Below, piece after piece: positions 1 to 64,000 of a stretch of 64,000 nucleotides of DNA (positions are counted from its first letter, which is position 1; every line of letters begins with the position of its first letter). The stretch lies in NCBI RefSeq assembly GCF_021919125.1, contig NZ_CP083439.1, forward strand, positions 2,604,001 to 2,668,000. The letters run 5' to 3'. The position numbers and the translations under genes are program-made. This stretch comes from Clavibacter sp. A6099 (GTDB lineage Bacteria; Actinomycetota; Actinomycetes; Actinomycetales; Microbacteriaceae). The notes beneath the pieces were generated by a model. That model was not told the origin of the DNA, made no database searches, and saw nothing but the letters and a program-made list of their open reading frames with translations.

Positions 1-1427
1 ACCTCGCTGTCCTCCAGCACTCCGTCGGCGAGCGTGCGGAGCTTGGCGACGTAGTCGGCGCGCGCGAACGGCCGGGCACCGAGCGGGTGCGCGTCGGCCA
101 CGGCGATCTCGTCGACGATGGTCGAGCCGTCCGTCAGGCGGATCTCCACCCGGCCGCCGAACGCCTTCTCGGCCGGGTCCATGGAGTGGTACCTGCGGGT
201 CCACTCCGGGTCCTCGGTCGTGGTGACGCGGCGCCACAGGTCCACCGTGTCGGGGCGGCCGGCGCGCTCGGGCGCGTACGAGTCGACGTGGTGCCAGGCG
301 CCGTCCTGCAGCGCGACGGTGAAGATGTACGGGATCGAGTGGTCGAGCGTCTCGCGGCTGGCGCGCGGGTCGTACTTCTGCGGGTCGTTCGCGCCGGATC
401 CGATGACCACGTGCGTGTGGTGCGAGGAGTGGATGAGCACGCGGTCGATCGCGTCCGCGTCGGCGAGCACCGGGTGCGCGTGGTGCAGCCGGCGCGCGAG
501 GTCGATCCACGCCTGCGCCTGGTACTCGGCCGAGTGCTCCTTCGTGTACGTGTCGAGGATCGCCCGCTTGGCCTCGCCCGGCGCGGGCAGCGGCACCTCG
601 TAGGAGGCGTCGGGGCCGTCGAGCAGCCACGCGATCACGCCGTCCTCGCCCTCGTAGATCGGGGTCGGGCTCGTCTGGCCGCGCATCGCCCGGTCGATCG
701 CCTCGACGGCCATCTTCCCCGCGAACGCGGGCGCGTGCGCCTTCCACGTGCTGATCGCGCCCTTGCGCGACTGGCGCGTGGCGGTCGTGGTGTGCAGGGC
801 CTGGCCGACGGCCTGGAAGACGGTCTCCTGATCCAGCCCGAGGAGCGTGCCGATGCCGGCGGCCGCCGACGGGCCGAGGTGCGCGACGTGGTCGATCTTG
901 TGCGCGTGCAGGCTGATGGCCTTCACGAGGTCCACCTGGATCTCGTAGCCGGTCGCGATGCCGCGGATCACGTCGGCGCCCGTGAGCGCACGCCCGTCGG
1001 GGCGGCCGGCCGCGGCGGCGTGCTGCGCGGCCGCGAGGATCGGCGGGATGTTGTCGCCCGGGTGCGAGTACTCGGCGGCGAGGAACGTGTCGTGGTAGTC
1101 GAGCTCGCGCACGGCCACGCCGTTCGCCCAGGCCGCCCACTCGGCGCTGACGCGGGTGGCGGGATCCGCGCCCACGACGGTCGCGCCCGCGCCGCCCGTG
1201 GACGGCCCGTGCGCCAGGGCCTGCGCGCGCGCCGCGACGACGGGCGCGCGGGTGAGCGATGCGGTCGCGACGGCCGCGTTGTCGATGATGCGGTTGACGA
1301 TCATCTCGGTGACCTCGGCGTCGACCTCGACCGGGTCCGCGGCGACGGCGGCGATGCGCCCCGCCAGCTGCTCCCCGGGAGGCAGGGCCTCGTCGCTGCG
1401 GTGGACGCGGACGCGGTGGATCTGCAT
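1..1427 (-). CDS. prpD: 2-methylcitrate dehydratase (MmgE/PrpD family), 3' end cut by window edge
   Basis: Cytoplasmic enzyme that dehydrates 2-methylcitrate to 2-methyl-cis-aconitate in the methylcitrate cycle, which disposes of propionyl-CoA. The minus-strand frame runs 475 codons from ATG 1427 to the window edge. The family is usually about 480-500 aa, so only the last residues are missing. Diagnostic PrpD stretches are visible: LDYHDTF followed by EYSHPGDN in the N-terminal half, then [17 protein letters not shown] and [18 protein letters not shown] purine-rich GAGGAAGAG lies just upstream of the ATG. Partner genes prpB and prpC would be expected beyond the left edge (inference). The long plus-strand frame over the same bases is an antisense artefact of GC-rich codon use. 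Confidence 0.93.
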
Positions 1428-1527
1428 GCTCTTCCTCACGGTCGGGCGCCTGTCGCGGAGGGCTCGTGGCCTCGTCCGCGCGGCACCGGTCCAGCGTATC
1501 CACCGCCGGACGCTCCTACGCTGGGGC

Positions 1528-2442
1528 GTGCCCACCGTCGCCCCGGAGTCCCCGCGCCAGGACGACGTGCTGCCGCTGCTGCGGCAGGCCGACGAGTTCG
1601 CGCTCGCCCTCTACCCGGCCGAGAACTACCACGCGCTCGACGTCACCGATCTCGAGCGGCCCGGCGTCACGTTCCTCGTGGCGCGCGAGGACGGCCGCGC
1701 GCTCGGCACGGCGGCGGTCGTCGACGCGGGCGACGGATCCGCGGAGCTGAAGCGCGTGTTCGTCACGGACGCGGCGCGCGGCCTCGGCGTCGGACGCGCG
1801 CTCCTGGTCGCCGCGGAGGAGCGCGCCCGCGCGCTCGGCGCGACGACCATGCGGCTCGAGACCGGCCTGCCGCAGACCGCCGCCATCGCCATGTACGAGC
1901 GCGGCGGCTACCGGCACGTGCCGCGCTTCGGGCCGTACGCCGAGGATCCGACCAGCGTCTGCATGGAGCGGGACCTGCACGCGGATCCCGGGCTGCTCCC
2001 CCGCTGGATCCTCCGCCCCGCCCTCCCGGACGACGCGACGTGGATGGCCGAGCTCCGCGCCGTCGCGCTGCGGGCCGACCTCGAGCGCCTCGGGCGATGG
2101 GATCCGGTGCGGGTCCGCCGCCGCTTCCTCGACGGCTGGGCACCCGAGCGCACCTCGGTGATCCGCGTCGGCGGCCACGACGTCGGCCTCATCGCCTGCC
2201 GCGACGAGCCCGACGCGCACTGGATCGAGCACTTCTACCTGGATCCCGCGGTGCAGGGCGCGGGGATCGGCGGCGAGGTCCTGCGCGATCTGATGGCCCG
2301 GCACGACGACGACCGCCCGTTCCGCCTCGACGTGCTCCAGGGCAGCGCCGCGCGGCGGCTCTACGAGCGCGCGGGGTTCCGGGTCGAGCGCGAGGATGCG
2401 GTGGACGTGTGGCTGGTGGCGCTGTCCAGCCTCACGACCTAG
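1528..2442 (+). CDS. Tandem GNAT-family N-acetyltransferase (two GNAT domains)
   Basis: A 304-aa protein made of two GNAT acetyltransferase domains, about residues 20-160 and 165-300. Each has an acetyl-CoA pyrophosphate loop: RGLGVG in the first and QGAGIG in the second. GNAT enzymes transfer acetyl from acetyl-CoA to an amine; the substrate cannot be told from sequence. The open frame extends further upstream, but I chose GTG 1528. A TACGCT hexamer ends five bases before it, no Shine-Dalgarno is present, and homology to GNAT domains starts just after. The layout suggests a leaderless mRNA. The gene is divergent from prpD and its stop overlaps the stop of the next gene, which is on the opposite strand. 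Confidence 0.85.
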
Positions 2443-3026
2443 TCGCTGGGGTGCAGACCGGCGTCGGCCGGCCCGGTCCTCCACGCGGTGAAGTGGACCG
2501 TGAATCCCGCGCGCGTGGGCGCGCAGCACATCGGGCCCGCGGTCACGGCGGCATCGGGATCGAGGGGTGCCACCCGCACGAGTCGCCACGGCTCGTCGTC
2601 CACCCGTGCGCGGACCGTCAGCGCGTCGCCGGAGCGGCTGGCGCGGATCGTGACGAGCCGGCCGTACCAGTCGGGGACGGGCGCCAGCGACCAGTCGGAC
2701 ATCCCGCGGGTGACGACCGCGCCGAGGCCGTCCTCGCCGTCGCTGCGCTCGACGCCGGCCTTGATCCACGTGCTCTCGTCGACGCGGACGAAGATGCCGG
2801 CCTGGTCGAACTGGGCGGAGAGGTCGAGCCGGAACGACACCTCCATCGCCGCGCCCTGGTCGAAGGGCACGAGGAGGGCGTGCTCGGTGTCGTGCACGAA
2901 GCCGTAGGAGGTGATGCGCCAGGCATCGCTGCCCTCGACGGCGGTGACGCGCATCCCGTCGTCGACGACCGCCACGTGGGCGGGCGCGTTCGTCCAGGAG
3001 CCGGAGTTCCAGTCGATGTCGGTCAT
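2439..3026 (-). CDS. DUF1349 family protein (concanavalin-like fold)
   Basis: A 195-aa cytosolic protein of the DUF1349 family, a predicted concanavalin-A-like beta sandwich related to yeast Ygl050-type regulators and sugar-binding domains; its biochemical role is unknown. Recognisable family features are the N-terminal WNSGSWTNAP segment, the central FDQAGIFVRVDESTWIKAGVE strip, and VTRGMSDWS before the last strands. An alternative start 24 codons upstream exists. ATG 3026 is preferred because a TACGCT box lies exactly six bases upstream, as at many genes here. Its 3' end overlaps the acetyltransferase by four bases, tail to tail. Confidence 0.8.
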   Translation of the reverse strand: MTDIDWNSGSWTNAPAHVAVVDDGMRVTAVEGSDAWRITSYGFVHDTEHALLVPFDQGAAMEVSFRLDLSAQFDQAGIFVRVDESTWIKAGVERSDGEDGLGAVVTRGMSDWSLAPVPDWYGRLVTIRASRSGDALTVRARVDDEPWRLVRVAPLDPDAAVTAGPMCCAPTRAGFTVHFTAWRTGPADAGLHPSD

Positions 3027-3286
3027 GGCCCGAGCGTACGCATCCCGCCATCCTCGGTCGGGTCCATCACCGCGTCCCGCACCGCCGAGAGCGAGCACTC
3101 GAGCGCGGGGCGCCCGTCCGCATCCCTAGAGCCGCTGCGCCGCCCGACCGGGAGTTCACGGAAGCAGAACATCCCGTTCATGCACGGGGCCGCGCCGCGC
3201 CCCATGATCCTGATGCCGATCTCCCGCGCGCCTGCGCGGACCGGCCTGCGCGACCCCGCGCGCATCCCCCCTCGAGAAGGACGAAC

Positions 3287-4819
3287 GTGACGATCACCCC
3301 TGCCCGCCGTGCCGCCCCCGCGCGCATCGGCGCCCTCACCGCGGCAGCCGCTGCCGTGGTGCTCTCCGTCGGCATCGGCGCACCCGCCGCGCACGCCGCC
3401 GCCGACCCCGCGCTCCAGCCCGCGCCGACCGCGAGCGACCACCTCATCACCGACGTGCCCGGCCTCGTCAACGGCCGCGAGCTCGGCGCGTTCACCGGTC
3501 TCGACGGGCGCACGGTCGCCGCGAGCCGCCTGATCCGCACGGAGTCGCTCGACAAGATCACCGCGGCCGGCGCCGCGACGCTCGCGAGCGTGCACCACGT
3601 CGACCTCGTGATCGACCTGCGCACGCCCGGCCAGATCCAGGCGAAGCCCGACGTGCCGATCCCGGGCGCGAAGACCGTCGCCATCTCGATGTTCGGCGCC
3701 GACGGCGACTACCCGGACGACACGGTCATGTACCGCGACCTCATCGACAAGGGCCACGTCGACGCGGCGGACCCGGGCGTGATGATCAGCGCGTACCGCA
3801 GCATCCTGCGGGCCATCGCGTCGCACACCGGCAACGGCACGATCCTCATCCACTGCTCGCACGGCATGGACCGCACGGGCACCGTCATCGACCTGCTCGA
3901 CCGGATCCTCGGCGTCGGCAGCGCGGACATCCTCCACGACTACCTGCTCTCGAACACGCAGCTCGGCGTCGACTGGGCCAAGCCCGCGCTCCTCCAGGGC
4001 ACCTTCGAGGCGGGCATCGCGTCGCGCTACGCGGGGATGGACTCCTACATCCGCACCACTCTCGGCGTCGACGACCAGGAGATCAGCGCCCTCCGCGCGC
4101 AGCTCCTCGTCTCGGACGACGCGGCAGCCGCCTCCATCACCGTGGGCGGCGTGACCGTGCCGCTCGGCGACGCGGCCGGATCCGCCGGGGCCGTCGTGCC
4201 CGTCGGCCTCCCCGCACTCACGGCCGCCGACGTCCACGTCACCACCGCGGACGGATCCGCCACGTCGTCCGTCGCGGTCGACGGGCGCACGGTCACCGTC
4301 ACGGTGACCGCGGCGGACGGGCGCACGACGCGCACGTACCGGATCACGGCCGGGCTCGCGGAGATCGCGCTGCCTGCGGGATCCGCGCCGACCGCGGGCG
4401 GCACCGTCGCGTTCCGCGCCGCCGGCCTCACCCCGGGCGCGACCTACCGCGTCATCCTGCACTCCACGCCGACCGACGTCGGATCCGTCACCGCGGCATC
4501 CGACGGCACCGCGTCGGGCACCGTCACGATCCCCGCGGGCACCGACCCCGGCACGCACACGCTGACCCTCGTGGACGCGCAGGGCCGGGCGGTCTCGGAT
4601 CCCGCGACCATCACCGTGAGCGCCGCCGCCGCCGTCTCCGCCGTCACGGCGACCGCGACCGGCGCGCGCCACGCGGGCCCCGCGGTCGCGACCGGCGGCG
4701 CGTCCGTCGCCGCCGACCCGTGGCCGGGCCTCGCGCTCGCGGCCCTCGGGCTCGCGGGACTCGCGGCGATCGCGGGCCGCACGGTCGCGCGCCGTCGCGC
4801 CGCGCTGCGCAGGCCGTGA
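3287..4819 (+). CDS. Secreted tyrosine-phosphatase-like protein with cell-wall anchor-like C-terminus
   Basis: A 510-aa exported protein. It has an N-terminal signal peptide (about residues 1-38, cleavage near AHAAA) and a Y_phosphatase3-type domain at about residues 50-270. Two Ig-like beta domains follow (about 275-440), then a hydrophobic segment near 475-495 and an Arg-rich tail. The phosphatase signature HCSHGMDRTG has catalytic Cys190 and Arg196; the usual Lys after Gly is Met. The upstream family motif appears as NGRELG. The C-terminus looks like a sorting signal with a degenerate VATGG in place of LPXTG/LAXTG. GTG 3287 is preceded by AAGGA with good spacing. Its stop overlaps the sortase start (GTGA), so the pair is probably co-translated. 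It could act on host or wall phosphoesters; the substrate is unknown. Confidence 0.85.
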   Translation: MTITPARRAAPARIGALTAAAAAVVLSVGIGAPAAHAAADPALQPAPTASDHLITDVPGLVNGRELGAFTGLDGRTVAASRLIRTESLDKITAAGAATLASVHHVDLVIDLRTPGQIQAKPDVPIPGAKTVAISMFGADGDYPDDTVMYRDLIDKGHVDAADPGVMISAYRSILRAIASHTGNGTILIHCSHGMDRTGTVIDLLDRILGVGSADILHDYLLSNTQLGVDWAKPALLQGTFEAGIASRYAGMDSYIRTTLGVDDQEISALRAQLLVSDDAAAASITVGGVTVPLGDAAGSAGAVVPVGLPALTAADVHVTTADGSATSSVAVDGRTVTVTVTAADGRTTRTYRITAGLAEIALPAGSAPTAGGTVAFRAAGLTPGATYRVILHSTPTDVGSVTAASDGTASGTVTIPAGTDPGTHTLTLVDAQGRAVSDPATITVSAAAAVSAVTATATGARHAGPAVATGGASVAADPWPGLALAALGLAGLAAIAGRTVARRRAALRRP

Positions 4820-5475
4820 CGACCGACGTGACCACGGATGGCCGAACGACCCGGCGGCGGATCCTCACCGCCGCCGGCGTCGTCGTCGCGTCCGCGGCCG
4901 TCGTCGCGGGCGCGCTGGCCGCGGTCGGCGGCTGGCCCGCCGCCTCCGGCCTCCCGCGCGACCTCGCGGGCGCCCCGGTGCAGGCCGACGTGCCGGCGCC
5001 CGCGGCGAGCGCCGACGCGGCCACGTCCGTCGACTCCGGCCTCGGTCGGTTCCGCGCCCCCTCGGTCGGGCTCGACGTGCCGCTCGGCGCGGTGGACGTG
5101 GTCGGCGGCGTCGTGGATCCCCCCGGCTTCTCCTCCGCGTACCGCGTGCGCGACCTCGGCGTCGCGCCCGAGGACGCCGCCTCCGGCACGGTGTTCGTCG
5201 TGATGCACTCGGTGCGCGGCGGCGGCACCGGCCCCGGCGACCTGCTCATCGACGACCGGGCGGGCAGCGCGAGCGTCGCCCCCGGCGCGGTGATCGAGGT
5301 GGCGGGCGTCGACTACTCCGTGGGATCCAGCCGGGCGGTCGCCAAGGGCGCGCTCCCGGACGACGCCGAGGTCTGGGCGGACACCCCCGGCCGGCTCGTC
5401 GTCATCACGTGCCTCCAACGTCCGGACGGCAGCCCGTCGCGCGACGACATGGTGATCGAGGCAACGCGCGCCTGA
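4816..5475 (+). CDS. Sortase (class E/F-like), coupled to the phosphatase gene
   Basis: A 219-aa membrane-anchored transpeptidase. After a short basic N-terminus there is one transmembrane segment (about residues 16-38), then a low-complexity linker and a sortase beta-barrel. Catalytic residues are visible as His131 in VMHSVRGGG, Cys199 in VITC and Arg209 in SPSRDD. Sortases cleave a C-terminal sorting motif and join the protein to the wall or to another protein. The GTG start lies within the stop of the phosphatase gene (4-bp GTGA overlap), so that protein is the obvious client (inference). The class is uncertain: the order of motifs fits the small actinobacterial class F group, but only a profile search would settle it. 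Confidence 0.85.
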   Translation: MTTDVTTDGRTTRRRILTAAGVVVASAAVVAGALAAVGGWPAASGLPRDLAGAPVQADVPAPAASADAATSVDSGLGRFRAPSVGLDVPLGAVDVVGGVVDPPGFSSAYRVRDLGVAPEDAASGTVFVVMHSVRGGGTGPGDLLIDDRAGSASVAPGAVIEVAGVDYSVGSSRAVAKGALPDDAEVWADTPGRLVVITCLQRPDGSPSRDDMVIEATRA

Positions 5476-5538
5476 TCCCGGCGGGAGCGCGCGACGGCCG
5501 ACGCGGTCGCGCGCTCCCCGCCTCGCTAGCCTCGGGAC

Positions 5539-6642
5539 ATGGGGATGGACAGCGCACGGCACGAGGTCGCGCGCGCCTGGCACGCCGCCGTCTCCCCCGA
5601 CCGGCTGCTGCTCGCCGCCAAGACCGCGCTCGCGGTCGGCATCGCGTGGGCCGTCGCGCCCTACGTGCCCGGGGTCGCGAACGAGTACCCCTACTACGCG
5701 CCGCTCGGCGCGCTCGTGAGCATGTACCCGACGCTCATGGGATCCGCGCGCACCGGCCTCCAGACGCTCCTCGGCCTCGCGGCGGGCATCGTCCTCGCGA
5801 CCGCCGTGATCGTCACCACCGGCCCCTCGTGGTGGTCGATCCCCGTGATCGTCGGCATCGGCGTGATCCTCTCCGGCTCCGGCTGGTTCGGCGCGGGACG
5901 CGAGTACGTGCCGATGGCGGCGCTGTTCGTGCTGATCATCGGCGGGCAGGACGCCGACACGTACTCGCTCGGCTACCTCGTGCAGATGGCGGTCGGCGTG
6001 GTGACCGGGCTCCTCATCAACGTGCTCATCGCCCCGACGCTGTCGAGCGGGCGCGCGGCGGCCCGGATCAGCGCGTTCCAGCGCGAGGTCGCCCAGCGGC
6101 TGCGGGAGGTCGGCGACGCGGTCGAGTCCGACTCCCCGCCCGCGCACGCCGACTGGATCCGCGCCAGCGAGGACCTCGCCGGCACCGCGCGAGCCGTCCG
6201 CGCCGACCTCCGGGAGGCCGACGAGAGCCGCAAGGGCAACCCGCGCACGCTCGTCGACAAGCGCGACGTGCGCATCGACCACGCCCGGCTGGAGGCGATG
6301 GACCAGATCGTGTTCCACGTCCGCGACATCTCGGCGGCGCTCGCGGACACCATCTGGGAGCAGCGCGGATCCCTCGGCCTCGACCACGGGATCGCCGCTC
6401 CCATCCGCGACGCGTGCCACGCGGTCGCGGGCGTCCTCGACCTCGACGACCCGGACTCCCCCGAGCGCCACCGCGCGATGGGCGAGGCGGCCCGGCAGGT
6501 CCGGCTGCTCGTGGAGGCGGTGGACCGCCAGTCGCAGGAGCTCGGTCGGGCGATGGGGCCGGGCGTCCTCACGGCGATGCACCTCAAGCGCGTGCTGCGG
6601 CACCTCGAGCCGGTGGACGCGGCGGAGTCACCGGCCCCGTAG
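5539..6642 (+). CDS. FUSC / aromatic acid exporter family membrane protein
   Basis: A 367-aa inner-membrane protein of the FUSC/ArAE superfamily, which exports aromatic acids and related compounds. About six hydrophobic segments fill residues 25-170, starting with the typical KTALAVGIAWAVAPYVPG helix and a central YYAPLGALVSMYPTL segment. A soluble helical domain (170-367) with coiled-coil character follows. A TAGCCT box sits six bases before ATG 5539 and no Shine-Dalgarno is seen, so the transcript is probably leaderless. The last 15 bases overlap the 3' end of the convergent EamA gene. Substrate unknown. Confidence 0.8.
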   Translation: MGMDSARHEVARAWHAAVSPDRLLLAAKTALAVGIAWAVAPYVPGVANEYPYYAPLGALVSMYPTLMGSARTGLQTLLGLAAGIVLATAVIVTTGPSWWSIPVIVGIGVILSGSGWFGAGREYVPMAALFVLIIGGQDADTYSLGYLVQMAVGVVTGLLINVLIAPTLSSGRAAARISAFQREVAQRLREVGDAVESDSPPAHADWIRASEDLAGTARAVRADLREADESRKGNPRTLVDKRDVRIDHARLEAMDQIVFHVRDISAALADTIWEQRGSLGLDHGIAAPIRDACHAVAGVLDLDDPDSPERHRAMGEAARQVRLLVEAVDRQSQELGRAMGPGVLTAMHLKRVLRHLEPVDAAESPAP

Positions 6643-7629
6643 CGCGGGGTCGGGCCCGGCCTCCTCCGCGCCCTCCGCCGCTGCCGCCGCGGATCCCGTC
6701 TCGCCGCCGACCGGCAGCGCATCCGCCCGCGCGTCGAACCGCACCGCGACGATGCCCGCGACGATGAGGACGCCGCCCACCAGCTGGAGCAGCGTCAGCG
6801 CCTCGCCGAGCAGCAGCCAGGCCCAGGCGCCGGCGGCCGCCACCTCGAGGAGGCCGGTGAAGGACGCGAGGCGGGATCCGAGCATCGCGCCCGCCGTGAT
6901 CCCCGCGCCGTACGCGAGCGCCGTCGCGACCACGCCCACCACGAGCATCGGCACCCACCACGGCACGACGCTGCCGAGCATCACGACGTCGGCGACGGAT
7001 CCCGTGAACGGCAGGATCCCGGTCGCACCGACCAGCGCCAGCAGCACCGCCGCGACGAGCAGCCCCGCGGCCGCGAGCGCCACCGGCGGCAGCCCGTCCG
7101 CGCCGCGGGCGGCGATCGCGAAGTAGCCGGCGCAGCCGACCATCGCGCCGAGCGCGAAGAGGAGGCCGACGGGATCCAGCGCCCCGCCACCCGACGGCGA
7201 CACCACGAGCGCGAGCCCGCCCGCCGCCGCGACGGATCCGAGGAGCACCGGCACCGCGGGCCGCCGCCGGCTCAGCGCCCACGCCACGGCCACGAGCAGC
7301 AGCGGCGCCATGAACTCGATGAGGATCGCCGTGCCGACGGGGATCCGCTCGATGGCCGCGAAGTACATGACCTGCGCGCCCGCGACGCCCACGAGCGCCA
7401 TGCCGAGCACGCGCCGCCACGCCCGCAGCACCGGGCGCAGGTCGCCGCGCAGCTGCACGAGCGCGACGGGCGCGAGGATCAGCCCGCCGACGAGCGCCCG
7501 CAGCGCGACGGCGGCGACAGGGCTCCACCCGGCCTCGAGCAGCGGCTTCACGAACGCGCCCGACAACCCGAAGGAGCAGGCGGCGACGATCGCGAGGACG
7601 AATCCGGTGGTCAGGTGGCGTCGATCCAT
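6628..7629 (-). CDS. EamA/DMT-family exporter
   Basis: A 333-aa drug/metabolite transporter with ten hydrophobic helices arranged as two EamA repeats (about residues 8-140 and 150-290), then an Ala/Glu-rich cytoplasmic tail. Signature stretches include the N-terminal AIVAACSFGLSGAFVKPLL helix and the repeat-closing LGEALTLLQLVGGVLIVAG. Members export amino acids, purines or small drugs; the substrate is unknown here. The gene is divergent from a CGNR zinc-finger regulator across a 73-bp gap that holds a perfect inverted repeat. Such neighbours often form a regulator-exporter pair (inference). Confidence 0.85.
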   Translation of the reverse strand: MDRRHLTTGFVLAIVAACSFGLSGAFVKPLLEAGWSPVAAVALRALVGGLILAPVALVQLRGDLRPVLRAWRRVLGMALVGVAGAQVMYFAAIERIPVGTAILIEFMAPLLLVAVAWALSRRRPAVPVLLGSVAAAGGLALVVSPSGGGALDPVGLLFALGAMVGCAGYFAIAARGADGLPPVALAAAGLLVAAVLLALVGATGILPFTGSVADVVMLGSVVPWWVPMLVVGVVATALAYGAGITAGAMLGSRLASFTGLLEVAAAGAWAWLLLGEALTLLQLVGGVLIVAGIVAVRFDARADALPVGGETGSAAAAAEGAEEAGPDPALRGR

Positions 7630-7669
7630 GGTGCGCTCGTCTCGTCAGGGGCCATGCGGCCTACGGTCC

Positions 7670-7686
7670 TGACGTTAGACTCGTCA
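7670..7686. promoter_or_regulatory. Inverted repeat between exporter and CGNR regulator (candidate operator)
   Basis: Perfect inverted repeat TGACG-N7-CGTCA in the 73-bp divergent gap. It lies 17 bases before the start of the CGNR gene and 41 bases from the exporter start. Its position fits an operator for the CGNR protein acting on both genes. Binding is inference. Confidence 0.5.
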
Positions 7687-7702
7687 TGGATAAGGAGTCA
7701 AC

Positions 7703-8263
7703 TTGCTTTTCACCCCTGACACGGAGGACGTGCTCACGTTCGACGCCGTGATCCTCAACACGGCCCCGCGCGCCACCCGATCCGGCGACGACCTGCTGGC
7801 GACGCCCGAGCAGCTCGCCGACCTGATGACCCGCAGCGGCTTCTCCGGCCGCTTCGACCGCGACGAGCGCGAGCTCCGCGATGTCCACCGCGCCCGCACG
7901 AGCCTCCGGGAGCTGTGGGGCCTCGACCGCGACGCCATGGTGGATCCCGTCAACGAGCTGCTCGCCCGTCACCACGCGGCACCGCGGCTCGTCCGGCACG
8001 ACGCCCTCGACTGGCACCTGCACGCGACGCCGGAGGACGCGCCGCTCGCCGACCGGATCCTCGTGGAGGCCGCCATGGCCCTCGTCGACGTCGTGCGCTC
8101 CGACGCCACCGACCGCCTCCGCGAGTGCGCCGCCGACGACTGCGACGGCGTGCTCGTCGACCTCTCCCGCAACGGGTCGAAGCGGTTCTGCAGCGTGCGC
8201 TGCGGCAACCGGATGAACATGGTCGCGTTCCGGGAGCGCCGGGCGGCGGATCCGGTCGGCTAG
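7703..8263 (+). CDS. CGNR zinc-finger / ABATE-domain transcriptional regulator
   Basis: A 186-aa regulator. The N-terminal ABATE domain (about residues 1-120) probably senses a small molecule. The C-terminal zinc finger carries Cys pairs in ECAADDC and FCSVRC, ending in the family-defining CGNR. The start is TTG 7703, supported by AAGGAG five bases upstream; no ATG or GTG would keep the conserved N-terminus. The gene is divergent from an EamA exporter, with a TGACG inverted repeat between them. That is a typical arrangement for a local repressor of the exporter (inference). Its stop overlaps the rsmI stop by four bases. Confidence 0.85.
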   Translation: MLFTPDTEDVLTFDAVILNTAPRATRSGDDLLATPEQLADLMTRSGFSGRFDRDERELRDVHRARTSLRELWGLDRDAMVDPVNELLARHHAAPRLVRHDALDWHLHATPEDAPLADRILVEAAMALVDVVRSDATDRLRECAADDCDGVLVDLSRNGSKRFCSVRCGNRMNMVAFRERRAADPVG

Positions 8264-9090
8264 GCGCCTTCGGGTCGGCGCGCGGCGAGCGCCGCCTGGT
8301 ACAGGTCGCGCTTGCCGAGGCCGGTCGCCTCGGCGATGGTGCCGGCCGCGTCCTTGAGGCGCGCGCCGTCGGACACCAGCTCGAGCACCTGCGCCACGCC
8401 GGTCGCGAGATCCACCTCGAGCGCCGCGGCGCCCTCCGCCACCACGACGATCTCGCCGCGCACGCCCTCTGCGGCCCAGGCGGCGAGCTCGGCGGCGGAT
8501 CCGCGGCGCACCTCCTCGTACAGCTTCGTGAGCTCGCGGCACACGACGAGCCGGCGGTCGGGTCCCCACTCGGCGACGACGTCCTCGAGCGACGCCTGCA
8601 GCCGGTTCGGCGACTCGAAGAAGACCATGGTGCGGCGCTCGCGCACGAGCTCGCGGAGCACGCGGCGGCGGTCGCCGCCCTTGCGCGGCAGGAAGCCCTC
8701 GAACGTGAAGCGGTCGGTGGGGAGGCCGGAGACGGCGAGCGCGCTCAGCACGGCGCTCGGTCCGGGGATCACCGTGACGCGGACGCCCGCCGCGGCCGCC
8801 GCCTCCACCAGGTGGAAGCCGGGGTCGGAGATCGCGGGCATGCCGGCGTCGGAGAGGACGAGCACGTCGGTCTCGCGCGCCAGCTCGACGAGGTCGGCCG
8901 AGCGCTCCTGCTCGTTGTGGTCGTGCAGGGCGATGAGGCGCGGCCGGTTCTCGACGCCGAGCGCGCCGAGCAGGCGGATGGTGGTGCGGGTGTCCTCGGC
9001 GGCGATGACCGTGGCGGACGACAGCGCCTCCACGAGCCGCCGCGACGCGTCGCCCAGGTTGCCGATGGGGGTCGCGCCGAGGATGATCAC
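8260..9090 (-). CDS. rsmI: 16S rRNA (cytidine1402-2'-O)-methyltransferase
   Basis: Transfers methyl from S-adenosylmethionine to the 2'-OH of C1402 in the 16S rRNA decoding site. The 276-aa protein shows the complete tetrapyrrole-methylase-type signature: GATPIGNLGD at the N-terminus, AEDTRTT, SDAGMPAISDPG, VIPGPSA and FEGFLPRKGG. ATG 9090 overlaps the stop of the upstream small membrane-protein gene (ATGA), so the two are co-translated. In Mycobacterium and many actinobacteria rsmI is divergent from and adjacent to the protein mannosyltransferase gene. Here that gene begins at 16354, so about 7 kb lies between them. Confidence 0.95.
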   Translation of the reverse strand: MIILGATPIGNLGDASRRLVEALSSATVIAAEDTRTTIRLLGALGVENRPRLIALHDHNEQERSADLVELARETDVLVLSDAGMPAISDPGFHLVEAAAAAGVRVTVIPGPSAVLSALAVSGLPTDRFTFEGFLPRKGGDRRRVLRELVRERRTMVFFESPNRLQASLEDVVAEWGPDRRLVVCRELTKLYEEVRRGSAAELAAWAAEGVRGEIVVVAEGAAALEVDLATGVAQVLELVSDGARLKDAAGTIAEATGLGKRDLYQAALAARRPEGA

Positions 9091-9413
9091 CGGTCGATCA
9101 TCCCATCCGGGGCGGGGCGGCCCGGGCCATCCCCGTCCGGGTCAGGCAGGCCGGAGCGGTCGCCGACGTGGGGAGGATCGTCGACCTCGGCGTCGCCCGG
9201 GTCGCTCCAGCCGCGGATCCAGTTCACGATCCCGCCGCCGATAGAGACGAGCCCGAGGGGCACGCCGAGCAGGACGATGGTGTCGAAGCGCCCTCCGTTG
9301 CTGATCTCCCCGAAGGCGCCCGTGAGGCCGAGCACCGAGACGACGCACAGGACGACGCCGAGGATCACCAGCCCGAGGGTCTCGTTCCCGCGCGACCCCT
9401 TCCGCAGGAACAC
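9087..9413 (-). CDS. Small two-helix membrane protein
   Basis: A 108-aa protein of unknown function. After a basic start (MFLRKGSRGNE) it has two hydrophobic helices (about residues 12-32 and 43-65) and an acidic, Pro/Asp-rich cytoplasmic tail. It is the first gene of a two-gene unit and overlaps the start of rsmI by four bases. The overlap and open frame support it as real; I know of no described family. Confidence 0.7.
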   Translation of the reverse strand: MFLRKGSRGNETLGLVILGVVLCVVSVLGLTGAFGEISNGGRFDTIVLLGVPLGLVSIGGGIVNWIRGWSDPGDAEVDDPPHVGDRSGLPDPDGDGPGRPAPDGMIDR

Positions 9414-9416
9414 GGG

Positions 9417-9497
9417 TCAGCGCACCGCGGGCGCGTCGGGGTCCGCGGCGGCGGGTGCGAGCGCGGAGACGCGGCGGGGATCGAGGAGGGGCACGGA
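9417..9497 (-). CDS. Possible 25-26-codon ORF upstream of the rsmI unit (doubtful)
   Basis: A short GTG-initiated frame, reading VPLLDPRRVSALAP and then Ala/Pro-rich residues to TGA, ends three bases before the membrane-protein start. It could be a leader peptide. No Shine-Dalgarno or -10 box supports it, and the composition alone could explain the open frame. Confidence 0.15.
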   Translation of the reverse strand, partial: SVPLLDPRRVSALAPAAADPDAPAVR

Positions 9498-9588
9498 TCC
9501 AGCCTGGCACGGCGGGCGCGGGCGGCGAGGCCCATGCCGCCGAGGCCAGCACGACCCCGCGGGATCACCCACCCCGCCGCGCAGGGAT

Positions 9589-9635
9589 TTGACTCCCCCG
9601 CCCACAGCGTCCTACGGTCGTTGAACGTTCAACGA
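9589..9635 (+). promoter_or_regulatory. Promoter overlapped by an 18-bp perfect palindrome
   Basis: TTGACT (9589-9594), an 18-base spacer and TACGGT (9613-9618) form a good sigma-70 promoter. The perfect palindrome TCGTTGAACGTTCAACGA (9618-9635) begins at the last base of the -10 and covers the start site, the classic position for a repressor operator. The shape resembles MarR-family sites. No regulator gene is adjacent. The nearest downstream gene in this direction is the DoxX gene at 9973, giving a leader of about 340 bases in which I see no convincing gene. Confidence 0.65.
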
Positions 9636-9972
9636 AATAGCGCGGAGTGTCCGGGGGCATGTCGGGACAGCCGATCGCAGGCGGTCCGGCCGGCTCATGA
9701 GCCGCATCCCGGCACGGTCGCGAGCAGCGCGGCCGGTCGTCCGGCGTCCGATCGCGGATGAGCCGGGACCTCGCCGCCCCGCTCGCTGGCGGCGGGCATG
9801 GCCGTGGCCCCTCGAGTGCGCCGAGCCCGCGACGCTCCCCCACGAGATCGCCCGATCGGGCTCCGCCGAGATCCGCGCGTCGATCACGGGGGCCGACCCG
9901 GCCCCGGCCCCTCGGCCCACACGAACCGATCCGCTTCCACCACCACCATCACCGAACAGAGGAGAACCCCGC

Positions 9973-10413
9973 ATGCGCACGCTGCTCCACCCCGCCCGCA
10001 CGTCGCCCGCCCTCCAGGACGCCGCCCTGCTCATCGCCCGCGTCGCGATCGGCTTCATCCTCATGGCGCACGGCCTGCAGAAGTTCCTCGACTACACGCT
10101 CGACGGCACCGCCGCCTCCTTCACGCAGATGGGCATCCCGATCCCGGCCGCGGCGGCGGTCTTCGCCGCGACGGTCGAGACCGTCGGCGGGGCCGCGCTG
10201 ATCCTCGGCCTCCTGACGCCCGTAGTCGCGGCCCTCAACGTCCTCAACCTGCTCGGCGCCTTCGTCATCGTGCACGCCGACAAGGGCGTCTTCGTCGACG
10301 GCGGCGGCTACGAGCTCGTGCTCGCCCTGATCGCCGGTCTCATCGTCCTGGTGCTGCTCGGCGCCGGCCGCTTCAGCGTCGACGGCCTCCTCGGCCGACG
10401 CCGGACCGCCTGA
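9973..10413 (+). CDS. DoxX family membrane protein
   Basis: A 146-aa integral membrane protein of the DoxX family with four hydrophobic helices. The typical opening ARVAIGFILMAHGLQKFLDY is followed by FAATVETVGGAALILGLLTP. DoxX proteins are linked to thiol and redox stress complexes and quinone or aldehyde detoxification, with no settled biochemistry. ATG 9973 is preceded by AGAGGAGA with ideal spacing. An in-frame extension back to 9697 is open but low-complexity and rejected. A repressor-type palindrome sits at the promoter upstream, so the gene is probably induced by a stress signal (inference). Confidence 0.85.
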   Translation: MRTLLHPARTSPALQDAALLIARVAIGFILMAHGLQKFLDYTLDGTAASFTQMGIPIPAAAAVFAATVETVGGAALILGLLTPVVAALNVLNLLGAFVIVHADKGVFVDGGGYELVLALIAGLIVLVLLGAGRFSVDGLLGRRRTA

Positions 10414-10435
10414 GCGGTCGCACGGGGACGGATCC

Positions 10436-11683
10436 CTACCGCACGTCCAGGGTCCGCAAGGGCGAGCACACGGCGACCACGGCCGCGGCGAGGAACACGA
10501 CGACCACGACGAGCAGCGCGGGTCCGCCTCCGACGGTGGACATCAGCGCGCCACCGCCCACGGCACCCGCCGCGGCGAGCGTGCGGTTCGCGCTGCGCAT
10601 CGTGCCGTTCATGCGGCCGAGGAGCTCGTCCGGCGTGACCGTCTGACGGAGGCTCATCTCGTTCGCGTTCTCGCATCCGGCCGCAGCGCCCTGGACGGCG
10701 AACGCCACGAACAGGGTGGCCACCGTCGCGAGCGGCGCCCCGGTACCGGACCCGAACGTCGCGACCGCGATCGCCGCCCAGGCGAACGGGTAGGCGGCAC
10801 GGGCCGCGATGATCGTCCGGCCGGCGCCGAACCGCGCGCCGAGGCGGGGTGCCGCTGTCGCGCCGACGAGCATCGCGACCCCGCTGACGGCGAGGATCGC
10901 TCCGTAGACGGCCGCGGGGAGCGCGAGCGTGCGGAGCGCGAGGATCGCGAACGCCGTGAGGCCGGCGGCGTTCGCGAGGAACCACAGGTGCGTGGACACC
11001 GCGAGCGGCGCGAGGGCCGGGTGGCCGTACGTCCATCGCAGCCCGTCGGCGATGTCCCGGCCCAGGCGCGCACCCGCGGGACGTGTCGGGGCATGCTCGA
11101 CCACGCGCACGCGGGCGATGAGGACGGCGTCGACGAAGTAGCTCACCGCGTCGAGTGCGATCGCGACCGGCGCCGTCACGATGCTGACCAGCACACCGCC
11201 GAGCGCTGGGCCCGCCGTCTGGGCGGCGGCCTCGCTCTGGTCCACGCGCGCGTTCGCCGCCAGGAGCAGGGGGCGCGGCACGATCCGGGGCAGCAGGGAC
11301 TGCGTCGCGGCGAATCCGACGACGGACAGGACGCCGAACACGAACAGCGCCGCCGCCGTCATCCAGAGGTCCAGGACCCCCAGCACCCACAGGACGGGGA
11401 TCACGCCGAGGCACAGCCCGCGGCCGACGCTCGCCGCGATCAGCAGCGGCTTCCGCGGGAAGCGGTCGACGTACGCCCCGACGATCAGGCCGAGCAGCGC
11501 GTACGGGAGGAACTGGGCCGCGTTCACCAGACCGACCTCGAACGGCGTCGCGTGCAGCACCGTCACCACGAGGACCGGGACGGCCACGGCGCTCACCGCA
11601 GTCCCGAACGAGGACACCGTCGCGGCGGCCCAGTAGGGACGGAAGCCGGGCACCCGACGCAGCGTGGTCCCGTCGTCGCCCAT
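10436..11683 (-). CDS. MFS transporter (MFS_3, EntS-like)
   Basis: A 415-aa major-facilitator exporter with about 12 helices. Visible features are the loop 2-3 motif DRFPRKPLL and the MFS_3-type N-terminus FRPYWAAATVSSFGTAVSAVAVPVLV. A late ENANEMSLRQTVTPDELLGRMNG stretch is characteristic of this efflux group (siderophores, macrolides). Substrate unknown. It is convergent with DoxX and divergent from the phosphoribosyltransferase. A weak CAGCGT box lies six bases upstream of ATG 11683. Unlike its neighbours it contains no GGATCC, a possible sign of later acquisition. Confidence 0.85.
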   Translation of the reverse strand: MGDDGTTLRRVPGFRPYWAAATVSSFGTAVSAVAVPVLVVTVLHATPFEVGLVNAAQFLPYALLGLIVGAYVDRFPRKPLLIAASVGRGLCLGVIPVLWVLGVLDLWMTAAALFVFGVLSVVGFAATQSLLPRIVPRPLLLAANARVDQSEAAAQTAGPALGGVLVSIVTAPVAIALDAVSYFVDAVLIARVRVVEHAPTRPAGARLGRDIADGLRWTYGHPALAPLAVSTHLWFLANAAGLTAFAILALRTLALPAAVYGAILAVSGVAMLVGATAAPRLGARFGAGRTIIAARAAYPFAWAAIAVATFGSGTGAPLATVATLFVAFAVQGAAAGCENANEMSLRQTVTPDELLGRMNGTMRSANRTLAAAGAVGGGALMSTVGGGPALLVVVVVFLAAAVVAVCSPLRTLDVR

Positions 11684-11777
11684 GCGGCAACGCTGGCAGA
11701 CCGCGGCACGGCGGGCAAGGGAGCCGGAGACGACGGCCCGGGCCCGGTCGTCGCACGTGCGTCGCTACGGTGACCAC

Positions 11778-12317
11778 ATGGTCGATCACGCGAAGCAGGT
11801 CCTCGGCCGCCGACACGTCCTCGAGGGCTTCCGCTGGATCGACGGCGACGCGGACACGTGGACGATGCTGCGCGACGCGGATGCGCTGCGGGCGATCGTG
11901 AAGGCCCTCGCCGACCTGCTGGCCGACCAGGAGCTGGACGTCATCGTCGGCATCGAGGCGAGGGGCTTCGCCCTCGGACCGGCGGTCGCGTTCGCCCTCG
12001 GGATCGGCTTCTCCCCCATCCGCAAGGACGGAGCGGTGTTCCCCGGCGATGTGATCCGCCATCGGAGCGAGCCGGACTACCGCGGCAGGACGCAGGCGCT
12101 CGGGTCCCGACGGGACCACTTCGCGCCGGGCCAGAGGGCCGGCCTGGTCGACGACTGGATCGAGACCGGCAGCCAGGCCCTGGCCGTGCAGCGGTTGATC
12201 GCGGACGCGGGCGCCGAGCTGGTCGCCGTGGCGGTGATCGTCGATGAGGCCGCTGCCGACGCGCGCGTGGCGCTGCCGCCCATCAGATCGATCGTGACGG
12301 CGGCCGACCTCCCCTAG
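11778..12317 (+). CDS. Adenine-phosphoribosyltransferase-like protein
   Basis: A 179-aa type I phosphoribosyltransferase fold. The APRT-like stretch [20 protein letters not shown] followed by IRKDGA is clear. The PRPP loop is [13 protein letters not shown], matching the usual VDD-x-x-x-TG-x-T, except that Ser replaces the Gly-Thr ending. It would use PRPP and a base, or act as a regulator. The canonical apt gene normally sits beside relA/secDF, so this is probably a paralogue. ATG 11778 has TACGGT exactly six bases upstream and no Shine-Dalgarno. The gene lies in the GGATCC-poor block with the adjacent MFS pump. Confidence 0.75.
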
Positions 12318-12322
12318 GACCG

Positions 12323-12341
12323 GCCCGCGCGTGCCGCGGGC
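12323..12341. terminator. Stem-loop between convergent genes
   Basis: GCCCGCG-N5-CGCGGGC, a perfect 7-bp stem in the 26-bp gap between the phosphoribosyltransferase and the small membrane gene. It is short and has no T-tract, so it would be a weak bidirectional terminator. Confidence 0.5.
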
Positions 12342-12343
12342 GG

Positions 12344-12565
12344 TCAGAGCCCCCGCCGCGCCATCCACCGGTACAGGAAGAACCCGATGACGCCGAGCAC
12401 CATGAGAGCGGGCCCGACGATGAGGAAGATCGAGCCCAGCTCCCCGGTCGCACCGCGGTAGGTCGCGATCGCGCCGCCGATCATCGCGGCCCAGGCCGCC
12501 ACGCGCCGCGGGAAGTCGAAGGGCTTCGGGCGTCCCGGAGGGCGCTCGCGCGCGTCATCGCTCAT
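12344..12565 (-). CDS. Small membrane protein, two hydrophobic helices
   Basis: A 73-aa protein with a charged N-terminus ([21 protein letters not shown]), a helix at about residues 24-40, and a second helix ([20 protein letters not shown]) before a basic end. Function unknown. Support comes from the TAGCCT box exactly six bases before ATG 12565 and from coding-like third-position GC. It is divergent from the GH13 gene. Confidence 0.65.
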
Positions 12566-12748
12566 GTGGCCAGGCTAGCCGCCGGCTCCGGGCGACGGAC
12601 GCCGTCCGACGTCACCGCGGCGCGCCCGGCCGCCCCGCGACCCCTCACGGCGCCCCCGCATCCTGCGTACGCTCGTGACAGCGGCCCCGCGGGCCGACGC
12701 TGCCCGGATCGGGCACGACGCACCACCCCACCACCCCGAGGAGCACCA

Positions 12749-14995
12749 GTGGACGACGCCATCGAGACGAACGCGATCCCCGAGCCGGAGCCCACGGAGA
12801 TCACGTACGACGAGGAGCGCTTCCCTGCCCGCCCCGCCCGGCTCCGCGCCCGTCCGCAGCTGCGCGCCAGCGGGATACGCCGCTCGTCGAACGACCCGCG
12901 CGCCGCGGACGCGTCGAACCCCTCCTACGTGGAGTGGCTCCGCCGGCAGTCGATGCTCGGCGACGCGGACGTGCTGAGCCGCGGCCTCTCGGGATCCCCC
13001 AGCATGTGGTCGAACCCGTACGCCCGGCCGGACGCGCGCCGCGCCATCGACACCGCCTCGGTCTGGTTCACCGCCTACCCGATCTCGCTCATCACGAAGG
13101 AGGGCGAGTCGTACCTCGGCGCGCTCGGCGACCCGCAGCTGTGGGAGATCTTCCAGTCGATCGGCATCGAGGCCGTGCACACCGGGCCCGTGAAGCTCGC
13201 CGGCGGCATCACCGAGTGGTCGCAGACCGCGAGCGTCGACGGACACTTCGACCGCATCAGCACCCAGATCGACGCCGCGTTCGGCACGGAGGACGAGTTC
13301 CGCCGCCTCACCGAGGTCGCCGACCAGCACGGCGGCAGCGTCATCGACGACATCGTGCCCGGCCACACCGGCAAGGGCGCCGACTTCCGCCTCGCGGAGA
13401 TGGGCTACAAGGACTTCCCCGGGATCTACCACATGGTCGAGATCCCCGAGGAGGACTGGGGCCTTCTGCCCGACGTGCTCCCGGGCCGCGACGCCGTGAA
13501 CCTCGACGTGGCCGCCGAGCAGGCGCTCGCCGACCAGGGCTACATCATCGGCCGCCTGCAGCGCGTAATCTTCTACGCGCCCGGCGTCAAGGAGACCAAC
13601 TGGAGCGCCACCGCGCCCGTGCTCGGCGTCGACGGCCGCACGCGCCGCTGGGTCTACCTGCACTACTTCAAGCAGGGCCAGCCCTCCATCAACTGGCTGG
13701 ACCCCACGTTCGCCGGGATGCGCATGGTCATCGGCGACGCGCTGCACTCGCTCGGCGACCTCGGCGCGAGCGCGCTCCGGCTCGACGCGAACGGCTTCCT
13801 CGGCGTGGAGAAGAGCGTCGAGGGCCCGGCGTGGTCCGAGGGCCACCCGCTCTCGGAGGCCGCGAACCACCTCATCGCGAGCATGGTGCGCAAGGTCGGC
13901 GGGTTCTCCTTCCAGGAGCTGAACCTCACGATGGAGGACATCCGCGACACCGGACGCGTGGGCGCCGACCTCTCCTACGACTTCATCAACCGGCCCGCGT
14001 ACCAGCACGCGCTCGCGACCGGCGACACCGAGTTCCTCCGCCTCACGCTCCGCACCTCGCTCGAGGTCGGCGTCGAGCCCGTGACCCTCGTGCACGCGCT
14101 CCAGAACCACGACGAGCTCACGTACGAGCTCGTGCACTGGGCGACCGAGCACTGCGCGGACGTGTTCCCGTTCCGCGGCGAGGAGGTGACCGGCGCGGAC
14201 CTCGCCGTCACGATCCGCGGCGACCTCCTCGAGGAGCTCACGGGCGAGAGCGCCGACTACAACCACGTGTTCACGACGAACGGCATCGCCTGCACCACGG
14301 CGTCGGTCATCGCGGCCGCGCAGGGCTTCACGACGCTCGACGCGATCGGGGACGACGACGTCGCGGGGATCCGCGCCGCGCACCTCCTGCTCGCGAAGTT
14401 CAACGCGTGGCAGCCGGGCGTCTTCGCGCTCTCCGCGTGGGACCTCCTCGGCGTGCTGCCGCTGCGGGCGTCGCAGGTGGCCGACCTCATCGAGGGCGGC
14501 GACACCCGCTGGGTGCACCGAGGCGGGCACGACCTGCTCGACGCGGCGCCCGAGGCGACCGGATCCGGATCCGGCATGCCCCGCGGCCGCTCGCTCTACG
14601 GGTCGCTGCCCGCGCAGGTCGACGACCCGCGGTCGTTCGTCTCCGGGCTCCGCAGCGTGCTCGAGGTGCGCGAGCGCTTCGACGTCGCGCTCGGCACGCA
14701 GGTCGACGTCCCGGACGTCGGCCACCCCGGCATGCTCGTGATGGTGCACCGGCTCGACAACGGCGACCCGGAGGCCGACGCCCGCCTGCAGCTCACGGTG
14801 CTGAACTTCACGGGCGAGGCGATCCTCGCGACCGTCCGCTCCGAGGAGCTCCCCGCCCGCCGCGTCGTCCGCGACGCGACGACGGGCGAGGAGGTCGGCA
14901 CGGTCGACGACCTGTCCAGCTTCCCCGTGCAGCTCGAGCCCTACGCGGGCCTGTTCCTGCTGCTCGACGAGGAGCAGGAGGCCGAGGAGGCGTAG
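12749..14995 (+). CDS. GH13 alpha-amylase-superfamily enzyme, trehalose-synthase-like
   Basis: A 748-aa glycosidase or transglycosidase of family GH13. The catalytic regions can be read: [11 protein letters not shown] (region I, with the usual Asn before His replaced), [11 protein letters not shown] with the nucleophile Asp (region II), FSFQELNLT with the acid/base Glu (region III), and [10 protein letters not shown] with the stabilising Asp (region IV). A C-terminal beta sandwich follows (about residues 660-740). The order and length resemble trehalose synthase, which interconverts maltose and trehalose, but the motifs are divergent and the exact reaction is uncertain. GTG 12749 is preceded by GAGGAG. 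A TACGCT promoter box lies at 12668-12673, giving a leader of about 70 bases. Confidence 0.8.
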
Positions 14996-15035
14996 GCCGG
15001 CCGGCCCCAGGGCCGCGCGACCTCCCGCCGGCGGA

Positions 15036-15572
15036 TCAGCACCACGCCTCGAGGGCGACGTCGCGGATCCGCCGGTCGCGGATGTCCGCCCACTCCACGG
15101 CGATCCGCGGCGCCGCGATCGGGTGCCGCACGAGGTCGACGACCCGGTTCGTGAGGAGCCGGGGCGTCACGCAGCCGGACGCGAGGATCCCCGTCACGGC
15201 GACGTCCGCGCCGCGCGTGCGCTCCAGCCCCGCGTGCGTGCGCACCACCCAGGCGTCCAGCGCGCGGAGGTCGGGCCGGATCGCCCCGACGCGCCCGCCG
15301 ACCACGACCACCAGGTGCCGCAGCTCCGGCAGGTGATCCGGCACCCTCACCGCACGCAGGCACCGGGCGACGGCGTGCACCCCGCGGATCCCGCCGGCCT
15401 GGGCGTCGACGCCCACGACGAGCGCCCGGACGGGACGCGGATCCTCCTCGTCCCGGCCGTCGAAGGCGGCGCGCAGGTCGGCGAGCGCCGGGATGGCGTC
15501 GCCCGCGAACGCGAGACGCGGCGTCCGGGGTCGGCTGCCGCCGGCTGACGGGTCGAGGAGCGGCGCGCGCAC
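15036..15572 (-). CDS. Unrecognised 178-aa protein, coupled to the decarboxylase-like gene
   Basis: I do not recognise the family. The protein is predicted soluble, with alternating beta/alpha character: ALVVGVDAQ, LRHLVVVVGGRVG and GADVAVTGILASGC suggest an alpha/beta fold. It has three Cys and an Arg-rich surface, and ends IRDVALEAWC. Its GTG start follows the upstream gene's stop by a single base (TGAgGTG), with a clear GGAGG seven bases ahead, so the two are translated together. Base usage matches the surrounding genes. Confidence 0.6.
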   Translation of the reverse strand: MRAPLLDPSAGGSRPRTPRLAFAGDAIPALADLRAAFDGRDEEDPRPVRALVVGVDAQAGGIRGVHAVARCLRAVRVPDHLPELRHLVVVVGGRVGAIRPDLRALDAWVVRTHAGLERTRGADVAVTGILASGCVTPRLLTNRVVDLVRHPIAAPRIAVEWADIRDRRIRDVALEAWC

Positions 15573-15573
15573 C

Positions 15574-16116
15574 TCAGGGCCTCCGCCGGCGACGCGGCGG
15601 CACGCGGCGCTCCCCCGCGCCGCGGCCGCCTCGGACGAGCCCCGTCCCCACGGGGCGCCCGCTCAGTCGCACGTCGTGCAGGGCGGGCGATCCCCCGCAC
15701 GGCACGACGACGAGGTCGCCCACGGCAAGGTCGTCGGGCAGCGGTACCGCGGCCGTCCCCGACGTCGGCGCGGCCGCGACGATCCGCGCGACCGAGCATC
15801 CACCGACCGCCCGGCCGAGGACCCGTGCCTCCGCCCAGCGCGCGTCCACGCCGTCGAGATGCCCGTCGACGCACACGACGCGCTCCCCGACGGGTCCCGC
15901 GAGGACGGCCGTCACCGCCACGACGACGAGCGCGCCGCAGCCGTCCCCGCCCGCGCGGATCCCCATGGCCTCGGCCGAGTGCACGCACGGGGTCCCGCAC
16001 ACCTCCACGAGCCGCCGCATCGAGACCCCGGCGACCACGACGTCGTCGAGCGCGGCGGGCGCGGTCGCGGCCGGTGCATCCACGCGCGGCGGCGCGACCG
16101 CCGCGAGGACGCTCAT
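15574..16116 (-). CDS. Diaminopimelate-decarboxylase-like protein lacking the PLP barrel
   Basis: A 180-aa protein whose two ends resemble group IV PLP decarboxylases such as LysA. The N-terminus reads VVVAGVSMRRLVEVCGTPCVHSAEA, like the first strand and helix before the barrel. The rest resembles the C-terminal beta domain: VCVDGHLDGV, then AVPLPDDLAVGDLVVVPCGG. The roughly 250-residue TIM barrel with the PLP lysine is absent, so it cannot be a normal decarboxylase. It may be a binding or regulatory relic. I chose ATG 16116 because further upstream the frame becomes an Arg-Pro repeat over a minisatellite. Similarity was judged by eye only. Confidence 0.55.
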   Translation of the reverse strand: MSVLAAVAPPRVDAPAATAPAALDDVVVAGVSMRRLVEVCGTPCVHSAEAMGIRAGGDGCGALVVVAVTAVLAGPVGERVVCVDGHLDGVDARWAEARVLGRAVGGCSVARIVAAAPTSGTAAVPLPDDLAVGDLVVVPCGGSPALHDVRLSGRPVGTGLVRGGRGAGERRVPPRRRRRP

Positions 16117-16141
16117 CGCCGCACCCGCGCACGGCGGTCGC

Positions 16142-16179
16142 GGACGGGACGGACGGGGACGGGACGGACGGGGACGGGA
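16142..16179. repeat. 15-bp tandem repeat, about 2.5 copies
   Basis: The unit GGACGGGACGGACGG occurs at 16142-16156 and 16157-16171 with a partial third copy. It lies in the 237-bp divergent gap (16117-16353) before the mannosyltransferase gene. I see no other clear element in that gap. Such a repeat can vary in copy number between strains. Confidence 0.8.
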
Positions 16180-16353
16180 GGCACGCGGCACGGGAAGGGC
16201 ATGCGCCCAGTCCATCCACCCGCGACCCCGCTGCGCGAGCGCGCTCACGACACCCCTACGGCTCCCGACCGGAACCTCACGGGGTCTCGACGCGCCCGGG
16301 CCGCGCAGCGTCCGCGACCCGGGCACCCGCGCACCTGCATGCGATGATGAGCC

Positions 16354-18081
16354 GTGCCCGACTCGCCCTACCGCCCCGCCGAGCACGGGGACGACGGCAC
16401 TCAGGCGGCCGGCACCGTTGCTCCCGTGACCGCGGACACCGCCCTCGAGGCGGACGCGTCGCCGACCCGCGCATCCCAGCGCGCCGGCGAGCGCGCGGTC
16501 ACCGCACGCGGATCCCGCCTCGACGAGCTCTGGGCGCGCCTCGTCTCCACCCCCACCCGACGCCGCGCCTGGCACTGGGGCGGCCCGATCGCGATCACGC
16601 TGCTCGCGGCGATCCTGCGGATCCAGAGCCTCGGCCATCCGGCGACCCTCGTGTTCGACGAGACCTTCTACGTGAAGGACGCGTGGACCCTCCTCCACCT
16701 CGGCTACGAGGGGTCGTGGCCCGACGATCCGAACCCTGACTTCATCGCCGGGCAGACCGACGGCTACCTGCAGGCGCCGGCGTTCGTCGCGCATCCGCCG
16801 CTCGGCAAGTGGATCATCGCGCTCGGCCTCGCGGTCTTCGGCGCGGCGGATCCCGTCGGCTGGCGCATCGCGACGGCCGTCGTCGGCACGCTCGCCGTGA
16901 TCCTGCTCATGCTCATCGCCCGCCGGCTCACGGGCTCCGCGGTCGTCGCGACGATGGCCGGGTTCCTCTTCGCGATCGACGGCCACGCCATCGTGATGAG
17001 CCGCATCGCGCTGCTCGACACCCACGTCATGTTCTTCGGCCTGCTGGGCTTCGGCGCGATCCTCCTCGACCGCACCTGGCACGAGCGCCGGTTCGAGCGG
17101 CTGCTCGCCCTCCGCCGCGACGCCCGCCCGAGCGACGCGCGACCGCTGGAGTTCGGCCCGGTCATCCTCTGGCGCCCGTGGCTCATCGCGGCGGGCCTCG
17201 CGTTCGGCGCGACCTCCTCCGTGAAGTGGTCGGGCATCTTCTTCCTGGCGGGCTTCGGCCTCTACGTGGTGCTCACCGACATGCTGCTGCGCCGACGCCA
17301 CGGGCTCGCCGCGTGGTTCACGGCGGGCGCCGCGGTCCAGGGTCCCGTCTCCTTCCTCCTCCTCGTCCCACCTGCGATCGCCGCGTTCCTCGCCTCGTAC
17401 GCGGGCTGGTTCGCGACCTCGAACGGGTACTTCCGGAACTGGGCGGCCGAGGGCGCGAACGCCTGGCAGGGCGGGCTCGCGTGGGTGCCCCTGTCGATCC
17501 AGAGCCTGTGGCACTACCTCGCGCAGCAGTACGCGTTCAACGTGGGACTCGACGTCACGCACCCGTACCGCGCGGATCCGCGCCTCTGGCTCCTGCTCTA
17601 CCGGCCGACGCAGTTCTACTACGAGGGCTACGGCTACGGCGAGGCGGGCTGCACGATCGACGCGTGCTCGACGTCCATCACCTCGATCGCGAACCCGATC
17701 ATCTGGTGGCTCTCGGTGGCCGCGATGCTCTACCTCGTCTACCGGCTCGCCGCCCGCCGCGAGTGGCGCGTGGGCCTCGTGCTCATGGGGATGGTCGTCG
17801 GCTACCTGCCGTGGCTGCTCTACGTGAACCGCACGGTCTTCCAGTTCTACTCGATCGCCTTCGAGCCGTACCTCATCCTCTGCCTCGCGATGGTGCTGGG
17901 GATGATCCTCGGCGACCGCCGCGATCCCCGGCCGAGGCGCACGCGCGGGATCGTGATCGTCGGCGTGATCCTCGTGGTCTGCGCCCTCGTCAGCGCGTTC
18001 TTCTACCCGCTGTGGACCGGGCAGCTCGTGCCCACCTGGTTCTGGCGGCTGCACGCGTGGATCCCCTCGGGCTGGATCTGA
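16354..18081 (+). CDS. pmt: Dolichyl-phosphate-mannose--protein mannosyltransferase
   Basis: A 575-aa membrane enzyme that transfers mannose from polyprenyl-phosphate-mannose to Ser/Thr of exported proteins. A cytoplasmic N-terminal extension (about 75 aa) precedes the first helix. The catalytic acidic pair Asp102-Glu103 lies in FDETFYVKDAW, then AHPPLGKWIIALG and the DTHVMFFGLLGFG helix, and about eleven helices in all. The C-terminal membrane block ends in WIPSGWI, typical of actinobacterial PMTs. GTG 16354 has no good Shine-Dalgarno. The TGA stop shares its last base with the ATG of the YeiH-type exporter. Exported proteins in this window with Ser/Thr/Pro-rich linkers are plausible targets (inference). 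Confidence 0.93.
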   Translation: MPDSPYRPAEHGDDGTQAAGTVAPVTADTALEADASPTRASQRAGERAVTARGSRLDELWARLVSTPTRRRAWHWGGPIAITLLAAILRIQSLGHPATLVFDETFYVKDAWTLLHLGYEGSWPDDPNPDFIAGQTDGYLQAPAFVAHPPLGKWIIALGLAVFGAADPVGWRIATAVVGTLAVILLMLIARRLTGSAVVATMAGFLFAIDGHAIVMSRIALLDTHVMFFGLLGFGAILLDRTWHERRFERLLALRRDARPSDARPLEFGPVILWRPWLIAAGLAFGATSSVKWSGIFFLAGFGLYVVLTDMLLRRRHGLAAWFTAGAAVQGPVSFLLLVPPAIAAFLASYAGWFATSNGYFRNWAAEGANAWQGGLAWVPLSIQSLWHYLAQQYAFNVGLDVTHPYRADPRLWLLLYRPTQFYYEGYGYGEAGCTIDACSTSITSIANPIIWWLSVAAMLYLVYRLAARREWRVGLVLMGMVVGYLPWLLYVNRTVFQFYSIAFEPYLILCLAMVLGMILGDRRDPRPRRTRGIVIVGVILVVCALVSAFFYPLWTGQLVPTWFWRLHAWIPSGWI

Positions 18082-19085
18082 TGCCCGCCACCGCCACCCG
18101 CATCCACCCCGCGCTCCCCGGCCTCGGCGCCGCGGCGGCGGCCGCGCTCGTCGCGTGGGCCGTGCACGCGCTCGTCCCGGCGATCCCGCTGCTCACGGTC
18201 GCGGTGGCGCTCGGCATCGTCGCCGCGCAGATCCCCGCCGCGCGTCCCGCGCTCACCGGCCCGTTGAAGCCCGGCCTCACGCTCGCGTCCAAGCGGCTGA
18301 TGCGGATCGGCGTCGTGCTCCTCGGCCTGCAGCTCGGCCTCTCCGACATCGTCGGCCTCGGCTGGCGCGCGGTGCTGCTCGTGGTCGCGGTCGTGATCCT
18401 CTCGTTCGCGGGCACCTACGCGATCGCCCGCGCGCTGCGCATGCCGGGCCAGCAGCCGCTCCTCCTCGCCACCGGGTTCTCGATCTGCGGCGCGAGCGCG
18501 ATCGGCGCGATGGCCGGCGTCACGCGCGCGAAGCCCGCCGACCAGGGCGCGCCCGTCGCGCTCGTCACGCTCTGCGGCACCCTCGCGATCGCCGTGCTGC
18601 CACCGCTCGCGAGCCCGCTCGGCCTCGACGACGTCGCGTTCGGCCACTGGGTGGGCGCGGGCGTGCACGACGTGGGGCAGGTCGTCGCGACCGCGCAGAT
18701 CGCGGGATCCGCGGCCCTCACCATCGCGATCGCCGTGAAGCTCACGCGCGTGCTGCTGCTCGCGCCCGTGGTCGCCGTCGCGGGCGTCGTGATGCGCCGC
18801 CGCGAGGGCCGGGTCGAGGGCGCCGCGCGTCCGCCGATCGTGCCGCTGTTCGTGCTCGGCTTCCTCGCGGCCGTGCTCATCCGCACCTTCGTGCCGCTGC
18901 CCGACGGCGTCCTCGACGCCGCCCAGCTCGTGCAGACCGCGCTCCTGGCGATCGCGCTCGTGGCGCTCGGATCCGCGGTGCGCCTCCGCGAGCTCGTCGG
19001 CCAGGGTGGATCCGCGCTCGCCGCCGGCCTCCTCTCCTGGGCCCTCATCGCGGGCCTCGCGCTCGCGGCCGTGCGCCTGTCCTGA
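18081..19085 (+). CDS. YeiH-family putative sulfate exporter
   Basis: A 334-aa membrane protein of the UPF0324/YeiH (Cons_hypoth698) family with about ten helices. The conserved family segments are KRLMRIGVVLLGLQLGLSDI, TGFSICGASAIGAMAGV and FGHWVGAGVHDVGQVVATA. YeiH homologues are annotated as sulfate or sulfite exporters; the evidence for substrate is indirect. It starts within the stop of the mannosyltransferase gene (TGATG), so the two are co-expressed. The next gene, metY, uses sulfide, so a sulfur link is possible (inference). Confidence 0.87.
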   Translation: MPATATRIHPALPGLGAAAAAALVAWAVHALVPAIPLLTVAVALGIVAAQIPAARPALTGPLKPGLTLASKRLMRIGVVLLGLQLGLSDIVGLGWRAVLLVVAVVILSFAGTYAIARALRMPGQQPLLLATGFSICGASAIGAMAGVTRAKPADQGAPVALVTLCGTLAIAVLPPLASPLGLDDVAFGHWVGAGVHDVGQVVATAQIAGSAALTIAIAVKLTRVLLLAPVVAVAGVVMRRREGRVEGAARPPIVPLFVLGFLAAVLIRTFVPLPDGVLDAAQLVQTALLAIALVALGSAVRLRELVGQGGSALAAGLLSWALIAGLALAAVRLS

Positions 19086-19170
19086 TCCGCCGGCCGCGTC
19101 GGCGGCCCGCATGTCGCCGCATTACGGCGCGGCCGGGGAACCGTCGGGAGCGCGGGCTAGCGTCGTCCCC

Positions 19171-20466
19171 ATGGTCGATCGCGAGTACGGGTTCAAGACG
19201 AGGGCGATCCACGCGGGCAACATCCCCGACGCCACCACGGGTGCGCGCGCCCTCCCCATCTACCAGTCGAGCGCGTTCGTCTTCGACGACACCGCAGACG
19301 CCGCGGCGCGCTTCGCGCTGCAGAAGTACGGGAACGTCTACTCGCGCCTGTCGAACCCTACGGTCGCCGCGTTCGAGGAGCGCGTCGCGAGCCTCGAGGG
19401 CGGCCTCGGCGCGGTCGCGACGTCGAGCGGGCTGAGCGCGCAGTACATCACCTTCGCCTCGCTCGCGGGCGCCGGCGACCACATCGTCGCGTCCGCGAAC
19501 CTCTACGGCGGATCCATCACCCAGCTCGACGTGACCCTCCGCCGCTTCGGTGTCGAGACCACCTTCGTGCAGTCGAGCGACCCGGCCGACTACGCCGCCG
19601 CGATCACCGACCGCACCAAGCTCGTCTTCGCGGAGACCGTCGCGAACCCGTCGGGCGAGATCGCCGACATCGAGGGGCTCGCCGCCGTCGCGCACGCGGC
19701 CGGCGTCCCGCTCGTCATCGACTCCACCATCGCCACGCCCTACCTCAACCGCCCCATCGAGTGGGGCGCCGACATCGTCATCCACTCGGCCACCAAGTTC
19801 CTCGGCGGGCACGGCACGACGCTCGGCGGCGTGGTCGTCGAGTCCGGCCTCTTCGACTGGGAGAGCGCGCGCTTCCCGCTCCTCGACCAGCCCGTGCCGA
19901 GCTACGGCGGCCTCAACTGGACCGGCAACTTCGGCGAGTACGCGTTCCTCACGCGGCTCCGCGCCGAGCAGCTCCGCGACATCGGGCCCGTGCTCGCGCC
20001 GCACTCCGCGTTCCTCCTCGCGCAGGGCGTCGAGACCCTCCCGTACCGGATGCAGGCGCACATCGACAATGCGCGGGCCGTCGCCGAGTGGCTGGATGCG
20101 GATCCGCGCATCACCGCCGTCAACTGGGCCGGCCTCCCCGCGCACCCGCACCACGAGCGGGCGCGCAAGTACCTGCCGACGGGACCCGGATCCGTGTTCA
20201 CGTTCGAGGTCGCGGGCGGCCGCGCGGTGGGCCAGCGCTTCATCGAGTCGGTGGAGCTCGCGAGCCACCTCGCGAACATCGGCGACGCGAAGACGCTCGT
20301 CATCCACCCGGCGTCCACGACCCACGCGCAGCTGAGCGAGGCGCAGCTGGTGGACGCGGGCGTGCTGCCCGGGATCGTCCGCATCAGCGTCGGCATCGAG
20401 GACGTCGCCGACATCATCCACGACCTGGACCAGGCGCTGGCCGCCGCCACGGAGGGAGCGAAGTGA
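19171..20466 (+). CDS. metY: O-acetylhomoserine sulfhydrylase (PLP-dependent)
   Basis: A 431-aa cytoplasmic Cys/Met-metabolism PLP enzyme. It converts O-acetylhomoserine plus sulfide to homocysteine in methionine synthesis. Features are the N-terminal FKTRAIHAGNIPDATTGA, the substrate loop YSRLSNPT and the PLP lysine Lys209 in SATKFLGGHGT. The extra segments near PVPSYGGLNWTGNFGEYAF are typical of MetY rather than cystathionine synthase. ATG 19171 has TAGCGT seven bases upstream and no Shine-Dalgarno, so the start is probably leaderless. The stop overlaps the GTG of a CoA-binding protein. No SAM riboswitch was seen in the 85-bp upstream gap. Confidence 0.93.
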   Translation: MVDREYGFKTRAIHAGNIPDATTGARALPIYQSSAFVFDDTADAAARFALQKYGNVYSRLSNPTVAAFEERVASLEGGLGAVATSSGLSAQYITFASLAGAGDHIVASANLYGGSITQLDVTLRRFGVETTFVQSSDPADYAAAITDRTKLVFAETVANPSGEIADIEGLAAVAHAAGVPLVIDSTIATPYLNRPIEWGADIVIHSATKFLGGHGTTLGGVVVESGLFDWESARFPLLDQPVPSYGGLNWTGNFGEYAFLTRLRAEQLRDIGPVLAPHSAFLLAQGVETLPYRMQAHIDNARAVAEWLDADPRITAVNWAGLPAHPHHERARKYLPTGPGSVFTFEVAGGRAVGQRFIESVELASHLANIGDAKTLVIHPASTTHAQLSEAQLVDAGVLPGIVRISVGIEDVADIIHDLDQALAAATEGAK

Positions 20467-21221
20467 GCTTCGACACCGGCGGAGTGCCGCCCGAGCGCAC
20501 CGGATCCGCGCCCCACCCGGCCGCCGACGCGGCCGACCTCGATCCGCTCGACCCGGCCGAGGAGGCCGCCGACCGCGCGGCGGGCGACGCCGCCGAGGCG
20601 GACGCATCCACTCCCGTCGAGCCCGTCGCCACAGCGCCAGCCGGAGGGGGCGACGCCGACGGCACCCAGACCACGCAGCTCCAGAACGGCCTCACCTGCG
20701 CGATCCCCCGCTCCAGCCCGCTCGCCGCGCTCCTCCGCTCCGAGCGCACGTGGACCGGCCCGAGCGCGAAGGAGCGCCAGGCGATCCTCCGCCGCGCGAA
20801 GTCCGTCGCCATCGTCGGCGCCTCGCCGAACCCGGCCCGCTCCAGCTACTTCGTCGGCACGTACCTCCAGCAGTCGAGCGACTACCGCGTGTACTTCGTG
20901 AACCCGAACGCCACCGAGATCCTCGGCCAGGAGGCGTATCCCGACCTCGCGTCGCTGCCCGAGGTGCCCGACATCGTCGACGTGTTCCGGAAGGCGAGCG
21001 ACATCCCGTCCGTCGTGGACGACGTGGTCGCGATCGGCGCGCCCGTCATCTGGGTGCAGCTCGGCATCTGGAACCAGGAGGCAGCCGTGGACGCCGAGGC
21101 CCGCGGGCTCACGGTCGTCATGGATCGCTGCATCAAGGTCGAGCACGCGCGCTTCCACGGCGGTCTGCACCTGCTCGGCTTCGACACCGGCGTGATCAGC
21201 TCGCGGAAGGCCGCGGTGTAG
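20463..21221 (+). CDS. CoA-binding (YccU-like) protein
   Basis: A 252-aa protein with a disordered acidic/Ala-rich N-terminal part (about residues 1-70), then a CoA-binding Rossmann domain. The nucleotide loop is SVAIVGASPNPARSSYFVG; VYFVNPNATEILGQEAYPDL and PVIWVQLGIWNQEA follow, and the conserved MDRCIKVEHAR is near the end. The family binds CoA or acyl-CoA; its role is undefined. The GTG start sits inside the metY stop (GTGA), a pairing seen in several actinobacteria. A later in-frame start would remove only the disordered region, so the true N-terminus is uncertain. Confidence 0.85.
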   Translation: MSFDTGGVPPERTGSAPHPAADAADLDPLDPAEEAADRAAGDAAEADASTPVEPVATAPAGGGDADGTQTTQLQNGLTCAIPRSSPLAALLRSERTWTGPSAKERQAILRRAKSVAIVGASPNPARSSYFVGTYLQQSSDYRVYFVNPNATEILGQEAYPDLASLPEVPDIVDVFRKASDIPSVVDDVVAIGAPVIWVQLGIWNQEAAVDAEARGLTVVMDRCIKVEHARFHGGLHLLGFDTGVISSRKAAV

Positions 21222-21239
21222 CGGAGACGCCCGCCCGCA

Positions 21240-21749
21240 TCACCAGCCGAGCGTGCCCGGCGCGCCCTTGAACGGGCCGACCACGCGCGGCGTGATCCAG
21301 CCGCCGTAGAAGTCGCCCTCCTGCGCCTCCACCGTGACGCCGTCGACCGTGATGCGGTCCATCCGAGACGGGTACACGGCGACCTTGTCGGCGAGCACCT
21401 CGAAGCCGCGCGTGGGCGACGGGTACCACCAGGCGGCGCGGTCGGCCGTGACGCCGCCCGCCGTGAGCGAGAGGTACGACGCCTCCCCCTTGTACTCGCA
21501 CCACGACCGACCGGCGGCGGAGGAGAGCACGCCCGCGGCGAAGTCGGCGGAGGGGAGGTAGTAGACCGGCGGGTGGCTCGTCTCGAGCACGCGCACCGCG
21601 GATCGGCTGTCGGCGACGACGCGTCCGCCGAGCTCGATCACGATGCGCTCGGACGACGGATCCACGCGCGGCGGACGCGGGTAGTCCCACACCGACTCCT
21701 GGCCCTCGCCGGGGATCTCGCGGGGACGTCGGGCGGGTGGGATGCGCAT
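21240..21749 (-). CDS. DUF427 family protein
   Basis: A 169-aa protein of the DUF427 beta-rich family, function unknown. The family signature appears as ESVWDYPRPPRV near the start. ETSHPPVYYLPSADF and SWCEYKGEASYLSL follow in the middle, then WWYPSPTRGFEVLADKVAVYPS. The frame is open for 34 codons further upstream, but ATG 21749 is chosen because TACCGT lies exactly six bases before it and homology begins here. It is convergent with the CoA-binding protein gene. Confidence 0.85.
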   Translation of the reverse strand: MRIPPARRPREIPGEGQESVWDYPRPPRVDPSSERIVIELGGRVVADSRSAVRVLETSHPPVYYLPSADFAAGVLSSAAGRSWCEYKGEASYLSLTAGGVTADRAAWWYPSPTRGFEVLADKVAVYPSRMDRITVDGVTVEAQEGDFYGGWITPRVVGPFKGAPGTLGW

Positions 21750-21885
21750 GCGCCGACGGTACCGCGGGCTCCTGAGCGCCCCGGATGCCCCGGCCGGACG
21801 GGGTCTCGCGCCCCCGTCCGGTAAAGACGTATCCACTAAACGTTTTTGCACGAATGGTCCTCAGGGTGCTTGACTAGGGCACGTC

Positions 21886-21901
21886 CACCCGCATTCGGGT
21901 G
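21886..21901 (+). promoter_or_regulatory. 5' leader with hairpin and AT-rich promoter region of the stress membrane gene
   Basis: Perfect hairpin CACCCG-CATT-CGGGTG, 35 bases before the start codon at 21936. The upstream gap (21750-21935) contains an unusually AT-rich patch (about 21818-21850, with AAACGTTTTTG) and TTGACT at 21870. These probably hold the promoter, but I cannot place the -10 with confidence. Confidence 0.4.
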
Positions 21902-21935
21902 TCACACAGCACGAAATCTTCGAGGAGTAACGCAC

Positions 21936-22196
21936 ATGGGCATCATCGGTTTTCTGGTTCTGGGTCTGATCGCCGGAGCGCTCGCCAAGCTGATCCTCCC
22001 GGGCAAGCAGGGTGGCGGAATCATCGTCACGCTGATCCTGGGCGTCGTCGGGGCCTTCCTCGGCGGCTTCATCGGCAGCGCGCTCTTCAACAAGCCGGTC
22101 GACGGCTTCGACCTCGGCTCGCTCGCGCTCGCCATCGTCGGCGCGATCATCGTCCTGCTGGTCTACGGCGCGATCGTGGGCCGCAAGAAGGCCTAG
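21936..22196 (+). CDS. GlsB/YeaQ/YmgE family stress-response membrane protein
   Basis: An 86-aa membrane protein with three hydrophobic helices. It matches the transglycosylase-associated GlsB/YeaQ family: MGIIGFLVLGLIAGALAKLI, then GVVGAFLGGFIGSALF and a final hydrophobic helix before the basic GRKKA end. Members are induced by envelope, salt or stationary-phase stress. ATG 21936 has a strong GAGGAG nine bases upstream and a long structured leader, unlike the leaderless genes around it. A strong terminator follows, so it is a stand-alone unit. Confidence 0.9.
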   Translation: MGIIGFLVLGLIAGALAKLILPGKQGGGIIVTLILGVVGAFLGGFIGSALFNKPVDGFDLGSLALAIVGAIIVLLVYGAIVGRKKA

Positions 22197-22212
22197 TCCT
22201 TCCTGCTCCGCG

Positions 22213-22256
22213 GAGCCCCCGCCGCCTGATCCGGACCGGATCGGCAGCGGGGGCTC
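22213..22256 (+). terminator. Strong stem-loop terminator after the stress membrane gene
   Basis: Outer stem GAGCCCCCGC (22213-22222) pairs perfectly with GCGGGGGCTC (22247-22256). The enclosed segment contains a second perfect inverted repeat, GATCCGG-A-CCGGATC. A short CT-rich run follows. Confidence 0.85.
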
Positions 22257-22329
22257 TCGTCATACCGGAGGTCATGTCGGACTCCTGATCCGGGCGGGTC
22301 GCGCCGTGGGCCGTGCCTACGATGACCGC

Positions 22330-22998
22330 ATGCCCGACGCCGTCGCCCCGCCCTCCTCCTCGCCCTCCCGCTCCCGCACGGCCGCCGTCCTCGTCGCCGT
22401 CGCGCTCCCGCCGCTGGCCCTCGCCGCCGCGGGCCTGTCGCACCCGAGCTCGCTGACCGACGACACCGCGATGCACTGGCGCGACCTGCACATCGCGCTC
22501 CTCCCCGTCTTCCCGCTGCTCGCCATCGCGCCGATCCTCGTCACGCGCCGCCACGACCGCCGCCTCGGGATCCTCGCGGTCGTCCTCGGCTTCGCGTACG
22601 CCGTCTGCTACCAGGCCCTCGACATCCTCGCGGGCATCGCGGCCGGCGCCCTCAAGCTCGAGGGCGGGCAGGGCGTGACCACCATGTACGCGCTCGCGGA
22701 CGGGATCGTCATCACGGGCGTCTGGTCGTACGTCGCCGTGACGGTGCTCGCGAGCGCGCTGGTCCTCCGGCACGCGGGGCTGCGGGCGCTGCCGGGCGCG
22801 GTCATCGCCGTGGTCGCGGCCGTCTCGTTCGTCGACAGCCACATCTTCTTCCCGCGCGGCGTGATCACCATGCTCGGCCTCGCCGTCGGCTGGACCTGGC
22901 TGGCGCTCGCCTCGCGCGGGCCCGCCCGTAGGTCGTCCGGCGCATCCGCCGGTCCCGCGAGCGCCCCCGCGACCGGCTCCGCGGAGGCGGCGGCATAG
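22330..22998 (+). CDS. Hypothetical multi-pass membrane protein
   Basis: A 222-aa protein with about six hydrophobic helices and a Ser/Ala-rich C-terminal tail. I do not recognise a family. A conserved-looking extracytoplasmic loop HPSSLTDDTAMHWRDLH follows the first helix, and paired residues FVDSHIFFPRGVI precede the last. ATG 22330 is taken over an earlier in-frame ATG because TACGAT lies exactly six bases upstream. It ends ten bases before sdaA, which has its own promoter-like box. Confidence 0.65.
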   Translation: MPDAVAPPSSSPSRSRTAAVLVAVALPPLALAAAGLSHPSSLTDDTAMHWRDLHIALLPVFPLLAIAPILVTRRHDRRLGILAVVLGFAYAVCYQALDILAGIAAGALKLEGGQGVTTMYALADGIVITGVWSYVAVTVLASALVLRHAGLRALPGAVIAVVAAVSFVDSHIFFPRGVITMLGLAVGWTWLALASRGPARRSSGASAGPASAPATGSAEAAA

Positions 22999-23007
22999 TC
23001 TGACGGG

Positions 23008-24375
23008 ATGACAGCGTACGTCTCGGCACTCGACCTCTTCTCCATCGGGATCGGGCCGTCGAGCTCGCACACCGTCGGACCCATGCGCGCGGCCCTGCTC
23101 TTCGCCGAGGAGTGCCGGGCGTCGCCCCGGTTCACGGAGATGGCGCGCGTCACCGTGCGGCTCTTCGGATCGCTCGGGGCGACCGGCCTCGGGCACGGCA
23201 CGCCCGACGCGGTCGTCGCGGGGCTCGCGGGCCTCGCGCCGGAGACGTGCGACCCCGACGAGGTGCGCGGCCGCTGGTCCGGGCTCGGCGAGGGCGTCGA
23301 CGTGCCGCTCGCGGGGATCCACCCGGTGCGCATGGTCGGCCGCGACCTGACGTTCGAGCCGTTCACGCGCCTCCCCCGCCACCCCAACGCCATGCACCTC
23401 GCGGCGCTCGACGCCGACGGCTGCACGGTGCTCGAGAGCACGTGGTTCTCGGTCGGCGGCGGCTTCGTGCTGCGCGAGGACCAGGCGCCGTCGGCCGTGC
23501 TGCCCACCGGACTGCCGCACTCGTTCTCCAACGCCGACGAGCTGATCGCGCTGGCCGAGACCACCGGGCGCTCCATCGCCGACGTCGCGCGCGACACCGA
23601 GGAGTCGATCCACGGATCCCGCCGCGCGGTCGCCGGCCTCGACGCGATCTGGGACGCCATGGCCGCGTGCGTGACCGCGGGCCTCGGCGGCCAGGGCACG
23701 CTGCCGGGCGGGCTCAACGTGCGACGCCGGGCGGCGCGCGTCGCGTCGCAGCTCGCGACCATCGACGCCGAGAGCGCGCGCGACACCTCGCACGAGTGGC
23801 TGCACGCGTTCGCGCTCGCGGTCAACGAGGAGAACGCGTCCGGTGGGCGCGTGGTCACGGCGCCCACGAACGGCGCGGCCGGCATCATCCCCGCGGTCGG
23901 CTCCTACTACCTGCGCTTCGTGCCGGGCGCCGACCGCGACGGGATCCGCGACTTCCTGCTCACCGCCACCGCGATCGGCTCGCTCGTGAAGGCAAACGCC
24001 AGCATCTCGGGCGCGGAGGCCGGCTGCCAGGGCGAGGTCGGCACGGCGTGCGCGATGGCGGCCGGCGCGCTGTGCGCGGTCCTCGGCGGATCCCCGCGGC
24101 AGGTCGAGAACGCCGCCGAGATCGCGATGGAGCACCACCTCGGCCTCACGTGCGACCCCGTGGGCGGGCTCGTGCAGATCCCGTGCATCGAGCGCAACGC
24201 CATCGCCGCGTCGACCGCCGTGAACGCCGCCCGCATGGCGCTGCACGGCGACGGCACGCACCTCGTCTCGCTCGACACCGTGATCGAGACCATGCGCCAG
24301 ACGGGCCTCGACATGTCCACCAAGTACAAGGAGACGTCCACCGGGGGCCTCGCGGTCAACGTCATCGAGTGCTGA
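23008..24375 (+). CDS. sdaA: L-serine ammonia-lyase (iron-sulfur type)
   Basis: Deaminates L-serine to pyruvate and ammonia in the cytoplasm using a [4Fe-4S] cluster. The 455-aa single-chain form has the N-terminal [18 protein letters not shown] signature and a central [12 protein letters not shown]. The cluster cysteines lie in [21 protein letters not shown] and IPCIERN. The length is normal for the fused alpha/beta type. ATG 23008 has TAGTCT exactly six bases upstream and no Shine-Dalgarno, so translation is probably leaderless. It stands as a single gene between two small membrane proteins. Confidence 0.95.
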
Positions 24376-24412
24376 GCGCCCCGGCGGCGGCCGGCCGTGT
24401 CAGGCTGGGTGC

Positions 24413-24808
24413 ATGGGTGTCCCCGCGCTGCTGCTCGCCGTCGCGGCGCTGCTGGTCCTCGGCACCACGCAGCTCGCGGCCTGGGGCCTCCTCAAGCGCA
24501 ACGGCTGGATCGGGATCCGCACGCGCCCCCTCATGGCGAGCGACGAGGCCTGGCGGGCCGGGCACGTGGCCGCCCTGCCCGCGCTCCGCAGCACGTGCCT
24601 GCCCGTCGCGATCGGCGGCGTCATCGGCGGGATCGCGGCCGGTGCCGGGATGAACAGCGTCGCGAGCTGGGGCGGGCTGCTGCTGGTCGGCGGGATCGTC
24701 TGGAGCACGTTCCGCGCGGGGCAGGCGGCCAAGCGGGTCGCCCGCCGGCAGGAGGCCGAGCGGCAGGACGCCGAGCGGTACGGGCCGCCGCGGACCCGGC
24801 GCGACTAG
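24413..24808 (+). CDS. SdpI-family small membrane protein
   Basis: A 131-aa membrane protein with three helices and a charged C-terminal tail (QAAKRVARRQEAERQDAERYG). The cytoplasmic loop after helix 1, GWIGIRTRPLMASDEAWRAGH, is the SdpI-family motif. Family members include immunity proteins for the SDP toxin, but most are uncharacterised. ATG 24413 is preceded at six bases by CAGGCT, a weak variant of the local start box. Its stop overlaps the convergent barrel-protein gene by four bases. Confidence 0.75.
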   Translation: MGVPALLLAVAALLVLGTTQLAAWGLLKRNGWIGIRTRPLMASDEAWRAGHVAALPALRSTCLPVAIGGVIGGIAAGAGMNSVASWGGLLLVGGIVWSTFRAGQAAKRVARRQEAERQDAERYGPPRTRRD

Positions 24809-25911
24809 CGCGGCGCTGCCGCCGCACGCAGCGCGTCGCCCACGGCCGCCAGGCGCTCTCGGCCGATGAGGCCGAGGTGGTACACGTACGTGTCGTCGAG
24901 CCCGCGCACCGCGTCGGGCCAGCCGGCACGGATGCTCGCGGGGCTCGCCGGCGGCAGCGCCCAGAGGTAGCCGCCGATGGGGGTGCCGGGCAGCCGCTCG
25001 CGGAGCCCGCGCATGGCCTCGGGGTCGTGGGCCACGGCGTCGAGCACCACGACGCCGTCCACCTCGTCGAGGTCGTCGAGGAGCGCGGCGAACGGACCGG
25101 TGGCCCAGGGATCCGCCTGGGCGTGCACCACGACGCGCTGCACGCCGGCCGCGCGCGCCACCCCGACGCACGCGTCGAGGAGCTGCCGCCTGGCCCGGCC
25201 GCGCACACGGAGGACGGCGTCGAGGCCGTCGAGCCCCGCGGATGCGTCGACGCGGGCGCGCACCTCGGCACGGAGCGCGTCCGGATCCTCGCCCTCCTCC
25301 GCCAGCAGCGCGACGCACACCGTGCAGAAGCAGATCGAGAGCAGCGCCTCCTGGGCGGCCGACCAGTCGGCGCCCGCGGTCTTCTCGTGGTGGCCGAGGT
25401 GGCCGAGCCCCATGGGGCCGCACGCCTCGAGCATCACGCCGTCGAGGTCCACCGCCGCGGCCGTCTCGGCGACGAGGGCGGCCGCGTACTCCCGCACCTC
25501 GGGCCGCGCGGGGCAGAGCCCGTAGGCGTACGCCTCGCCGAACGCGTTGACGACGCAGCTGTCCGGGTGGCGCGTGCCGACCGACGTCGAGTGCGTGAGC
25601 ACGATCCACGCCTCCACGCGCAGGCCCGCCGCGCGCGCGACCGCGGCGGCGCGCGCGAACGCGTCCGGGCCGACCCAGTGAGTGTCGTCGTCGGGCCGGA
25701 GCTCGCCCCACGCCCCGTCGCGCACGGGCAGGTAGAGCGCGGCGGAGCGCGCGTCGACGATGCGGTGCCGCGGATGCAGCGGCGTCGCGGCCCGCACGGA
25801 GTGGTAGGCCGCGGCGATGGCCACTCCGTCGGCGCCCGCCGCCCGCACCCGCGCCACGGCGTCCGGGTCGTCGATCAGGTCCCACGGGTAGGCGCAGAAG
25901 GAGACGCTCAC
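24805..25911 (-). CDS. Unknown TIM-barrel-like protein in the uronate operon
   Basis: A 368-aa cytosolic protein that I cannot place in a named family. The opening VSFCAYPWDLIDDPDAV, the repeated beta-alpha pattern (ADGVAIAAAYHS, LRVEAWIVLTHS, DGVMLEACGPMG) and the cysteine motif CFCTVC near residue 200 recall glycoside-hydrolase-like barrels with metal or Cys clusters. It is the third gene of udh-iclR-this, its GTG overlapping the IclR stop by four bases. A role in uronate or oligouronide metabolism is likely: lactonase, isomerase or glycosidase (inference). No signal peptide. Confidence 0.65.
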   Translation of the reverse strand: MSVSFCAYPWDLIDDPDAVARVRAAGADGVAIAAAYHSVRAATPLHPRHRIVDARSAALYLPVRDGAWGELRPDDDTHWVGPDAFARAAAVARAAGLRVEAWIVLTHSTSVGTRHPDSCVVNAFGEAYAYGLCPARPEVREYAAALVAETAAAVDLDGVMLEACGPMGLGHLGHHEKTAGADWSAAQEALLSICFCTVCVALLAEEGEDPDALRAEVRARVDASAGLDGLDAVLRVRGRARRQLLDACVGVARAAGVQRVVVHAQADPWATGPFAALLDDLDEVDGVVVLDAVAHDPEAMRGLRERLPGTPIGGYLWALPPASPASIRAGWPDAVRGLDDTYVYHLGLIGRERLAAVGDALRAAAAPR

Positions 25912-26702
25912 CGCACGCCCGCCGACCGCAGCGTCTGGGCGAGCCGATCCGCGTGCGCGCCGATGATGCGGGCCACGCGCTCCGCCTCCTTCGGCGTCGC
26001 GCGGTCGATCGGCATGGAGCAGCTGATGGCGTCGGTCGCGGGGATCCGGTAGCCCACGCTCACCGCCACGCAGCTGACGCCGGCCAGGTTCTCCTCGCGC
26101 TCGTGCGCGTAGCCGCGCTCGTGCGCCACATCGAGCTGCGCGTCGAGCGCCGCGGGGTCGGTCACGGTCTGGGGCGTGAGGGCGGCGAGCGGGCCGGATC
26201 CGAGCGCCTCGCGCCGCTCCTCGGCGCTGAGCTCCGCGAGCAGGGCCTTGCCGAGCGAGGTCGCGTGCGCGGGCAGCTGGCGGCCGACCCGCGAGGTCGC
26301 CCGCCGGGACTCGGTCGTCTCGCGCGTGGCCAGGTAGAGCACCCGGTCGCCCTCGCGGCGCGCGTAGTGCGCGGTGTACCCGGTCTCGTCGCGGATCCGC
26401 TCGAGCGCGGCGAGCGCGTGCGGCAGGGCCCTGTCGCGGTCGAGGTAGGCGGTGCCGACGACGAGCGCGCGGGATCCGATGGAGACGTGCGTGCCGTCCT
26501 GCAGCATCTCGATCCAGCCGCTCGCCGCCATCGTGTGCAGCAGCTGGTGCAGGCTCGAGCGCGGGTAGCCGGACGCGCGGTGGAGCTCCACCACGGAGAC
26601 GGGCTCGGATGACGCGGCGAGCCGCTCCAGCAGTGCGAGCGTGCGCTCCGCCGACTTGACCGGCCGGGCGCCGCGCTCGGCGGCCTGCTCCTCGGTCACC
26701 AT
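25908..26702 (-). CDS. IclR-family transcriptional regulator
   Basis: A 264-aa regulator. The N-terminal winged helix-turn-helix (about residues 12-70) has SVVELHRASGYPRSSLHQLLHTM. The C-terminal effector domain (about 85-255) has SLGKALLAELSAEERREAL and CVAVSVGYRI. It probably controls the flanking uronate/aldarate genes in response to a pathway acid (inference). The start is ATG 26702, seven bases inside the udh 3' end; a longer frame exists but overlaps udh more. A candidate operator, a near-palindrome of two ATGCAT blocks, lies in the divergent region at 27572-27585. Confidence 0.9.
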   Translation of the reverse strand: MVTEEQAAERGARPVKSAERTLALLERLAASSEPVSVVELHRASGYPRSSLHQLLHTMAASGWIEMLQDGTHVSIGSRALVVGTAYLDRDRALPHALAALERIRDETGYTAHYARREGDRVLYLATRETTESRRATSRVGRQLPAHATSLGKALLAELSAEERREALGSGPLAALTPQTVTDPAALDAQLDVAHERGYAHEREENLAGVSCVAVSVGYRIPATDAISCSMPIDRATPKEAERVARIIGAHADRLAQTLRSAGVR

Positions 26703-27490
26703 GCGTCTCCCAGTGCGTGCTCCGGGGCGGCCCACTCGCCGCCGATGAGGCCGTTCCCGTCGGCGTCGTCCACGTCGTCGATGCCGCCCGCGAAGGCCTC
26801 CGCGTCGTCCTCAGGGTAGTAGCCGATCCGCTCGCCGGCGTCGGGCCGGAACCACGCGCGGGTGTTGCGCGAGACGCCCCAGACGACGTGGTGGCCGGGC
26901 TCCTCGAGCGCGGCGACGGCCTCGATGAGCCGCGCGAGGTCGGGGAAGGAGAGCCAGGTGGAGAGCGAGCGGCGACCGTTCGGCCGGTCGAGGAGCGTGC
27001 CGATGCGCGCGCTCACGACGCTCATCGCGTGGCGGTCGGCGTACACGGATCCGAGCGCCTCCATGGCCGCCTTCGTCACGCCGTAGAGGCTGTCCGGCCG
27101 GGGCGGCAGGTGGTCCATGGGCTCCGCGGGCGCGGGGTGGAAGCCGACGGCGTGCGTGGAGCTCGCCAGGAGCACGCGGCGGACGCCCTCCTCGCGCGCG
27201 GAGTCGAGCACGGTCCGCGTGCCGTCGACGTTCGCCGCGAGGACGTCCTCCCACGGCCGCTCCCGGCTGATGCCCCCGAGGTGCACCACGACGTCCGCGT
27301 CGCGCACGGCCTCGCGCATCGCGGCGACGTCGCGCACCGAGGCGATGGTGACGCGCTCCCCGTCGACCGGATCCGGATCCACCAGGTCGAGGAGCACGAG
27401 CTCGTGGCCCGCCGCCCGCAGCAGGGGTCGGACGCCCCGCCCGGCCATGCCGGCCGCTCCCGTGATCACGATGCGCGTCGAGGTCGTCAT
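26696..27490 (-). CDS. udh: NAD-dependent epimerase/dehydratase family, probable uronate dehydrogenase
   Basis: A 264-aa short-chain dehydrogenase. The NAD loop is VITGAAGMAGRG, and the catalytic pair is Tyr-Lys in SLYGVTKAAME, with LLASSTHAVGFHP before it as in uronate dehydrogenases. These oxidise glucuronate or galacturonate to the aldarolactone. The context (aldarate dehydratase, KDG dehydratase and a sugar transporter divergently arranged) strongly supports the assignment. ATG 27490 has GGGGAGAAGG upstream. It is the first gene of a three-gene overlapping operon with iclR and an unknown barrel protein. Confidence 0.82.
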   Translation of the reverse strand: MTTSTRIVITGAAGMAGRGVRPLLRAAGHELVLLDLVDPDPVDGERVTIASVRDVAAMREAVRDADVVVHLGGISRERPWEDVLAANVDGTRTVLDSAREEGVRRVLLASSTHAVGFHPAPAEPMDHLPPRPDSLYGVTKAAMEALGSVYADRHAMSVVSARIGTLLDRPNGRRSLSTWLSFPDLARLIEAVAALEEPGHHVVWGVSRNTRAWFRPDAGERIGYYPEDDAEAFAGGIDDVDDADGNGLIGGEWAAPEHALGDAW

Positions 27491-27519
27491 GCCTTCTCCC
27501 CAGGGTCGGGCCGCGGCGA

Positions 27520-27585
27520 TTGACATCGCCGTCGAGTCCACCTACGTTAGCACCGCATTCACACTGACGTAATGCATTCATGCAT
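27520..27585. promoter_or_regulatory. Back-to-back promoters and candidate IclR operator of the uronate island
   Basis: Plus strand: TTGACA (27520-27525), 17 bases, TACGTT (27543-27548), reading into the transporter. Minus strand: TTACGT (27572-27567), 17 bases, TAACGT (27549-27544), reading into udh. The two -10 boxes overlap, so the promoters compete. The block ATGCAT-TC-ATGCAT at 27572-27585 overlaps the minus -35 and lies just downstream of the plus start site, well placed for one regulator to control both. Confidence 0.7.
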
Positions 27586-27600
27586 GTAAATGGAGATTCG

Positions 27601-28950
27601 ATGATGAAGACTCGACTCGGGCGGAGGGCGATCGCCCTGGCGTCCGTCGCCGCGCTCGCGGGGACCCTGAGCGCCTGCTCCGCGTCGGACGACGGGGGCG
27701 GCTCGTCCGCGGACGACCGCTCCCTCGAGGTGTGGACGCGCAGCACGCCGGACGACGCCGCGTCGTACCAGTTCGTGTTCGACGCCTTCACCGCGAAGAC
27801 CGGCATCAAGATCGACTACAAGCCCATCCCCGAGTTCGACACGCAGCTGCAGGCGCGCGCCCAGCAGAGGAGCCTCCCGGATGTGATGGTCACCGACGCG
27901 GGCAACCTCGGCGCCTACGAGTCGCAGGGGTTCCTCCGCCCCGTCGACCGCGACGCCGTCGCCGGCGGCGACCAGATCTCCGACGCCACGTGGAAGAGCA
28001 CGCTCGGCACCGACGGCGACCACTACGGCATCCCGTGGTCGCGCCAGGCGAACATCACCTTCATCCGCAAGGACTGGCTGGCCGCCGTCGGGATGCAGGT
28101 GCCGAAGACGTGGGACGAGCTCACCGCGGTCGCGAAGGCGTTCGCCGAGGACGACCCCGACGGCGACGGGAAGGCCGACACCTACGGCATGGTCGTTCCG
28201 GGCAGCGCCGAGAACGGCTACATCGCGCGTTGGGCCGCGTCGTACATCTGGCAGGCCGGCGGCGACATCCTCAAGGACGGGGGCGACGGCACCTACACCG
28301 CCGACTTCGACACCCCGGGCACCGCGACGGCCGTGAAGTGGATCCGCGACCAGTTCTGCACGCCGGGCGTGGTCGTCCCCGGCTCCGTCAACCTCACCAC
28401 CGCCAACACGCCGTTCTTCGCGCAGGGCACGGCCGGCATCTACCAGACGGGTCCCTACAACCTCAGCTCGTTCGACGCGGCGGTCGGCAAGGACAACGTG
28501 GAGGTGATCCCGACCCCGGCCGGCCCGGGCGGCGGCACGGACTCGTTCGCGGAGGGGGAGAACATCTACTTCGGCGCCTCATCGAAGAAGCAGGACCTGC
28601 AGGAGCAGCTGGCGGAGTTCATAATCACGCCCGAGGCGCAGGAGCTCGCCATGCAGGTGAAGACGAACGACCAGGGCGTGCTCGCGCAGCCCGTGGTGCG
28701 GATCCCCGTCACCACCTCGGTCGACATCGGCCAGGTCAAGGCCGACCCGCGCTGGGACACCGCGAAGGAGGTCTACGACGAGCACGGCAGGTCGTTCCCG
28801 TGGGCGATCGACTTCACGCCGTACCGCCAGATCGTCGCGGACGGCCTGAACGGCGTCATCGCGGACTGCTCGAGCGACATCCCCGGGGCGCTGTCCGACA
28901 TCCAGTCCCAGCTCTCCGACGAGCTCGACGAGCAGGGGGTGCAGGGATGA
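27601..28950 (+). CDS. ABC transporter sugar/sugar-acid-binding lipoprotein
   Basis: A 449-aa family 1 extracellular solute-binding lipoprotein. Its signal peptide has basic KTRLGRR, a hydrophobic core and the lipobox LSAC (Cys near residue 28). The mature domain begins LEVWTRSTPDDAASYQFVFDAF and contains typical hinge stretches FITPEAQELA-like (here FIITPEAQELA) and RQANITFIRKDWL. It would capture a sugar, uronate or oligouronide for the two downstream permeases. ATG 27601 (or 27604) is preceded by GGAGA. Its stop overlaps the first permease start (ATGA). Confidence 0.9.
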   Translation: MMKTRLGRRAIALASVAALAGTLSACSASDDGGGSSADDRSLEVWTRSTPDDAASYQFVFDAFTAKTGIKIDYKPIPEFDTQLQARAQQRSLPDVMVTDAGNLGAYESQGFLRPVDRDAVAGGDQISDATWKSTLGTDGDHYGIPWSRQANITFIRKDWLAAVGMQVPKTWDELTAVAKAFAEDDPDGDGKADTYGMVVPGSAENGYIARWAASYIWQAGGDILKDGGDGTYTADFDTPGTATAVKWIRDQFCTPGVVVPGSVNLTTANTPFFAQGTAGIYQTGPYNLSSFDAAVGKDNVEVIPTPAGPGGGTDSFAEGENIYFGASSKKQDLQEQLAEFIITPEAQELAMQVKTNDQGVLAQPVVRIPVTTSVDIGQVKADPRWDTAKEVYDEHGRSFPWAIDFTPYRQIVADGLNGVIADCSSDIPGALSDIQSQLSDELDEQGVQG

Positions 28951-29909
28951 GCATCGGCGCCCCCGCCCCTCTCCTCGTGGAGACCGAGCGCCGCGCGCCC
29001 GCGGGACGCAGCCCCGTGCAGCCGAAGGGCCGCCTGCCGTTCCGGACGCGCTCCCTCATCCCGTGGGCCTTCCTCGTGCCCGGCCTCGTGCTCGGCGCGC
29101 TGTTCAAGTTCATCCCCATGCTCGAGGGCTTCCGGATGAGCTTCGTGAAGGTCCAGCCGTTCCTCGGCGACGAGTTCCTCGGGCTCGACAACTACGCGCA
29201 CGTGCTGCGCGACCGGCGCTTCACGGAGGCGCTCGGGCACACCGTGCTGCTCGGCATCGGGCAGACCGTCGGCGCGCTGATCATCGGCCTGGCGCTCGCG
29301 CTGCTGCTCGAGGGCACGTCGCGTCGGCTGTGGTTCGTGCGCACGGCCGTGTTCCTGCCCGTCGTGACGGCGGTGGCGGTCATCGGCGAGATCTGGCGGA
29401 TCCTCTACTTCCCGACCGAGACCGGGTTCCTCAACTCGCTGCTCGGGATGGTGGGGATCCCGCCGCAGGGCTTCATCAGCGACCAGTCGACGGCCCTCGG
29501 GTACGTGATGCTCGTCGGCGTCTGGACGGGCGCGCCCTACAACATGGTCATCATCCTCGCGGGCCTGACGGGCATCGACCGCACGCTCTACGAGGCCGCG
29601 GCGGTCGACGGCGTGACCATGCGCCAGCGCTTCCGGTACATCGTGATGCCCGCCCTCCGCCCCGCCGTCAGCGTCGTGCTGACGCTCGCCGCGATCCGCA
29701 GCCTCCGCACCTTCACCGAGGTGTACGTGCTCACGGGCGGCGGACCCGCGGGATCCACCGAGGTCTGGATGACCCGGGTGTTCTCGCTCGGCTTCAAGGC
29801 CAACGACCTGGGCGTGGCGTCGGCGGCCTCCGTGCTGCTCCTGCTCGCGACCCTGGGCCTCACCCTGGGCGTCCGCGCCCTGTCATCCCGCAAGGAGAAG
29901 GCCAGATGA
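28947..29909 (+). CDS. ABC sugar transporter permease (MalF-like)
   Basis: A 320-aa inner-membrane permease with six helices. The ATPase-docking EAA loop is EAAAVDGVTMRQRFRYIVMPAL cut short by family divergence after MPAL. The mid-protein LPVVTAVAVIGEIWRILYF and GGPAGSTEVW near the end are typical MalF/UgpA features. It pairs with the next gene to form the membrane channel. Its ATG overlaps the binding-protein stop and its TGA overlaps the next start, so the three are one translational unit. No ATPase gene is present nearby. Confidence 0.92.
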   Translation: MSIGAPAPLLVETERRAPAGRSPVQPKGRLPFRTRSLIPWAFLVPGLVLGALFKFIPMLEGFRMSFVKVQPFLGDEFLGLDNYAHVLRDRRFTEALGHTVLLGIGQTVGALIIGLALALLLEGTSRRLWFVRTAVFLPVVTAVAVIGEIWRILYFPTETGFLNSLLGMVGIPPQGFISDQSTALGYVMLVGVWTGAPYNMVIILAGLTGIDRTLYEAAAVDGVTMRQRFRYIVMPALRPAVSVVLTLAAIRSLRTFTEVYVLTGGGPAGSTEVWMTRVFSLGFKANDLGVASAASVLLLLATLGLTLGVRALSSRKEKAR

Positions 29910-30811
29910 GCATCCTCGAGCGCCCGACGGGCGCATCCCGCCGCGGCAACGACGGCCAGTTCGACAGCGCGCTCGGCTGGAAGCCCGGCCTCCGCCCGTC
30001 GAACGTGATCCGCTTCGCGCTCTGCGCCGTCGCCTTCGTGGTGTTCGCAGCGCCCTTCGTGATCATCGTGTCCGGCGCGTTCGACGCCTTCACGTCGTCG
30101 ACGAGCATCCACCTGCTCCCGCAGAAGCTGTCGCTGGAGTCCTTCCGCGTCGCGTTCGACTCGGGCGTGCTCGGCTACCTCCGCAACTCGCTCGTGATCG
30201 CGGGCGGCGGGCTCGTGCTGCAGGTGAGCGTCGCGATCCTCACGTCGTACGCGCTCGCCCGGCACCGGTTCCGCGGGCAGTCGTTCGTGCTGCTGCTGTT
30301 CCTGCTCACGATGATGCTGCCCGAGGAGGTCATCGCGATCCCGCTGTCGCAGGTCATCGGCGACGTCGGCGGCACGGGGCTCGACCTCCGCGGCACGCCG
30401 TTCGGCGTGATCCTGCCGGTGGCGGTGTGGGGCTTCTCGATCCTCGTGATGACGGAGTTCATGAAGGACATCCCGCTCGAGATCGAGGAGGCCGCGCGCC
30501 TCGACGGCTGCGGCGAGCTGCGCATGCTGTGGACCGTGATCCTGCCGCTGTGCAAGCCGGTGCTGGGCGTCGTCACCATCTTCGGCTTCATGATGATCTG
30601 GGACCAGTACCTGCTCCCCCTCATCGCCGCGAACGACCCGAGCGACTACACGCTCACGGTCGCGCTCAGCGTCCTCCGGACCGACCCCACGGTCGGCTCG
30701 GGCGTCCTGCTCGCCGGGGCGCTGCTCGCGCTCCTGCCGAGCCTCGTCATCTACCTGCTCATGCAGCGGTCGCTCATCCGGGGGATCACCTCGGGCGCGA
30801 CGAAGGGATAG
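29906..30811 (+). CDS. ABC sugar transporter permease (MalG-like)
   Basis: A 301-aa inner-membrane permease with six helices. The EAA-type loop is EIEEAARLDGCGELRMLWTV, and FIDYL-like C-terminal packing ends in MQRSLIRGITSGATKG, typical of MalG/UgpE partners that finish in a basic RGxxxGAxKG. It starts in the stop of the MalF-like gene (ATGA) and ends four bases before the enolase-superfamily gene. Substrate specificity is inferred only from the neighbouring aldarate enzymes. Confidence 0.92.
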   Translation: MSILERPTGASRRGNDGQFDSALGWKPGLRPSNVIRFALCAVAFVVFAAPFVIIVSGAFDAFTSSTSIHLLPQKLSLESFRVAFDSGVLGYLRNSLVIAGGGLVLQVSVAILTSYALARHRFRGQSFVLLLFLLTMMLPEEVIAIPLSQVIGDVGGTGLDLRGTPFGVILPVAVWGFSILVMTEFMKDIPLEIEEAARLDGCGELRMLWTVILPLCKPVLGVVTIFGFMMIWDQYLLPLIAANDPSDYTLTVALSVLRTDPTVGSGVLLAGALLALLPSLVIYLLMQRSLIRGITSGATKG

Positions 30812-30815
30812 CACC

Positions 30816-32048
30816 ATGATCATCCACGACCTCGTCGTCACCCCCATCGCCTTCCGCGACCCGCCCCTGCTCAACGCCGACGGCGTGCACGAGCCCCTCG
30901 CGCTCCGCACGATCGTCGAGCTCGTCGTGGACGGCGGGGTCGTCGGCCTCGGCGAGGGACAGGGCGGCGCCGTCGTGGCCGCGCGCGTCGCGTCGGTGCG
31001 GGACGCGATCGTCGGCCTCCGCGTCACCGACCTGCACGGCATCGAGCGGGCGGTGGACGCCGCGCTCGGCGGGGACGCCGGACCGCTCAGCCGGCAGGAG
31101 CGCCGCGTCGTGTTCTCGATGATCGACGTGGCCGCGCACGACGCGTGGGGCCGCATCACCGGGCTGCCCGTGAGCGAGCTGCTCGGCGGGCGCGTGCGCG
31201 ACCGGGTCCCGTACAGCGCGTACCTCTTCTACAAGTGGGCGGCGCACCCGGGCGCCGAGCCCGACGCGTTCGGCGAGGCGCTCGATCCGGCCGGCATCGT
31301 CGCACAGGCGCGCCTCCTCATCGACCGGTACGGCTTCGGATCCATCAAGCTCAAGGCCGGCGTCTTCCCGCCCGACGAGGAGGTCGCCGCGATCCGCGCG
31401 CTGGCCGAGGCGTTCCCGACGCACCCGCTGCGCATCGACCCGAACGGCGCGTGGACCCACGAGACGGCCGTGCGCGTGGCGGCCGAGCTCGACGGCGTGC
31501 TCGAGTACCTCGAGGATCCGGTGCTCGGCATCGACGGGATGGCGCGCGTCGCCGCCGAGCTGCCGCAGCCGCTCGCCACGAACATGTGCGTCGTCACGTT
31601 CGAGCAGATCCGGGAGGCGTTCGCGAAGGACGCCGTGCAGATCGTGCTCTCCGACCACCACTACTGGGGCGGGCTCGCGCACACCCGGGAGCTCGCGGCC
31701 ATCTGCCGCACCTTCGGCGTGGGCCTCTCGATGCACTCCAACTCGCACCTCGGGATCTCGCTCGCCGCCATGACGCACGTCGCCGCGGCCAGCCCCGAGC
31801 TCGCGTACGCCTGCGACACGCACTACCCGTGGAACCGCGGCGACGACGTGATCGTGCCGGGCGCGCTCGAGATCGTCGGCGGATCCGTCGCCGTGCCGAC
31901 CGGCCCCGGGCTCGGCGTCGAGCTCGACCACGCCGCGCTCGACCGCCAGCACCTCGTGTACGTCGAGTCGGGACGCACCGCGCGCGACGACTCCGGCTAC
32001 ATGCAGGCCATCCAGCCCGCCTACGACCCCACCCTCCCGAGGTTCTGA
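30816..32048 (+). CDS. gudD: Glucarate dehydratase-type enolase-superfamily enzyme
   Basis: Dehydrates D-glucarate, or another aldarate, to 5-dehydro-4-deoxyglucarate with Mg2+. The 410-aa protein has all glucarate-dehydratase residues: bases Lys178/Lys180 in SIKLKAG, Mg ligands Asp208 (RIDPNGAW), Glu233 (YLEDPVLG) and Asn256 (ATNMCV), then Asp280 (LSDHHYWGG) and His307 (MHSNSHLG). The N-terminal capping domain opens with VTPIAFRDPPLLNADGVHEP. It follows the permeases by four bases, and its TGA shares a base with the kdgD start. The precise aldarate (gluc-, galact- or ido-) cannot be fixed. Confidence 0.9.
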   Translation: MIIHDLVVTPIAFRDPPLLNADGVHEPLALRTIVELVVDGGVVGLGEGQGGAVVAARVASVRDAIVGLRVTDLHGIERAVDAALGGDAGPLSRQERRVVFSMIDVAAHDAWGRITGLPVSELLGGRVRDRVPYSAYLFYKWAAHPGAEPDAFGEALDPAGIVAQARLLIDRYGFGSIKLKAGVFPPDEEVAAIRALAEAFPTHPLRIDPNGAWTHETAVRVAAELDGVLEYLEDPVLGIDGMARVAAELPQPLATNMCVVTFEQIREAFAKDAVQIVLSDHHYWGGLAHTRELAAICRTFGVGLSMHSNSHLGISLAAMTHVAAASPELAYACDTHYPWNRGDDVIVPGALEIVGGSVAVPTGPGLGVELDHAALDRQHLVYVESGRTARDDSGYMQAIQPAYDPTLPRF

Positions 32049-33016
32049 TGACGACGACCGACACCGCCGCCCACCCCGCCACCGCCCCGGCTCCCGCATC
32101 CACCGGCCTCCTGCCGCCGTTCGAGGGCGTGCTCTTCTTCCCGGTCACGCCGTTCGACCAGGCAGACCGCGTGGACGTCGACGTGCTCGCCGCGCACGTG
32201 TCCCACGGCCTCGACCAGGGCGCCGGCGCCGCGTTCGTCGCCTGCGGCACGGGCGAGTTCCACGCGCTCGACATCGACGAGTACGCGCAGGCCGTGCGCG
32301 CCGGGGTGTCCGCGGCGGGCGGCCGCCACCTCGTCATCGCGGGGGTCGGCGGACCCCTCGGGCACGCGCGCCGCTGCGCGCAGCTGGCCACCGAGCTCGG
32401 CGCCGACGGCATCCTCGTGCTGCCGCCGTACCTCGTCGCCGGCCCGCAGGAGGGCCTCGCCGCCTACGTCGAAGCCGTCGCCCGCGCGACGCCGCTGCCG
32501 CTCATCGCCTACCACCGCGGCCAGGCGCAGTTCACGGAGGACACGGTCGAGCGGCTCCTCGCGCTGCCGACGCTGGCCGGGATCAAGGACGGCGCGGGCG
32601 ACGTGGCCCTGTTCCAGCGCTTCGTGCTCGCCGCCCGCCGGGCCGGACGCGACGACGTGCAGTTCTTCAACGGGCTCCTCACGGCGGAGTCGAGCCAGGC
32701 CGCGTACCGGGCGATCGGCGTGCCGCTGTACTCGTCGGCCGTGTTCGCGATGGCGCCGCGCATCGCGAGCGCGTTCCACGCCGCCTACCGCGCCGACGAC
32801 CTCGAGCGGCAGCGCTTCCTCCTCGACGAGTTCTTCACGCCGCTCGTGCGCCTGCGCGACGAGACGCCCGGGTTCGCGGTGTCTCTCATCAAAGCGGGTC
32901 TGCGGCTGGGCGGGGTGCCCGTGGGATCCGTGCGGGCGCCGCTCGTGGATCCGTCGCCGCGTCAGCTGGCCGAGCTCGAGCGGATCCTGGCGCACGGGGA
33001 GGACGTGGTCGGCTAG
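32048..33016 (+). CDS. kdgD: 5-dehydro-4-deoxyglucarate dehydratase
   Basis: A 322-aa DHDPS-family aldolase fold. It decarboxylates and dehydrates 5-dehydro-4-deoxyglucarate to 2-oxoglutarate semialdehyde. The Schiff-base lysine is Lys180 in LAGIKDGAGD, and the catalytic tyrosine is Tyr155 in LIAYHRGQ. The opening GVLFFPVTPFD and ACGTGEFHALDIDEY are characteristic of KdgD rather than DapA. It is the last gene of the transporter-catabolic operon. The next step, 2-oxoglutarate semialdehyde dehydrogenase, is not in this window. Confidence 0.93.
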   Translation: MTTTDTAAHPATAPAPASTGLLPPFEGVLFFPVTPFDQADRVDVDVLAAHVSHGLDQGAGAAFVACGTGEFHALDIDEYAQAVRAGVSAAGGRHLVIAGVGGPLGHARRCAQLATELGADGILVLPPYLVAGPQEGLAAYVEAVARATPLPLIAYHRGQAQFTEDTVERLLALPTLAGIKDGAGDVALFQRFVLAARRAGRDDVQFFNGLLTAESSQAAYRAIGVPLYSSAVFAMAPRIASAFHAAYRADDLERQRFLLDEFFTPLVRLRDETPGFAVSLIKAGLRLGGVPVGSVRAPLVDPSPRQLAELERILAHGEDVVG

Positions 33017-33020
33017 GGGG

Positions 33021-34958
<1,938 letters not shown>

Positions 34959-35010
34959 GCGTCCACGCTACGCGCGGGTCGCTCGACGGGACCGGGCGAC
35001 CGATCGGGCG

Positions 35011-36168
35011 TCAGATCCAGTCGCGCTTGCGGAAGATGCCGTAGAGCACGCCGCTCACGCCGAGCATCAGCACCAGGGAGAAGGGGTAGCCCCACTCCCA
35101 GTGCAGCTCCGGCATGATGTCGAAGTTCATGCCGTAGACGCTCGAGACGAGCGTGGGCGCGAAGAGGATGGCCGCCCAGCCGGAGATCTTGCGGGTCTCC
35201 ACGCTCTGCCGGTTGCTCGACTCGCTGAGCTCCCGCATCTCCTCGTTCTGGCGCTGGCCGACGAGCGTCGAGTTCACAGTGAGGATGTCGCGCAGCAGCA
35301 CGCGGAACTCCTCCACCCGCTCGTTCACGACGATGACGTGGTCGGCCACGTCGCGGAGCGCCTGCTGCAGGTCCTCGCTCACCTCGTACTTGCCGGATCC
35401 CGCCTGCAGCTGCTGGAGCATGCCGCCGAGCGGGCGCACCGCGCGCTGGAAGTCGATGACCTCGCGGCTGAGCTCGTAGATGCGGCGGGACACGGCCGGA
35501 TCCCCGTCGAACACCTGGTCCTCGATCTCGTCGATGTCGTTCGCGAGGCCGGTGACGACGGGCGCGTACCCGTCGACGACGGCGTCGAGGATCGCGTACA
35601 GCACCGACTGCGGGCCGTGGGTGAGCAGCTCGGGCCGCTCCTGCATGCGCGTGCGGATGGCCGAGAGATCGGGCGACTCCGCGTGCCGCACGGTGATCAC
35701 GAAGTTGCGGCCGAGGAACACGTGCAGCTCGCCGAACTCCACCTCCTCGCGGTCGTCCACGTAGCGGGCCGCGCGCAGCACGGTGAAGAGGGTGGAGCTG
35801 TACCGCTCGGTCTTGGGCCGCTGGTGGGCCTGCACCGCGTCCTCCACCGCGAGCTCGTGCAGGTCGAACTCCTCGGCGAGCGCCTGCAGCTCCTCGACCG
35901 TGGGGCGGTAGAGGCCGATCCACGCCATCGCGTCGGGCCGCTCGTCGAGCTCGCGGAACGTGTCGGCGAGGGTGGCGGGCGAGGCGACGCGGCAGCCGTC
36001 GACGTAGACGCCGTTGTCGACGAGGCTCGGGCGGCGCGCGCCCGACTGCTCCGCCGGATCCTCCCGCTCGGCGCGCGCCCGGGACGCGCCGCCCGCATGG
36101 CCGCCGAGGGGCGCGACGCCCCGGGAGACCACGGACTTGAGGCGCGTGCGGATGCGGTGCTGGGACAT
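35011..36168 (-). CDS. corA: CorA-family magnesium/cobalt channel
   Basis: A 385-aa pentameric Mg2+ channel subunit. A cytoplasmic alpha/beta N-terminal domain and long stalk helix lead to two C-terminal helices with the selectivity signature YGMNFDIMPE and a terminal basic RKRDWI. The frame allows a GTG start at 36177. However, a TACGGT box at 36181-36176 would overlap that codon and lies seven bases before ATG 36168, so the shorter start is chosen. The leaderless-type box decides the start. Confidence 0.93.
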   Translation of the reverse strand: MSQHRIRTRLKSVVSRGVAPLGGHAGGASRARAEREDPAEQSGARRPSLVDNGVYVDGCRVASPATLADTFRELDERPDAMAWIGLYRPTVEELQALAEEFDLHELAVEDAVQAHQRPKTERYSSTLFTVLRAARYVDDREEVEFGELHVFLGRNFVITVRHAESPDLSAIRTRMQERPELLTHGPQSVLYAILDAVVDGYAPVVTGLANDIDEIEDQVFDGDPAVSRRIYELSREVIDFQRAVRPLGGMLQQLQAGSGKYEVSEDLQQALRDVADHVIVVNERVEEFRVLLRDILTVNSTLVGQRQNEEMRELSESSNRQSVETRKISGWAAILFAPTLVSSVYGMNFDIMPELHWEWGYPFSLVLMLGVSGVLYGIFRKRDWI

Positions 36169-36223
36169 GACGGACACCGTACCCGGCCGAGGTGACGCCT
36201 CCGTGCCGCTGGGGAGCGGTCGG

Positions 36224-37066
36224 CTAGACGACCTGATCCGGATGGCTGCCGACGCGTCCGGCGGCCTCGAGCGCGGTGATCCCGGCCATCTCCTCGTCGG
36301 TCAGCGCGAAGTCGAACACGTCCGCGTTCTCGACCAGGCGCGCGCGCCGTGTGGTCTTCGGGAAGACGATCGTGCCGCGCTGCACGTGCCAGCGGAGCAC
36401 GACCTGCGCATCCGTGCGGTCGTGCGCGCGGGCGGCGTCGCGCACCACCGGCGCGTCCGCGACGGCGCCGCGCGCGAGCGGGCTCCACGCCTGCACCGCG
36501 ATCCCGTGCTCCGCGAGGTACGCGGTCGTCGCGCGCTGCTGGTGCCGCGGGTGCAGCTCGATCTGGTCCACCGCGGGCGCGGGCAGCCCGGCGGCATCCA
36601 GCGCCTCGAGGTGCGGGACGAGGAAGTTGGATACGCCGATGGAGCGGGTCAGCCCCTCCTGGCGCGCCTGGGCGAGCGCCTCCCACGTCTCCACGTAGAG
36701 GCCGCGCTCGGCGGCGGGCCAGTGGATGAGGATCAGGTCGACCGCGGGCAGGCCCAGCCGGTCGAGGCTGCGGCGCATCGCCTCTGCCGCCCGGTCGCGC
36801 CCGTGGTCGTCGTTCCAGACCTTGGTGGTGACGAAGAGCTCGTCGCGAGGGATCCCGGACGCGCGGATCGCCCGCCCGACGCCCTCCTCGTTGCCGTACA
36901 TGGCCGCGGTGTCGATGTGCCGGTAGCCGACCTCGAGCGCCTCCGAGACGATCCGCTCGGCGTCGGGATCTGACACCTTGTAGGTGCCGACGCCGAACTG
37001 CGGGATGGGGACGCCGTCGCCCATGGCGACCGACGGGATGGGGCTGCGGAGGTCGCCGCCGCTCAC
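36224..37066 (-). CDS. Aldo/keto reductase (2,5-diketo-gluconate reductase type)
   Basis: A 280-aa NADPH-dependent AKR. The catalytic tetrad can be read: Asp in HIDTAAMYGNE with Tyr in the same segment, Lys in FVTTKVWND, and His in LILIHWP. The cofactor loop is IVFPKTTRRARLVEN. It reduces small aldehydes or ketones; the substrate is unknown. The GTG start lies in the stop of the acyl-CoA ligase gene (GTGA overlap), so they form an operon. ATG 37023 is a possible shorter start. Confidence 0.9.
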   Translation of the reverse strand: MSGGDLRSPIPSVAMGDGVPIPQFGVGTYKVSDPDAERIVSEALEVGYRHIDTAAMYGNEEGVGRAIRASGIPRDELFVTTKVWNDDHGRDRAAEAMRRSLDRLGLPAVDLILIHWPAAERGLYVETWEALAQARQEGLTRSIGVSNFLVPHLEALDAAGLPAPAVDQIELHPRHQQRATTAYLAEHGIAVQAWSPLARGAVADAPVVRDAARAHDRTDAQVVLRWHVQRGTIVFPKTTRRARLVENADVFDFALTDEEMAGITALEAAGRVGSHPDQVV

Positions 37067-38649
37067 GCGCCGAACCGCTCGACGAGCGTCCGCTTGAGGA
37101 TCTTGCCGCTCGGCCCGAGCGGCAGCGCCTCGACCACCTCGACCCGCCGCGGGTACTTGTACGACGCGATGCGCTCCTTCATGTACGCGACGACCTCCGC
37201 CGCGTCGACCATGGCGTCCGCCTTCGGCACGATCGCCGCGACGATCTCCTGCCCGTGCTCCTCGTGCGGCACGCCGAACACGGCGCACTGCGCGACGGCC
37301 TCGTGCCGGGCGAGCACCTCCTCGACCTCGCGCGGGTACACGTTGTAGCCGTTGCGCAGGATCATGTCCTTCGTCCGGTCGACGACGCGGATGTAGCCGT
37401 CCTCGTCGATGGTGCCGAGGTCGCCCGAGCGGAACCAGCCGTCGACGACCGCGCGGGCCGTGTCCTCGGGGCGGTGCAGGTACCCGTTCATGAGGTTGTG
37501 GCCGCGGATCACGATCTCGCCGAGCGTGCCCCGCTCGACGAGCTCCACGCGGTCCTCGTGCTCGGGGTCGGCGATCTCGATCTGCACGCCCCAGATCGGC
37601 TTCCCGACGGTGCCGGGCCGGGCAGGCACGCCGACGTGGTTGAACGACGCGACGGGCGAGGTCTCCGTGAGGCCGTAGCCCTCGTGGATCTCGGCGTCGA
37701 ACTGCTCGCGGAACGCGTCGATGACGGCCACGGGGATCGCGGCGCCGCCCGAGATGGCGTAGCGCAGGGACGGGCGCGCGGGGTTCCGGGCGGCGGCCGC
37801 GAGCAGCGCGAAGTACATGGTGGGCACGCCCATGAACACCTGCGTCTCGTGCTCGACCATGAGCGCGAGCGCGGTGTCGCCGTCGAAGCGGGGCACCATC
37901 ACGATGGTCGCGCCGGCCCGGAACGACGCGTTCATGGTGCAGGTCTGCCCGAAGGTGTGGAACAGGGGCAGGCAGCCGAGGATCCGGTCGCCCGCACGCA
38001 GGTCGAAGGTGTCGAGGATGAGCACGTCGACCTGCATCACGAGCGCCAGGTGGCTGCCCTCCGCGCCCTTCGGCTGGCCGGTGGTGCCGGACGTGTAGAG
38101 GATCGTCGCGGTGTCCGACGGCCGACGCGGCACGTAGGTGCGGATGGGCGTCGCGGCCCGCGCGAGCTCCTCCAGCCGGTCGGGCCCGCCCTCGGTGGCG
38201 GCCGGCACGAGCACGCTGATCACGGGCACCTCCGCGAGCGCGGCACCCCTCGCGCCCTGCTCGAGCAGGGGGCCGGCGCAGACCATGAGCGTGGATCCGG
38301 AGTCGCGCAGCACGTACGCGATCTCCTCGCTCTTCAGCAGCGCGTGCACGGGCACGACCACGCCGCCGAGCGCGAGCACCGCGTAGTAGACGCGCGGGAA
38401 GTCGGCGACGTTCGGGATGAGCATCGCGACGCGCGTCCCCTCCCCCACCCCGCGGTCGCGGAGGGCGCCGGCGTAGGCGCGCGTCTCGTCCCAGAGCTCG
38501 CGGTAGGTGGTGGAGACGTCGCCGACGACCACGGCGACCCGGTCGGCGTGCCGTTCGGCGGACTCGGCGAGGATCGCGGCGACCGAGACGGTGGAGAACC
38601 CGCCGTGCGGCTGCTCGTGCTCGGGCTGGAGGGGCGTGTCGGAGCTCAT
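37063..38649 (-). CDS. Long-chain-fatty-acid--CoA ligase / AMP-dependent synthetase
   Basis: A 528-aa adenylate-forming enzyme that activates a fatty or aromatic acid to its CoA ester. The ATP loop is YTSGTTGQPKGAEGSH, followed by GYGLTETSP (A5) and WFRSGDLGTIDEDGYIRVVDR (A7-A8). RNGYNVYPREVEEVL and the C-terminal catalytic Lys in GPSGKILKR complete the set. It is the first gene of a pair with an aldo/keto reductase. ATG 38649 has no strong Shine-Dalgarno. The divergent 141-bp gap to hrpA (38650-38790) shows nothing clear beyond the hrpA -10-like box. Confidence 0.92.
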   Translation of the reverse strand: MSSDTPLQPEHEQPHGGFSTVSVAAILAESAERHADRVAVVVGDVSTTYRELWDETRAYAGALRDRGVGEGTRVAMLIPNVADFPRVYYAVLALGGVVVPVHALLKSEEIAYVLRDSGSTLMVCAGPLLEQGARGAALAEVPVISVLVPAATEGGPDRLEELARAATPIRTYVPRRPSDTATILYTSGTTGQPKGAEGSHLALVMQVDVLILDTFDLRAGDRILGCLPLFHTFGQTCTMNASFRAGATIVMVPRFDGDTALALMVEHETQVFMGVPTMYFALLAAAARNPARPSLRYAISGGAAIPVAVIDAFREQFDAEIHEGYGLTETSPVASFNHVGVPARPGTVGKPIWGVQIEIADPEHEDRVELVERGTLGEIVIRGHNLMNGYLHRPEDTARAVVDGWFRSGDLGTIDEDGYIRVVDRTKDMILRNGYNVYPREVEEVLARHEAVAQCAVFGVPHEEHGQEIVAAIVPKADAMVDAAEVVAYMKERIASYKYPRRVEVVEALPLGPSGKILKRTLVERFGA

Positions 38650-38790
38650 GGGCGGATCCCGTCGGTCGTCGTCGACTCGGGCGGCGACTGCGACCCGCGC
38701 GCCGTGATGTGCCCGGCGCCTTTCCCCGACGCTACCTCCGGGCCGCGGCCACGGGGAGGGGCGGCGCCCCGCGGATAGACTCAAACCAGC

Positions 38791-41700
38791 ATGGAATTCA
38801 GCATCGCGTACCCGCCCGAGCTCCCCGTCAGCCGGATGCGGGACGAGATCGCCGACGCCATCCGCGACAACCAGGTCGTCATCGTCGCGGGCGCGACCGG
38901 CTCGGGCAAGACGACGCAGCTGCCGAAGATCTGCCTCGAGCTCGGCCGCGAGAGCATCGGCCACACGCAGCCCCGCCGGCTCGCCGCGCGCACCATCTCG
39001 GAGCGCATCGCGGAGGAGCTCGGCGGCGAGGTCGGCCAGCTCGTCGGCTACCAGGTGCGCTTCACCGACAAGGTATCGTCCGACACCCGCATCAAGCTCA
39101 TGACCGACGGGATCCTGCTCAACGAGCTCCAGCGCGACCGGCTGCTCAAGAAGTACGACACGATCATCATCGACGAGGCCCACGAGCGCAGCCTCAACAT
39201 CGACTTCCTGCTCGGCTACCTCAAGCAGCTGCTGCCGCGCCGGCCCGACCTCAAGCTCATCATCACGTCGGCCACCATCGACCCGCAGAGCTTCTCGAAG
39301 CACTTCGGCGACGCGCCCATCGTGGAGGTCTCCGGGCGCACGTACCCGGTGGAGATCCGGTATCGCCCGCTCGTCGCGGAGGCCGCCGTCGCGGGCGAGG
39401 ACGACGACCTCGCCGACGCGCCCATGGAGCGCCCGGCCGACGATCGCGACTTCCTCGAGGGGATCAACGCCGCGCTGGATGAGCTCGCCGCCGAGTCCTC
39501 GGGCGACGTGCTCGTCTTCCTCAGCGGCGAGAACGAGATCCGCGACGCCGAGGACGCGATCCGGAGCAGGAACCTCCCGCACACCGAGGTGCTGCCGCTC
39601 TACGGCCGGCTCTCGTCCGCCGACCAGCACCGCGTCTTCCAGCCGTCCACGCAGGCGGGCGTGCGCCGACGCATCGTGCTCGCCACCAACGTCGCCGAGA
39701 CGAGCCTCACCGTTCCCGGCATCAAGTACGTGATCGACGCCGGCACCGCGCGCATCTCCCGCTACTCCGTGCGCTCGAAGGTGCAGCGGCTCCCCATCGA
39801 GGCGATCTCGCAGGCCTCCGCGAACCAGCGCTCCGGCCGCTCCGGCCGCACGAGCGACGGCATCGCGATCCGCCTGTACTCCGAGGAGGACTTCGCCCGC
39901 CGCCCCGAGTTCACCGAGCCGGAGATCCTGCGCACGAACCTCGCGGCCGTCATCCTGCAGATGGTCTCGCTCGGCCTCGGCGACATCGCCGCGTTCCCGT
40001 TCCTCCAGCCGCCGGACTCGCGCGGCATCAAGGACGGCGTCGACCTGCTCACGGAGCTGGGCGCGGTCGTCCGCTCCCCCGACGGCACGCCCGCCCTCAC
40101 GAAGGTGGGCCGCGACCTGTCGCGCCTGCCGATCGACCCGCGGTTCGCGCGCATGGTCGTCGAGTCGCGCAAGCACGGCGTGAGCCGCGAGGTCATGATC
40201 ATCGTGGCCGGCCTCACCATCCAGGACGTCCGCGAGCGGCCGCTCGAGAAGCGCCCGCAGGCCGACCAGCAGCACGCGCGCTTCGTGGATCCCGCGAGCG
40301 ACTTCATCACGCTCCTCAACCTCTGGAACCACCTCGAGGAGAAGGAGGCCGAGCTCTCCTCGAGCGCGTTCCGTCGGATGTGCAAGGCCGAGTTCCTCAA
40401 CTACGTGCGCGTGCGCGAGTGGAAGGACGTCTTCCGGCAGCTGCGCCAGCTCGCCCGCCCGCTCGACCTGCAGATGAACGAGCCGAAGGCCGACCCGGAC
40501 GGGATCCACAAGTCGCTGCTCGCGGGCCTCCTCAGCCACATCGGACTGAAGGACGCGCAGAAGAAGGACTACGTGGGCGCGCGCCAGTCGCGCTTCGTCG
40601 TGTTCCCCGGATCCGCGCTCGCGAAGAAGCAGCCCGACGCGATCATGAGCGCCGAGCTCGTGGAGACCAGCCGCCTGTTCGCGCGCACCAACGCGGCCAT
40701 CGACCCGGCGTGGGCCGAGCCGATCGCGGGCGGGCTCGTCAAGCGCACCCACAGCGAGCCGCACTGGGAGAAGAAGCAGGGCGCGACCGTGGCATGGGAG
40801 CGCGTGACGCTCTACGGCGTGCCGATCATCCTGAAGCGCCGCGTGCAGTTCTCCCGCATCGATCCCGCGTACGCGCGCGAGCTCTTCATCCGGCACGCGC
40901 TCGTCGAGGGCGACTGGGAGTCGCAGCAGGCGTTCGACCGCGCCAACCGGAAGCTGCGCGAGGAGCTCGCCGAGGTCGAGGAGCGCACGCGCCGCCGCGA
41001 CATCCTCAACGACGACGAGGCCGTGTTCGAGTTCTACGACAAGCGGCTCCCGCGCGACGTCGCCTCCACGCGCGCCTTCGAGGGCTGGTGGAAGAAGCAG
41101 CGGCAGGAGACGCCGGAGCTCCTCACCATGACCGCCGAGGAGCTCCTCGCGGAGGACGCGGTGGACGTCGACGAAGCCGCGTTCCCGCCCACCTGGCAGC
41201 AGGGCGACCAGCGCCTCTCGCTCACCTACCGCTTCGAGCCGGGCGCGCCCGACGACGGCGTGACCGTGCAGGTGCCGCTCGCGCTCCTCGCGCGCCTCAG
41301 CCCCGCCGGCTTCGACTGGCAGGTGCCGGGCATGCGGCGCGACCTCGTGACCGCCATGATCAAGGCCCTCCCCAAGGCGCTGCGCAAGAACGTCGTGCCC
41401 GCCGCCGACTGGGCCGACCGTCTCCTCGAGGGGCTGCCCGAGCCAGATCCGCAGCACCCGGTCGCGTTCACCACCACGATCGCGGGCCTCATCATGCGGA
41501 AGGCGCACGTGCGCGTCGCCGACGACGACTTCGACCTCGACCGGATCCCCGCCCACCTCCGCATGGCGTTCCGCGTGGTCGACGAGCGCGGCCGCGAGGT
41601 CGCCGCCGGCCGCGACCTCACCGAGCTGCAGGCCCGGCTCTCCAGCCGCGCCCGCGACAGCGTCGCCCGCGCGACGGCTCGTCCCGTCGAGCGCGTCGCG

Positions 41701-42609
41701 GGCGCATCCGGATCCGCCACGCGCGGCATGGAGCGCACCGGCCTCACCACGTGGGACCTCGACGAGCTGCCGCGCTTCGTCGACACCGCGCAGGGCGGCA
41801 CGGGCGACAGCCGGCACGTCATCCGCGCCTACCCCGCGCTCGTCGACGAGGGTTCCACCGTCGCGATCCGCCTCATGGCGACCGCGGAGGACCAGGCCCG
41901 CGCCATGCCCGGCGGCGTGCGGCGCCTGCTCGTGCTCGCCATCGCGAACCCCTCGGCGTACGTGAAGCAGCACCTCACGAGCCAGGAGAAGCTGATGCTC
42001 GCGACGAGCCCGTACCCGAACGTGCAGGCGCTCTTCGACGACTGCCTGCTCGCCGCGATCGACCAGGTGCTCGAGCGCGTGGCCCCCGGCGGCGCGATCT
42101 ACTCCAAGGAGCTGTTCGAGACGGCGCGCGACCGCGTCTCGGGCGTCGTCATGGACTCGATGTTCGACACGGTGGCGCTCGTGAACCGGATCCTCACGGG
42201 CGCGCGCGACGCCGAGCGCGCCATCAAGGCCGCGACGAGCATGCAGCTGATCGGCGCGCTCACCGACGCCCGCGAGCAGCTCGCCGGGCTCGTGCACCCG
42301 GGCTTCGTGTCGGCGACCGGTCTCGCCCGGCTCCAGCGCCTGCCTGCCTACCTCTCCGGCCTCACCCACCGCGTCCAGCGCCTGCCCGACCAGCCCGCGC
42401 GCGACCGCGCGTGGATGACGGAGGTGCAGAAGGCGACCGACCTCTACCGCGAGGCCGGCGGCGTCATCCCGTCCGCGCCGCACGCGCCGGAGTCGCTCGT
42501 GCACGCGCGCTGGATGCTGGAGGAGCTGCGCCTCAGCCTCTTCGCCCAGCACCTGCCGACGGCGGAGCCGGTGTCGCTGCAGCGGATCCGCAAGGTGCTC
42601 GCGGGCTGA
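38791..42609 (+). CDS. hrpA: ATP-dependent RNA helicase HrpA
   Basis: A 1272-aa DEAH-box helicase. The helicase core carries GATGSGKTTQLPK (motif I), TQPRRLAART (Ia), DEAHERS (II), SATID (III), ATNVAETSLT (V) and QRSGRSGRT (VI). The HA2/OB region follows, and the long DUF3418 C-terminal domain (about residues 650-1260) is diagnostic of HrpA. It unwinds structured mRNA, including stalled or colliding ribosomes in E. coli. TAGACT lies nine bases before ATG 38791. The minus-strand frame over this gene is an antisense artefact. Confidence 0.95.
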   Translation: MEFSIAYPPELPVSRMRDEIADAIRDNQVVIVAGATGSGKTTQLPKICLELGRESIGHTQPRRLAARTISERIAEELGGEVGQLVGYQVRFTDKVSSDTRIKLMTDGILLNELQRDRLLKKYDTIIIDEAHERSLNIDFLLGYLKQLLPRRPDLKLIITSATIDPQSFSKHFGDAPIVEVSGRTYPVEIRYRPLVAEAAVAGEDDDLADAPMERPADDRDFLEGINAALDELAAESSGDVLVFLSGENEIRDAEDAIRSRNLPHTEVLPLYGRLSSADQHRVFQPSTQAGVRRRIVLATNVAETSLTVPGIKYVIDAGTARISRYSVRSKVQRLPIEAISQASANQRSGRSGRTSDGIAIRLYSEEDFARRPEFTEPEILRTNLAAVILQMVSLGLGDIAAFPFLQPPDSRGIKDGVDLLTELGAVVRSPDGTPALTKVGRDLSRLPIDPRFARMVVESRKHGVSREVMIIVAGLTIQDVRERPLEKRPQADQQHARFVDPASDFITLLNLWNHLEEKEAELSSSAFRRMCKAEFLNYVRVREWKDVFRQLRQLARPLDLQMNEPKADPDGIHKSLLAGLLSHIGLKDAQKKDYVGARQSRFVVFPGSALAKKQPDAIMSAELVETSRLFARTNAAIDPAWAEPIAGGLVKRTHSEPHWEKKQGATVAWERVTLYGVPIILKRRVQFSRIDPAYARELFIRHALVEGDWESQQAFDRANRKLREELAEVEERTRRRDILNDDEAVFEFYDKRLPRDVASTRAFEGWWKKQRQETPELLTMTAEELLAEDAVDVDEAAFPPTWQQGDQRLSLTYRFEPGAPDDGVTVQVPLALLARLSPAGFDWQVPGMRRDLVTAMIKALPKALRKNVVPAADWADRLLEGLPEPDPQHPVAFTTTIAGLIMRKAHVRVADDDFDLDRIPAHLRMAFRVVDERGREVAAGRDLTELQARLSSRARDSVARATARPVERVAGASGSATRGMERTGLTTWDLDELPRFVDTAQGGTGDSRHVIRAYPALVDEGSTVAIRLMATAEDQARAMPGGVRRLLVLAIANPSAYVKQHLTSQEKLMLATSPYPNVQALFDDCLLAAIDQVLERVAPGGAIYSKELFETARDRVSGVVMDSMFDTVALVNRILTGARDAERAIKAATSMQLIGALTDAREQLAGLVHPGFVSATGLARLQRLPAYLSGLTHRVQRLPDQPARDRAWMTEVQKATDLYREAGGVIPSAPHAPESLVHARWMLEELRLSLFAQHLPTAEPVSLQRIRKVLAG

Positions 42610-42620
42610 GGCGCCGGGCG

Positions 42621-43181
42621 TCAGCTGCCTGGCTGGACGGGATCGGGCAGGGCGGGCTCGCCGGTGGGCCTGGCGTAGTACGCCCACGGGATCCACATCG
42701 TGCCGATCCGCGTCCAGCCCGCCGCCTCCAGCGCATGATGCGAGGAGAACATGCTCACCCGCCGGTGCTCCCACCGCTGATCGGAGCGCACGAGGTCGTG
42801 GTACAGCGTCCCGAACCCGACGGAGTGCCACCCGTGCCTCCCGGCCTCGTCGAGCTTCTCCATCTCGGTGAACGCGGTCACCGGCTTCATCCTCCAGACC
42901 GACGTGTCGGCGGGCGGGGTCGGTCCCCCGAACCTCTGCTGCGCCGCCTGACGCGAGATGCGCAGCACGTCGCCGATGCGCTCCCAGCTCACTCCCGCGG
43001 CCCGCGCGGAGACGACGGCCTCGCGGAGGGAGTCGCCGGCCTCCATGGAGATGTCCGTCGCCGCTTGGACGAGGCGGAGGTACGCGTCCGGGTCGTGGTC
43101 GAGGTCCTTGCCGATGTCCGGCTCCAACCCCGCCATGATCGAGGTGAGCCCGTCGCGGATGATCTCCTGCTTGTCTGCCAT
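42621..43181 (-). CDS. Small HTH protein, probably autoregulated
   Basis: A 186-aa protein. The N-terminal half is helical with a helix-turn-helix, SWERIGDVLRISRQAAQQRFG (about residues 65-85), like sigma-4 or short phage-type HTH proteins. The C-terminal half has KLDEAGRHGWHSVGFG, which weakly recalls DUF2812-type sensor domains. The promoter is unusually complete: TTGACG, 17 bases, TAGGTT, six bases, ATG 43181. Two copies of an inverted repeat cover it, so I infer autorepression. Target genes beyond the divergent P-loop gene are unknown. Confidence 0.75.
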   Translation of the reverse strand: MADKQEIIRDGLTSIMAGLEPDIGKDLDHDPDAYLRLVQAATDISMEAGDSLREAVVSARAAGVSWERIGDVLRISRQAAQQRFGGPTPPADTSVWRMKPVTAFTEMEKLDEAGRHGWHSVGFGTLYHDLVRSDQRWEHRRVSMFSSHHALEAAGWTRIGTMWIPWAYYARPTGEPALPDPVQPGS

Positions 43182-43184
43182 GCC

Positions 43185-43228
43185 GTCAACCTATTGTTGA
43201 CATCTCGCGACGTCAACCAGTGATTGAC
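43185..43228. promoter_or_regulatory. Duplicated operator GTCAAC-N5-RTTGAC over the HTH-gene promoter
   Basis: Copy 1 is GTCAAC-CTATT-GTTGAC (43185-43201, perfect palindrome). Copy 2 is GTCAAC-CAGTG-ATTGAC (43212-43228, one mismatch). They are 27 bp apart. Copy 1 covers the -10 (43193-43188) and copy 2 the -35 (43216-43211) of the minus-strand HTH gene. Both lie upstream of the plus-strand P-loop gene. Confidence 0.75.
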
Positions 43229-43270
43229 ACCGGTCGACCAACGGCACCCGCCGCCGCGTACCGTCGACGC

Positions 43271-43711
43271 ATGACGCGGATCCTCCTCACCGGCATGTCC
43301 GGCGCCGGGAAGTCGACGCTCCTCGGCGAGCTAGCCAGGCGAGGGCACCGCACGCTCGACACCGACCACGACGGCTGGACCCTGCCGGACGGCCGATGGG
43401 ACGATGCCCGGATGACCCGTCTCCTCGACCGCGAGCCGCGCATCGTCATCTCGGGCACCGTCGAGAACCAGGGCGCGTTCCGCGATCGCTTCGCGCGCGT
43501 CGTGCTCCTGAGCGCGCCTCTCGACGTCCTCCTCGCCCGCGTGGCCGCGCGCACCGGGAACGACTACGGGAAGGATCCCGTCGAGCGGGAGGAGATCCGC
43601 CGGCACACGCGGGAGGTGGAGCCCCTGCTCCGCCGGTCGGCTGATGTCGAGCTCGACGGCCGGCGCCCGATCGCGGACCTGGCCGACGAGCTGGAGCGCC
43701 TCCTCGGCTGA
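43271..43711 (+). CDS. P-loop nucleoside/small-molecule kinase-like protein
   Basis: A 146-aa AAA_18/shikimate-kinase-like protein. The Walker A loop is GMSGAGKST, an acidic DTDHDGW follows, and the lid-like segment is ARVAARTGNDYGKD. It probably phosphorylates a small substrate, not identified. ATG 43271 has TACCGT exactly six bases upstream. It is divergent from the HTH gene across the duplicated operator, so it may be co-regulated. Confidence 0.8.
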   Translation: MTRILLTGMSGAGKSTLLGELARRGHRTLDTDHDGWTLPDGRWDDARMTRLLDREPRIVISGTVENQGAFRDRFARVVLLSAPLDVLLARVAARTGNDYGKDPVEREEIRRHTREVEPLLRRSADVELDGRRPIADLADELERLLG

Positions 43712-43718
43712 CCCGCGG

Positions 43719-44564
43719 TCAGACCCCGCCCGGCTCCGCGCCCGTCGCGACCGGCCGCTCCGGCCGGTTCGACCAGGCCGACCACGAGCCCGGGTACAGC
43801 GCCGCATCGATCCCGGCGATGGCGAGCGCCGCGACCTCGTGCGCGGCCGTGACCCCGGAACCGCAGTACACGCCCACCGCGTCGCCCGGCCGGATCCCGA
43901 GGGCCGCGTACCTCTCGCGCAGCGCCTCCGACGACAGGAACGCGCCGTCCGCGTCGAGGTTCTCGACGGTCGGCGCGCTCACGGCGCCCGGGATGTGGCC
44001 GGCGCGCGGATCCACCGGCTCGACCTCGCCGCGGTACCGCTCCCCCGCCCGGGCGTCGAGGAGCGCCCCGGTGCGCGCGAGGCCGGCCGCCGCATCCTCG
44101 TCCAGCGTCGGGAGGCTGCCGCGGGTGAGCGTCACGTCGCCGGGCTCGGGCGCGGTGGAGCCGGCCGCCAGCGGCAGCCCCGCCGCGACCCACGCGGGCA
44201 GCGCGCCGTCGAGGATCCGCACGTCGGCGATCCCGGCGTCGCGCAGCAGCCACCACGCGCGCGCGGCCGCCGTGTTGCCGCCGCCGTCGTGCACGACGAC
44301 CGTGTCGCCCTGCCGGATCCCCCAGGCACGCGCCGCCCGCTCGAGGTCCGCCGTCGCGGGCAGCGGGTGCCTCCCCTCCTCGGGCGCGCCGTGCCCGGCG
44401 AGCTCGGTGTCGAGATCCGCGTACACGGCGCCCGGGATGTGCCCGGCCTCGTGCAGCGGCCGGCCGGGAGGACCGCCGAGCGACCAGCGGACGTCGATCA
44501 CGCGCACGTCGTCCCGGGTGCGGAGGGCGTGGTCGAGCTCGGTCGGCGTGATGAGGATCCCCAT
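43719..44564 (-). CDS. sseA: 3-mercaptopyruvate/thiosulfate sulfurtransferase (two rhodanese domains)
   Basis: A 281-aa sulfurtransferase with two rhodanese domains (about residues 5-130 and 150-275). The active loop in the second is VYCGSGVTA, the CGSGVT form typical of mercaptopyruvate sulfurtransferases. The inactive first domain has VVHDGGGNTAAAR, with Asp in place of Cys. HIPGAVYADLDTEL and HIPGAVSAPT mark the domain repeats. GTG 44567 immediately before ATG 44564 is an alternative start. It is convergent with the P-loop gene. Confidence 0.9.
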   Translation of the reverse strand: MGILITPTELDHALRTRDDVRVIDVRWSLGGPPGRPLHEAGHIPGAVYADLDTELAGHGAPEEGRHPLPATADLERAARAWGIRQGDTVVVHDGGGNTAAARAWWLLRDAGIADVRILDGALPAWVAAGLPLAAGSTAPEPGDVTLTRGSLPTLDEDAAAGLARTGALLDARAGERYRGEVEPVDPRAGHIPGAVSAPTVENLDADGAFLSSEALRERYAALGIRPGDAVGVYCGSGVTAAHEVAALAIAGIDAALYPGSWSAWSNRPERPVATGAEPGGV

Positions 44565-44600
44565 CACCCCATGCTCGCAGGCCCCGCGGCCCGGCCCGTG

Positions 44601-45134
44601 TCAGCGCAGCGGCTTCTCGAAGCAGACCGAGTTCGTCACGGGGATGTACGGCGGGTACACGTCGATCGGCAACCATCCCGCGGTCGCGTAGAGCTGGATC
44701 GCGTCCGGCTGCCGGTCCCCCGTCTGCAGGATCAGCCGACGCGCGCCGCGCTCCCGCGCCACGCGCTCCAGCTCCGCCATGAGCACCCGCGAGAGCCCGG
44801 TGCCGCGGTGCGCCGGATCCACGACCACCTTCTTGAGCTCCAGCTCGTCGCCGAGGTGCCGGATGACGCCGTGCGCCGCCGCGTCCCGGTCGTCCCCGTC
44901 GAGGACGAGCAGCACGACCGCCTCGACGTCGGCCGGGTCGAACGCGAACGCGACGGCCGCCTTCGCGGGCCAGTCGGGGTCGTCGGCGTGCCGCCCCTCG
45001 TACCGCACGTCCATCTCGGCCTCCATGGCCGCTCGGATCCGCGCCCCGCGCGGGTCGTCCCAGCCGACCACCTCGGTGCGGTACGCCCGTCCGTCGCGCG
45101 CGACGTGCCGGGTCCCGGCCTGCTCCTCGGTCAT
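44601..45134 (-). CDS. GNAT-family N-acetyltransferase
   Basis: A 177-aa single-domain GNAT enzyme. The core reads ELELKKVVVDPAHRGTGLSRVLM, with the acetyl-CoA loop RGTGLS, then RRLILQTGDRQPDAIQLYATAGW. AYRTEVVGWDDPRG opens the fold. Substrate unknown. ATG 45134 has a strong GGAGGAAGAGGA leader, unlike the leaderless neighbours. It lies downstream of the nrd operon on the same strand but beyond two stem-loops, so it is probably separate. Confidence 0.88.
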   Translation of the reverse strand: MTEEQAGTRHVARDGRAYRTEVVGWDDPRGARIRAAMEAEMDVRYEGRHADDPDWPAKAAVAFAFDPADVEAVVLLVLDGDDRDAAAHGVIRHLGDELELKKVVVDPAHRGTGLSRVLMAELERVARERGARRLILQTGDRQPDAIQLYATAGWLPIDVYPPYIPVTNSVCFEKPLR

Positions 45135-45160
45135 GCTCCCTCTTCCTCCGGGCCCGACCG

Positions 45161-45256
45161 GATGCCGGCGCGGGCATGACGACGCCCGCACCGGCATCCG
45201 GGTGGATGCGCGGCGCGGGCGGCGTCGATGGTGCGGTGCCGCGGTCTCCCGCGGCA
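45161..45256 (-). terminator. Tandem stem-loops ending the nrd operon
   Basis: Stem 1 (45237-45256) is TGCCGCGG-TCTC-CCGCGGCA, perfect. Stem 2 pairs 45161-45175 with 45184-45198, 15 bp with one mismatch and an 8-base loop. Both lie just after the nrdB stop at 45269 in the direction of transcription. Confidence 0.75.
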
Positions 45257-45268
45257 GGTGGTGCGGTC

Positions 45269-46264
45269 CTACTTGGCGCCGACGGTGGCCGACGCGTTCG
45301 ACTCGTACGACGTGTTGGTCGACTCGAAGAAGTTGACGAGCTGCAGCGTGTCGTTCGCCGTCGCCATCCACTTCGCCGGGTTGGAGACCTTGTACTCGGC
45401 CTCGAAGCCGAGCTCCTCCAGGCGGCGGTCGGCCAGGTACTTCACGTACTGGTTGATGTAGTTCGCGTTGAGGCCGAGGATCCCGTTCGGCAGGAGGTCG
45501 CGGTTGTACTGCTCCTCCATCTCGACGGCGTCGAGGATCATCTGCTTGATCTCGGCGGCGAACTCCTCCGTCTGCAGGTCGGGGTTCTCCTCGAGCACCG
45601 TGAGGATGAGGTTGATCCCGAACTTGAGGTGCAGCGACTCGTCGCGCACGATCCAGTCCATGAGCGAGCCGAAGTTGCGCAGCAGGTTCCGCTGGCGGAA
45701 CGACAGCGACACCATGAAGCCCGAGTAGAACCAGATCCCCTCGAGGATCACGTTGTACGCGACGAGGTTCCGGACGAAGTCCTTCTTGCCCTCGGTGGTG
45801 GTGATGTCGAGGGTCTGCTCGGTCATGCGCTTGATGAACTTGACCTCGAACTCCTCCTTGCGCGCCATCGACGGGATGTCGACGTGGGAGTTGTACGCGG
45901 CCTCGCGGTCGATCGGGAACGTCTCCAGGACGTACTCGAACGACATGCAGTGGTTCGCCTCCTCCCACATCTGCTTCGCCAGGTAGAGGTGGCACTCCGG
46001 CGCGTTGATGTAGGGGTAGACGCCGAACGCCAGCGCCTTGTTCACCAGGAGCTCGTTCGGGTTGAAGTAGCTCATGAGGAACGTGATCGCGTGGCGCTCC
46101 TCGTCCGTCATCTTCTTGAAGTCCGCGATGTCCTCGCCGAGCTGGATCTCGTTGGGGAACCACGTGTTGGCGACGGCCTGGTCGTACAGGTCCATGGCCC
46201 ACTGGTAGTTGACGGGCTTGAGGAGGAGGCCCTCCTGGATTCCCGTGCCGAGGATCTTCGACAT
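45269..46264 (-). CDS. nrdB: Ribonucleotide reductase R2 subunit, class Ic type (Phe at radical-Tyr site)
   Basis: Generates the oxidant for ribonucleotide reduction in NrdA. The 331-aa ferritin-like protein has metal ligands Glu71, Glu102, His105, Glu175, Glu209 and His212, with E. coli-like spacings: 31 between the first two and 34 between Glu175 and Glu209. The residue four after His105, where E. coli has radical Tyr122, is Phe109 (EEANHCMSFEY). The first ligand is Glu rather than Asp. Phe there and Glu first are features of class Ic R2, known from Chlamydia with a Mn/Fe cofactor. Cofactor identity is inference. The gene follows nrdA and a 25-codon ORF by 76 bases. Confidence 0.9.
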   Translation of the reverse strand: MSKILGTGIQEGLLLKPVNYQWAMDLYDQAVANTWFPNEIQLGEDIADFKKMTDEERHAITFLMSYFNPNELLVNKALAFGVYPYINAPECHLYLAKQMWEEANHCMSFEYVLETFPIDREAAYNSHVDIPSMARKEEFEVKFIKRMTEQTLDITTTEGKKDFVRNLVAYNVILEGIWFYSGFMVSLSFRQRNLLRNFGSLMDWIVRDESLHLKFGINLILTVLEENPDLQTEEFAAEIKQMILDAVEMEEQYNRDLLPNGILGLNANYINQYVKYLADRRLEELGFEAEYKVSNPAKWMATANDTLQLVNFFESTNTSYESNASATVGAK

Positions 46265-46340
46265 TGGTGTCTCTACTTTCGCGCTGCGTTACGGGTCGTG
46301 CGGGTGGGGGCGGCTGCGTTCACCGCGACGGCGAACCTGC

Positions 46341-46418
46341 CTACTGGCAGGAGTCGCACTGGAGCTCGTCCATGGGGTCCATGGGGACGACGTAGTCGCC
46401 GAACGTGTCGTCGTTCAT
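46341..46418 (-). CDS. 25-aa peptide carrying the NrdA-type CxxC redox tail
   Basis: A 25-codon ORF whose ATG overlaps the nrdA stop by one base (TGATG), in the -1 frame relative to nrdA. The peptide is acidic (starts MNDDTFGDY) and ends MDELQCDSCQ. A CxxC near the C-terminus is exactly what class I NrdA proteins use to re-reduce the active-site disulfide, and the NrdA encoded upstream lacks it. Three explanations remain: a free peptide made by reinitiation, a fusion made by -1 frameshifting, or a sequencing error. It is too short for ordinary gene callers. Confidence 0.7.
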   Translation of the reverse strand: MNDDTFGDYVVPMDPMDELQCDSCQ

Positions 46419-48940
46419 CAGCGTGCACCTCCCACTCCGCCGAAGCCGAAGCCCTTGCGGGGCGACGGGGCGGACTGCGGGGCCGGGGCCTCCGCGGTCG
46501 CGGTGGATGCGGGAGCCGCCGCGGGCGCGACAGCGGGTGCGCCGCCGCCGAATCCGCCGAAGCCCTTGCGCTTGGTGCCGTCGGCGTCCTGCGACTTGTC
46601 GACCTTCACGGTCGACTGCTCGGCCGTGTGACGCGGCTTCATGTGCAGGTAGTACGTGGTCTTGACCCCGCGCTCCCAGCCGGCGAAGTAGATGTCCATC
46701 ATGTCGCCGAGGTCGCGCGTCTCGAGGTACATGTTGCGGCTGATGGCCTGGTCGATCCACTTCTGCGCGCGCGCCGCGACCTCGAGGAACGCGTACGGCG
46801 AGAGCTGGAAGCTCGTGCGGTACGTGGCCTTGACGTGGTCGGGGATGGCGGCGATGTTCTGGATGTCGCCCTGGCTGCGCAGGATGTTCTCGCGCACGGT
46901 CTCCCAGATGCCGAGCTCCTGGAGGTCCTTCACCAGGTTCCGGTTGACCTCGAGGAACTTGCCCGAGGAGGTGGAGCGGCTGAAGATCTGCGAGAACTGC
47001 GGGTCGAGGCCGGGCGTGGTGCCGGCGACGAGGCCGATGGAGGCGGTGGGCGCGATCGCCATGAGCGTCGCGTTGCGCATGCCGCCCTTGACCTTGGCGC
47101 GCAGCGCGTCCCAGTCGAGGCGCGTGGTGCGGTTGACCTTGACGGGCACGCCGCGGTCCGCCTCCATGAGCGCGATCGAGTCGAGCGGCACGAGGCCCTC
47201 CGACCAGCGGGAGCCCTCGAAGTTCGGGTACGCGCCGCGCTCCTTCGCGAGATCCGCCGACTCGTCGATGGCCGCGTAGGAGACGTGCTCCATGATCTCG
47301 TCGATCAGGTCGTACGACTCCTCCGACTCGTACGAGAAGCCGAGCTTCTCCACGATGTCGGTGAAGCCCATGACGCCGAGGCCCACCGCGCGGTTCTGCT
47401 GGTTGGAGAAGTCCGCCTCCTTCACGCTGGAGCGCGTGATGTCGATGAGGTTGTCGAGCTGGCGCACCGCGAGGCGCGCGCTCTGCTCGATCTTCGCGAA
47501 GTCGACCTTGCCGTCGGCGAAGTGCTGCGACAGGTTGATCGACGCCAGGTTGCAGACGGAGACGTTGTCCTCGTCCTGCGGCAGCGTGATCTCGGTGCAG
47601 AGGTTCGAGAGGTGGATCGTGCCCGTGTTGTTGTTCAGGGCGCGGTTGTTGATCGTGTCCTTCCAGGTGAGCCACGGGTGGCTGGTGGTCTGGAGCGAGA
47701 TGAGGATCGACTTGAACTGCTCGCGCGCCTTGATGCGCTTGAACATCCGGATGCGACCGGCCTCGGCCTCGCCGACGTAGAACGCGTAGCGCTCCGAGAA
47801 GGCCTTGCCGTACAGCTCGTTGAGGTCGGAGACCTCCAGCGGGTCGAAGAGGTACCAGTCGTCGTCGTTCTGCACGCGCTTCATGAACTCGTCGCTGATC
47901 CACACGGCCGTGTTGGCGGTGCGGGTGCGGCGGTACGGGTCGCCCGAGTTCTGGCGCAGGTCGAGGAACTCGGGGAAGTCGAGGTGCCAGTTCTCCATGT
48001 AGAAGCACAGGGCGCCGAACTTCTTGCCGCCGCGGCTGACGGCGCGGAGCACCGAGTCGATGGTGTGCATGAACGGGATCGGGCCCGTGGAGGTGGTGTT
48101 GTTCGAGCGGATGGGCGAGCCCTGCGCGCGCAGCTTGGAGACGGAGAGGCCGATGCCGCCCGTGCCCTTGGTGAGCCACATGACGTCGCGCGTGGTCTTC
48201 GCGATGTGCTCGATGTCGTCCTGCATCTCCATGACGAAGCAGTTCGCGAGCTGCGGGTAGATGGTGCCCGCGTTGACGAGGGTGGAGCCGGCCGCGAGGT
48301 ACTCGAGCTTCGACATCTTCTCGTAGAAGGCGATGGCCGTCTCGGTGGGGTTCTGCTCGTTGAGCGTGAGGCCCATCGCGATGCGCATCCAGAAGTACTG
48401 GGGCACCTCGAGGGCGTCGCCGTTGCGGCCCTTGATGCCGTAGCGGTTGTTCAGCGTGACGACGCCGATGTACTTGAGCAGCTCGTCGTGCGCGGGCTCG
48501 AGGGCCTGGGCGAGGCGCTCCAGGTCGAACAGCTGCACGAGGCGGGAGTCGAGGAGCATCTCGTCGACGCCGCGCTGGATGTTGCGGGCGAAGTGCTCCG
48601 CGTGGAGGCGCTTGAGCTCCTCGGGCGACGAGTAGTCGCCGAGGACGCGCTTGTAGATGGTCTTGAGGAGCAGGCGCGCGGCGACGGTGTCGAACGCCGG
48701 GTCGTCCTTCACGTTCTGGAGCGCGACCTGGATGACGGCCTCATCCAGCTGCTGCGTGGTGATCCCGTCGAAGAGGGTGATCTCCAGCTCGGACGCGATC
48801 TGCGTGACCCAGCCGATGTTCTCGTCGAGGCCCTGCGTCGCGTCCTCGATGGCCAGGTTGATGCGGTTCGCGTCGTACGGCTCCCGCGTGCCGTCGCGCT
48901 TCACTACGGTGATGGACACTCTGCTCCTCGTCGTCTTCAT
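46418..48940 (-). CDS. nrdA: Ribonucleoside-diphosphate reductase large subunit, without C-terminal cysteines
   Basis: Reduces ribonucleoside diphosphates to deoxy forms. The 840-aa protein has an N-terminal ATP cone (VVKRDGTREPYDANRIN) and the catalytic barrel with Cys234, Cys448, Glu450 and Cys463 (LANCF, NLCTEI, VSVCNLASIN), plus the radical-path tyrosine pair TTYYLHMKP. After residue 785 comes a flexible Ala/Pro linker with two RKGF(G)GFGG-like repeats, and the frame stops with no tail cysteines. The missing CxxC is in the next ORF. ATG 48940 lacks a Shine-Dalgarno; GTG 48919 follows GAGGAG closely and may be the real start. NrdR-like boxes lie upstream. Confidence 0.93.
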   Translation of the reverse strand: MKTTRSRVSITVVKRDGTREPYDANRINLAIEDATQGLDENIGWVTQIASELEITLFDGITTQQLDEAVIQVALQNVKDDPAFDTVAARLLLKTIYKRVLGDYSSPEELKRLHAEHFARNIQRGVDEMLLDSRLVQLFDLERLAQALEPAHDELLKYIGVVTLNNRYGIKGRNGDALEVPQYFWMRIAMGLTLNEQNPTETAIAFYEKMSKLEYLAAGSTLVNAGTIYPQLANCFVMEMQDDIEHIAKTTRDVMWLTKGTGGIGLSVSKLRAQGSPIRSNNTTSTGPIPFMHTIDSVLRAVSRGGKKFGALCFYMENWHLDFPEFLDLRQNSGDPYRRTRTANTAVWISDEFMKRVQNDDDWYLFDPLEVSDLNELYGKAFSERYAFYVGEAEAGRIRMFKRIKAREQFKSILISLQTTSHPWLTWKDTINNRALNNNTGTIHLSNLCTEITLPQDEDNVSVCNLASINLSQHFADGKVDFAKIEQSARLAVRQLDNLIDITRSSVKEADFSNQQNRAVGLGVMGFTDIVEKLGFSYESEESYDLIDEIMEHVSYAAIDESADLAKERGAYPNFEGSRWSEGLVPLDSIALMEADRGVPVKVNRTTRLDWDALRAKVKGGMRNATLMAIAPTASIGLVAGTTPGLDPQFSQIFSRSTSSGKFLEVNRNLVKDLQELGIWETVRENILRSQGDIQNIAAIPDHVKATYRTSFQLSPYAFLEVAARAQKWIDQAISRNMYLETRDLGDMMDIYFAGWERGVKTTYYLHMKPRHTAEQSTVKVDKSQDADGTKRKGFGGFGGGAPAVAPAAAPASTATAEAPAPQSAPSPRKGFGFGGVGGAR

Positions 48941-49109
48941 CGTCCGCGCTGATCGGCGGCGGACTGTCCTGCGGTCGGCGGTGACGCGGTGCGGGACGTG
49001 CCCGTCGCCTGCGTCTCACCAGCCCTGGTCCTCACCAGGGGAAATGCTCGGCGAGCCCTCGTCCGCCCTGCTCCGCGGAGCCAGGACGATGGGGTTGCCC
49101 GCCGTCCCA

Positions 49110-49157
49110 TCACTATATATGCGGGCACCCGGCCGGGCCCAACCCCATATGTAGTGG
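49110..49157 (-). promoter_or_regulatory. Paired NrdR-box-like sites over the nrdA promoter
   Basis: Box 1 (49110-49125) has TCACTATATAT followed by a degenerate half. Box 2 (49142-49157) is ACCCCATATGTAGTGG. Both match the NrdR consensus shape acaCwATATwGtgt, and their starts are 32 bases apart (three helical turns), the known spacing of paired NrdR boxes. On the minus strand TTGGGC (49142-49137) and TATAGT (49117-49112) could be the -35 and -10, so the boxes would cover the promoter. Confidence 0.75.
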
Positions 49158-49162
49158 GCGTG

Positions 49163-49210
49163 TCGTCCACAGGTGTGGACAACTCCGCGGACTTGTCCAC
49201 AGGTTCCACA
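49163..49210. promoter_or_regulatory. Cluster of DnaA boxes in the nrdA upstream region
   Basis: Perfect actinobacterial-type DnaA boxes: TGTGGACAA at 49174-49182 (reverse) and TTGTCCACA at 49193-49201. TCGTCCACA at 49163-49171 has one mismatch and GGTTCCACA at 49202-49210 is weak. The remaining gap (48941-49109 and 49211-49294) holds only the nrdA leader and the MFS-gene -10 box. Confidence 0.7.
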
Positions 49211-49294
49211 GGCTACGGAGCGCCGCCGACATCGCTGTCCGGTGGCGCCCGGCGCTGCGGGAGCAGGCCGTCCGGCCGGTAGGATCTGACCCTC

Positions 49295-50506
49295 GTGAGC
49301 ACGTACGGAAGCCTCCTCAAGACCCGCGGCGTGGGCCGGATCATCGCCGCCCAGCTCGTGGCGCGCTTCCCGGGCGGCATGCTCTCGCTGGCGTTCCTCA
49401 TGCACGTCGAGCGGATCCACGAGTCGTACGGCGCCGCGGGCCTCGTGCTCGCCGCGACGAGCATCGGCCAGGCCGTCGCGGGCCCCCTCACCAGCCGCTG
49501 GATGGGCGTGTGGGGCATGCGACCGGTGCTCATCCTCACGTCGGTCGTCTGCACGGTCGCCGTCGTCGCGGTGGCGCTCGGCGACGAGAGCACGTCCGTC
49601 CCCGTGTTCATGGTGCTCGGGCTCGTCGCGGGTCTCGCCAACCCGCCGGTCCAGCCGGCGGTCCGCACCATCTACCCGAAGATGGTCAACTCCAAGCAGC
49701 TCACGCCCCTCTTCTCCCTCGACGCGTCGGCGCAGGAGATCATCTGGGTGCTCGGCCCCGTCATCGCGACGTTCCTCGCCATCCAGGTGGACACGAGCGC
49801 CGGGATCCTCGTGGCGGCCGCCTTCCTCGTCGGCGGCGGCGCGTGGTTCATCTCCTCCCCCGAGCTCGGCCGGGTCCGCATCCCGCGCAGCAAGCGCCGC
49901 TTCGGCGTGGTCCTGGGGCGGCCGCCCGTGCTCCTCAGCACCGTCGTCGGCTTCCTGCTCATCGCGGCGTGCGCCGCCATCGAGGCGGGCGTCGTCGCCG
50001 TGTTCGGGCACGGCGGCCCCGAGGCCGGCTTCGTCCTCGCGATCTTCGCGGTCGGCTCGCTCATCGGCGGCCTCTCGCTCGGCCACATCCCCATCAGCCC
50101 GTGGGCCATGGCCAGGCGCATGGCGATCATCCTCGTCGGCACGGCGGTCGCGGCCGTCTCGATGAACGTCGTCTGGCTGTCGGTCTTCCTCTTCCTCGCG
50201 GGCGTCGGCATCGCGCCGGCGCTGGCCGTGCTGTTCGCCGTGGTCTCGTCGTCGGTCCGCTTCAGCGACACCGCGGAGGCGTACGGCTGGGTCGGCACCG
50301 GGCAGCTCATCGGGGCCGCGCTCGGATCCGCCGCGGCCGGCTTCGTCATCGACGCCCAGGGCGCGCAGGGCGCGTTCGTCGTCGCGGCGGCGCTGCTCGC
50401 GGTCGGCGCGGCCATCGCCGCCGTCTTCCACCGGCACAGCCCGGACCTCCGCGGCCGCGACGCCGGACCCATCCCGGACACGGAGCCCGTCCCGGTCATG
50501 ACCTGA
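49295..50506 (+). CDS. MFS transporter
   Basis: A 403-aa major-facilitator protein with about 12 helices. The N-terminal RIIAAQLVARFPGGMLSLAFLMHV and GLVLAATSIGQAVAGPLTSRWMG, then NPPVQPAVRTIYP, are typical of a drug or sugar efflux subgroup in actinobacteria. Substrate unknown. GTG 49295 has TAGGAT nine bases upstream and no Shine-Dalgarno. It is divergent from nrdA over the NrdR/DnaA region and may respond to the same regulators only incidentally. Confidence 0.87.
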   Translation: MSTYGSLLKTRGVGRIIAAQLVARFPGGMLSLAFLMHVERIHESYGAAGLVLAATSIGQAVAGPLTSRWMGVWGMRPVLILTSVVCTVAVVAVALGDESTSVPVFMVLGLVAGLANPPVQPAVRTIYPKMVNSKQLTPLFSLDASAQEIIWVLGPVIATFLAIQVDTSAGILVAAAFLVGGGAWFISSPELGRVRIPRSKRRFGVVLGRPPVLLSTVVGFLLIAACAAIEAGVVAVFGHGGPEAGFVLAIFAVGSLIGGLSLGHIPISPWAMARRMAIILVGTAVAAVSMNVVWLSVFLFLAGVGIAPALAVLFAVVSSSVRFSDTAEAYGWVGTGQLIGAALGSAAAGFVIDAQGAQGAFVVAAALLAVGAAIAAVFHRHSPDLRGRDAGPIPDTEPVPVMT

Positions 50507-50601
50507 CGGTCGGGCCACGCCTCGGGCACCCCGCCGGATCCGCGCCCCAGAGTCTCCGCCCCCGCGGAAAAACGACTCCTCGCGCTGGATAGTGTGAGGG
50601 C

Positions 50602-51081
50602 ATGACCTCTCAGCAGACCCCTCTGACCACGCGCCGCCTGCGCGCCGGGATCGCGGGCCTCGGCCTCGTCCTCGGGCTCACGCTCGCCGGGTGCAGCTCG
50701 CCGGCCGCCGACGACGCCGCGACGCCGACCCCGTCCGCATCCGCGAGCCCCTCCGCCGAGGCCGCCAGCCCCACTCCCGAGGCTGCCACCGAGGGCGACG
50801 CCGGCTCCGGCGACGCCGCGGCCCCCGGATCCCGCGAGGCCATCGCCGCGAAGACCCGCGACATCGCGTGCGGCCTGAAGGACAAGTCCACGCTCGAGGA
50901 GTCGGACGTGCAGGCGTTCCGCGACCTCGGCACCGAGATCTCCGCCTCCACCGAGAGCGGCGCCGCGGCGGCCGGCCAGCAGATCACGGCCCTGGCCGAT
51001 CAGATCGCGCCCGGCGTCGGCCAGCCGATCAGCGACGAGCTGAAGACGCAGATGTCAAGCGCCTGCGATTCGCTGCAGTAG
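50602..51081 (+). CDS. Putative lipoprotein, Ala/Ser/Pro-rich
   Basis: A 159-aa exported lipoprotein. The signal peptide has basic TTRRLR, a hydrophobic core and the lipobox LAGC (Cys near 31). A disordered Ala/Ser/Pro/Thr segment (about 32-75) follows, a likely O-mannosylation region. The C-terminal domain is small and helical with two Cys (DIACGLKD and SSACDSLQ) that could form a disulfide. Function unknown. ATG 50602 has TAGTGT exactly six bases upstream. A strong terminator follows. Confidence 0.8.
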   Translation: MTSQQTPLTTRRLRAGIAGLGLVLGLTLAGCSSPAADDAATPTPSASASPSAEAASPTPEAATEGDAGSGDAAAPGSREAIAAKTRDIACGLKDKSTLEESDVQAFRDLGTEISASTESGAAAAGQQITALADQIAPGVGQPISDELKTQMSSACDSLQ

Positions 51082-51094
51082 CCCTCCCGCACGT

Positions 51095-51135
51095 ACGACG
51101 GCCCCGGTCAGCGCGAAGCCGATCGGGGCCGTCGT
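51095..51135. terminator. Bidirectional stem-loop terminator
   Basis: ACGACGGCCCC (51095-51105) pairs perfectly with GGGGCCGTCGT (51125-51135) across a 19-base loop. It lies between the convergent lipoprotein and aldo/keto reductase genes. Confidence 0.85.
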
Positions 51136-51148
51136 GTGCCTGGCGGGA

Positions 51149-52141
51149 CTACCAGCGCGGGTGGACCGCGGCGCGGAAGTACCGGTCGTAGACGTCCGCG
51201 ACCTGGCGCTCGAAGACCTCGCCGAGCGCGGGGGCGTCGCCGGCCTGCGCGTTCGCCCGGGCCTGCTCCGCGTTGCGGGCGCCGGGGATCACCGCGGAGA
51301 CGCCCTCGCGCTGCACGATCCAGGCGAGCGCCACCTGGGCGGGCGTGAGGTCGGGCGCTGCCTCGTGCGCGGCGGCCGCGAACTCGCGGGCCGCGGCGAC
51401 GCCGTCGTCGTAGTCGACGCCCGAGAAGGTCTCCCCCACGTCGAACGCCGCGCCGCCGCGGTTGAAGTTGCGGTGGTCGGTCTCGGCGAAGGTCGTGTCC
51501 GCGGTGTAGCGGCCGCTGAGGAGGCCGGAGGCGAGCGGCACGCGGGCGATGATCCCGACCCCTGCCTCGACGGCGGCCGGCAGCACGCGGTCGAGCGGCT
51601 TGAGGCGGAACGCGTTGAGGATGATCTGGACGCTCGCGACGCCGGGGCGCGCGATGGCGAGGAGGGCCTCGTCGGTCGTCTCGACGCTCACGCCGTAGGA
51701 GGCGATGGCCCCATCGGCGACGAGCTCGTCGAGGGCGTCGTAGACGCGGTCGCTCGAGAAGACGGGCGTGGGCGGGCAGTGCAGCTGCACGAGGTCGAGC
51801 GTGTCGACGCCGAGGTTCCTGCGGGAGCGGTCGGTCCACTCGCGGAAGCGGTCGAGGGTGAAGTTCGCGGGGTCCTGCGCGTCGCGGCGGCCCATCTTGG
51901 TGGCGACCGTGACGCCGGCGTCGGGGTGCGCGCGCAGCCAGGACCCGATGATCGTCTCGCTGCGGCCGTCGCCGTAGACGTCGGCCGTGTCGAAGAAGGT
52001 GATGCCGGCGTCGGCCGCGGCGTCGAGCACCGCGAGCGCGTCGTCCTCGGCCACGTCACCCCAGTCCCCGCCGAGCTGCCAGGTCCCGAGTCCGATGACC
52101 GAGACGTTCCGATGGGTCCTGCCGAGGCTTCTCTGCTCCAT
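51149..52141 (-). CDS. Aldo/keto reductase (voltage-channel beta-subunit type)
   Basis: A 330-aa NADPH-dependent AKR. Catalytic residues are seen in FFDTADVYGDGRSE (Asp, Tyr), VATKMGRRD (Lys) and LVQLHCPP (His). The C-terminal cofactor loop SAVIPGARNAEQARAN is typical of the AKR11/AKR12-like group. Substrate unknown. ATG 52141 has TAGGCT exactly six bases upstream and no Shine-Dalgarno. A second minus-strand gene starts nine bases further with its own box. Confidence 0.92.
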   Translation of the reverse strand: MEQRSLGRTHRNVSVIGLGTWQLGGDWGDVAEDDALAVLDAAADAGITFFDTADVYGDGRSETIIGSWLRAHPDAGVTVATKMGRRDAQDPANFTLDRFREWTDRSRRNLGVDTLDLVQLHCPPTPVFSSDRVYDALDELVADGAIASYGVSVETTDEALLAIARPGVASVQIILNAFRLKPLDRVLPAAVEAGVGIIARVPLASGLLSGRYTADTTFAETDHRNFNRGGAAFDVGETFSGVDYDDGVAAAREFAAAAHEAAPDLTPAQVALAWIVQREGVSAVIPGARNAEQARANAQAGDAPALGEVFERQVADVYDRYFRAAVHPRW

Positions 52142-52150
52142 GCGTCGAGC

Positions 52151-52663
52151 CTACGCGCGGGGGACGTCCGCCTCGCGGTCGTCGCTCGCGGCCCGGGCGG
52201 GCCGGCGGCGCAGGGCGTGCACGGCGAGCGCGGCGATCACGGCCATCGGGCCACCCGCGACGACGCCCGGCGCGAGGGTCACGAGCAGGGGCACGGCGTC
52301 GAGGAGCCAGCGCTCCCCCAGCGGGTCACCGAAGCTGGAGTACGGCATGGAGGTCGCGATGCCGGCGGCGAGCGCACGGAGGCCCAGGCCCGCGGCGGGG
52401 AAGGCGACGGCGAGGATCCAGAGCGTCGGGGCGAGCCAGCCGGCGAGGGCCGGGCGGTCGGCCGCTCGGGGGACGTACGGCGCCGGCGTCCCGGGCGTCT
52501 GCGGGTCCCCGGTGGGCGCGGACGGACCGGGAGCCTCGGCGCCCGCCTGCGGACCCGTCAGCGGATGCGGCGCCGGAGCTGGTCCCGAGGCCCGCTGGAA
52601 CGCCGGGTCGAACCGCGGATCCACGTCGACGGGCTCGCCCTCCCCGTCCGACCTCCGCGTCAT
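52151..52663 (-). CDS. Proline-rich membrane protein, unknown function
   Basis: A 170-aa protein. The N-terminal 80 residues are Pro/Ala/Gly-rich and probably disordered. Two to three hydrophobic helices follow (about 82-105 and 125-155), ending with a basic tail (ALRRRPARAASDDREADVPRA). No family recognised. The frame extends 20 codons upstream, but ATG 52663 is chosen because TAGCCT lies seven bases before it. It precedes the aldo/keto reductase on the same strand. Confidence 0.65.
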   Translation of the reverse strand: MTRRSDGEGEPVDVDPRFDPAFQRASGPAPAPHPLTGPQAGAEAPGPSAPTGDPQTPGTPAPYVPRAADRPALAGWLAPTLWILAVAFPAAGLGLRALAAGIATSMPYSSFGDPLGERWLLDAVPLLVTLAPGVVAGGPMAVIAALAVHALRRRPARAASDDREADVPRA

Positions 52664-52798
52664 GACGGTCAGGCTACGCCCGGGTCTGGCCCAGGATGCT
52701 TGGCGGACGCTAGTGCTCGTCATGGGGTGCTCATAGGGTCGCCGGGTGTGATCTCCTCATGGCCCTCATCGGGCCACCCGAGACACGAAGGACCCGTC

Positions 52799-54415
52799 AT
52801 GAACGAGACACCCCAGGAGCCGACCGGACGTCCGGACGAGGCCCCCACCGACGACACCCGCTCGACCGATGCCGCCCCGGCCGCGGCCGAGACCGCGCAG
52901 CCCGCCTGGCCGGCGCCTGCCGGTCCCGCGGCCGACGGTCCCGCAGCGCCCGACGCGCCCCGAGCACACGCCGCGCCCGCGGCCCCCGCGGCGTGGACCG
53001 CCCCGACCGACGCGCACGCCACCGCGGGCCCCGCGGTCGGCGCCGGCGCCCCCACCGCGCAGCAGCCGACGGCGCAGCAGCCCACCGCCCAGCAGCCCAC
53101 CGCCGCCTACGCCACCGCGATGCCCGCCGGGGGCCACCCCTCGGGATCCCCGTGGCCCGCCCCCGCCACCGATGCCTTCGGCCGCCCCCTCCACGTCGAC
53201 GCGGCCGGGAACCCCGTCCCGCCCAAGCGCATGCGCCGCGGCCTCCGCACGGGCCTCATCGCCGGGGCGTCCGCCCTCGCGCTCCTCCTCTCCTTCGGCA
53301 GCGGCACGGCCGTGGGCTTCATGGCCGACCTCGGTCGCTCGAGCTCGCAGGCCGGGAGCACGCAGATCCAGGACCCGGGCTCCTTCACGCCCGGCCAGGG
53401 CTTCGGCCGCGGCACGACCACGCTGCCCGGGCAGGGCTCCGGCAGCGGCTCCGGATCGGGATCCGGCACGCAGTCCGGCACCGGGAAGGGCACCTCGGTC
53501 ACCTCCCCCGAGGCGACCACCGCGCAGAAGGCCGGCGTGGTCACGATCGACTCCGCGCTCACCTACGAGAACGCGGCCGGCGCGGGCACGGGCATCATCC
53601 TGTCGTCCGACGGCACGATCCTCACGAACAACCACGTCGTCAGCGGTGCCACCAGCATCCGCGTCACGGTCGAGTCGACCGGCAAGGCCTACGTCGGGAA
53701 GGTCGTCGGCACCGACGCCACGCACGACGTCGCCGTCCTCAAGCTCGAGGGCGCGTCGGGCCTCACGCCGGCGAAGCTCGACACCGACGGCGCCCAGGTC
53801 GGCGAGGCCGTCACGGGCGTCGGCAACGCGGGGGGCACGGGCACGCTCACCGCGGCGACCGGCCAGGTCACGGCGCTCGGCCAGACCATCACGACGCAGT
53901 CCGAGGGCACGGCCGCGGGCGAGACGCTCACCGACCTGATCCAGACGGACGCGGCGATCGTCTCCGGCGACTCCGGCGGGCCGCTCGTGGACGCGGATGG
54001 CGAGGTCGTCGGCATCGACACCGCGGCCTCCTCGGGCTCCGAGCAGATCGCCGGGTTCGCCATCCCGATCGACAAGGCCGTGTCCATCGCGAAGCAGATC
54101 GAGAGCGGCGTCGAGTCCGGCACCGTCAAGATCGGCTACCCGGCGTTCCTCGGCGTGCTGCTCGCGAACGGGCAGGGCACCGTGGCGGGCGCGCCCGTGC
54201 AGGGCGTCGTCGACGGATCCGGCGCCGCGAAGGCGGGACTCGCCCAGGGCGACGTCGTCACCTCGGTCGACGGCAAGGCCGTCGCCTCGGCCTCCGAGCT
54301 CAGCACCGCGATCTCCGCGCACAAGCCCGGCGAGTCGGTGAAGCTCGGGTGGACCACCGCGGCCGGCGCCGAGAAGACCGGCACCGTCACCCTCACCGAG
54401 GGCCCCGTGAGCTGA
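52799..54415 (+). CDS. HtrA/DegP-type trypsin-like serine protease with PDZ domain
   Basis: A 538-aa membrane-anchored protease. A long disordered cytoplasmic part (about 1-145) contains a PTAQQ tandem repeat (residues 85-101). One transmembrane helix (about 150-175) and a Gly/Ser linker follow. The trypsin-like domain has His279 (TNNHVV), Asp310 (THDVAVL) and Ser392 (SGDSGGPL), and a C-terminal PDZ domain (about 435-530) has GLAQGDVVTSVDGKAV. HtrA proteins degrade or refold damaged exported proteins. ATG 52799 has AAGGA upstream. The frame runs far upstream but over another gene, so that part is rejected. Confidence 0.92.
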   Translation: MNETPQEPTGRPDEAPTDDTRSTDAAPAAAETAQPAWPAPAGPAADGPAAPDAPRAHAAPAAPAAWTAPTDAHATAGPAVGAGAPTAQQPTAQQPTAQQPTAAYATAMPAGGHPSGSPWPAPATDAFGRPLHVDAAGNPVPPKRMRRGLRTGLIAGASALALLLSFGSGTAVGFMADLGRSSSQAGSTQIQDPGSFTPGQGFGRGTTTLPGQGSGSGSGSGSGTQSGTGKGTSVTSPEATTAQKAGVVTIDSALTYENAAGAGTGIILSSDGTILTNNHVVSGATSIRVTVESTGKAYVGKVVGTDATHDVAVLKLEGASGLTPAKLDTDGAQVGEAVTGVGNAGGTGTLTAATGQVTALGQTITTQSEGTAAGETLTDLIQTDAAIVSGDSGGPLVDADGEVVGIDTAASSGSEQIAGFAIPIDKAVSIAKQIESGVESGTVKIGYPAFLGVLLANGQGTVAGAPVQGVVDGSGAAKAGLAQGDVVTSVDGKAVASASELSTAISAHKPGESVKLGWTTAAGAEKTGTVTLTEGPVS

Positions 54416-54429
54416 CCCGCTCCTCCCCC

Positions 54430-54474
54430 ACGACGACGGCCCGTCCTGCATCGCGCAGGGCGGGCCGTCGTCGT
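54430..54474. terminator. Strong bidirectional terminator
   Basis: A 14-bp perfect stem (54430-54443 with 54461-54474, arms ACGACGACGGCCCG and its complement) encloses a second CCTGC/GCAGG stem. It lies between the convergent protease and arabinofuranosidase genes. Confidence 0.88.
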
Positions 54475-54484
54475 GCGGCGGGCG

Positions 54485-56023
54485 TCAGCTCCGGGTCACG
54501 TCCAGCACCACGACCGCCCAGGACAGCGCCGGGAGCGTGAGCGTGAGGCGCCCGCCCTCGGCGTGCACGCCCTCGAGCGGCACGAGGCCGACCTGCTCGC
54601 CCGACTCCAGCGTGTTGCTCGCGTGCCGGTCGCCGCCGTCGGGCACGCGCAGGACCTCGGCGCGGAGGATCCGCCCGGCGTCGAGCCCGCGCAGCGCGAC
54701 CTCGGTCGACGCATCCTCCTCGAGCCCGCGGTTGGCGAGGAAGAGCGACACGGTGCCGGCCTCGTCGTCCCAGGTCGCGCTCACGTCGACCACGTCGGCC
54801 GTGCCGAACCGGTCGTTGTCGTAGCGGTCGCTGTCGACCTCGACCTGGAGGATCCGACCCGTCGCGAGCTGCGCCATGCGGGCGAACGGCCAGAAGATCG
54901 ACTGGCGCCAGGCGGGCCCGCCCTCCTCGCTGCGGATCGGCGCGATCACGTTGACGAGCTGCGCCTGGTTCGCGATCTTCACCCGGTCGCCGTGCCGCAG
55001 CAGCGAGTTGAGCAGCGTGCCGACGACCACCGCGTCGGTGACGCTGTACTCGTCCTCGATGACCCGCGGGTGCTCGCGCCAGCCCGCCTTCTCTATGCGG
55101 TGCGGCTGGTCCTCGCCGTCGAGCCCGCGCTGGTACCAGACGTTCCACTCGTCGAACGAGAGGTCGATGCGCTTGCGGTCCTTCAGGCGCGCGCCGGTCG
55201 CGTCCGCGGTCGCGACGACCGACTCGATGAAGAAGTCCATGTCCACGCTGCTCGCGAGGAAGCTCCGCACGTCGCCCTCGTGCTCGTAGTAGTAGGCGTG
55301 CAGCGAGACGTAGTCGACGACGTCGTACGTGTGGCCGAGCACGGTCTGCTCCCACTGGCCGAACGTCGGCATGCCCGAGTTGGAGCTGCCGCACGCGACC
55401 AGCTCGATGCTCGGATCCACCAGCCGCATGGCCTTGCCGGCCTCCTGCGCGAGGCGGCCGTACTCGTCGGGCGTCTTGTGCCCGATCTGCCACGGCCCGT
55501 CCATCTCGTTGCCGAGGCACCAGAGCTTGATGTCGAAGGGCTCCTCTGCGCCGTTCCTGCGGCGCATGTCGGAGTACTTCGATCCGCCGGGGTGGTTCGC
55601 GTACTCCACCAGCGAGCGCGCCGCGTCGACGCCGCGCGTGCCGAGGTTGATGGCCTCCATCACCTCGACGCCCGCGGCCTTCGACCAGCCCACGAACTCG
55701 TGCAGGCCGAACGCGTTCGTCTCCACGGTGTGCCAGGCGCCGTCGAGGCGGCGGGGCCGATCCCCGACCGGGCCGACGCCGTCCTCCCAGTCGTAGCCCG
55801 AGACGAAGTTGCCGCCGGGGTAGCGCACGACGGTCGCGCCGAGCTCCTTGGTGAGGTCGAGCACGTCCTGCCGGTAGCCCTCGGGCGTCGCGGTGGGATG
55901 GCCCGGCTCGTAGATGCCGCTGTAGACGCACCGTCCCATGTGCTCGACGAACGAGCCGAAGAGCCGGCGGGGCACGTCGCCGATGGTGAAGTCGCGGTCG
56001 ATGGTGATGCGGGCGCGCGTCAT
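54485..56023 (-). CDS. abfA: Alpha-L-arabinofuranosidase, GH51
   Basis: Removes terminal L-arabinofuranose from plant arabinans and arabinoxylans. The 512-aa protein has no signal peptide, so it acts inside the cell on imported oligosaccharides. The catalytic acid/base is Glu173 in LWCLGNEMDGPW, and the nucleophile is Glu292 in LSFDEWNVWY. FGSFVEHMGRCVYSGIYEPGH and VRYPGGNFVSGYDWEDG are GH51 hallmarks. It is the last gene of the LacI-controlled arabinoside operon, separated from the permease by a hairpin-containing gap. Confidence 0.95.
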   Translation of the reverse strand: MTRARITIDRDFTIGDVPRRLFGSFVEHMGRCVYSGIYEPGHPTATPEGYRQDVLDLTKELGATVVRYPGGNFVSGYDWEDGVGPVGDRPRRLDGAWHTVETNAFGLHEFVGWSKAAGVEVMEAINLGTRGVDAARSLVEYANHPGGSKYSDMRRRNGAEEPFDIKLWCLGNEMDGPWQIGHKTPDEYGRLAQEAGKAMRLVDPSIELVACGSSNSGMPTFGQWEQTVLGHTYDVVDYVSLHAYYYEHEGDVRSFLASSVDMDFFIESVVATADATGARLKDRKRIDLSFDEWNVWYQRGLDGEDQPHRIEKAGWREHPRVIEDEYSVTDAVVVGTLLNSLLRHGDRVKIANQAQLVNVIAPIRSEEGGPAWRQSIFWPFARMAQLATGRILQVEVDSDRYDNDRFGTADVVDVSATWDDEAGTVSLFLANRGLEEDASTEVALRGLDAGRILRAEVLRVPDGGDRHASNTLESGEQVGLVPLEGVHAEGGRLTLTLPALSWAVVVLDVTRS

Positions 56024-56044
56024 GGGCGTCCTCCTTCACGAGCG

Positions 56045-56067
56045 GCCCGGGCGCGTGCGTCCCGGGC
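56045..56067 (-). terminator. Intra-operon hairpin between permease and abfA
   Basis: GCCCGGG-N9-CCCGGGC, a perfect 7-bp stem in the 82-bp gap. It could be a partial terminator or an mRNA-stabilising element that sets abfA expression apart from the transporter. Confidence 0.45.
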
Positions 56068-56105
56068 GGGATGGGTGGTGCGGGTCGGGCTGTCGTCGCG
56101 CGGCA

Positions 56106-57026
56106 TCACTGCCCGCCGAAGCCGGTGGTCGAGATGCCCTTGATGATCTGGCGCTGGAAGAAGAGGAACACCAGGATCAGCGGCAGCGCGGCGAGCACGG
56201 CCGACGCCATGTTCTGCGCGTACTGGATCCCGTAGGCGTTCTTCACGGTCTGCAGGCCGACCGGCAGGGTCATGAGCGTGGCGTCGTTCGTGGCGATGAA
56301 GGGCCAGAGGAAGTTGTTCCACGCGCCGATGAAGACGAAGATCGCGACCGCCGAGAGGATGGGGCGCGACAGCGGCATCACGATCTGCAGGAACACGCGC
56401 ACGCGTCCCGCGCCGTCGACGCGCGCGGCGTCCTCCAGCTCGATCGGGATCTGGTCGAAGAACGCCTTCAGGATGAACACCATGGCCGGCTGCACGATCT
56501 GCGGCAGGATCACGGCCCAGAGGGTGTCCACCAGGTTGAACGACAGCATCTGGTAGAAGAGCGGGACGATGAGGATCTGCGGCGGGATGATGATCGACGC
56601 GACGATCGCGCCCATCAGCAGCTTGCGGCCGCGGAAGTCGATGCGGCTGAGCGCGTAGCCGGCGAGGGCCGAGAACACGACCGCGACCACGGTGATCACC
56701 GTGCTCGTCAGCAGGCTGTTCCACGTCCACAGCGGGATGGTGCCGCCGTTCAGCACCGACGCGTAGGCGTCGAGCGTGAAGCCGCCGGCCGGGAGGATCG
56801 TCACCGGGAAGGCCGCGGCGTCCGTCTCCGACTTGAACGACGTGAGCACCGCCCAGAGGAACGGCAGCAGCCACGCGGCGGCGAGCACGATGAGGATCAG
56901 TAGCGCGGCGATCCGCGACGGGGCGAACCGCGGCGTCCCCGTGCGGCCCTGGCGGGCGACGGCGCCGGTCGCGGGCCTCCGGGCGAGCGTGCCGGAGGAG
57001 AAGGCGGGACGGGTGGCGGTGGTCAT
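56106..57026 (-). CDS. ABC sugar transporter permease (MalG-like)
   Basis: A 306-aa inner-membrane permease with six helices. The ATPase-docking loop is IELEDAARVDGAGRVRVFLQ. The N-terminal LLPFLWAVLTSFKS and the family ending FFQRQIIKGISTTGFGG are typical. ATG 57026 lies in the stop of the partner permease (ATGA). With the partner and the Tat-type binding lipoprotein it would import arabino-oligosaccharides for the intracellular arabinofuranosidase. Confidence 0.93.
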   Translation of the reverse strand: MTTATRPAFSSGTLARRPATGAVARQGRTGTPRFAPSRIAALLILIVLAAAWLLPFLWAVLTSFKSETDAAAFPVTILPAGGFTLDAYASVLNGGTIPLWTWNSLLTSTVITVVAVVFSALAGYALSRIDFRGRKLLMGAIVASIIIPPQILIVPLFYQMLSFNLVDTLWAVILPQIVQPAMVFILKAFFDQIPIELEDAARVDGAGRVRVFLQIVMPLSRPILSAVAIFVFIGAWNNFLWPFIATNDATLMTLPVGLQTVKNAYGIQYAQNMASAVLAALPLILVFLFFQRQIIKGISTTGFGGQ

Positions 57027-57967
57027 GACTTCCTCCGGGTCGCGGTGAACTGGATGACCGAGATCACGACGATCAGGGCGAAGAAGATGTACGAGATGGC
57101 GGCCGAGTAGCCGAAGCGGAAGCCGGTGAACCCGGTCTCGAAGACGTACTGCACGATGGGCCGCGTCGATCCGCCTGGCCCGCCCGCGGTCATCTGGTAG
57201 ATCTGGTCGAAGACCTTGAGCGACGCGAGCACCTGCAGGATCGCGAGGAGCGCGGTGGTCGGGGCGAGCTGCGGGATCGTGATGGAGAACAGCTGCCGCC
57301 ACTTGCCCGCGCCGTCGAGCGCGGCCGCCTCGTACTGCTGGTCGGGGATGTTCTGCAGCGCCGCCAGGTAGATGAGGAAGTTGAACCCGACGGTCCACCA
57401 CACGGTGGTGACGACGACGCTCGTCATGGCGAGGTTCGAGTCCTGGAGCCACGCGGGCTGCGGGAGGCCGAACGCCCCGGCGATCGCGTTGACGACGCCG
57501 AGCTGCGGGTTGTACATCCACAGCCAGAACAGCGACACCACCGTGGACGCGAGCAGGAACGGCAGGAAGAACGCCAGCCGCCAGAGCCACTGGCCGGGGA
57601 GGCCGAGGTTCACGAGCAGCGCGAGCACGAGGCCGACGACCAGGAGCGGGATGGTGCTCGCGATCGTGAACACCACGGTGTTGCCGAGCGAGCGCCACAT
57701 CTGGCTGTCGCCGAACGCCTCGAAGTAGTTCGCGAAGCCGATGAGCTCGCTGTTGGCGCCCGTGAGGCTCTGCCCGGTGAGGCTCTGGTAGAAGCCGTAG
57801 AGGACGGGCCAGACCAGGAACACCAGGAAGGTGATGAGGAACGGGGCGATGAAGAGCATGCCCTGGGTCTGCTCCTTGGCCTTGACCTTGGGCTGCCCGA
57901 CGGCGGGCCGCGGGGAGGCTGGCCCGGCCGCGGGGGCGACCGGGGTGGGTGGTGCTGCTGTCGTCAC
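57023..57967 (-). CDS. ABC sugar transporter permease (MalF-like)
   Basis: A 314-aa inner-membrane permease with six helices after a Pro/Ala-rich cytoplasmic start. FLVWPVLYGFYQSL opens the membrane domain, and the docking loop is QYEAAALDGAGKWRQLFSITIP, close to the EAA consensus. AGGPGGSTRPIVQYVFETGF near the end is a MalF-type marker. The 93-bp gap to the binding-protein gene contains an imperfect GC-rich stem, possibly protecting that mRNA end. Confidence 0.93.
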   Translation of the reverse strand: MTTAAPPTPVAPAAGPASPRPAVGQPKVKAKEQTQGMLFIAPFLITFLVFLVWPVLYGFYQSLTGQSLTGANSELIGFANYFEAFGDSQMWRSLGNTVVFTIASTIPLLVVGLVLALLVNLGLPGQWLWRLAFFLPFLLASTVVSLFWLWMYNPQLGVVNAIAGAFGLPQPAWLQDSNLAMTSVVVTTVWWTVGFNFLIYLAALQNIPDQQYEAAALDGAGKWRQLFSITIPQLAPTTALLAILQVLASLKVFDQIYQMTAGGPGGSTRPIVQYVFETGFTGFRFGYSAAISYIFFALIVVISVIQFTATRRKS

Positions 57968-58060
57968 GAGTGGACTCCTTCGTCGTTTCGCTGGGAAGAG
58001 GGTGCGGCGCCGCGCACGGGCGGCGGCCGCGGGGTCGATCGGGCGCTGCGGGGTCGCGCG

Positions 58061-59410
58061 CTACAGGGGGTTGGGCTTGGCGAGCAGCGCGTCGATCTGC
58101 CGGATGAAGGCGTCGAGGCCATCGCCCGCCTCCTGGCGCCCGAGGAACACGTTCTGCACGTTCTCGGCGAAGTACGTCTGGAAGTCGGAGCCGGATCCGG
58201 TGAAGTACGCCACCGGGTCGTACTCGATCTGCTCGGCCGCGTTCGCGTAGTGCGCCTGCGGAAGGAGCTCCGCGTACTCGGGGCTGTCGACGATGGGCTT
58301 GTACGCCGGGATGTGCCCGGCGCCCGCCCACTGCAGCGAGTTCTTCAGCAGGTCGGCGACGAACGCGTACGTCCTCTCGCGCTTGACCGGATCCGGCGAG
58401 CTCTGGTGCGGCAGCACGAACGCGTGCGAGTCGGCGAAGGTCGCGGGCGTCCCGAACAGGTTCGGGATGGGCATCGCGTCGAACGGCACCTCCGCCTTCT
58501 GGAAGGTGGGGAGCTCCCACACGCCCGTGACGATGGCACCGCTCTTGGCGCCCGCGAACTCGGCGATGGCGGTGCCCGCGTCGCCGCTCGGGGTGGCGAT
58601 CGTGCCGTCGAGCAGGGTCTGGATGTACTCGAGCGACGCGACGGCCTTGTCGCGGTCGTAGACGACCTGGCCGCCCGTGGGCAGCTCCATGTCGCCGCCC
58701 ATCTGCTTGTAGAACGTGTAGAAGAGACGCCACATCTGGGCGCCGTCGCCGAGGTACCCGTAGCTCAGGGCGTGCTCGCCGGTGACGACCTGCATCGCCC
58801 GCATGACCTCGAGGAACCGGTCAGGCGACGTGATCTCCTCGAGCTGGCCGTCACCGCCCAGCACGCCCGCCTGGGCCGCGATGTCCGTGTTGTACATGAG
58901 GATGAACGGGTGGCTGTCGAGGGCGATCGAGTACAGCTGCCCGTCGACGACGCCCTTGTCCCAGACGCGCGGCTCGAAGTCGGCCTGGGTGACGCCGAGC
59001 TCGGCGAGCCTGTCGGTGTCCCATGCGTCGAGCAGGCCGCCGGGCGCGAAGCCGGGCACGCGGGCCGCGTGCATGATGGCGACGTCGGGGGCGCGGCCGC
59101 CGACCGACGCCATGGCGAGCTTCGTGTAGTACGGCTGGCCCCAGGCGAGGACGGTGGCCGTGACGTCGAAGCCGCCGCCGGAGTCGTTCGCCTCCTTCAC
59201 CATCTCCGTCATGCGGATGCCGTCGCCGCCGGACAGCAGGTGCCAGTACTTCAGGTCGACGATGCCGCCGGCCGACGCCACCTGGGGCGCGCAGCCCGAG
59301 AGTCCGCCGACCAGGAACGCGCCGCCCAGGGCCGCCGCTCCGCCCATGAGGATCTGACGCCTCGACCATGCCGAGGGACGTCCCCCGGCCTTTCCCGTAA
59401 CAGGATCCAT
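58061..59410 (-). CDS. ABC sugar-binding lipoprotein with twin-arginine signal
   Basis: A 449-aa family 1 solute-binding protein. The N-terminus has a twin-arginine motif SRRQIL followed by a hydrophobic run and lipobox LSGC, suggesting a Tat-exported lipoprotein. The ligand domain begins LKYWHLLSGGDGIRM and has typical late segments FADSHAFVLPHQSS and FLGRQEAGDGLDAF. Probable ligands are arabino-oligosaccharides, from the operon context. The frame extends 18 codons upstream, but ATG 59410 has AAGGAG with good spacing. A LacI-type operator sits just upstream. Confidence 0.92.
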   Translation of the reverse strand: MDPVTGKAGGRPSAWSRRQILMGGAAALGGAFLVGGLSGCAPQVASAGGIVDLKYWHLLSGGDGIRMTEMVKEANDSGGGFDVTATVLAWGQPYYTKLAMASVGGRAPDVAIMHAARVPGFAPGGLLDAWDTDRLAELGVTQADFEPRVWDKGVVDGQLYSIALDSHPFILMYNTDIAAQAGVLGGDGQLEEITSPDRFLEVMRAMQVVTGEHALSYGYLGDGAQMWRLFYTFYKQMGGDMELPTGGQVVYDRDKAVASLEYIQTLLDGTIATPSGDAGTAIAEFAGAKSGAIVTGVWELPTFQKAEVPFDAMPIPNLFGTPATFADSHAFVLPHQSSPDPVKRERTYAFVADLLKNSLQWAGAGHIPAYKPIVDSPEYAELLPQAHYANAAEQIEYDPVAYFTGSGSDFQTYFAENVQNVFLGRQEAGDGLDAFIRQIDALLAKPNPL

Positions 59411-59437
59411 TGACCACTCCTTCGTGATGCGACGATC

Positions 59438-59453
59438 ATTACATCGTTGTAAT
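59438..59453. promoter_or_regulatory. LacI-type operator upstream of the binding-protein gene
   Basis: ATTACATCGTTGTAAT, a 16-bp palindrome with central CG and one mismatched pair, 28 bases before the start codon. A central CpG is typical of LacI-family sites. The regulator gene is immediately upstream. Confidence 0.7.
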
Positions 59454-59500
59454 GCGGAGCGCAACGTTTCCCCGGGCCGATCCGACGGAGGCTCGCGGTC

Positions 59501-59530
59501 GGGTCAGGCCGGGTCAGGCCGGGTCAGGCG
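59501..59530. repeat. 10-bp tandem repeat, three copies
   Basis: GGGTCAGGC(C/G) repeated at 59501, 59511 and 59521. The last copy contains the stop codon of the LacI gene, so copy-number change could alter its final residues. Confidence 0.85.
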
Positions 59531-60525
59531 GTCGGGCGCGTGCTGCCGCGGACGACTATGCGGTGCGGGATCACGAGCTGCACGGGCGGGCCGTCGCGCT
59601 CCTCGATCCGGCGCACCAGCTGGCCGACGGCCGCCTCCGCGTACGCGCGGATGTCGAAGTGCACGGTGGTGAGGGTGGGGATCGAGAAGCGCGACTGGTC
59701 GACGTCGTCGAAGCCCGCGACCTGGATGTCCTCGGGTACGCGGATGCCGTGGTCGGCGAGCGCGCGCAGGACGCCGAACGCGAGGCCGTCCGTGAAGCAG
59801 AACAGCGCGTCCGGGAGGGGGTTGCCGTCGGCCAGCCAGGCGTCGACGGCCTCGGCGCCTGACGCGCTGTTCCAGCCCGTCCGGTCGATCTCGACGGGCT
59901 CCTCGCCCGCCTCCTCCATCGCGCGCCGGTAGCCGATGCGGCGGAGGTCGCCTGCCGCGGACTCCTCGCGCGTGGCCGTGCCGAGCGCCGCGATGCGACG
60001 GGCGCCCGTGCCGAGGAGGTGGCGCGTCATGTCGTACGCCGCCTGGACGCTGTCGACGAGCACCCGGTCGACGATCTCCTGCTCGACCTCGCCGATGACC
60101 ACGACGGGCGGGAGCGACTCGGCCCGCGCGATGGCGCTCCGGGACAGCAGGACGGGGTTGAGGATCAGGCCGTCGACGAGGTGCTCGCGCGCCCGGGACA
60201 TCAGGTCGCGCTCGCGGTCGGGCCGCGAGCCCGTCTCCTCCATCTGGATGCTGTAGCCGGCCTCGTGCGCCACCTCCACCAGGTGATGCGCGAGCTCGGC
60301 GGAGTAGGCGGTGCCGAGGTCGGGCAGGGCGACCGCGATGACGCCCGTGCGCCCGTTGCGAAGGCCGCGCGCGGACAGGTTCGGCACGTAGTCGAGGTCG
60401 GCGACCGCCCGCTCGACGCGCTCGCGGGTGGCGGGGCTCACGGCGACGCGGCCCGTGATTACGTTCGAGACCGTCTTCGGGGAGACCCCGGCGCGCGCGG
60501 CGACGTCCTTCACTGTCGCGCGCAT
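59524..60525 (-). CDS. LacI-family transcriptional regulator of the arabinoside operon
   Basis: A 333-aa repressor. The N-terminal LacI HTH is TVKDVAARAGVSPKTVSNV with the hinge helix YVPNLSARGLRNGRTGVIAV. The periplasmic-binding-like effector domain (about 60-333) ends with VAGFDDVDQSRFSIPTLTTV. It probably represses the downstream binding-protein/permease/abfA genes until an arabinoside binds. The open frame runs 39 codons further upstream. ATG 60525 is preferred because GGGAGG lies at ideal spacing and the HTH begins at residue 3. Confidence 0.93.
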   Translation of the reverse strand: MRATVKDVAARAGVSPKTVSNVITGRVAVSPATRERVERAVADLDYVPNLSARGLRNGRTGVIAVALPDLGTAYSAELAHHLVEVAHEAGYSIQMEETGSRPDRERDLMSRAREHLVDGLILNPVLLSRSAIARAESLPPVVVIGEVEQEIVDRVLVDSVQAAYDMTRHLLGTGARRIAALGTATREESAAGDLRRIGYRRAMEEAGEEPVEIDRTGWNSASGAEAVDAWLADGNPLPDALFCFTDGLAFGVLRALADHGIRVPEDIQVAGFDDVDQSRFSIPTLTTVHFDIRAYAEAAVGQLVRRIEERDGPPVQLVIPHRIVVRGSTRPTA

Positions 60526-60582
60526 GGTCCTCCCGGGGCCGACCGTCGGCGGCGTCTGCCGCACGCGGTGCCCTGCGAATCT

Positions 60583-60596
60583 AATGCACACGCATT
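60583..60596. promoter_or_regulatory. Inverted repeat upstream of the LacI gene
   Basis: AATGC-ACAC-GCATT, perfect, 57 bases before the LacI start and 48 before the divergent gene. A possible autoregulatory site; its sequence differs from the operator at 59438. Confidence 0.45.
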
Positions 60597-60644
60597 CCCC
60601 CGCCCGCGGAGGCGACGCCCGGGAGCGCCCGGCATACTTCACGG

Positions 60645-61082
60645 ATGATCTCCACCGCGCACGCCACGACCCTCCTGGAGCTCGGCCTCGAGTGGAGCCC
60701 CGAGCCCGGCGACCGGTTCCGGATCCGCGGCCAGGGCTTCGAGTCCGACGTATTCACCATCAGCGAGCTCACGATCGAGGCGCACGAGCACGCCACCGGC
60801 ACCGTGCTGGGCTTCAACGGGACGACCGAGTGGGCGCTCGACTCCGTGGCCCTCGAGGACAGCCTGTGGCTGCCGCGCGAGGACCAGCTCCGGGCGCTGC
60901 TCGGCGGGGCGTTCCGATCGCTGCGGCGCGAGATCGGCGGCGCGGAGGACGGCGCGCACGTGGTGCTCGTCGTGATCGACGGCGCAGAGGTGGAGCACCG
61001 CGACCTCGAGGCCGAGGAGGCCTACGCGAAGGCGCTCATCGCCGTGATGGAGGCCGCGGCACCGACGACGCCCGGCGCCTGA
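60645..61082 (+). CDS. Conserved hypothetical protein, 145 aa
   Basis: A small soluble acidic protein without a recognised domain. It has a conserved-looking core, FTISELTIEAHEHATGT, followed by GFNGTTEWALDSV and LWLPREDQLRALLGG. I have the impression of similar actinobacterial proteins misannotated as pilus-assembly CpaE, but there is no ATPase motif. CATACT, a near-consensus -10, lies exactly six bases before ATG 60645. It is divergent from the LacI gene. Confidence 0.7.
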   Translation: MISTAHATTLLELGLEWSPEPGDRFRIRGQGFESDVFTISELTIEAHEHATGTVLGFNGTTEWALDSVALEDSLWLPREDQLRALLGGAFRSLRREIGGAEDGAHVVLVVIDGAEVEHRDLEAEEAYAKALIAVMEAAAPTTPGA

Positions 61083-61101
61083 GGCGTACCGGCCGGCGGG
61101 C

Positions 61102-61500
61102 TCAGGCCCGCGCGCGCCGGCGGACGACGACGGCCGAGATCGCGCGCCAGCCGAGCATCAGGAGCCCCAGGATGATCGCCGTCGTGATGACGAACGGCAC
61201 CACCACGCCCTCGCCGCTGAGCGCGCGGAGCACCATGCCGACCACGAGCGTCACTCCCCACACCACGAGGCCGGTGGGCACGACGCGCGAGGGGCTCCGC
61301 CAGGCCCGGGCGACGATCCAGCCGGCGAGCCCGCCCGCGAGGAAGGGCCACGCGGTGCCGAGGACGCCCGAGGGCGCGAGGTCCTCGCCGTGGCTCGCCC
61401 GGCCGATGAGGACGAAGACGACGATGAGCGCGGCGTCGAGGACGACGGCGCGGACGATCTCGGGACGGGCGGCGCGGCGGCGGGAGGTGCGGGGAGTCAC
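61102..61500 (-). CDS. DUF3054 family membrane protein
   Basis: A 132-aa membrane protein with four hydrophobic helices. The DUF3054 pattern is visible in LDAALIVVFVLIGRASHGED, then WPFLAGGLAGWIVARAW and GVTLVVGMVLRALSGEG. Function unknown. The start is GTG 61500, fixed by TAGGAT exactly six bases upstream. It ends 19 bases from the convergent hypothetical gene and starts nine bases from the methyltransferase stop on the same strand. Confidence 0.85.
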   Translation of the reverse strand: MTPRTSRRRAARPEIVRAVVLDAALIVVFVLIGRASHGEDLAPSGVLGTAWPFLAGGLAGWIVARAWRSPSRVVPTGLVVWGVTLVVGMVLRALSGEGVVVPFVITTAIILGLLMLGWRAISAVVVRRRARA

Positions 61501-61509
61501 CCGGCGATC

Positions 61510-63132
61510 CTAGGCGTCGCGCGCTGGGCGGTCGGCGAGTCCGTCGTCGTCGGGCACCGCGCCGGGGAGCGTGAGGAACCCGTCGGCGACGAGCGCGCGG
61601 ACCCGCGGGAGCAGCTCGGCGCGCAGGGCGACCGCGTCCACGCCGGTGAGCTGCGCGACGGCGTCGACGATGGCGCCCACCGCGAGCTCTCCGTCGCACG
61701 CGCCGACGAGCGCCGCGAGCCCGGTGTCGAGCGGCACCTCGCGGCCGAAGCCCGCGCCCTGGCGGAGCGTCATGACCGTGGGATCCTCGGCACCAGGCCA
61801 GTAGTGCCGCTCCTCCGTGACGTCGCCAGCCACCACGAGCGCGAGCCCGGCGAGCGCGCGGTCGTCGACGCCGGCGAGGGCGTCGTGCGCGGCGAGCGAG
61901 GCCTGGAGGTGGTCGCCGAGGCCCGTCGGGTTGTGGCCGAGGCCGCCGTGCAGCCGCTCGATCCGGCGGAGCGTCGGCGTCCCCGCAGCGGGGCGACGGA
62001 GGGTGAGGTAGCCGAAGCCGACCGCGTCGACGCCGCGCGCGGCGAAGTCGTCGAGCCAGGCGTCCATGAGCGCCTCCGACTCGGGCGTGCCGGCTCGGGT
62101 GCCGCCGTCGCGGATCCACGTCTCCGCGTACAGCGCGGCGTCCTGCACCTCGCGCTCGACGACCCAGGCGTCGAGGCCGGATCCGGTGCGCGCGGCCGCC
62201 CGGTCGAGCCAGCCCGCGACGCGCTCGAGGCCGGGCTCCCCGGCGCGGTGCTCCCAGTTGCCGAGCAGCTGCGCGACACCGCCGGGCGTGAGGTGGTCCG
62301 CGAGGTCGGCGACGACGCCCTCGACGAGCGCGTCGCCGACGAGCCCGGCGTCGCGGTACTCGTAGGCGGGCACACCCTCCGCGCGCGGCGTGATCACGAA
62401 CGGCGGGTTGGAGACGATGTGGTCGAACCGCTCCCCCGCCACCGGCTCGAACAGGCTGCCGAGCCGCAGCTCGATGGTCGTGATCCCGTTGAGCGCCGCG
62501 TTGAGCGCCGCGAACGCGAGGGCGCGCGCGGAGATGTCGGTCGCCACGACGCGGTCGGCGTGGCGGGACGCGTGCAGCGCCTGGATCCCGCAGCCGGTGC
62601 CGAGGTCGAGCGCGGTGGCGACGGGCGCGGAGATCATGAGGCCGCTGAGGGTGGCGGACGCGCCGCCGACGCCGAGCACGTGGTCCTCGTCGAGGGCACC
62701 GCCGGTGGCGAGCTCGCCCAGGTCGGACGCGATCCACCACTCGCCGACGCCGTGCGCGTCGATGAAGCCGTAGGGGCGGAGGTCGACGGCCGGGCGCACC
62801 CGCTCGCCGTCGACCTCGACGAGGCCGAGGCGCGCGGCGCCGCCGAGCCCCAAGGTCGGCAGGGCCGCGCGGAGGTCGTCCGCATCGACCGGGTCGCCGA
62901 GCACGAACAGGGCCGCGAGCACGGCTGCGGCGGGGAGCCCGTCGGACGTGCGGGCGGCCTCCACGGCGCGACGGGCCGGGATCCGGTTCCCACGGTGCAG
63001 CGCCTGGCCGGCGGCGTCGCCCCAGACGCCGAGCGCCGACGCCAGCGTGAAGGGCGCCGCCTCGAGGTCCGCCCGCAGCGCCCGCACCTCGGGGGTCGCG
63101 ACGGTCACGGGCGGGATCGCGGGGCGGGGCAT
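61510..63132 (-). CDS. Class I SAM-dependent methyltransferase, RsmC/HemK-like, with extra domains
   Basis: A 540-aa protein. An N-terminal helical domain (about 1-150) precedes a methyltransferase domain (about 160-330) with the SAM loop ALDLGTGCGIQAL, acidic VATDIS and the amino-methylating motif SNPPF. A C-terminal domain (about 340-540) follows. The NPPF motif points to an N-methyltransferase acting on nucleic acid or protein Gln, as in RsmC or PrmC; the target is unknown. The three-domain length is typical of an actinobacterial subfamily. ATG 63132 has TAAGCT exactly six bases upstream. Confidence 0.88.
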   Translation of the reverse strand: MPRPAIPPVTVATPEVRALRADLEAAPFTLASALGVWGDAAGQALHRGNRIPARRAVEAARTSDGLPAAAVLAALFVLGDPVDADDLRAALPTLGLGGAARLGLVEVDGERVRPAVDLRPYGFIDAHGVGEWWIASDLGELATGGALDEDHVLGVGGASATLSGLMISAPVATALDLGTGCGIQALHASRHADRVVATDISARALAFAALNAALNGITTIELRLGSLFEPVAGERFDHIVSNPPFVITPRAEGVPAYEYRDAGLVGDALVEGVVADLADHLTPGGVAQLLGNWEHRAGEPGLERVAGWLDRAAARTGSGLDAWVVEREVQDAALYAETWIRDGGTRAGTPESEALMDAWLDDFAARGVDAVGFGYLTLRRPAAGTPTLRRIERLHGGLGHNPTGLGDHLQASLAAHDALAGVDDRALAGLALVVAGDVTEERHYWPGAEDPTVMTLRQGAGFGREVPLDTGLAALVGACDGELAVGAIVDAVAQLTGVDAVALRAELLPRVRALVADGFLTLPGAVPDDDGLADRPARDA

Positions 63133-63208
63133 TGGTCGAGCTTAACCGGCGAGGCGCCGGCCGCCGGGCGGGTGCCCGACGACCGGCGCCGTGGATGCGG
63201 GATGCTGC

Positions 63209-64000
63209 TCAGCGGCTGGTGACCGTGAGCCGAGGAGAGGACGGGGCCGGGCCGCCCGCCGCCTGCAGGCCGACGTGCACGGTCTGACCCGCGGACAGCG
63301 CGCCCGCCCAGTCGGCACCCGTGCAGGTCACGGTGCCGGACGCGGCGGCGCAGCGCATGCCCCAGCTGTTGCCGACCGAGGTCGTGCCCGGGCTCGCCCA
63401 GGACACGGTCCACCCGGCCACCGCGGACTTCGCGGTCACGTCCACGTCGGCCACGTAGCCGGACGACCAGGATCCGCCGGGCTGCCACGTCGCCGTCACG
63501 GCACCCGAGGTGGCCGGCGCCGGCTGCGGCTGCGGCTGCGGCTGCGGCTGCGGTGCCGGCGTGGTCCCGGAGGAGGACCCGGAGCCCTTCGACGCGCCGG
63601 AGCCCGAGGACGACCCGGATCCCGACGACGAGCCCGAACCGGAGCCGGACGCCGGGTGCAGGATCGGCGCCATCGCGTCGAGCTTCGCCTGCTCGGGGGT
63701 GACCCAGTCGCTCTTCACCAGCCCGCCGGTGTCCCCGCTGTCGGGGTTGAACGACCAGAAGGACGAGCTGATGCCGGTCGTCTGGAGGTACGTCACGAGG
63801 GTCGAGAGCCACTGCTTGTCGCTGGTGGTCTCGAGCTTCGTGCCGAACTCGCCGAGCAGCACCGGGGCGATGCTCTTCTTCGCGAGGTAGCCCCAGTGGG
63901 TGTCCCACACGCTCGTGAGGTTGTTCGGGTAGTCGGGCGAGCTGAACCACGACTGCGCGTAGATGCTCGACGGATAGTCGTGCGGGGAGTACACCACGCG
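63209..64000 (-). CDS. Endo-beta-1,4-glucanase (GH5) with C-terminal CBM2, 5' part cut off by window edge
   Basis: The C-terminal 263 residues of a secreted cellulase. The end of a GH5 barrel is present: YSPHDYP, the nucleophile Glu in VLLGEFGTKLE, and FWSFNPDSGDTGG. Two linkers follow, one Gly/Ser-rich and one a PQ repeat (CGGCTG hexamers at about 63521-63551). A family 2 cellulose-binding module closes the protein: VTATWQPGGSWSSGYVADV, then GWTVSWASPG and NSWGM. The frame continues beyond 64000. In Clavibacter such enzymes contribute to plant infection; this one ends after the CBM2, without the expansin domain of CelA. Confidence 0.92.
   Translation of the reverse strand, partial: RVVYSPHDYPSSIYAQSWFSSPDYPNNLTSVWDTHWGYLAKKSIAPVLLGEFGTKLETTSDKQWLSTLVTYLQTTGISSSFWSFNPDSGDTGGLVKSDWVTPEQAKLDAMAPILHPASGSGSGSSSGSGSSSGSGASKGSGSSSGTTPAPQPQPQPQPQPAPATSGAVTATWQPGGSWSSGYVADVDVTAKSAVAGWTVSWASPGTTSVGNSWGMRCAAASGTVTCTGADWAGALSAGQTVHVGLQAAGGPAPSSPRLTVTSR

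What the first reader, a model, noticed from the sequence alone, without database searches (positions are those of the whole stretch)
46341..46620. NrdA stops before its redox tail; a separate 25-codon ORF encodes the CxxC
Class I NrdA needs a C-terminal cysteine pair on a flexible arm to re-reduce the active site. Here the 840-aa NrdA has a long flexible Ala/Pro/GFGG linker but no cysteine after it, and its stop overlaps the ATG of a 25-codon ORF (TGATG) in the -1 frame that ends CDSCQ. Either the dithiol acts in trans as a free peptide, or the two are fused by programmed -1 frameshifting, or the assembly has a one-base error. A trans-acting redox tail would be a new design for ribonucleotide reductase.
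Basis: partly seen in the sequence, partly recalled or inferred. Interest (0 to 1): 0.85.

Follow-up and report, generated by a model that had tools for sequence, protein, structure and literature searches.

The report
Ribonucleotide reductase's detached redox tail gene
In one large lineage of soil, water and plant bacteria, the enzyme that makes DNA building blocks has lost its own cysteine-bearing tail, and the tail survives as a separate gene for a tiny protein, often in several copies and also carried by phages, which suggests that this enzyme is recharged by a free-moving peptide.

Summary
The window (Clavibacter) encodes an 840-aa class I NrdA without C-terminal cysteines; its TGA overlaps the ATG of a 25-codon ORF ending LQCDSCQ, followed by nrdB. 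It is neither a frameshift nor an assembly error. Of 85 family nrdA loci read, 79 have such an ORF directly downstream, in all three relative frames; one ends at a contig edge; five lack it, and all five genomes carry it elsewhere. Among 199 family genomes the tail occurs in all 91 with this NrdA and in none of 101 with only a distant RNR match; 81 of the 91 hold two or more copies. Of 68 named unlinked copies, 53 have an NrdR-like operator pair of the kind found before nrdA. Sister families keep the peptide (CPVDPMExLQCESCQ) fused to NrdA; the split is one change on the NrdA tree. A capped scan gave 120 predicted viral contigs with the tail; about half of the upstream neighbours are terminase- or holin-like, and one phage has the tail upstream of its own tail-less nrdA. 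Best explanation: NrdA's redox tail became a free, trans-acting small protein. Closest precedent: split class II NrdJa/NrdJb. My searches found no earlier report. Biochemistry is untested.

The parts
46341..46418 (-). Linked free-tail ORF, 25 codons, MNDDTFGDYVVPMDPMDELQCDSCQ
   Evidence: conserved in 79 of 84 assessable family loci
46418..48940 (-). nrdA, 840 aa, class I RNR catalytic subunit with ATP-cone and no C-terminal CxxC; the only PF02867 protein found in the genome
46421..46579 (-). Gly/Ala/Pro linker of NrdA (about residues 788-840) with GFG motifs, ending where cis relatives go on to the tail
46427..46433 (-). Shine-Dalgarno-like GGGAGGT for the tail ORF, inside the nrdA coding sequence
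   Evidence: read by eye
45269..46264 (-). nrdB, 331 aa, class I RNR radical-generating subunit
49110..49157 (-). NrdR-like operator pair upstream of nrdA (16-bp boxes, 16-bp spacer); the stand-alone tail gene elsewhere in the genome has a similar pair with a 17-bp spacer
   Evidence: NrdR itself at G000:C1:2031496-2031927; binding not tested

Best explanation
The C-terminal redox tail of class I NrdA was split off, apparently once, in an ancestor of the NrdA-bearing Microbacteriaceae, and became a free small protein of about 20-30 aa. Shown by sequence: a separate, conserved, often duplicated ORF homologous to the fused tail of sister families, strictly co-occurring with tail-less NrdA, and in most named unlinked copies placed behind its own NrdR-like operator. 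Inferred: the peptide is translated as such. Its CxxC dithiol enters the NrdA active site in trans, reduces the active-site disulfide (Cys equivalents of E. coli C225/C462; numbering recalled) after each turnover, and is itself recharged by thioredoxin or a similar donor. Also inferred: extra chromosomal copies and phage copies raise the supply of this mobile reductant for the same enzyme.
For: 1) Own ORF in all three frames relative to NrdA: 65 in -1, 8 in frame after the stop, 5 in +1, of 78 scored. 2) Five of 85 loci lack it beside nrdA; all five genomes carry it elsewhere. In four of these five (G123, G053, G177, G015) the tail-less NrdA is the only PF02867 protein found; the fifth, G138, has two (G177 is 88% complete). 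No NrdD in these or in G000 (0 of 6). 3) 91 of 91 NrdA genomes have the tail; 0 of 101 genomes with only a distant match do; of 7 genomes with no match, 2 have it. 4) Sister families: 28 of 29 loci carry the same sequence fused to NrdA. In the order, 30 other genomes match the tail pattern, each once and just past the nrdA match. 5) Split versus cis is one change on the NrdA tree, SH-like support 100 (FastTree). 6) NrdR-like pair before 53 of 68 named unlinked copies (1 of 68 shuffles), 0 of 50 linked ones, and before nrdA in 82 of 85 loci (best score inside any of the 85 nrdA genes is below 0). 7) The three active-site cysteines are kept in 85 of 85 NrdAs. 8) pN/pS 0.21-0.26 (biased, see against). 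9) Phage contig L227 has the tail gene upstream of its own nrdA, which ends without a tail. 10) Class II precedent NrdJa/NrdJb.
Against: No translation, binding or enzyme data. A 25-mer lacks the high local concentration of a tethered tail, so tight binding or high expression is needed and neither is shown. The cis tails carry a third Cys (CPVDPM, 28 of 28) that most trans tails lack. pN/pS is uncorrected and biased low, because copies were picked by a motif. The operator matrix was trained on 31 sites partly from the same species as the test set; 15 of 68 named unlinked copies, 18 of 19 extra cellular copies and 118 of 118 viral copies stay under 10 bits. In L079 the nrdA frame runs past the tail start without a stop. 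The co-occurrence is not corrected for relatedness.
Confidence: 0.86

Rival explanations
1. The ORF is joined to NrdA by programmed -1 frameshifting or stop readthrough, giving a normal cis tail, or the break is an assembly error.
For: In the window the ORF is in the -1 frame and that frame is open far upstream (612-codon ORF); 65 of 78 relatives share this frame.
Against: 8 of 78 are in frame after a stop and 5 in the +1 frame; script-inferred starts lie up to 92 nt beyond the stop among the offsets listed; unlinked copies lie far from nrdA and in G053, G177, G138 and G015 the single copy is unlinked; phage L227 has the tail before nrdA. That long open -1 frames are common in high-GC DNA is general knowledge.
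Confidence: 0.02
2. NrdA is reduced directly by thioredoxin or another donor, and the free peptide does something else (dNTP-linked regulation, metal or thiol buffering, or competition for reductant).
For: PMC4520616 (passages) reports small activity of NrdJa alone with DTT, so an RNR without its tail can be reduced by a small thiol. No biochemistry exists here. Many phage copies sit beside structural or lysis genes, and nrdA was found on only 1 and nrdB on 4 of the 120 fetched viral pieces.
Against: 91 of 91 versus 0 of 101 co-occurrence, near-identity to the cis tail and an RNR-type operator tie it to this RNR.
Confidence: 0.08
3. The peptide is attached to NrdA after translation (ligation, isopeptide or stable disulfide), so that it works as a cis tail after all.
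For: The NrdA C-terminus keeps a conserved [RK]GF[GA] motif (84 of 85) that could be a docking or joining site.
Against: The same GFG motif is in 27 of 29 loci of the cis set, so it does not mark a junction. A joining enzyme was not looked for.
Confidence: 0.04

Closest known systems
Split class II ribonucleotide reductase NrdJa/NrdJb (Pseudomonas aeruginosa; PMC4520616, PMC5704485, passages read)
   Same: A separate gene encodes the redox-active C-terminal part of an RNR; NrdJb performs thiol-disulfide exchange and is needed in vivo.
   Different: Class II (AdoCbl), and NrdJb is a cysteine-rich zinc-finger domain. Here: class I NrdAB, a 20-30 aa peptide with usually two cysteines, often several copies, NrdR-like operators, phage copies.
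   Same: About 69-75% identical NrdA, GFG-type linker in most, tail CPVDPMExLQCESCQ.
   Different: Tail in the same polypeptide (28 of 29 loci); one pattern match per genome.
Split RNR genes of phages, including interrupted nrdA (PMC3653736, passages read; Aeromonas phage Aeh1 nrdA-a/nrdA-b recalled)
   Same: RNR genes in pieces.
   Different: In the passages seen, the breaks are tied to introns, inteins, endonucleases or fragmentation; the word cysteine does not occur in that paper's main text. Here only the redox tail is separate.
Facklamia ignava NrdB with fused glutaredoxin (PMC6187632, listing and start of abstract only)
   Same: Rewiring of how electrons reach class I NrdA.
   Different: A redoxin is fused on; here a tail is cut off.

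Membership tests
Class I ribonucleotide reductase catalytic subunit (NrdA) | Ribonuc_red_lgN/lgC and ATP-cone domains | tested here: met
   PF02867 E 3.6e-165, PF00317 7.1e-20, PF03477 5.7e-16; NF005101 1733 bits, cut-off 988
Class I ribonucleotide reductase catalytic subunit (NrdA) | Three active-site cysteines and the radical-transfer Tyr pair | tested here: met
   NCFVME, NLCTE, VCNL and TTYYL; the same positions are C, C, C and YY in the alignment to P. aeruginosa NrdA 5im3; kept in 85 of 85 relatives. Role assignments recalled.
Class I ribonucleotide reductase catalytic subunit (NrdA) | NrdB partner encoded next to it | tested here: met
   nrdB 45269-46264, PF00268 E 4.4e-75
Class I ribonucleotide reductase catalytic subunit (NrdA) | Redox cysteine pair in the C-terminal tail of the same polypeptide | tested here: not met
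   No Cys in the last 50 residues in the window and the other 83 loci scored (L079 left out); the pair is on a separate ORF
Split class II RNR (NrdJa/NrdJb) | Separate gene for the C-terminal redox part | tested here: met
Split class II RNR (NrdJa/NrdJb) | AdoCbl-dependent class II catalytic subunit | tested here: not met
   Best models are class I; NrdJ_Z scores 380, below its cut-off 399.95; nrdB is present
Split class II RNR (NrdJa/NrdJb) | Cysteine-rich zinc-finger domain in the small subunit | tested here: not met
   Window peptide has 25 aa and two Cys; no Pfam match over cut-off
Split class II RNR (NrdJa/NrdJb) | Small subunit restores reductase activity in trans | not testable with these tools
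   needs biochemistry
NrdR regulon | Two NrdR boxes about 15-16 bp apart (14-17 tolerated; PMC12051234 passages) | tested here: met
   nrdA: window 49110-49157, 16-bp spacer, 82 of 85 relatives at 10 bits or more; unlinked tails: 53 of 68 named copies. By similarity to a matrix made here; NrdR binding not tested.

The most novel reading that the evidence does not exclude
A class I RNR whose reducing arm is a free, multi-copy mini-protein acting as a mobile electron carrier: chromosomal isoforms are regulated apart from nrdA by NrdR, and phages of these bacteria carry their own copies (20-35 codons, many between terminase and portal genes or after a holin, and in some cases grafted onto other small proteins) to drive or redirect the host's dNTP synthesis.
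Probability: 0.6. Interest if true: 0.93.

Novelty: new variant of a known kind. Interest (0 to 1): 0.88.

Why it matters
RNR turnover is taught as needing a tethered C-terminal arm. Here an NrdA that is the only class I/II large subunit found in five of the six genomes checked appears to depend on a separately made peptide. That separates tethering from redox relay, lets re-reduction of a class I RNR be tested by adding or withholding a synthetic 25-mer, makes the supply of reductant a separately regulated quantity (NrdR), and suggests a minimal phage gene (about 25 codons) that could feed host dNTP synthesis. In the three annotated phages looked at, the ORF had no annotation in two and was 'hypothetical protein' in one.

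Tried and rejected
Frameshift, readthrough and assembly error: rejected by frame diversity, genomes with only an unlinked copy and phage gene order. Loss of the tail in genomes without a linked copy: rejected, all five have an unlinked one. Presence elsewhere in the class: 1 of 394 genomes sampled, the window's own, at 0 mismatches. NrdR-like operators before viral tails: none at 10 bits or more (0 of 118). Conserved neighbours of the stand-alone gene: a MaoC-like gene (named) is near 30 of 51 unlinked loci, so a common old locus exists; the others lack it within the fetched stretch. Family libraries have no entry for the tail: Pfam best E 0.04, below cut-off; NCBIfam none; PHROGs none for two other tails. 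A first motif script printed nothing because of a wrong regular expression and was redone. No structure was predicted: the tool folds single chains, and an NrdA-tail join would be a changed sequence. Earlier reports were looked for without success (open-licence PMC papers only; listings, plus passages of seven papers).

Full report
WHAT IS THERE. On the minus strand the window has nrdA (46418-48940, 840 aa), a 25-codon ORF (46341-46418; its ATG shares the A of the nrdA TGA) and nrdB (45269-46264). NrdA has the ATP-cone, all-alpha and barrel domains and scores 1733 bits against NCBIfam NF005101. It keeps the active-site cysteines seen in the alignment to P. aeruginosa NrdA 5im3, but ends in a Gly/Ala/Pro linker with no cysteine. 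The ORF reads MNDDTFGDYVVPMDPMDELQCDSCQ. In this genome NrdA is the only PF02867 protein found, and no NrdD was found. A 6-kb stretch around it is 95% identical in DNA to Clavibacter sp. VKM Ac-2873.

NEITHER FRAMESHIFT NOR ERROR. I searched 199 genomes of the family, the window's own included. 91 have this NrdA type. 101 have only a distant match (29-32% identical where listed, presumably class Ib NrdE, not identified further; one of them, G176, only at E 4.8e-9). 7 have no match. nrdA loci from 85 of the 91 were read (L001-L085); the other six gave only partial genes and were not fetched. 79 of the 85 have the tail ORF directly downstream: 78 by script and L079 by hand. L073 ends 4 nt after the stop. 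L048, L081, L083, L084 and L085 lack it. In the 78 scored, the tail is in the -1 frame in 65, in frame after a stop in 8 and in the +1 frame in 5. Start codons are inferred: the nearest start leaving at least 19 codons, ATG 58 and GTG 20; commonest offsets from the first base of the stop +2 (30) and -1 (13). A frameshift or readthrough device cannot serve all of these.

FREE COPIES ELSEWHERE. A degenerate DNA pattern for PM[DE]xxxCxxCQ-stop finds a second copy in the window's own genome, 424 kb away (MDYDNNDTVGGYAIPVDPMELLQCDSCQ), and finds copies in all five genomes that lack the linked one. Over the 199 family genomes, tails (up to 1 mismatch) occur in all 91 with this NrdA, none of the 101, and 2 of the 7 without a match (91/0 against 2/106, Fisher p about 2e-55, no correction for relatedness). 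The pattern read backwards gives 0 hits. Copy numbers in the 91 are 1 (10 genomes), 2 (63), 3 (13), 4 (4) and 6 (1). In the order, 30 genomes besides the window's own match at 0 mismatches, each with one copy. All 30 lie just past the nrdA match; of these 26 were read as in-frame fused tails, one (L103) has a broken frame and three (G336, G365, G447) were judged by position only. In the class, only the window's genome matches, 1 of 394.

ORIGIN. In sister families NrdA is one protein with the same tail: 28 of 29 loci end ...CPVDPMExLQCESCQ or close to it; in the 29th (L103) the tail is in another frame. L106 ends ARRGFGGLQPHVDVIDGEECPVDPMERLQCESCQ, while split NrdAs stop shortly after the GFG motif. 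A FastTree of 114 NrdAs, cut before the linker, needs one change between split (85) and cis (29), SH-like support 100.

REGULATION. Stand-alone copies have a pair of 16-bp boxes upstream, such as acactacatgtagtgg-17 bp-tcccgttatatagtga. 31 of 32 unlinked G loci showed the TATA-type core. The matrix made from these 31 scores 10 bits or more in 53 of 68 named unlinked copies (1 of 68 shuffled), 0 of 50 linked copies, 1 of 19 extra cellular copies and 0 of 118 viral copies; some species are in both training and test sets. The same matrix with 15-17 bp spacers scores 10 or more before nrdA in 82 of 85 split loci (spacer 16 in 69 of them) and in 20 of 29 cis loci, while the best score inside any nrdA gene is -6.6. 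The window's own site is 49110-49157. NrdR is encoded in the genome. Published spacing is 15-16 bp, with 14-17 tolerated (PMC12051234, passages).

PHAGES. The viral-contig scan stopped at 120 contigs. They hold 120 tail copies; 88 have at most 60 codons from stop to stop, and 119 have a start codon that gives 20-35 codons (the nearest start of at least 20 codons was taken). nrdA is on 1 and nrdB on 4 of the 120 fetched pieces. Among 115 upstream neighbours (the 120 contigs plus three named phage stretches, where one was called), a cluster of 35 is terminase-like and clusters of 21 and 5 are holin-like; downstream, 34 of 118 are portal-like (one representative of each named by PHROGs). In L227 the tail (MAPQNKDNVDGYYVPQDPMDLLQCDSCQ) lies upstream of the phage's own nrdA, whose frame ends APRKGFGFKSAN with no tail. 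Clavibacter phage CMP1 and Pontimonas phage phiPsal1 have an unannotated tail ORF just after the hol/holin gene; Pseudanabaena phage Pan2 has a variant, annotated hypothetical. These phage tblastn matches are weak on their own (E 0.007 to 0.4).

SELECTION. pN/pS is 0.26 (76 distinct linked copies), 0.21 (50 unlinked) and 0.23 (112 viral) over the last 18 codons. It is uncorrected, and picking by a DP..CxxCQ motif lowers pN. At positions that the motif leaves free, the P before xDP is kept in 96-100% of distinct copies, the L two before the first Cys in 88-98% and the Q before it in 91-94%.

MECHANISM. Inferred: the peptide takes the part of the tethered arm, reducing the active-site disulfide in trans and being recharged by thioredoxin. 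The closest tested precedent is class II NrdJa/NrdJb, where NrdJb does the thiol-disulfide exchange and is needed in vivo (PMC4520616, passages; PMC5704485, passages). This case differs in class, size, copy number, operator and phage carriage, so I call it a new variant of a known kind. I found no earlier report in searches; the passages seen of PMC9669993 and PMC3653736 do not mention it.

LIMITS. No expression, binding or activity data. 'Free' means separately encoded; attachment after translation is not excluded. Host assignment of the viral contigs was not tested.

Noticed in passing
G000:C1:3074556-3074591 (L124), outside the window: Second, unlinked tail gene in the window's genome, next to MaoC-like genes, with an NrdR-like operator pair; a MaoC-like gene is near 30 of 51 unlinked loci.
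   Followed up: yes
L165, L166, L362, L369 (cellular); L220, L261, L278 (viral): The tail motif sits at the C-terminus of longer small ORFs (about 49-93 aa from the first ATG), as if grafted onto other carriers.
   Followed up: partly
L227, 9906-13314: Phage nrdA frame of 1136 codons whose homology to NrdA is interrupted by an unrelated stretch (intein-like, by recall), with its own tail gene upstream.
   Followed up: no
L079, around 3512: The nrdA frame lacks the usual stop and runs past the tail start in another frame, unlike the other loci read.
   Followed up: partly
L103, around 4215-4289: In a sister-family genome the nrdA frame is broken before its cis tail; error, decay or a second split is not resolved.
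   Followed up: no
L125 (G123 contig 2, position 9255): A divergent tail copy (...DPMDELNCDSCQ) on the second contig of a genome that has no linked tail; possibly a plasmid.
   Followed up: no
G138:C1:15217-16824: A second RNR large subunit in one genome that lacks the linked tail.
   Followed up: no
family-wide: The family divides into genomes with tail-less NrdA (91) and genomes with only a distant, presumably NrdE, match (101 of 199).
   Followed up: partly
L412 (Pseudanabaena phage Pan2, 21250-21333): Annotated 27-aa hypothetical protein with a variant tail (CPNDPADLVSCESCQ) in a phage with a cyanobacterial host.
   Followed up: no
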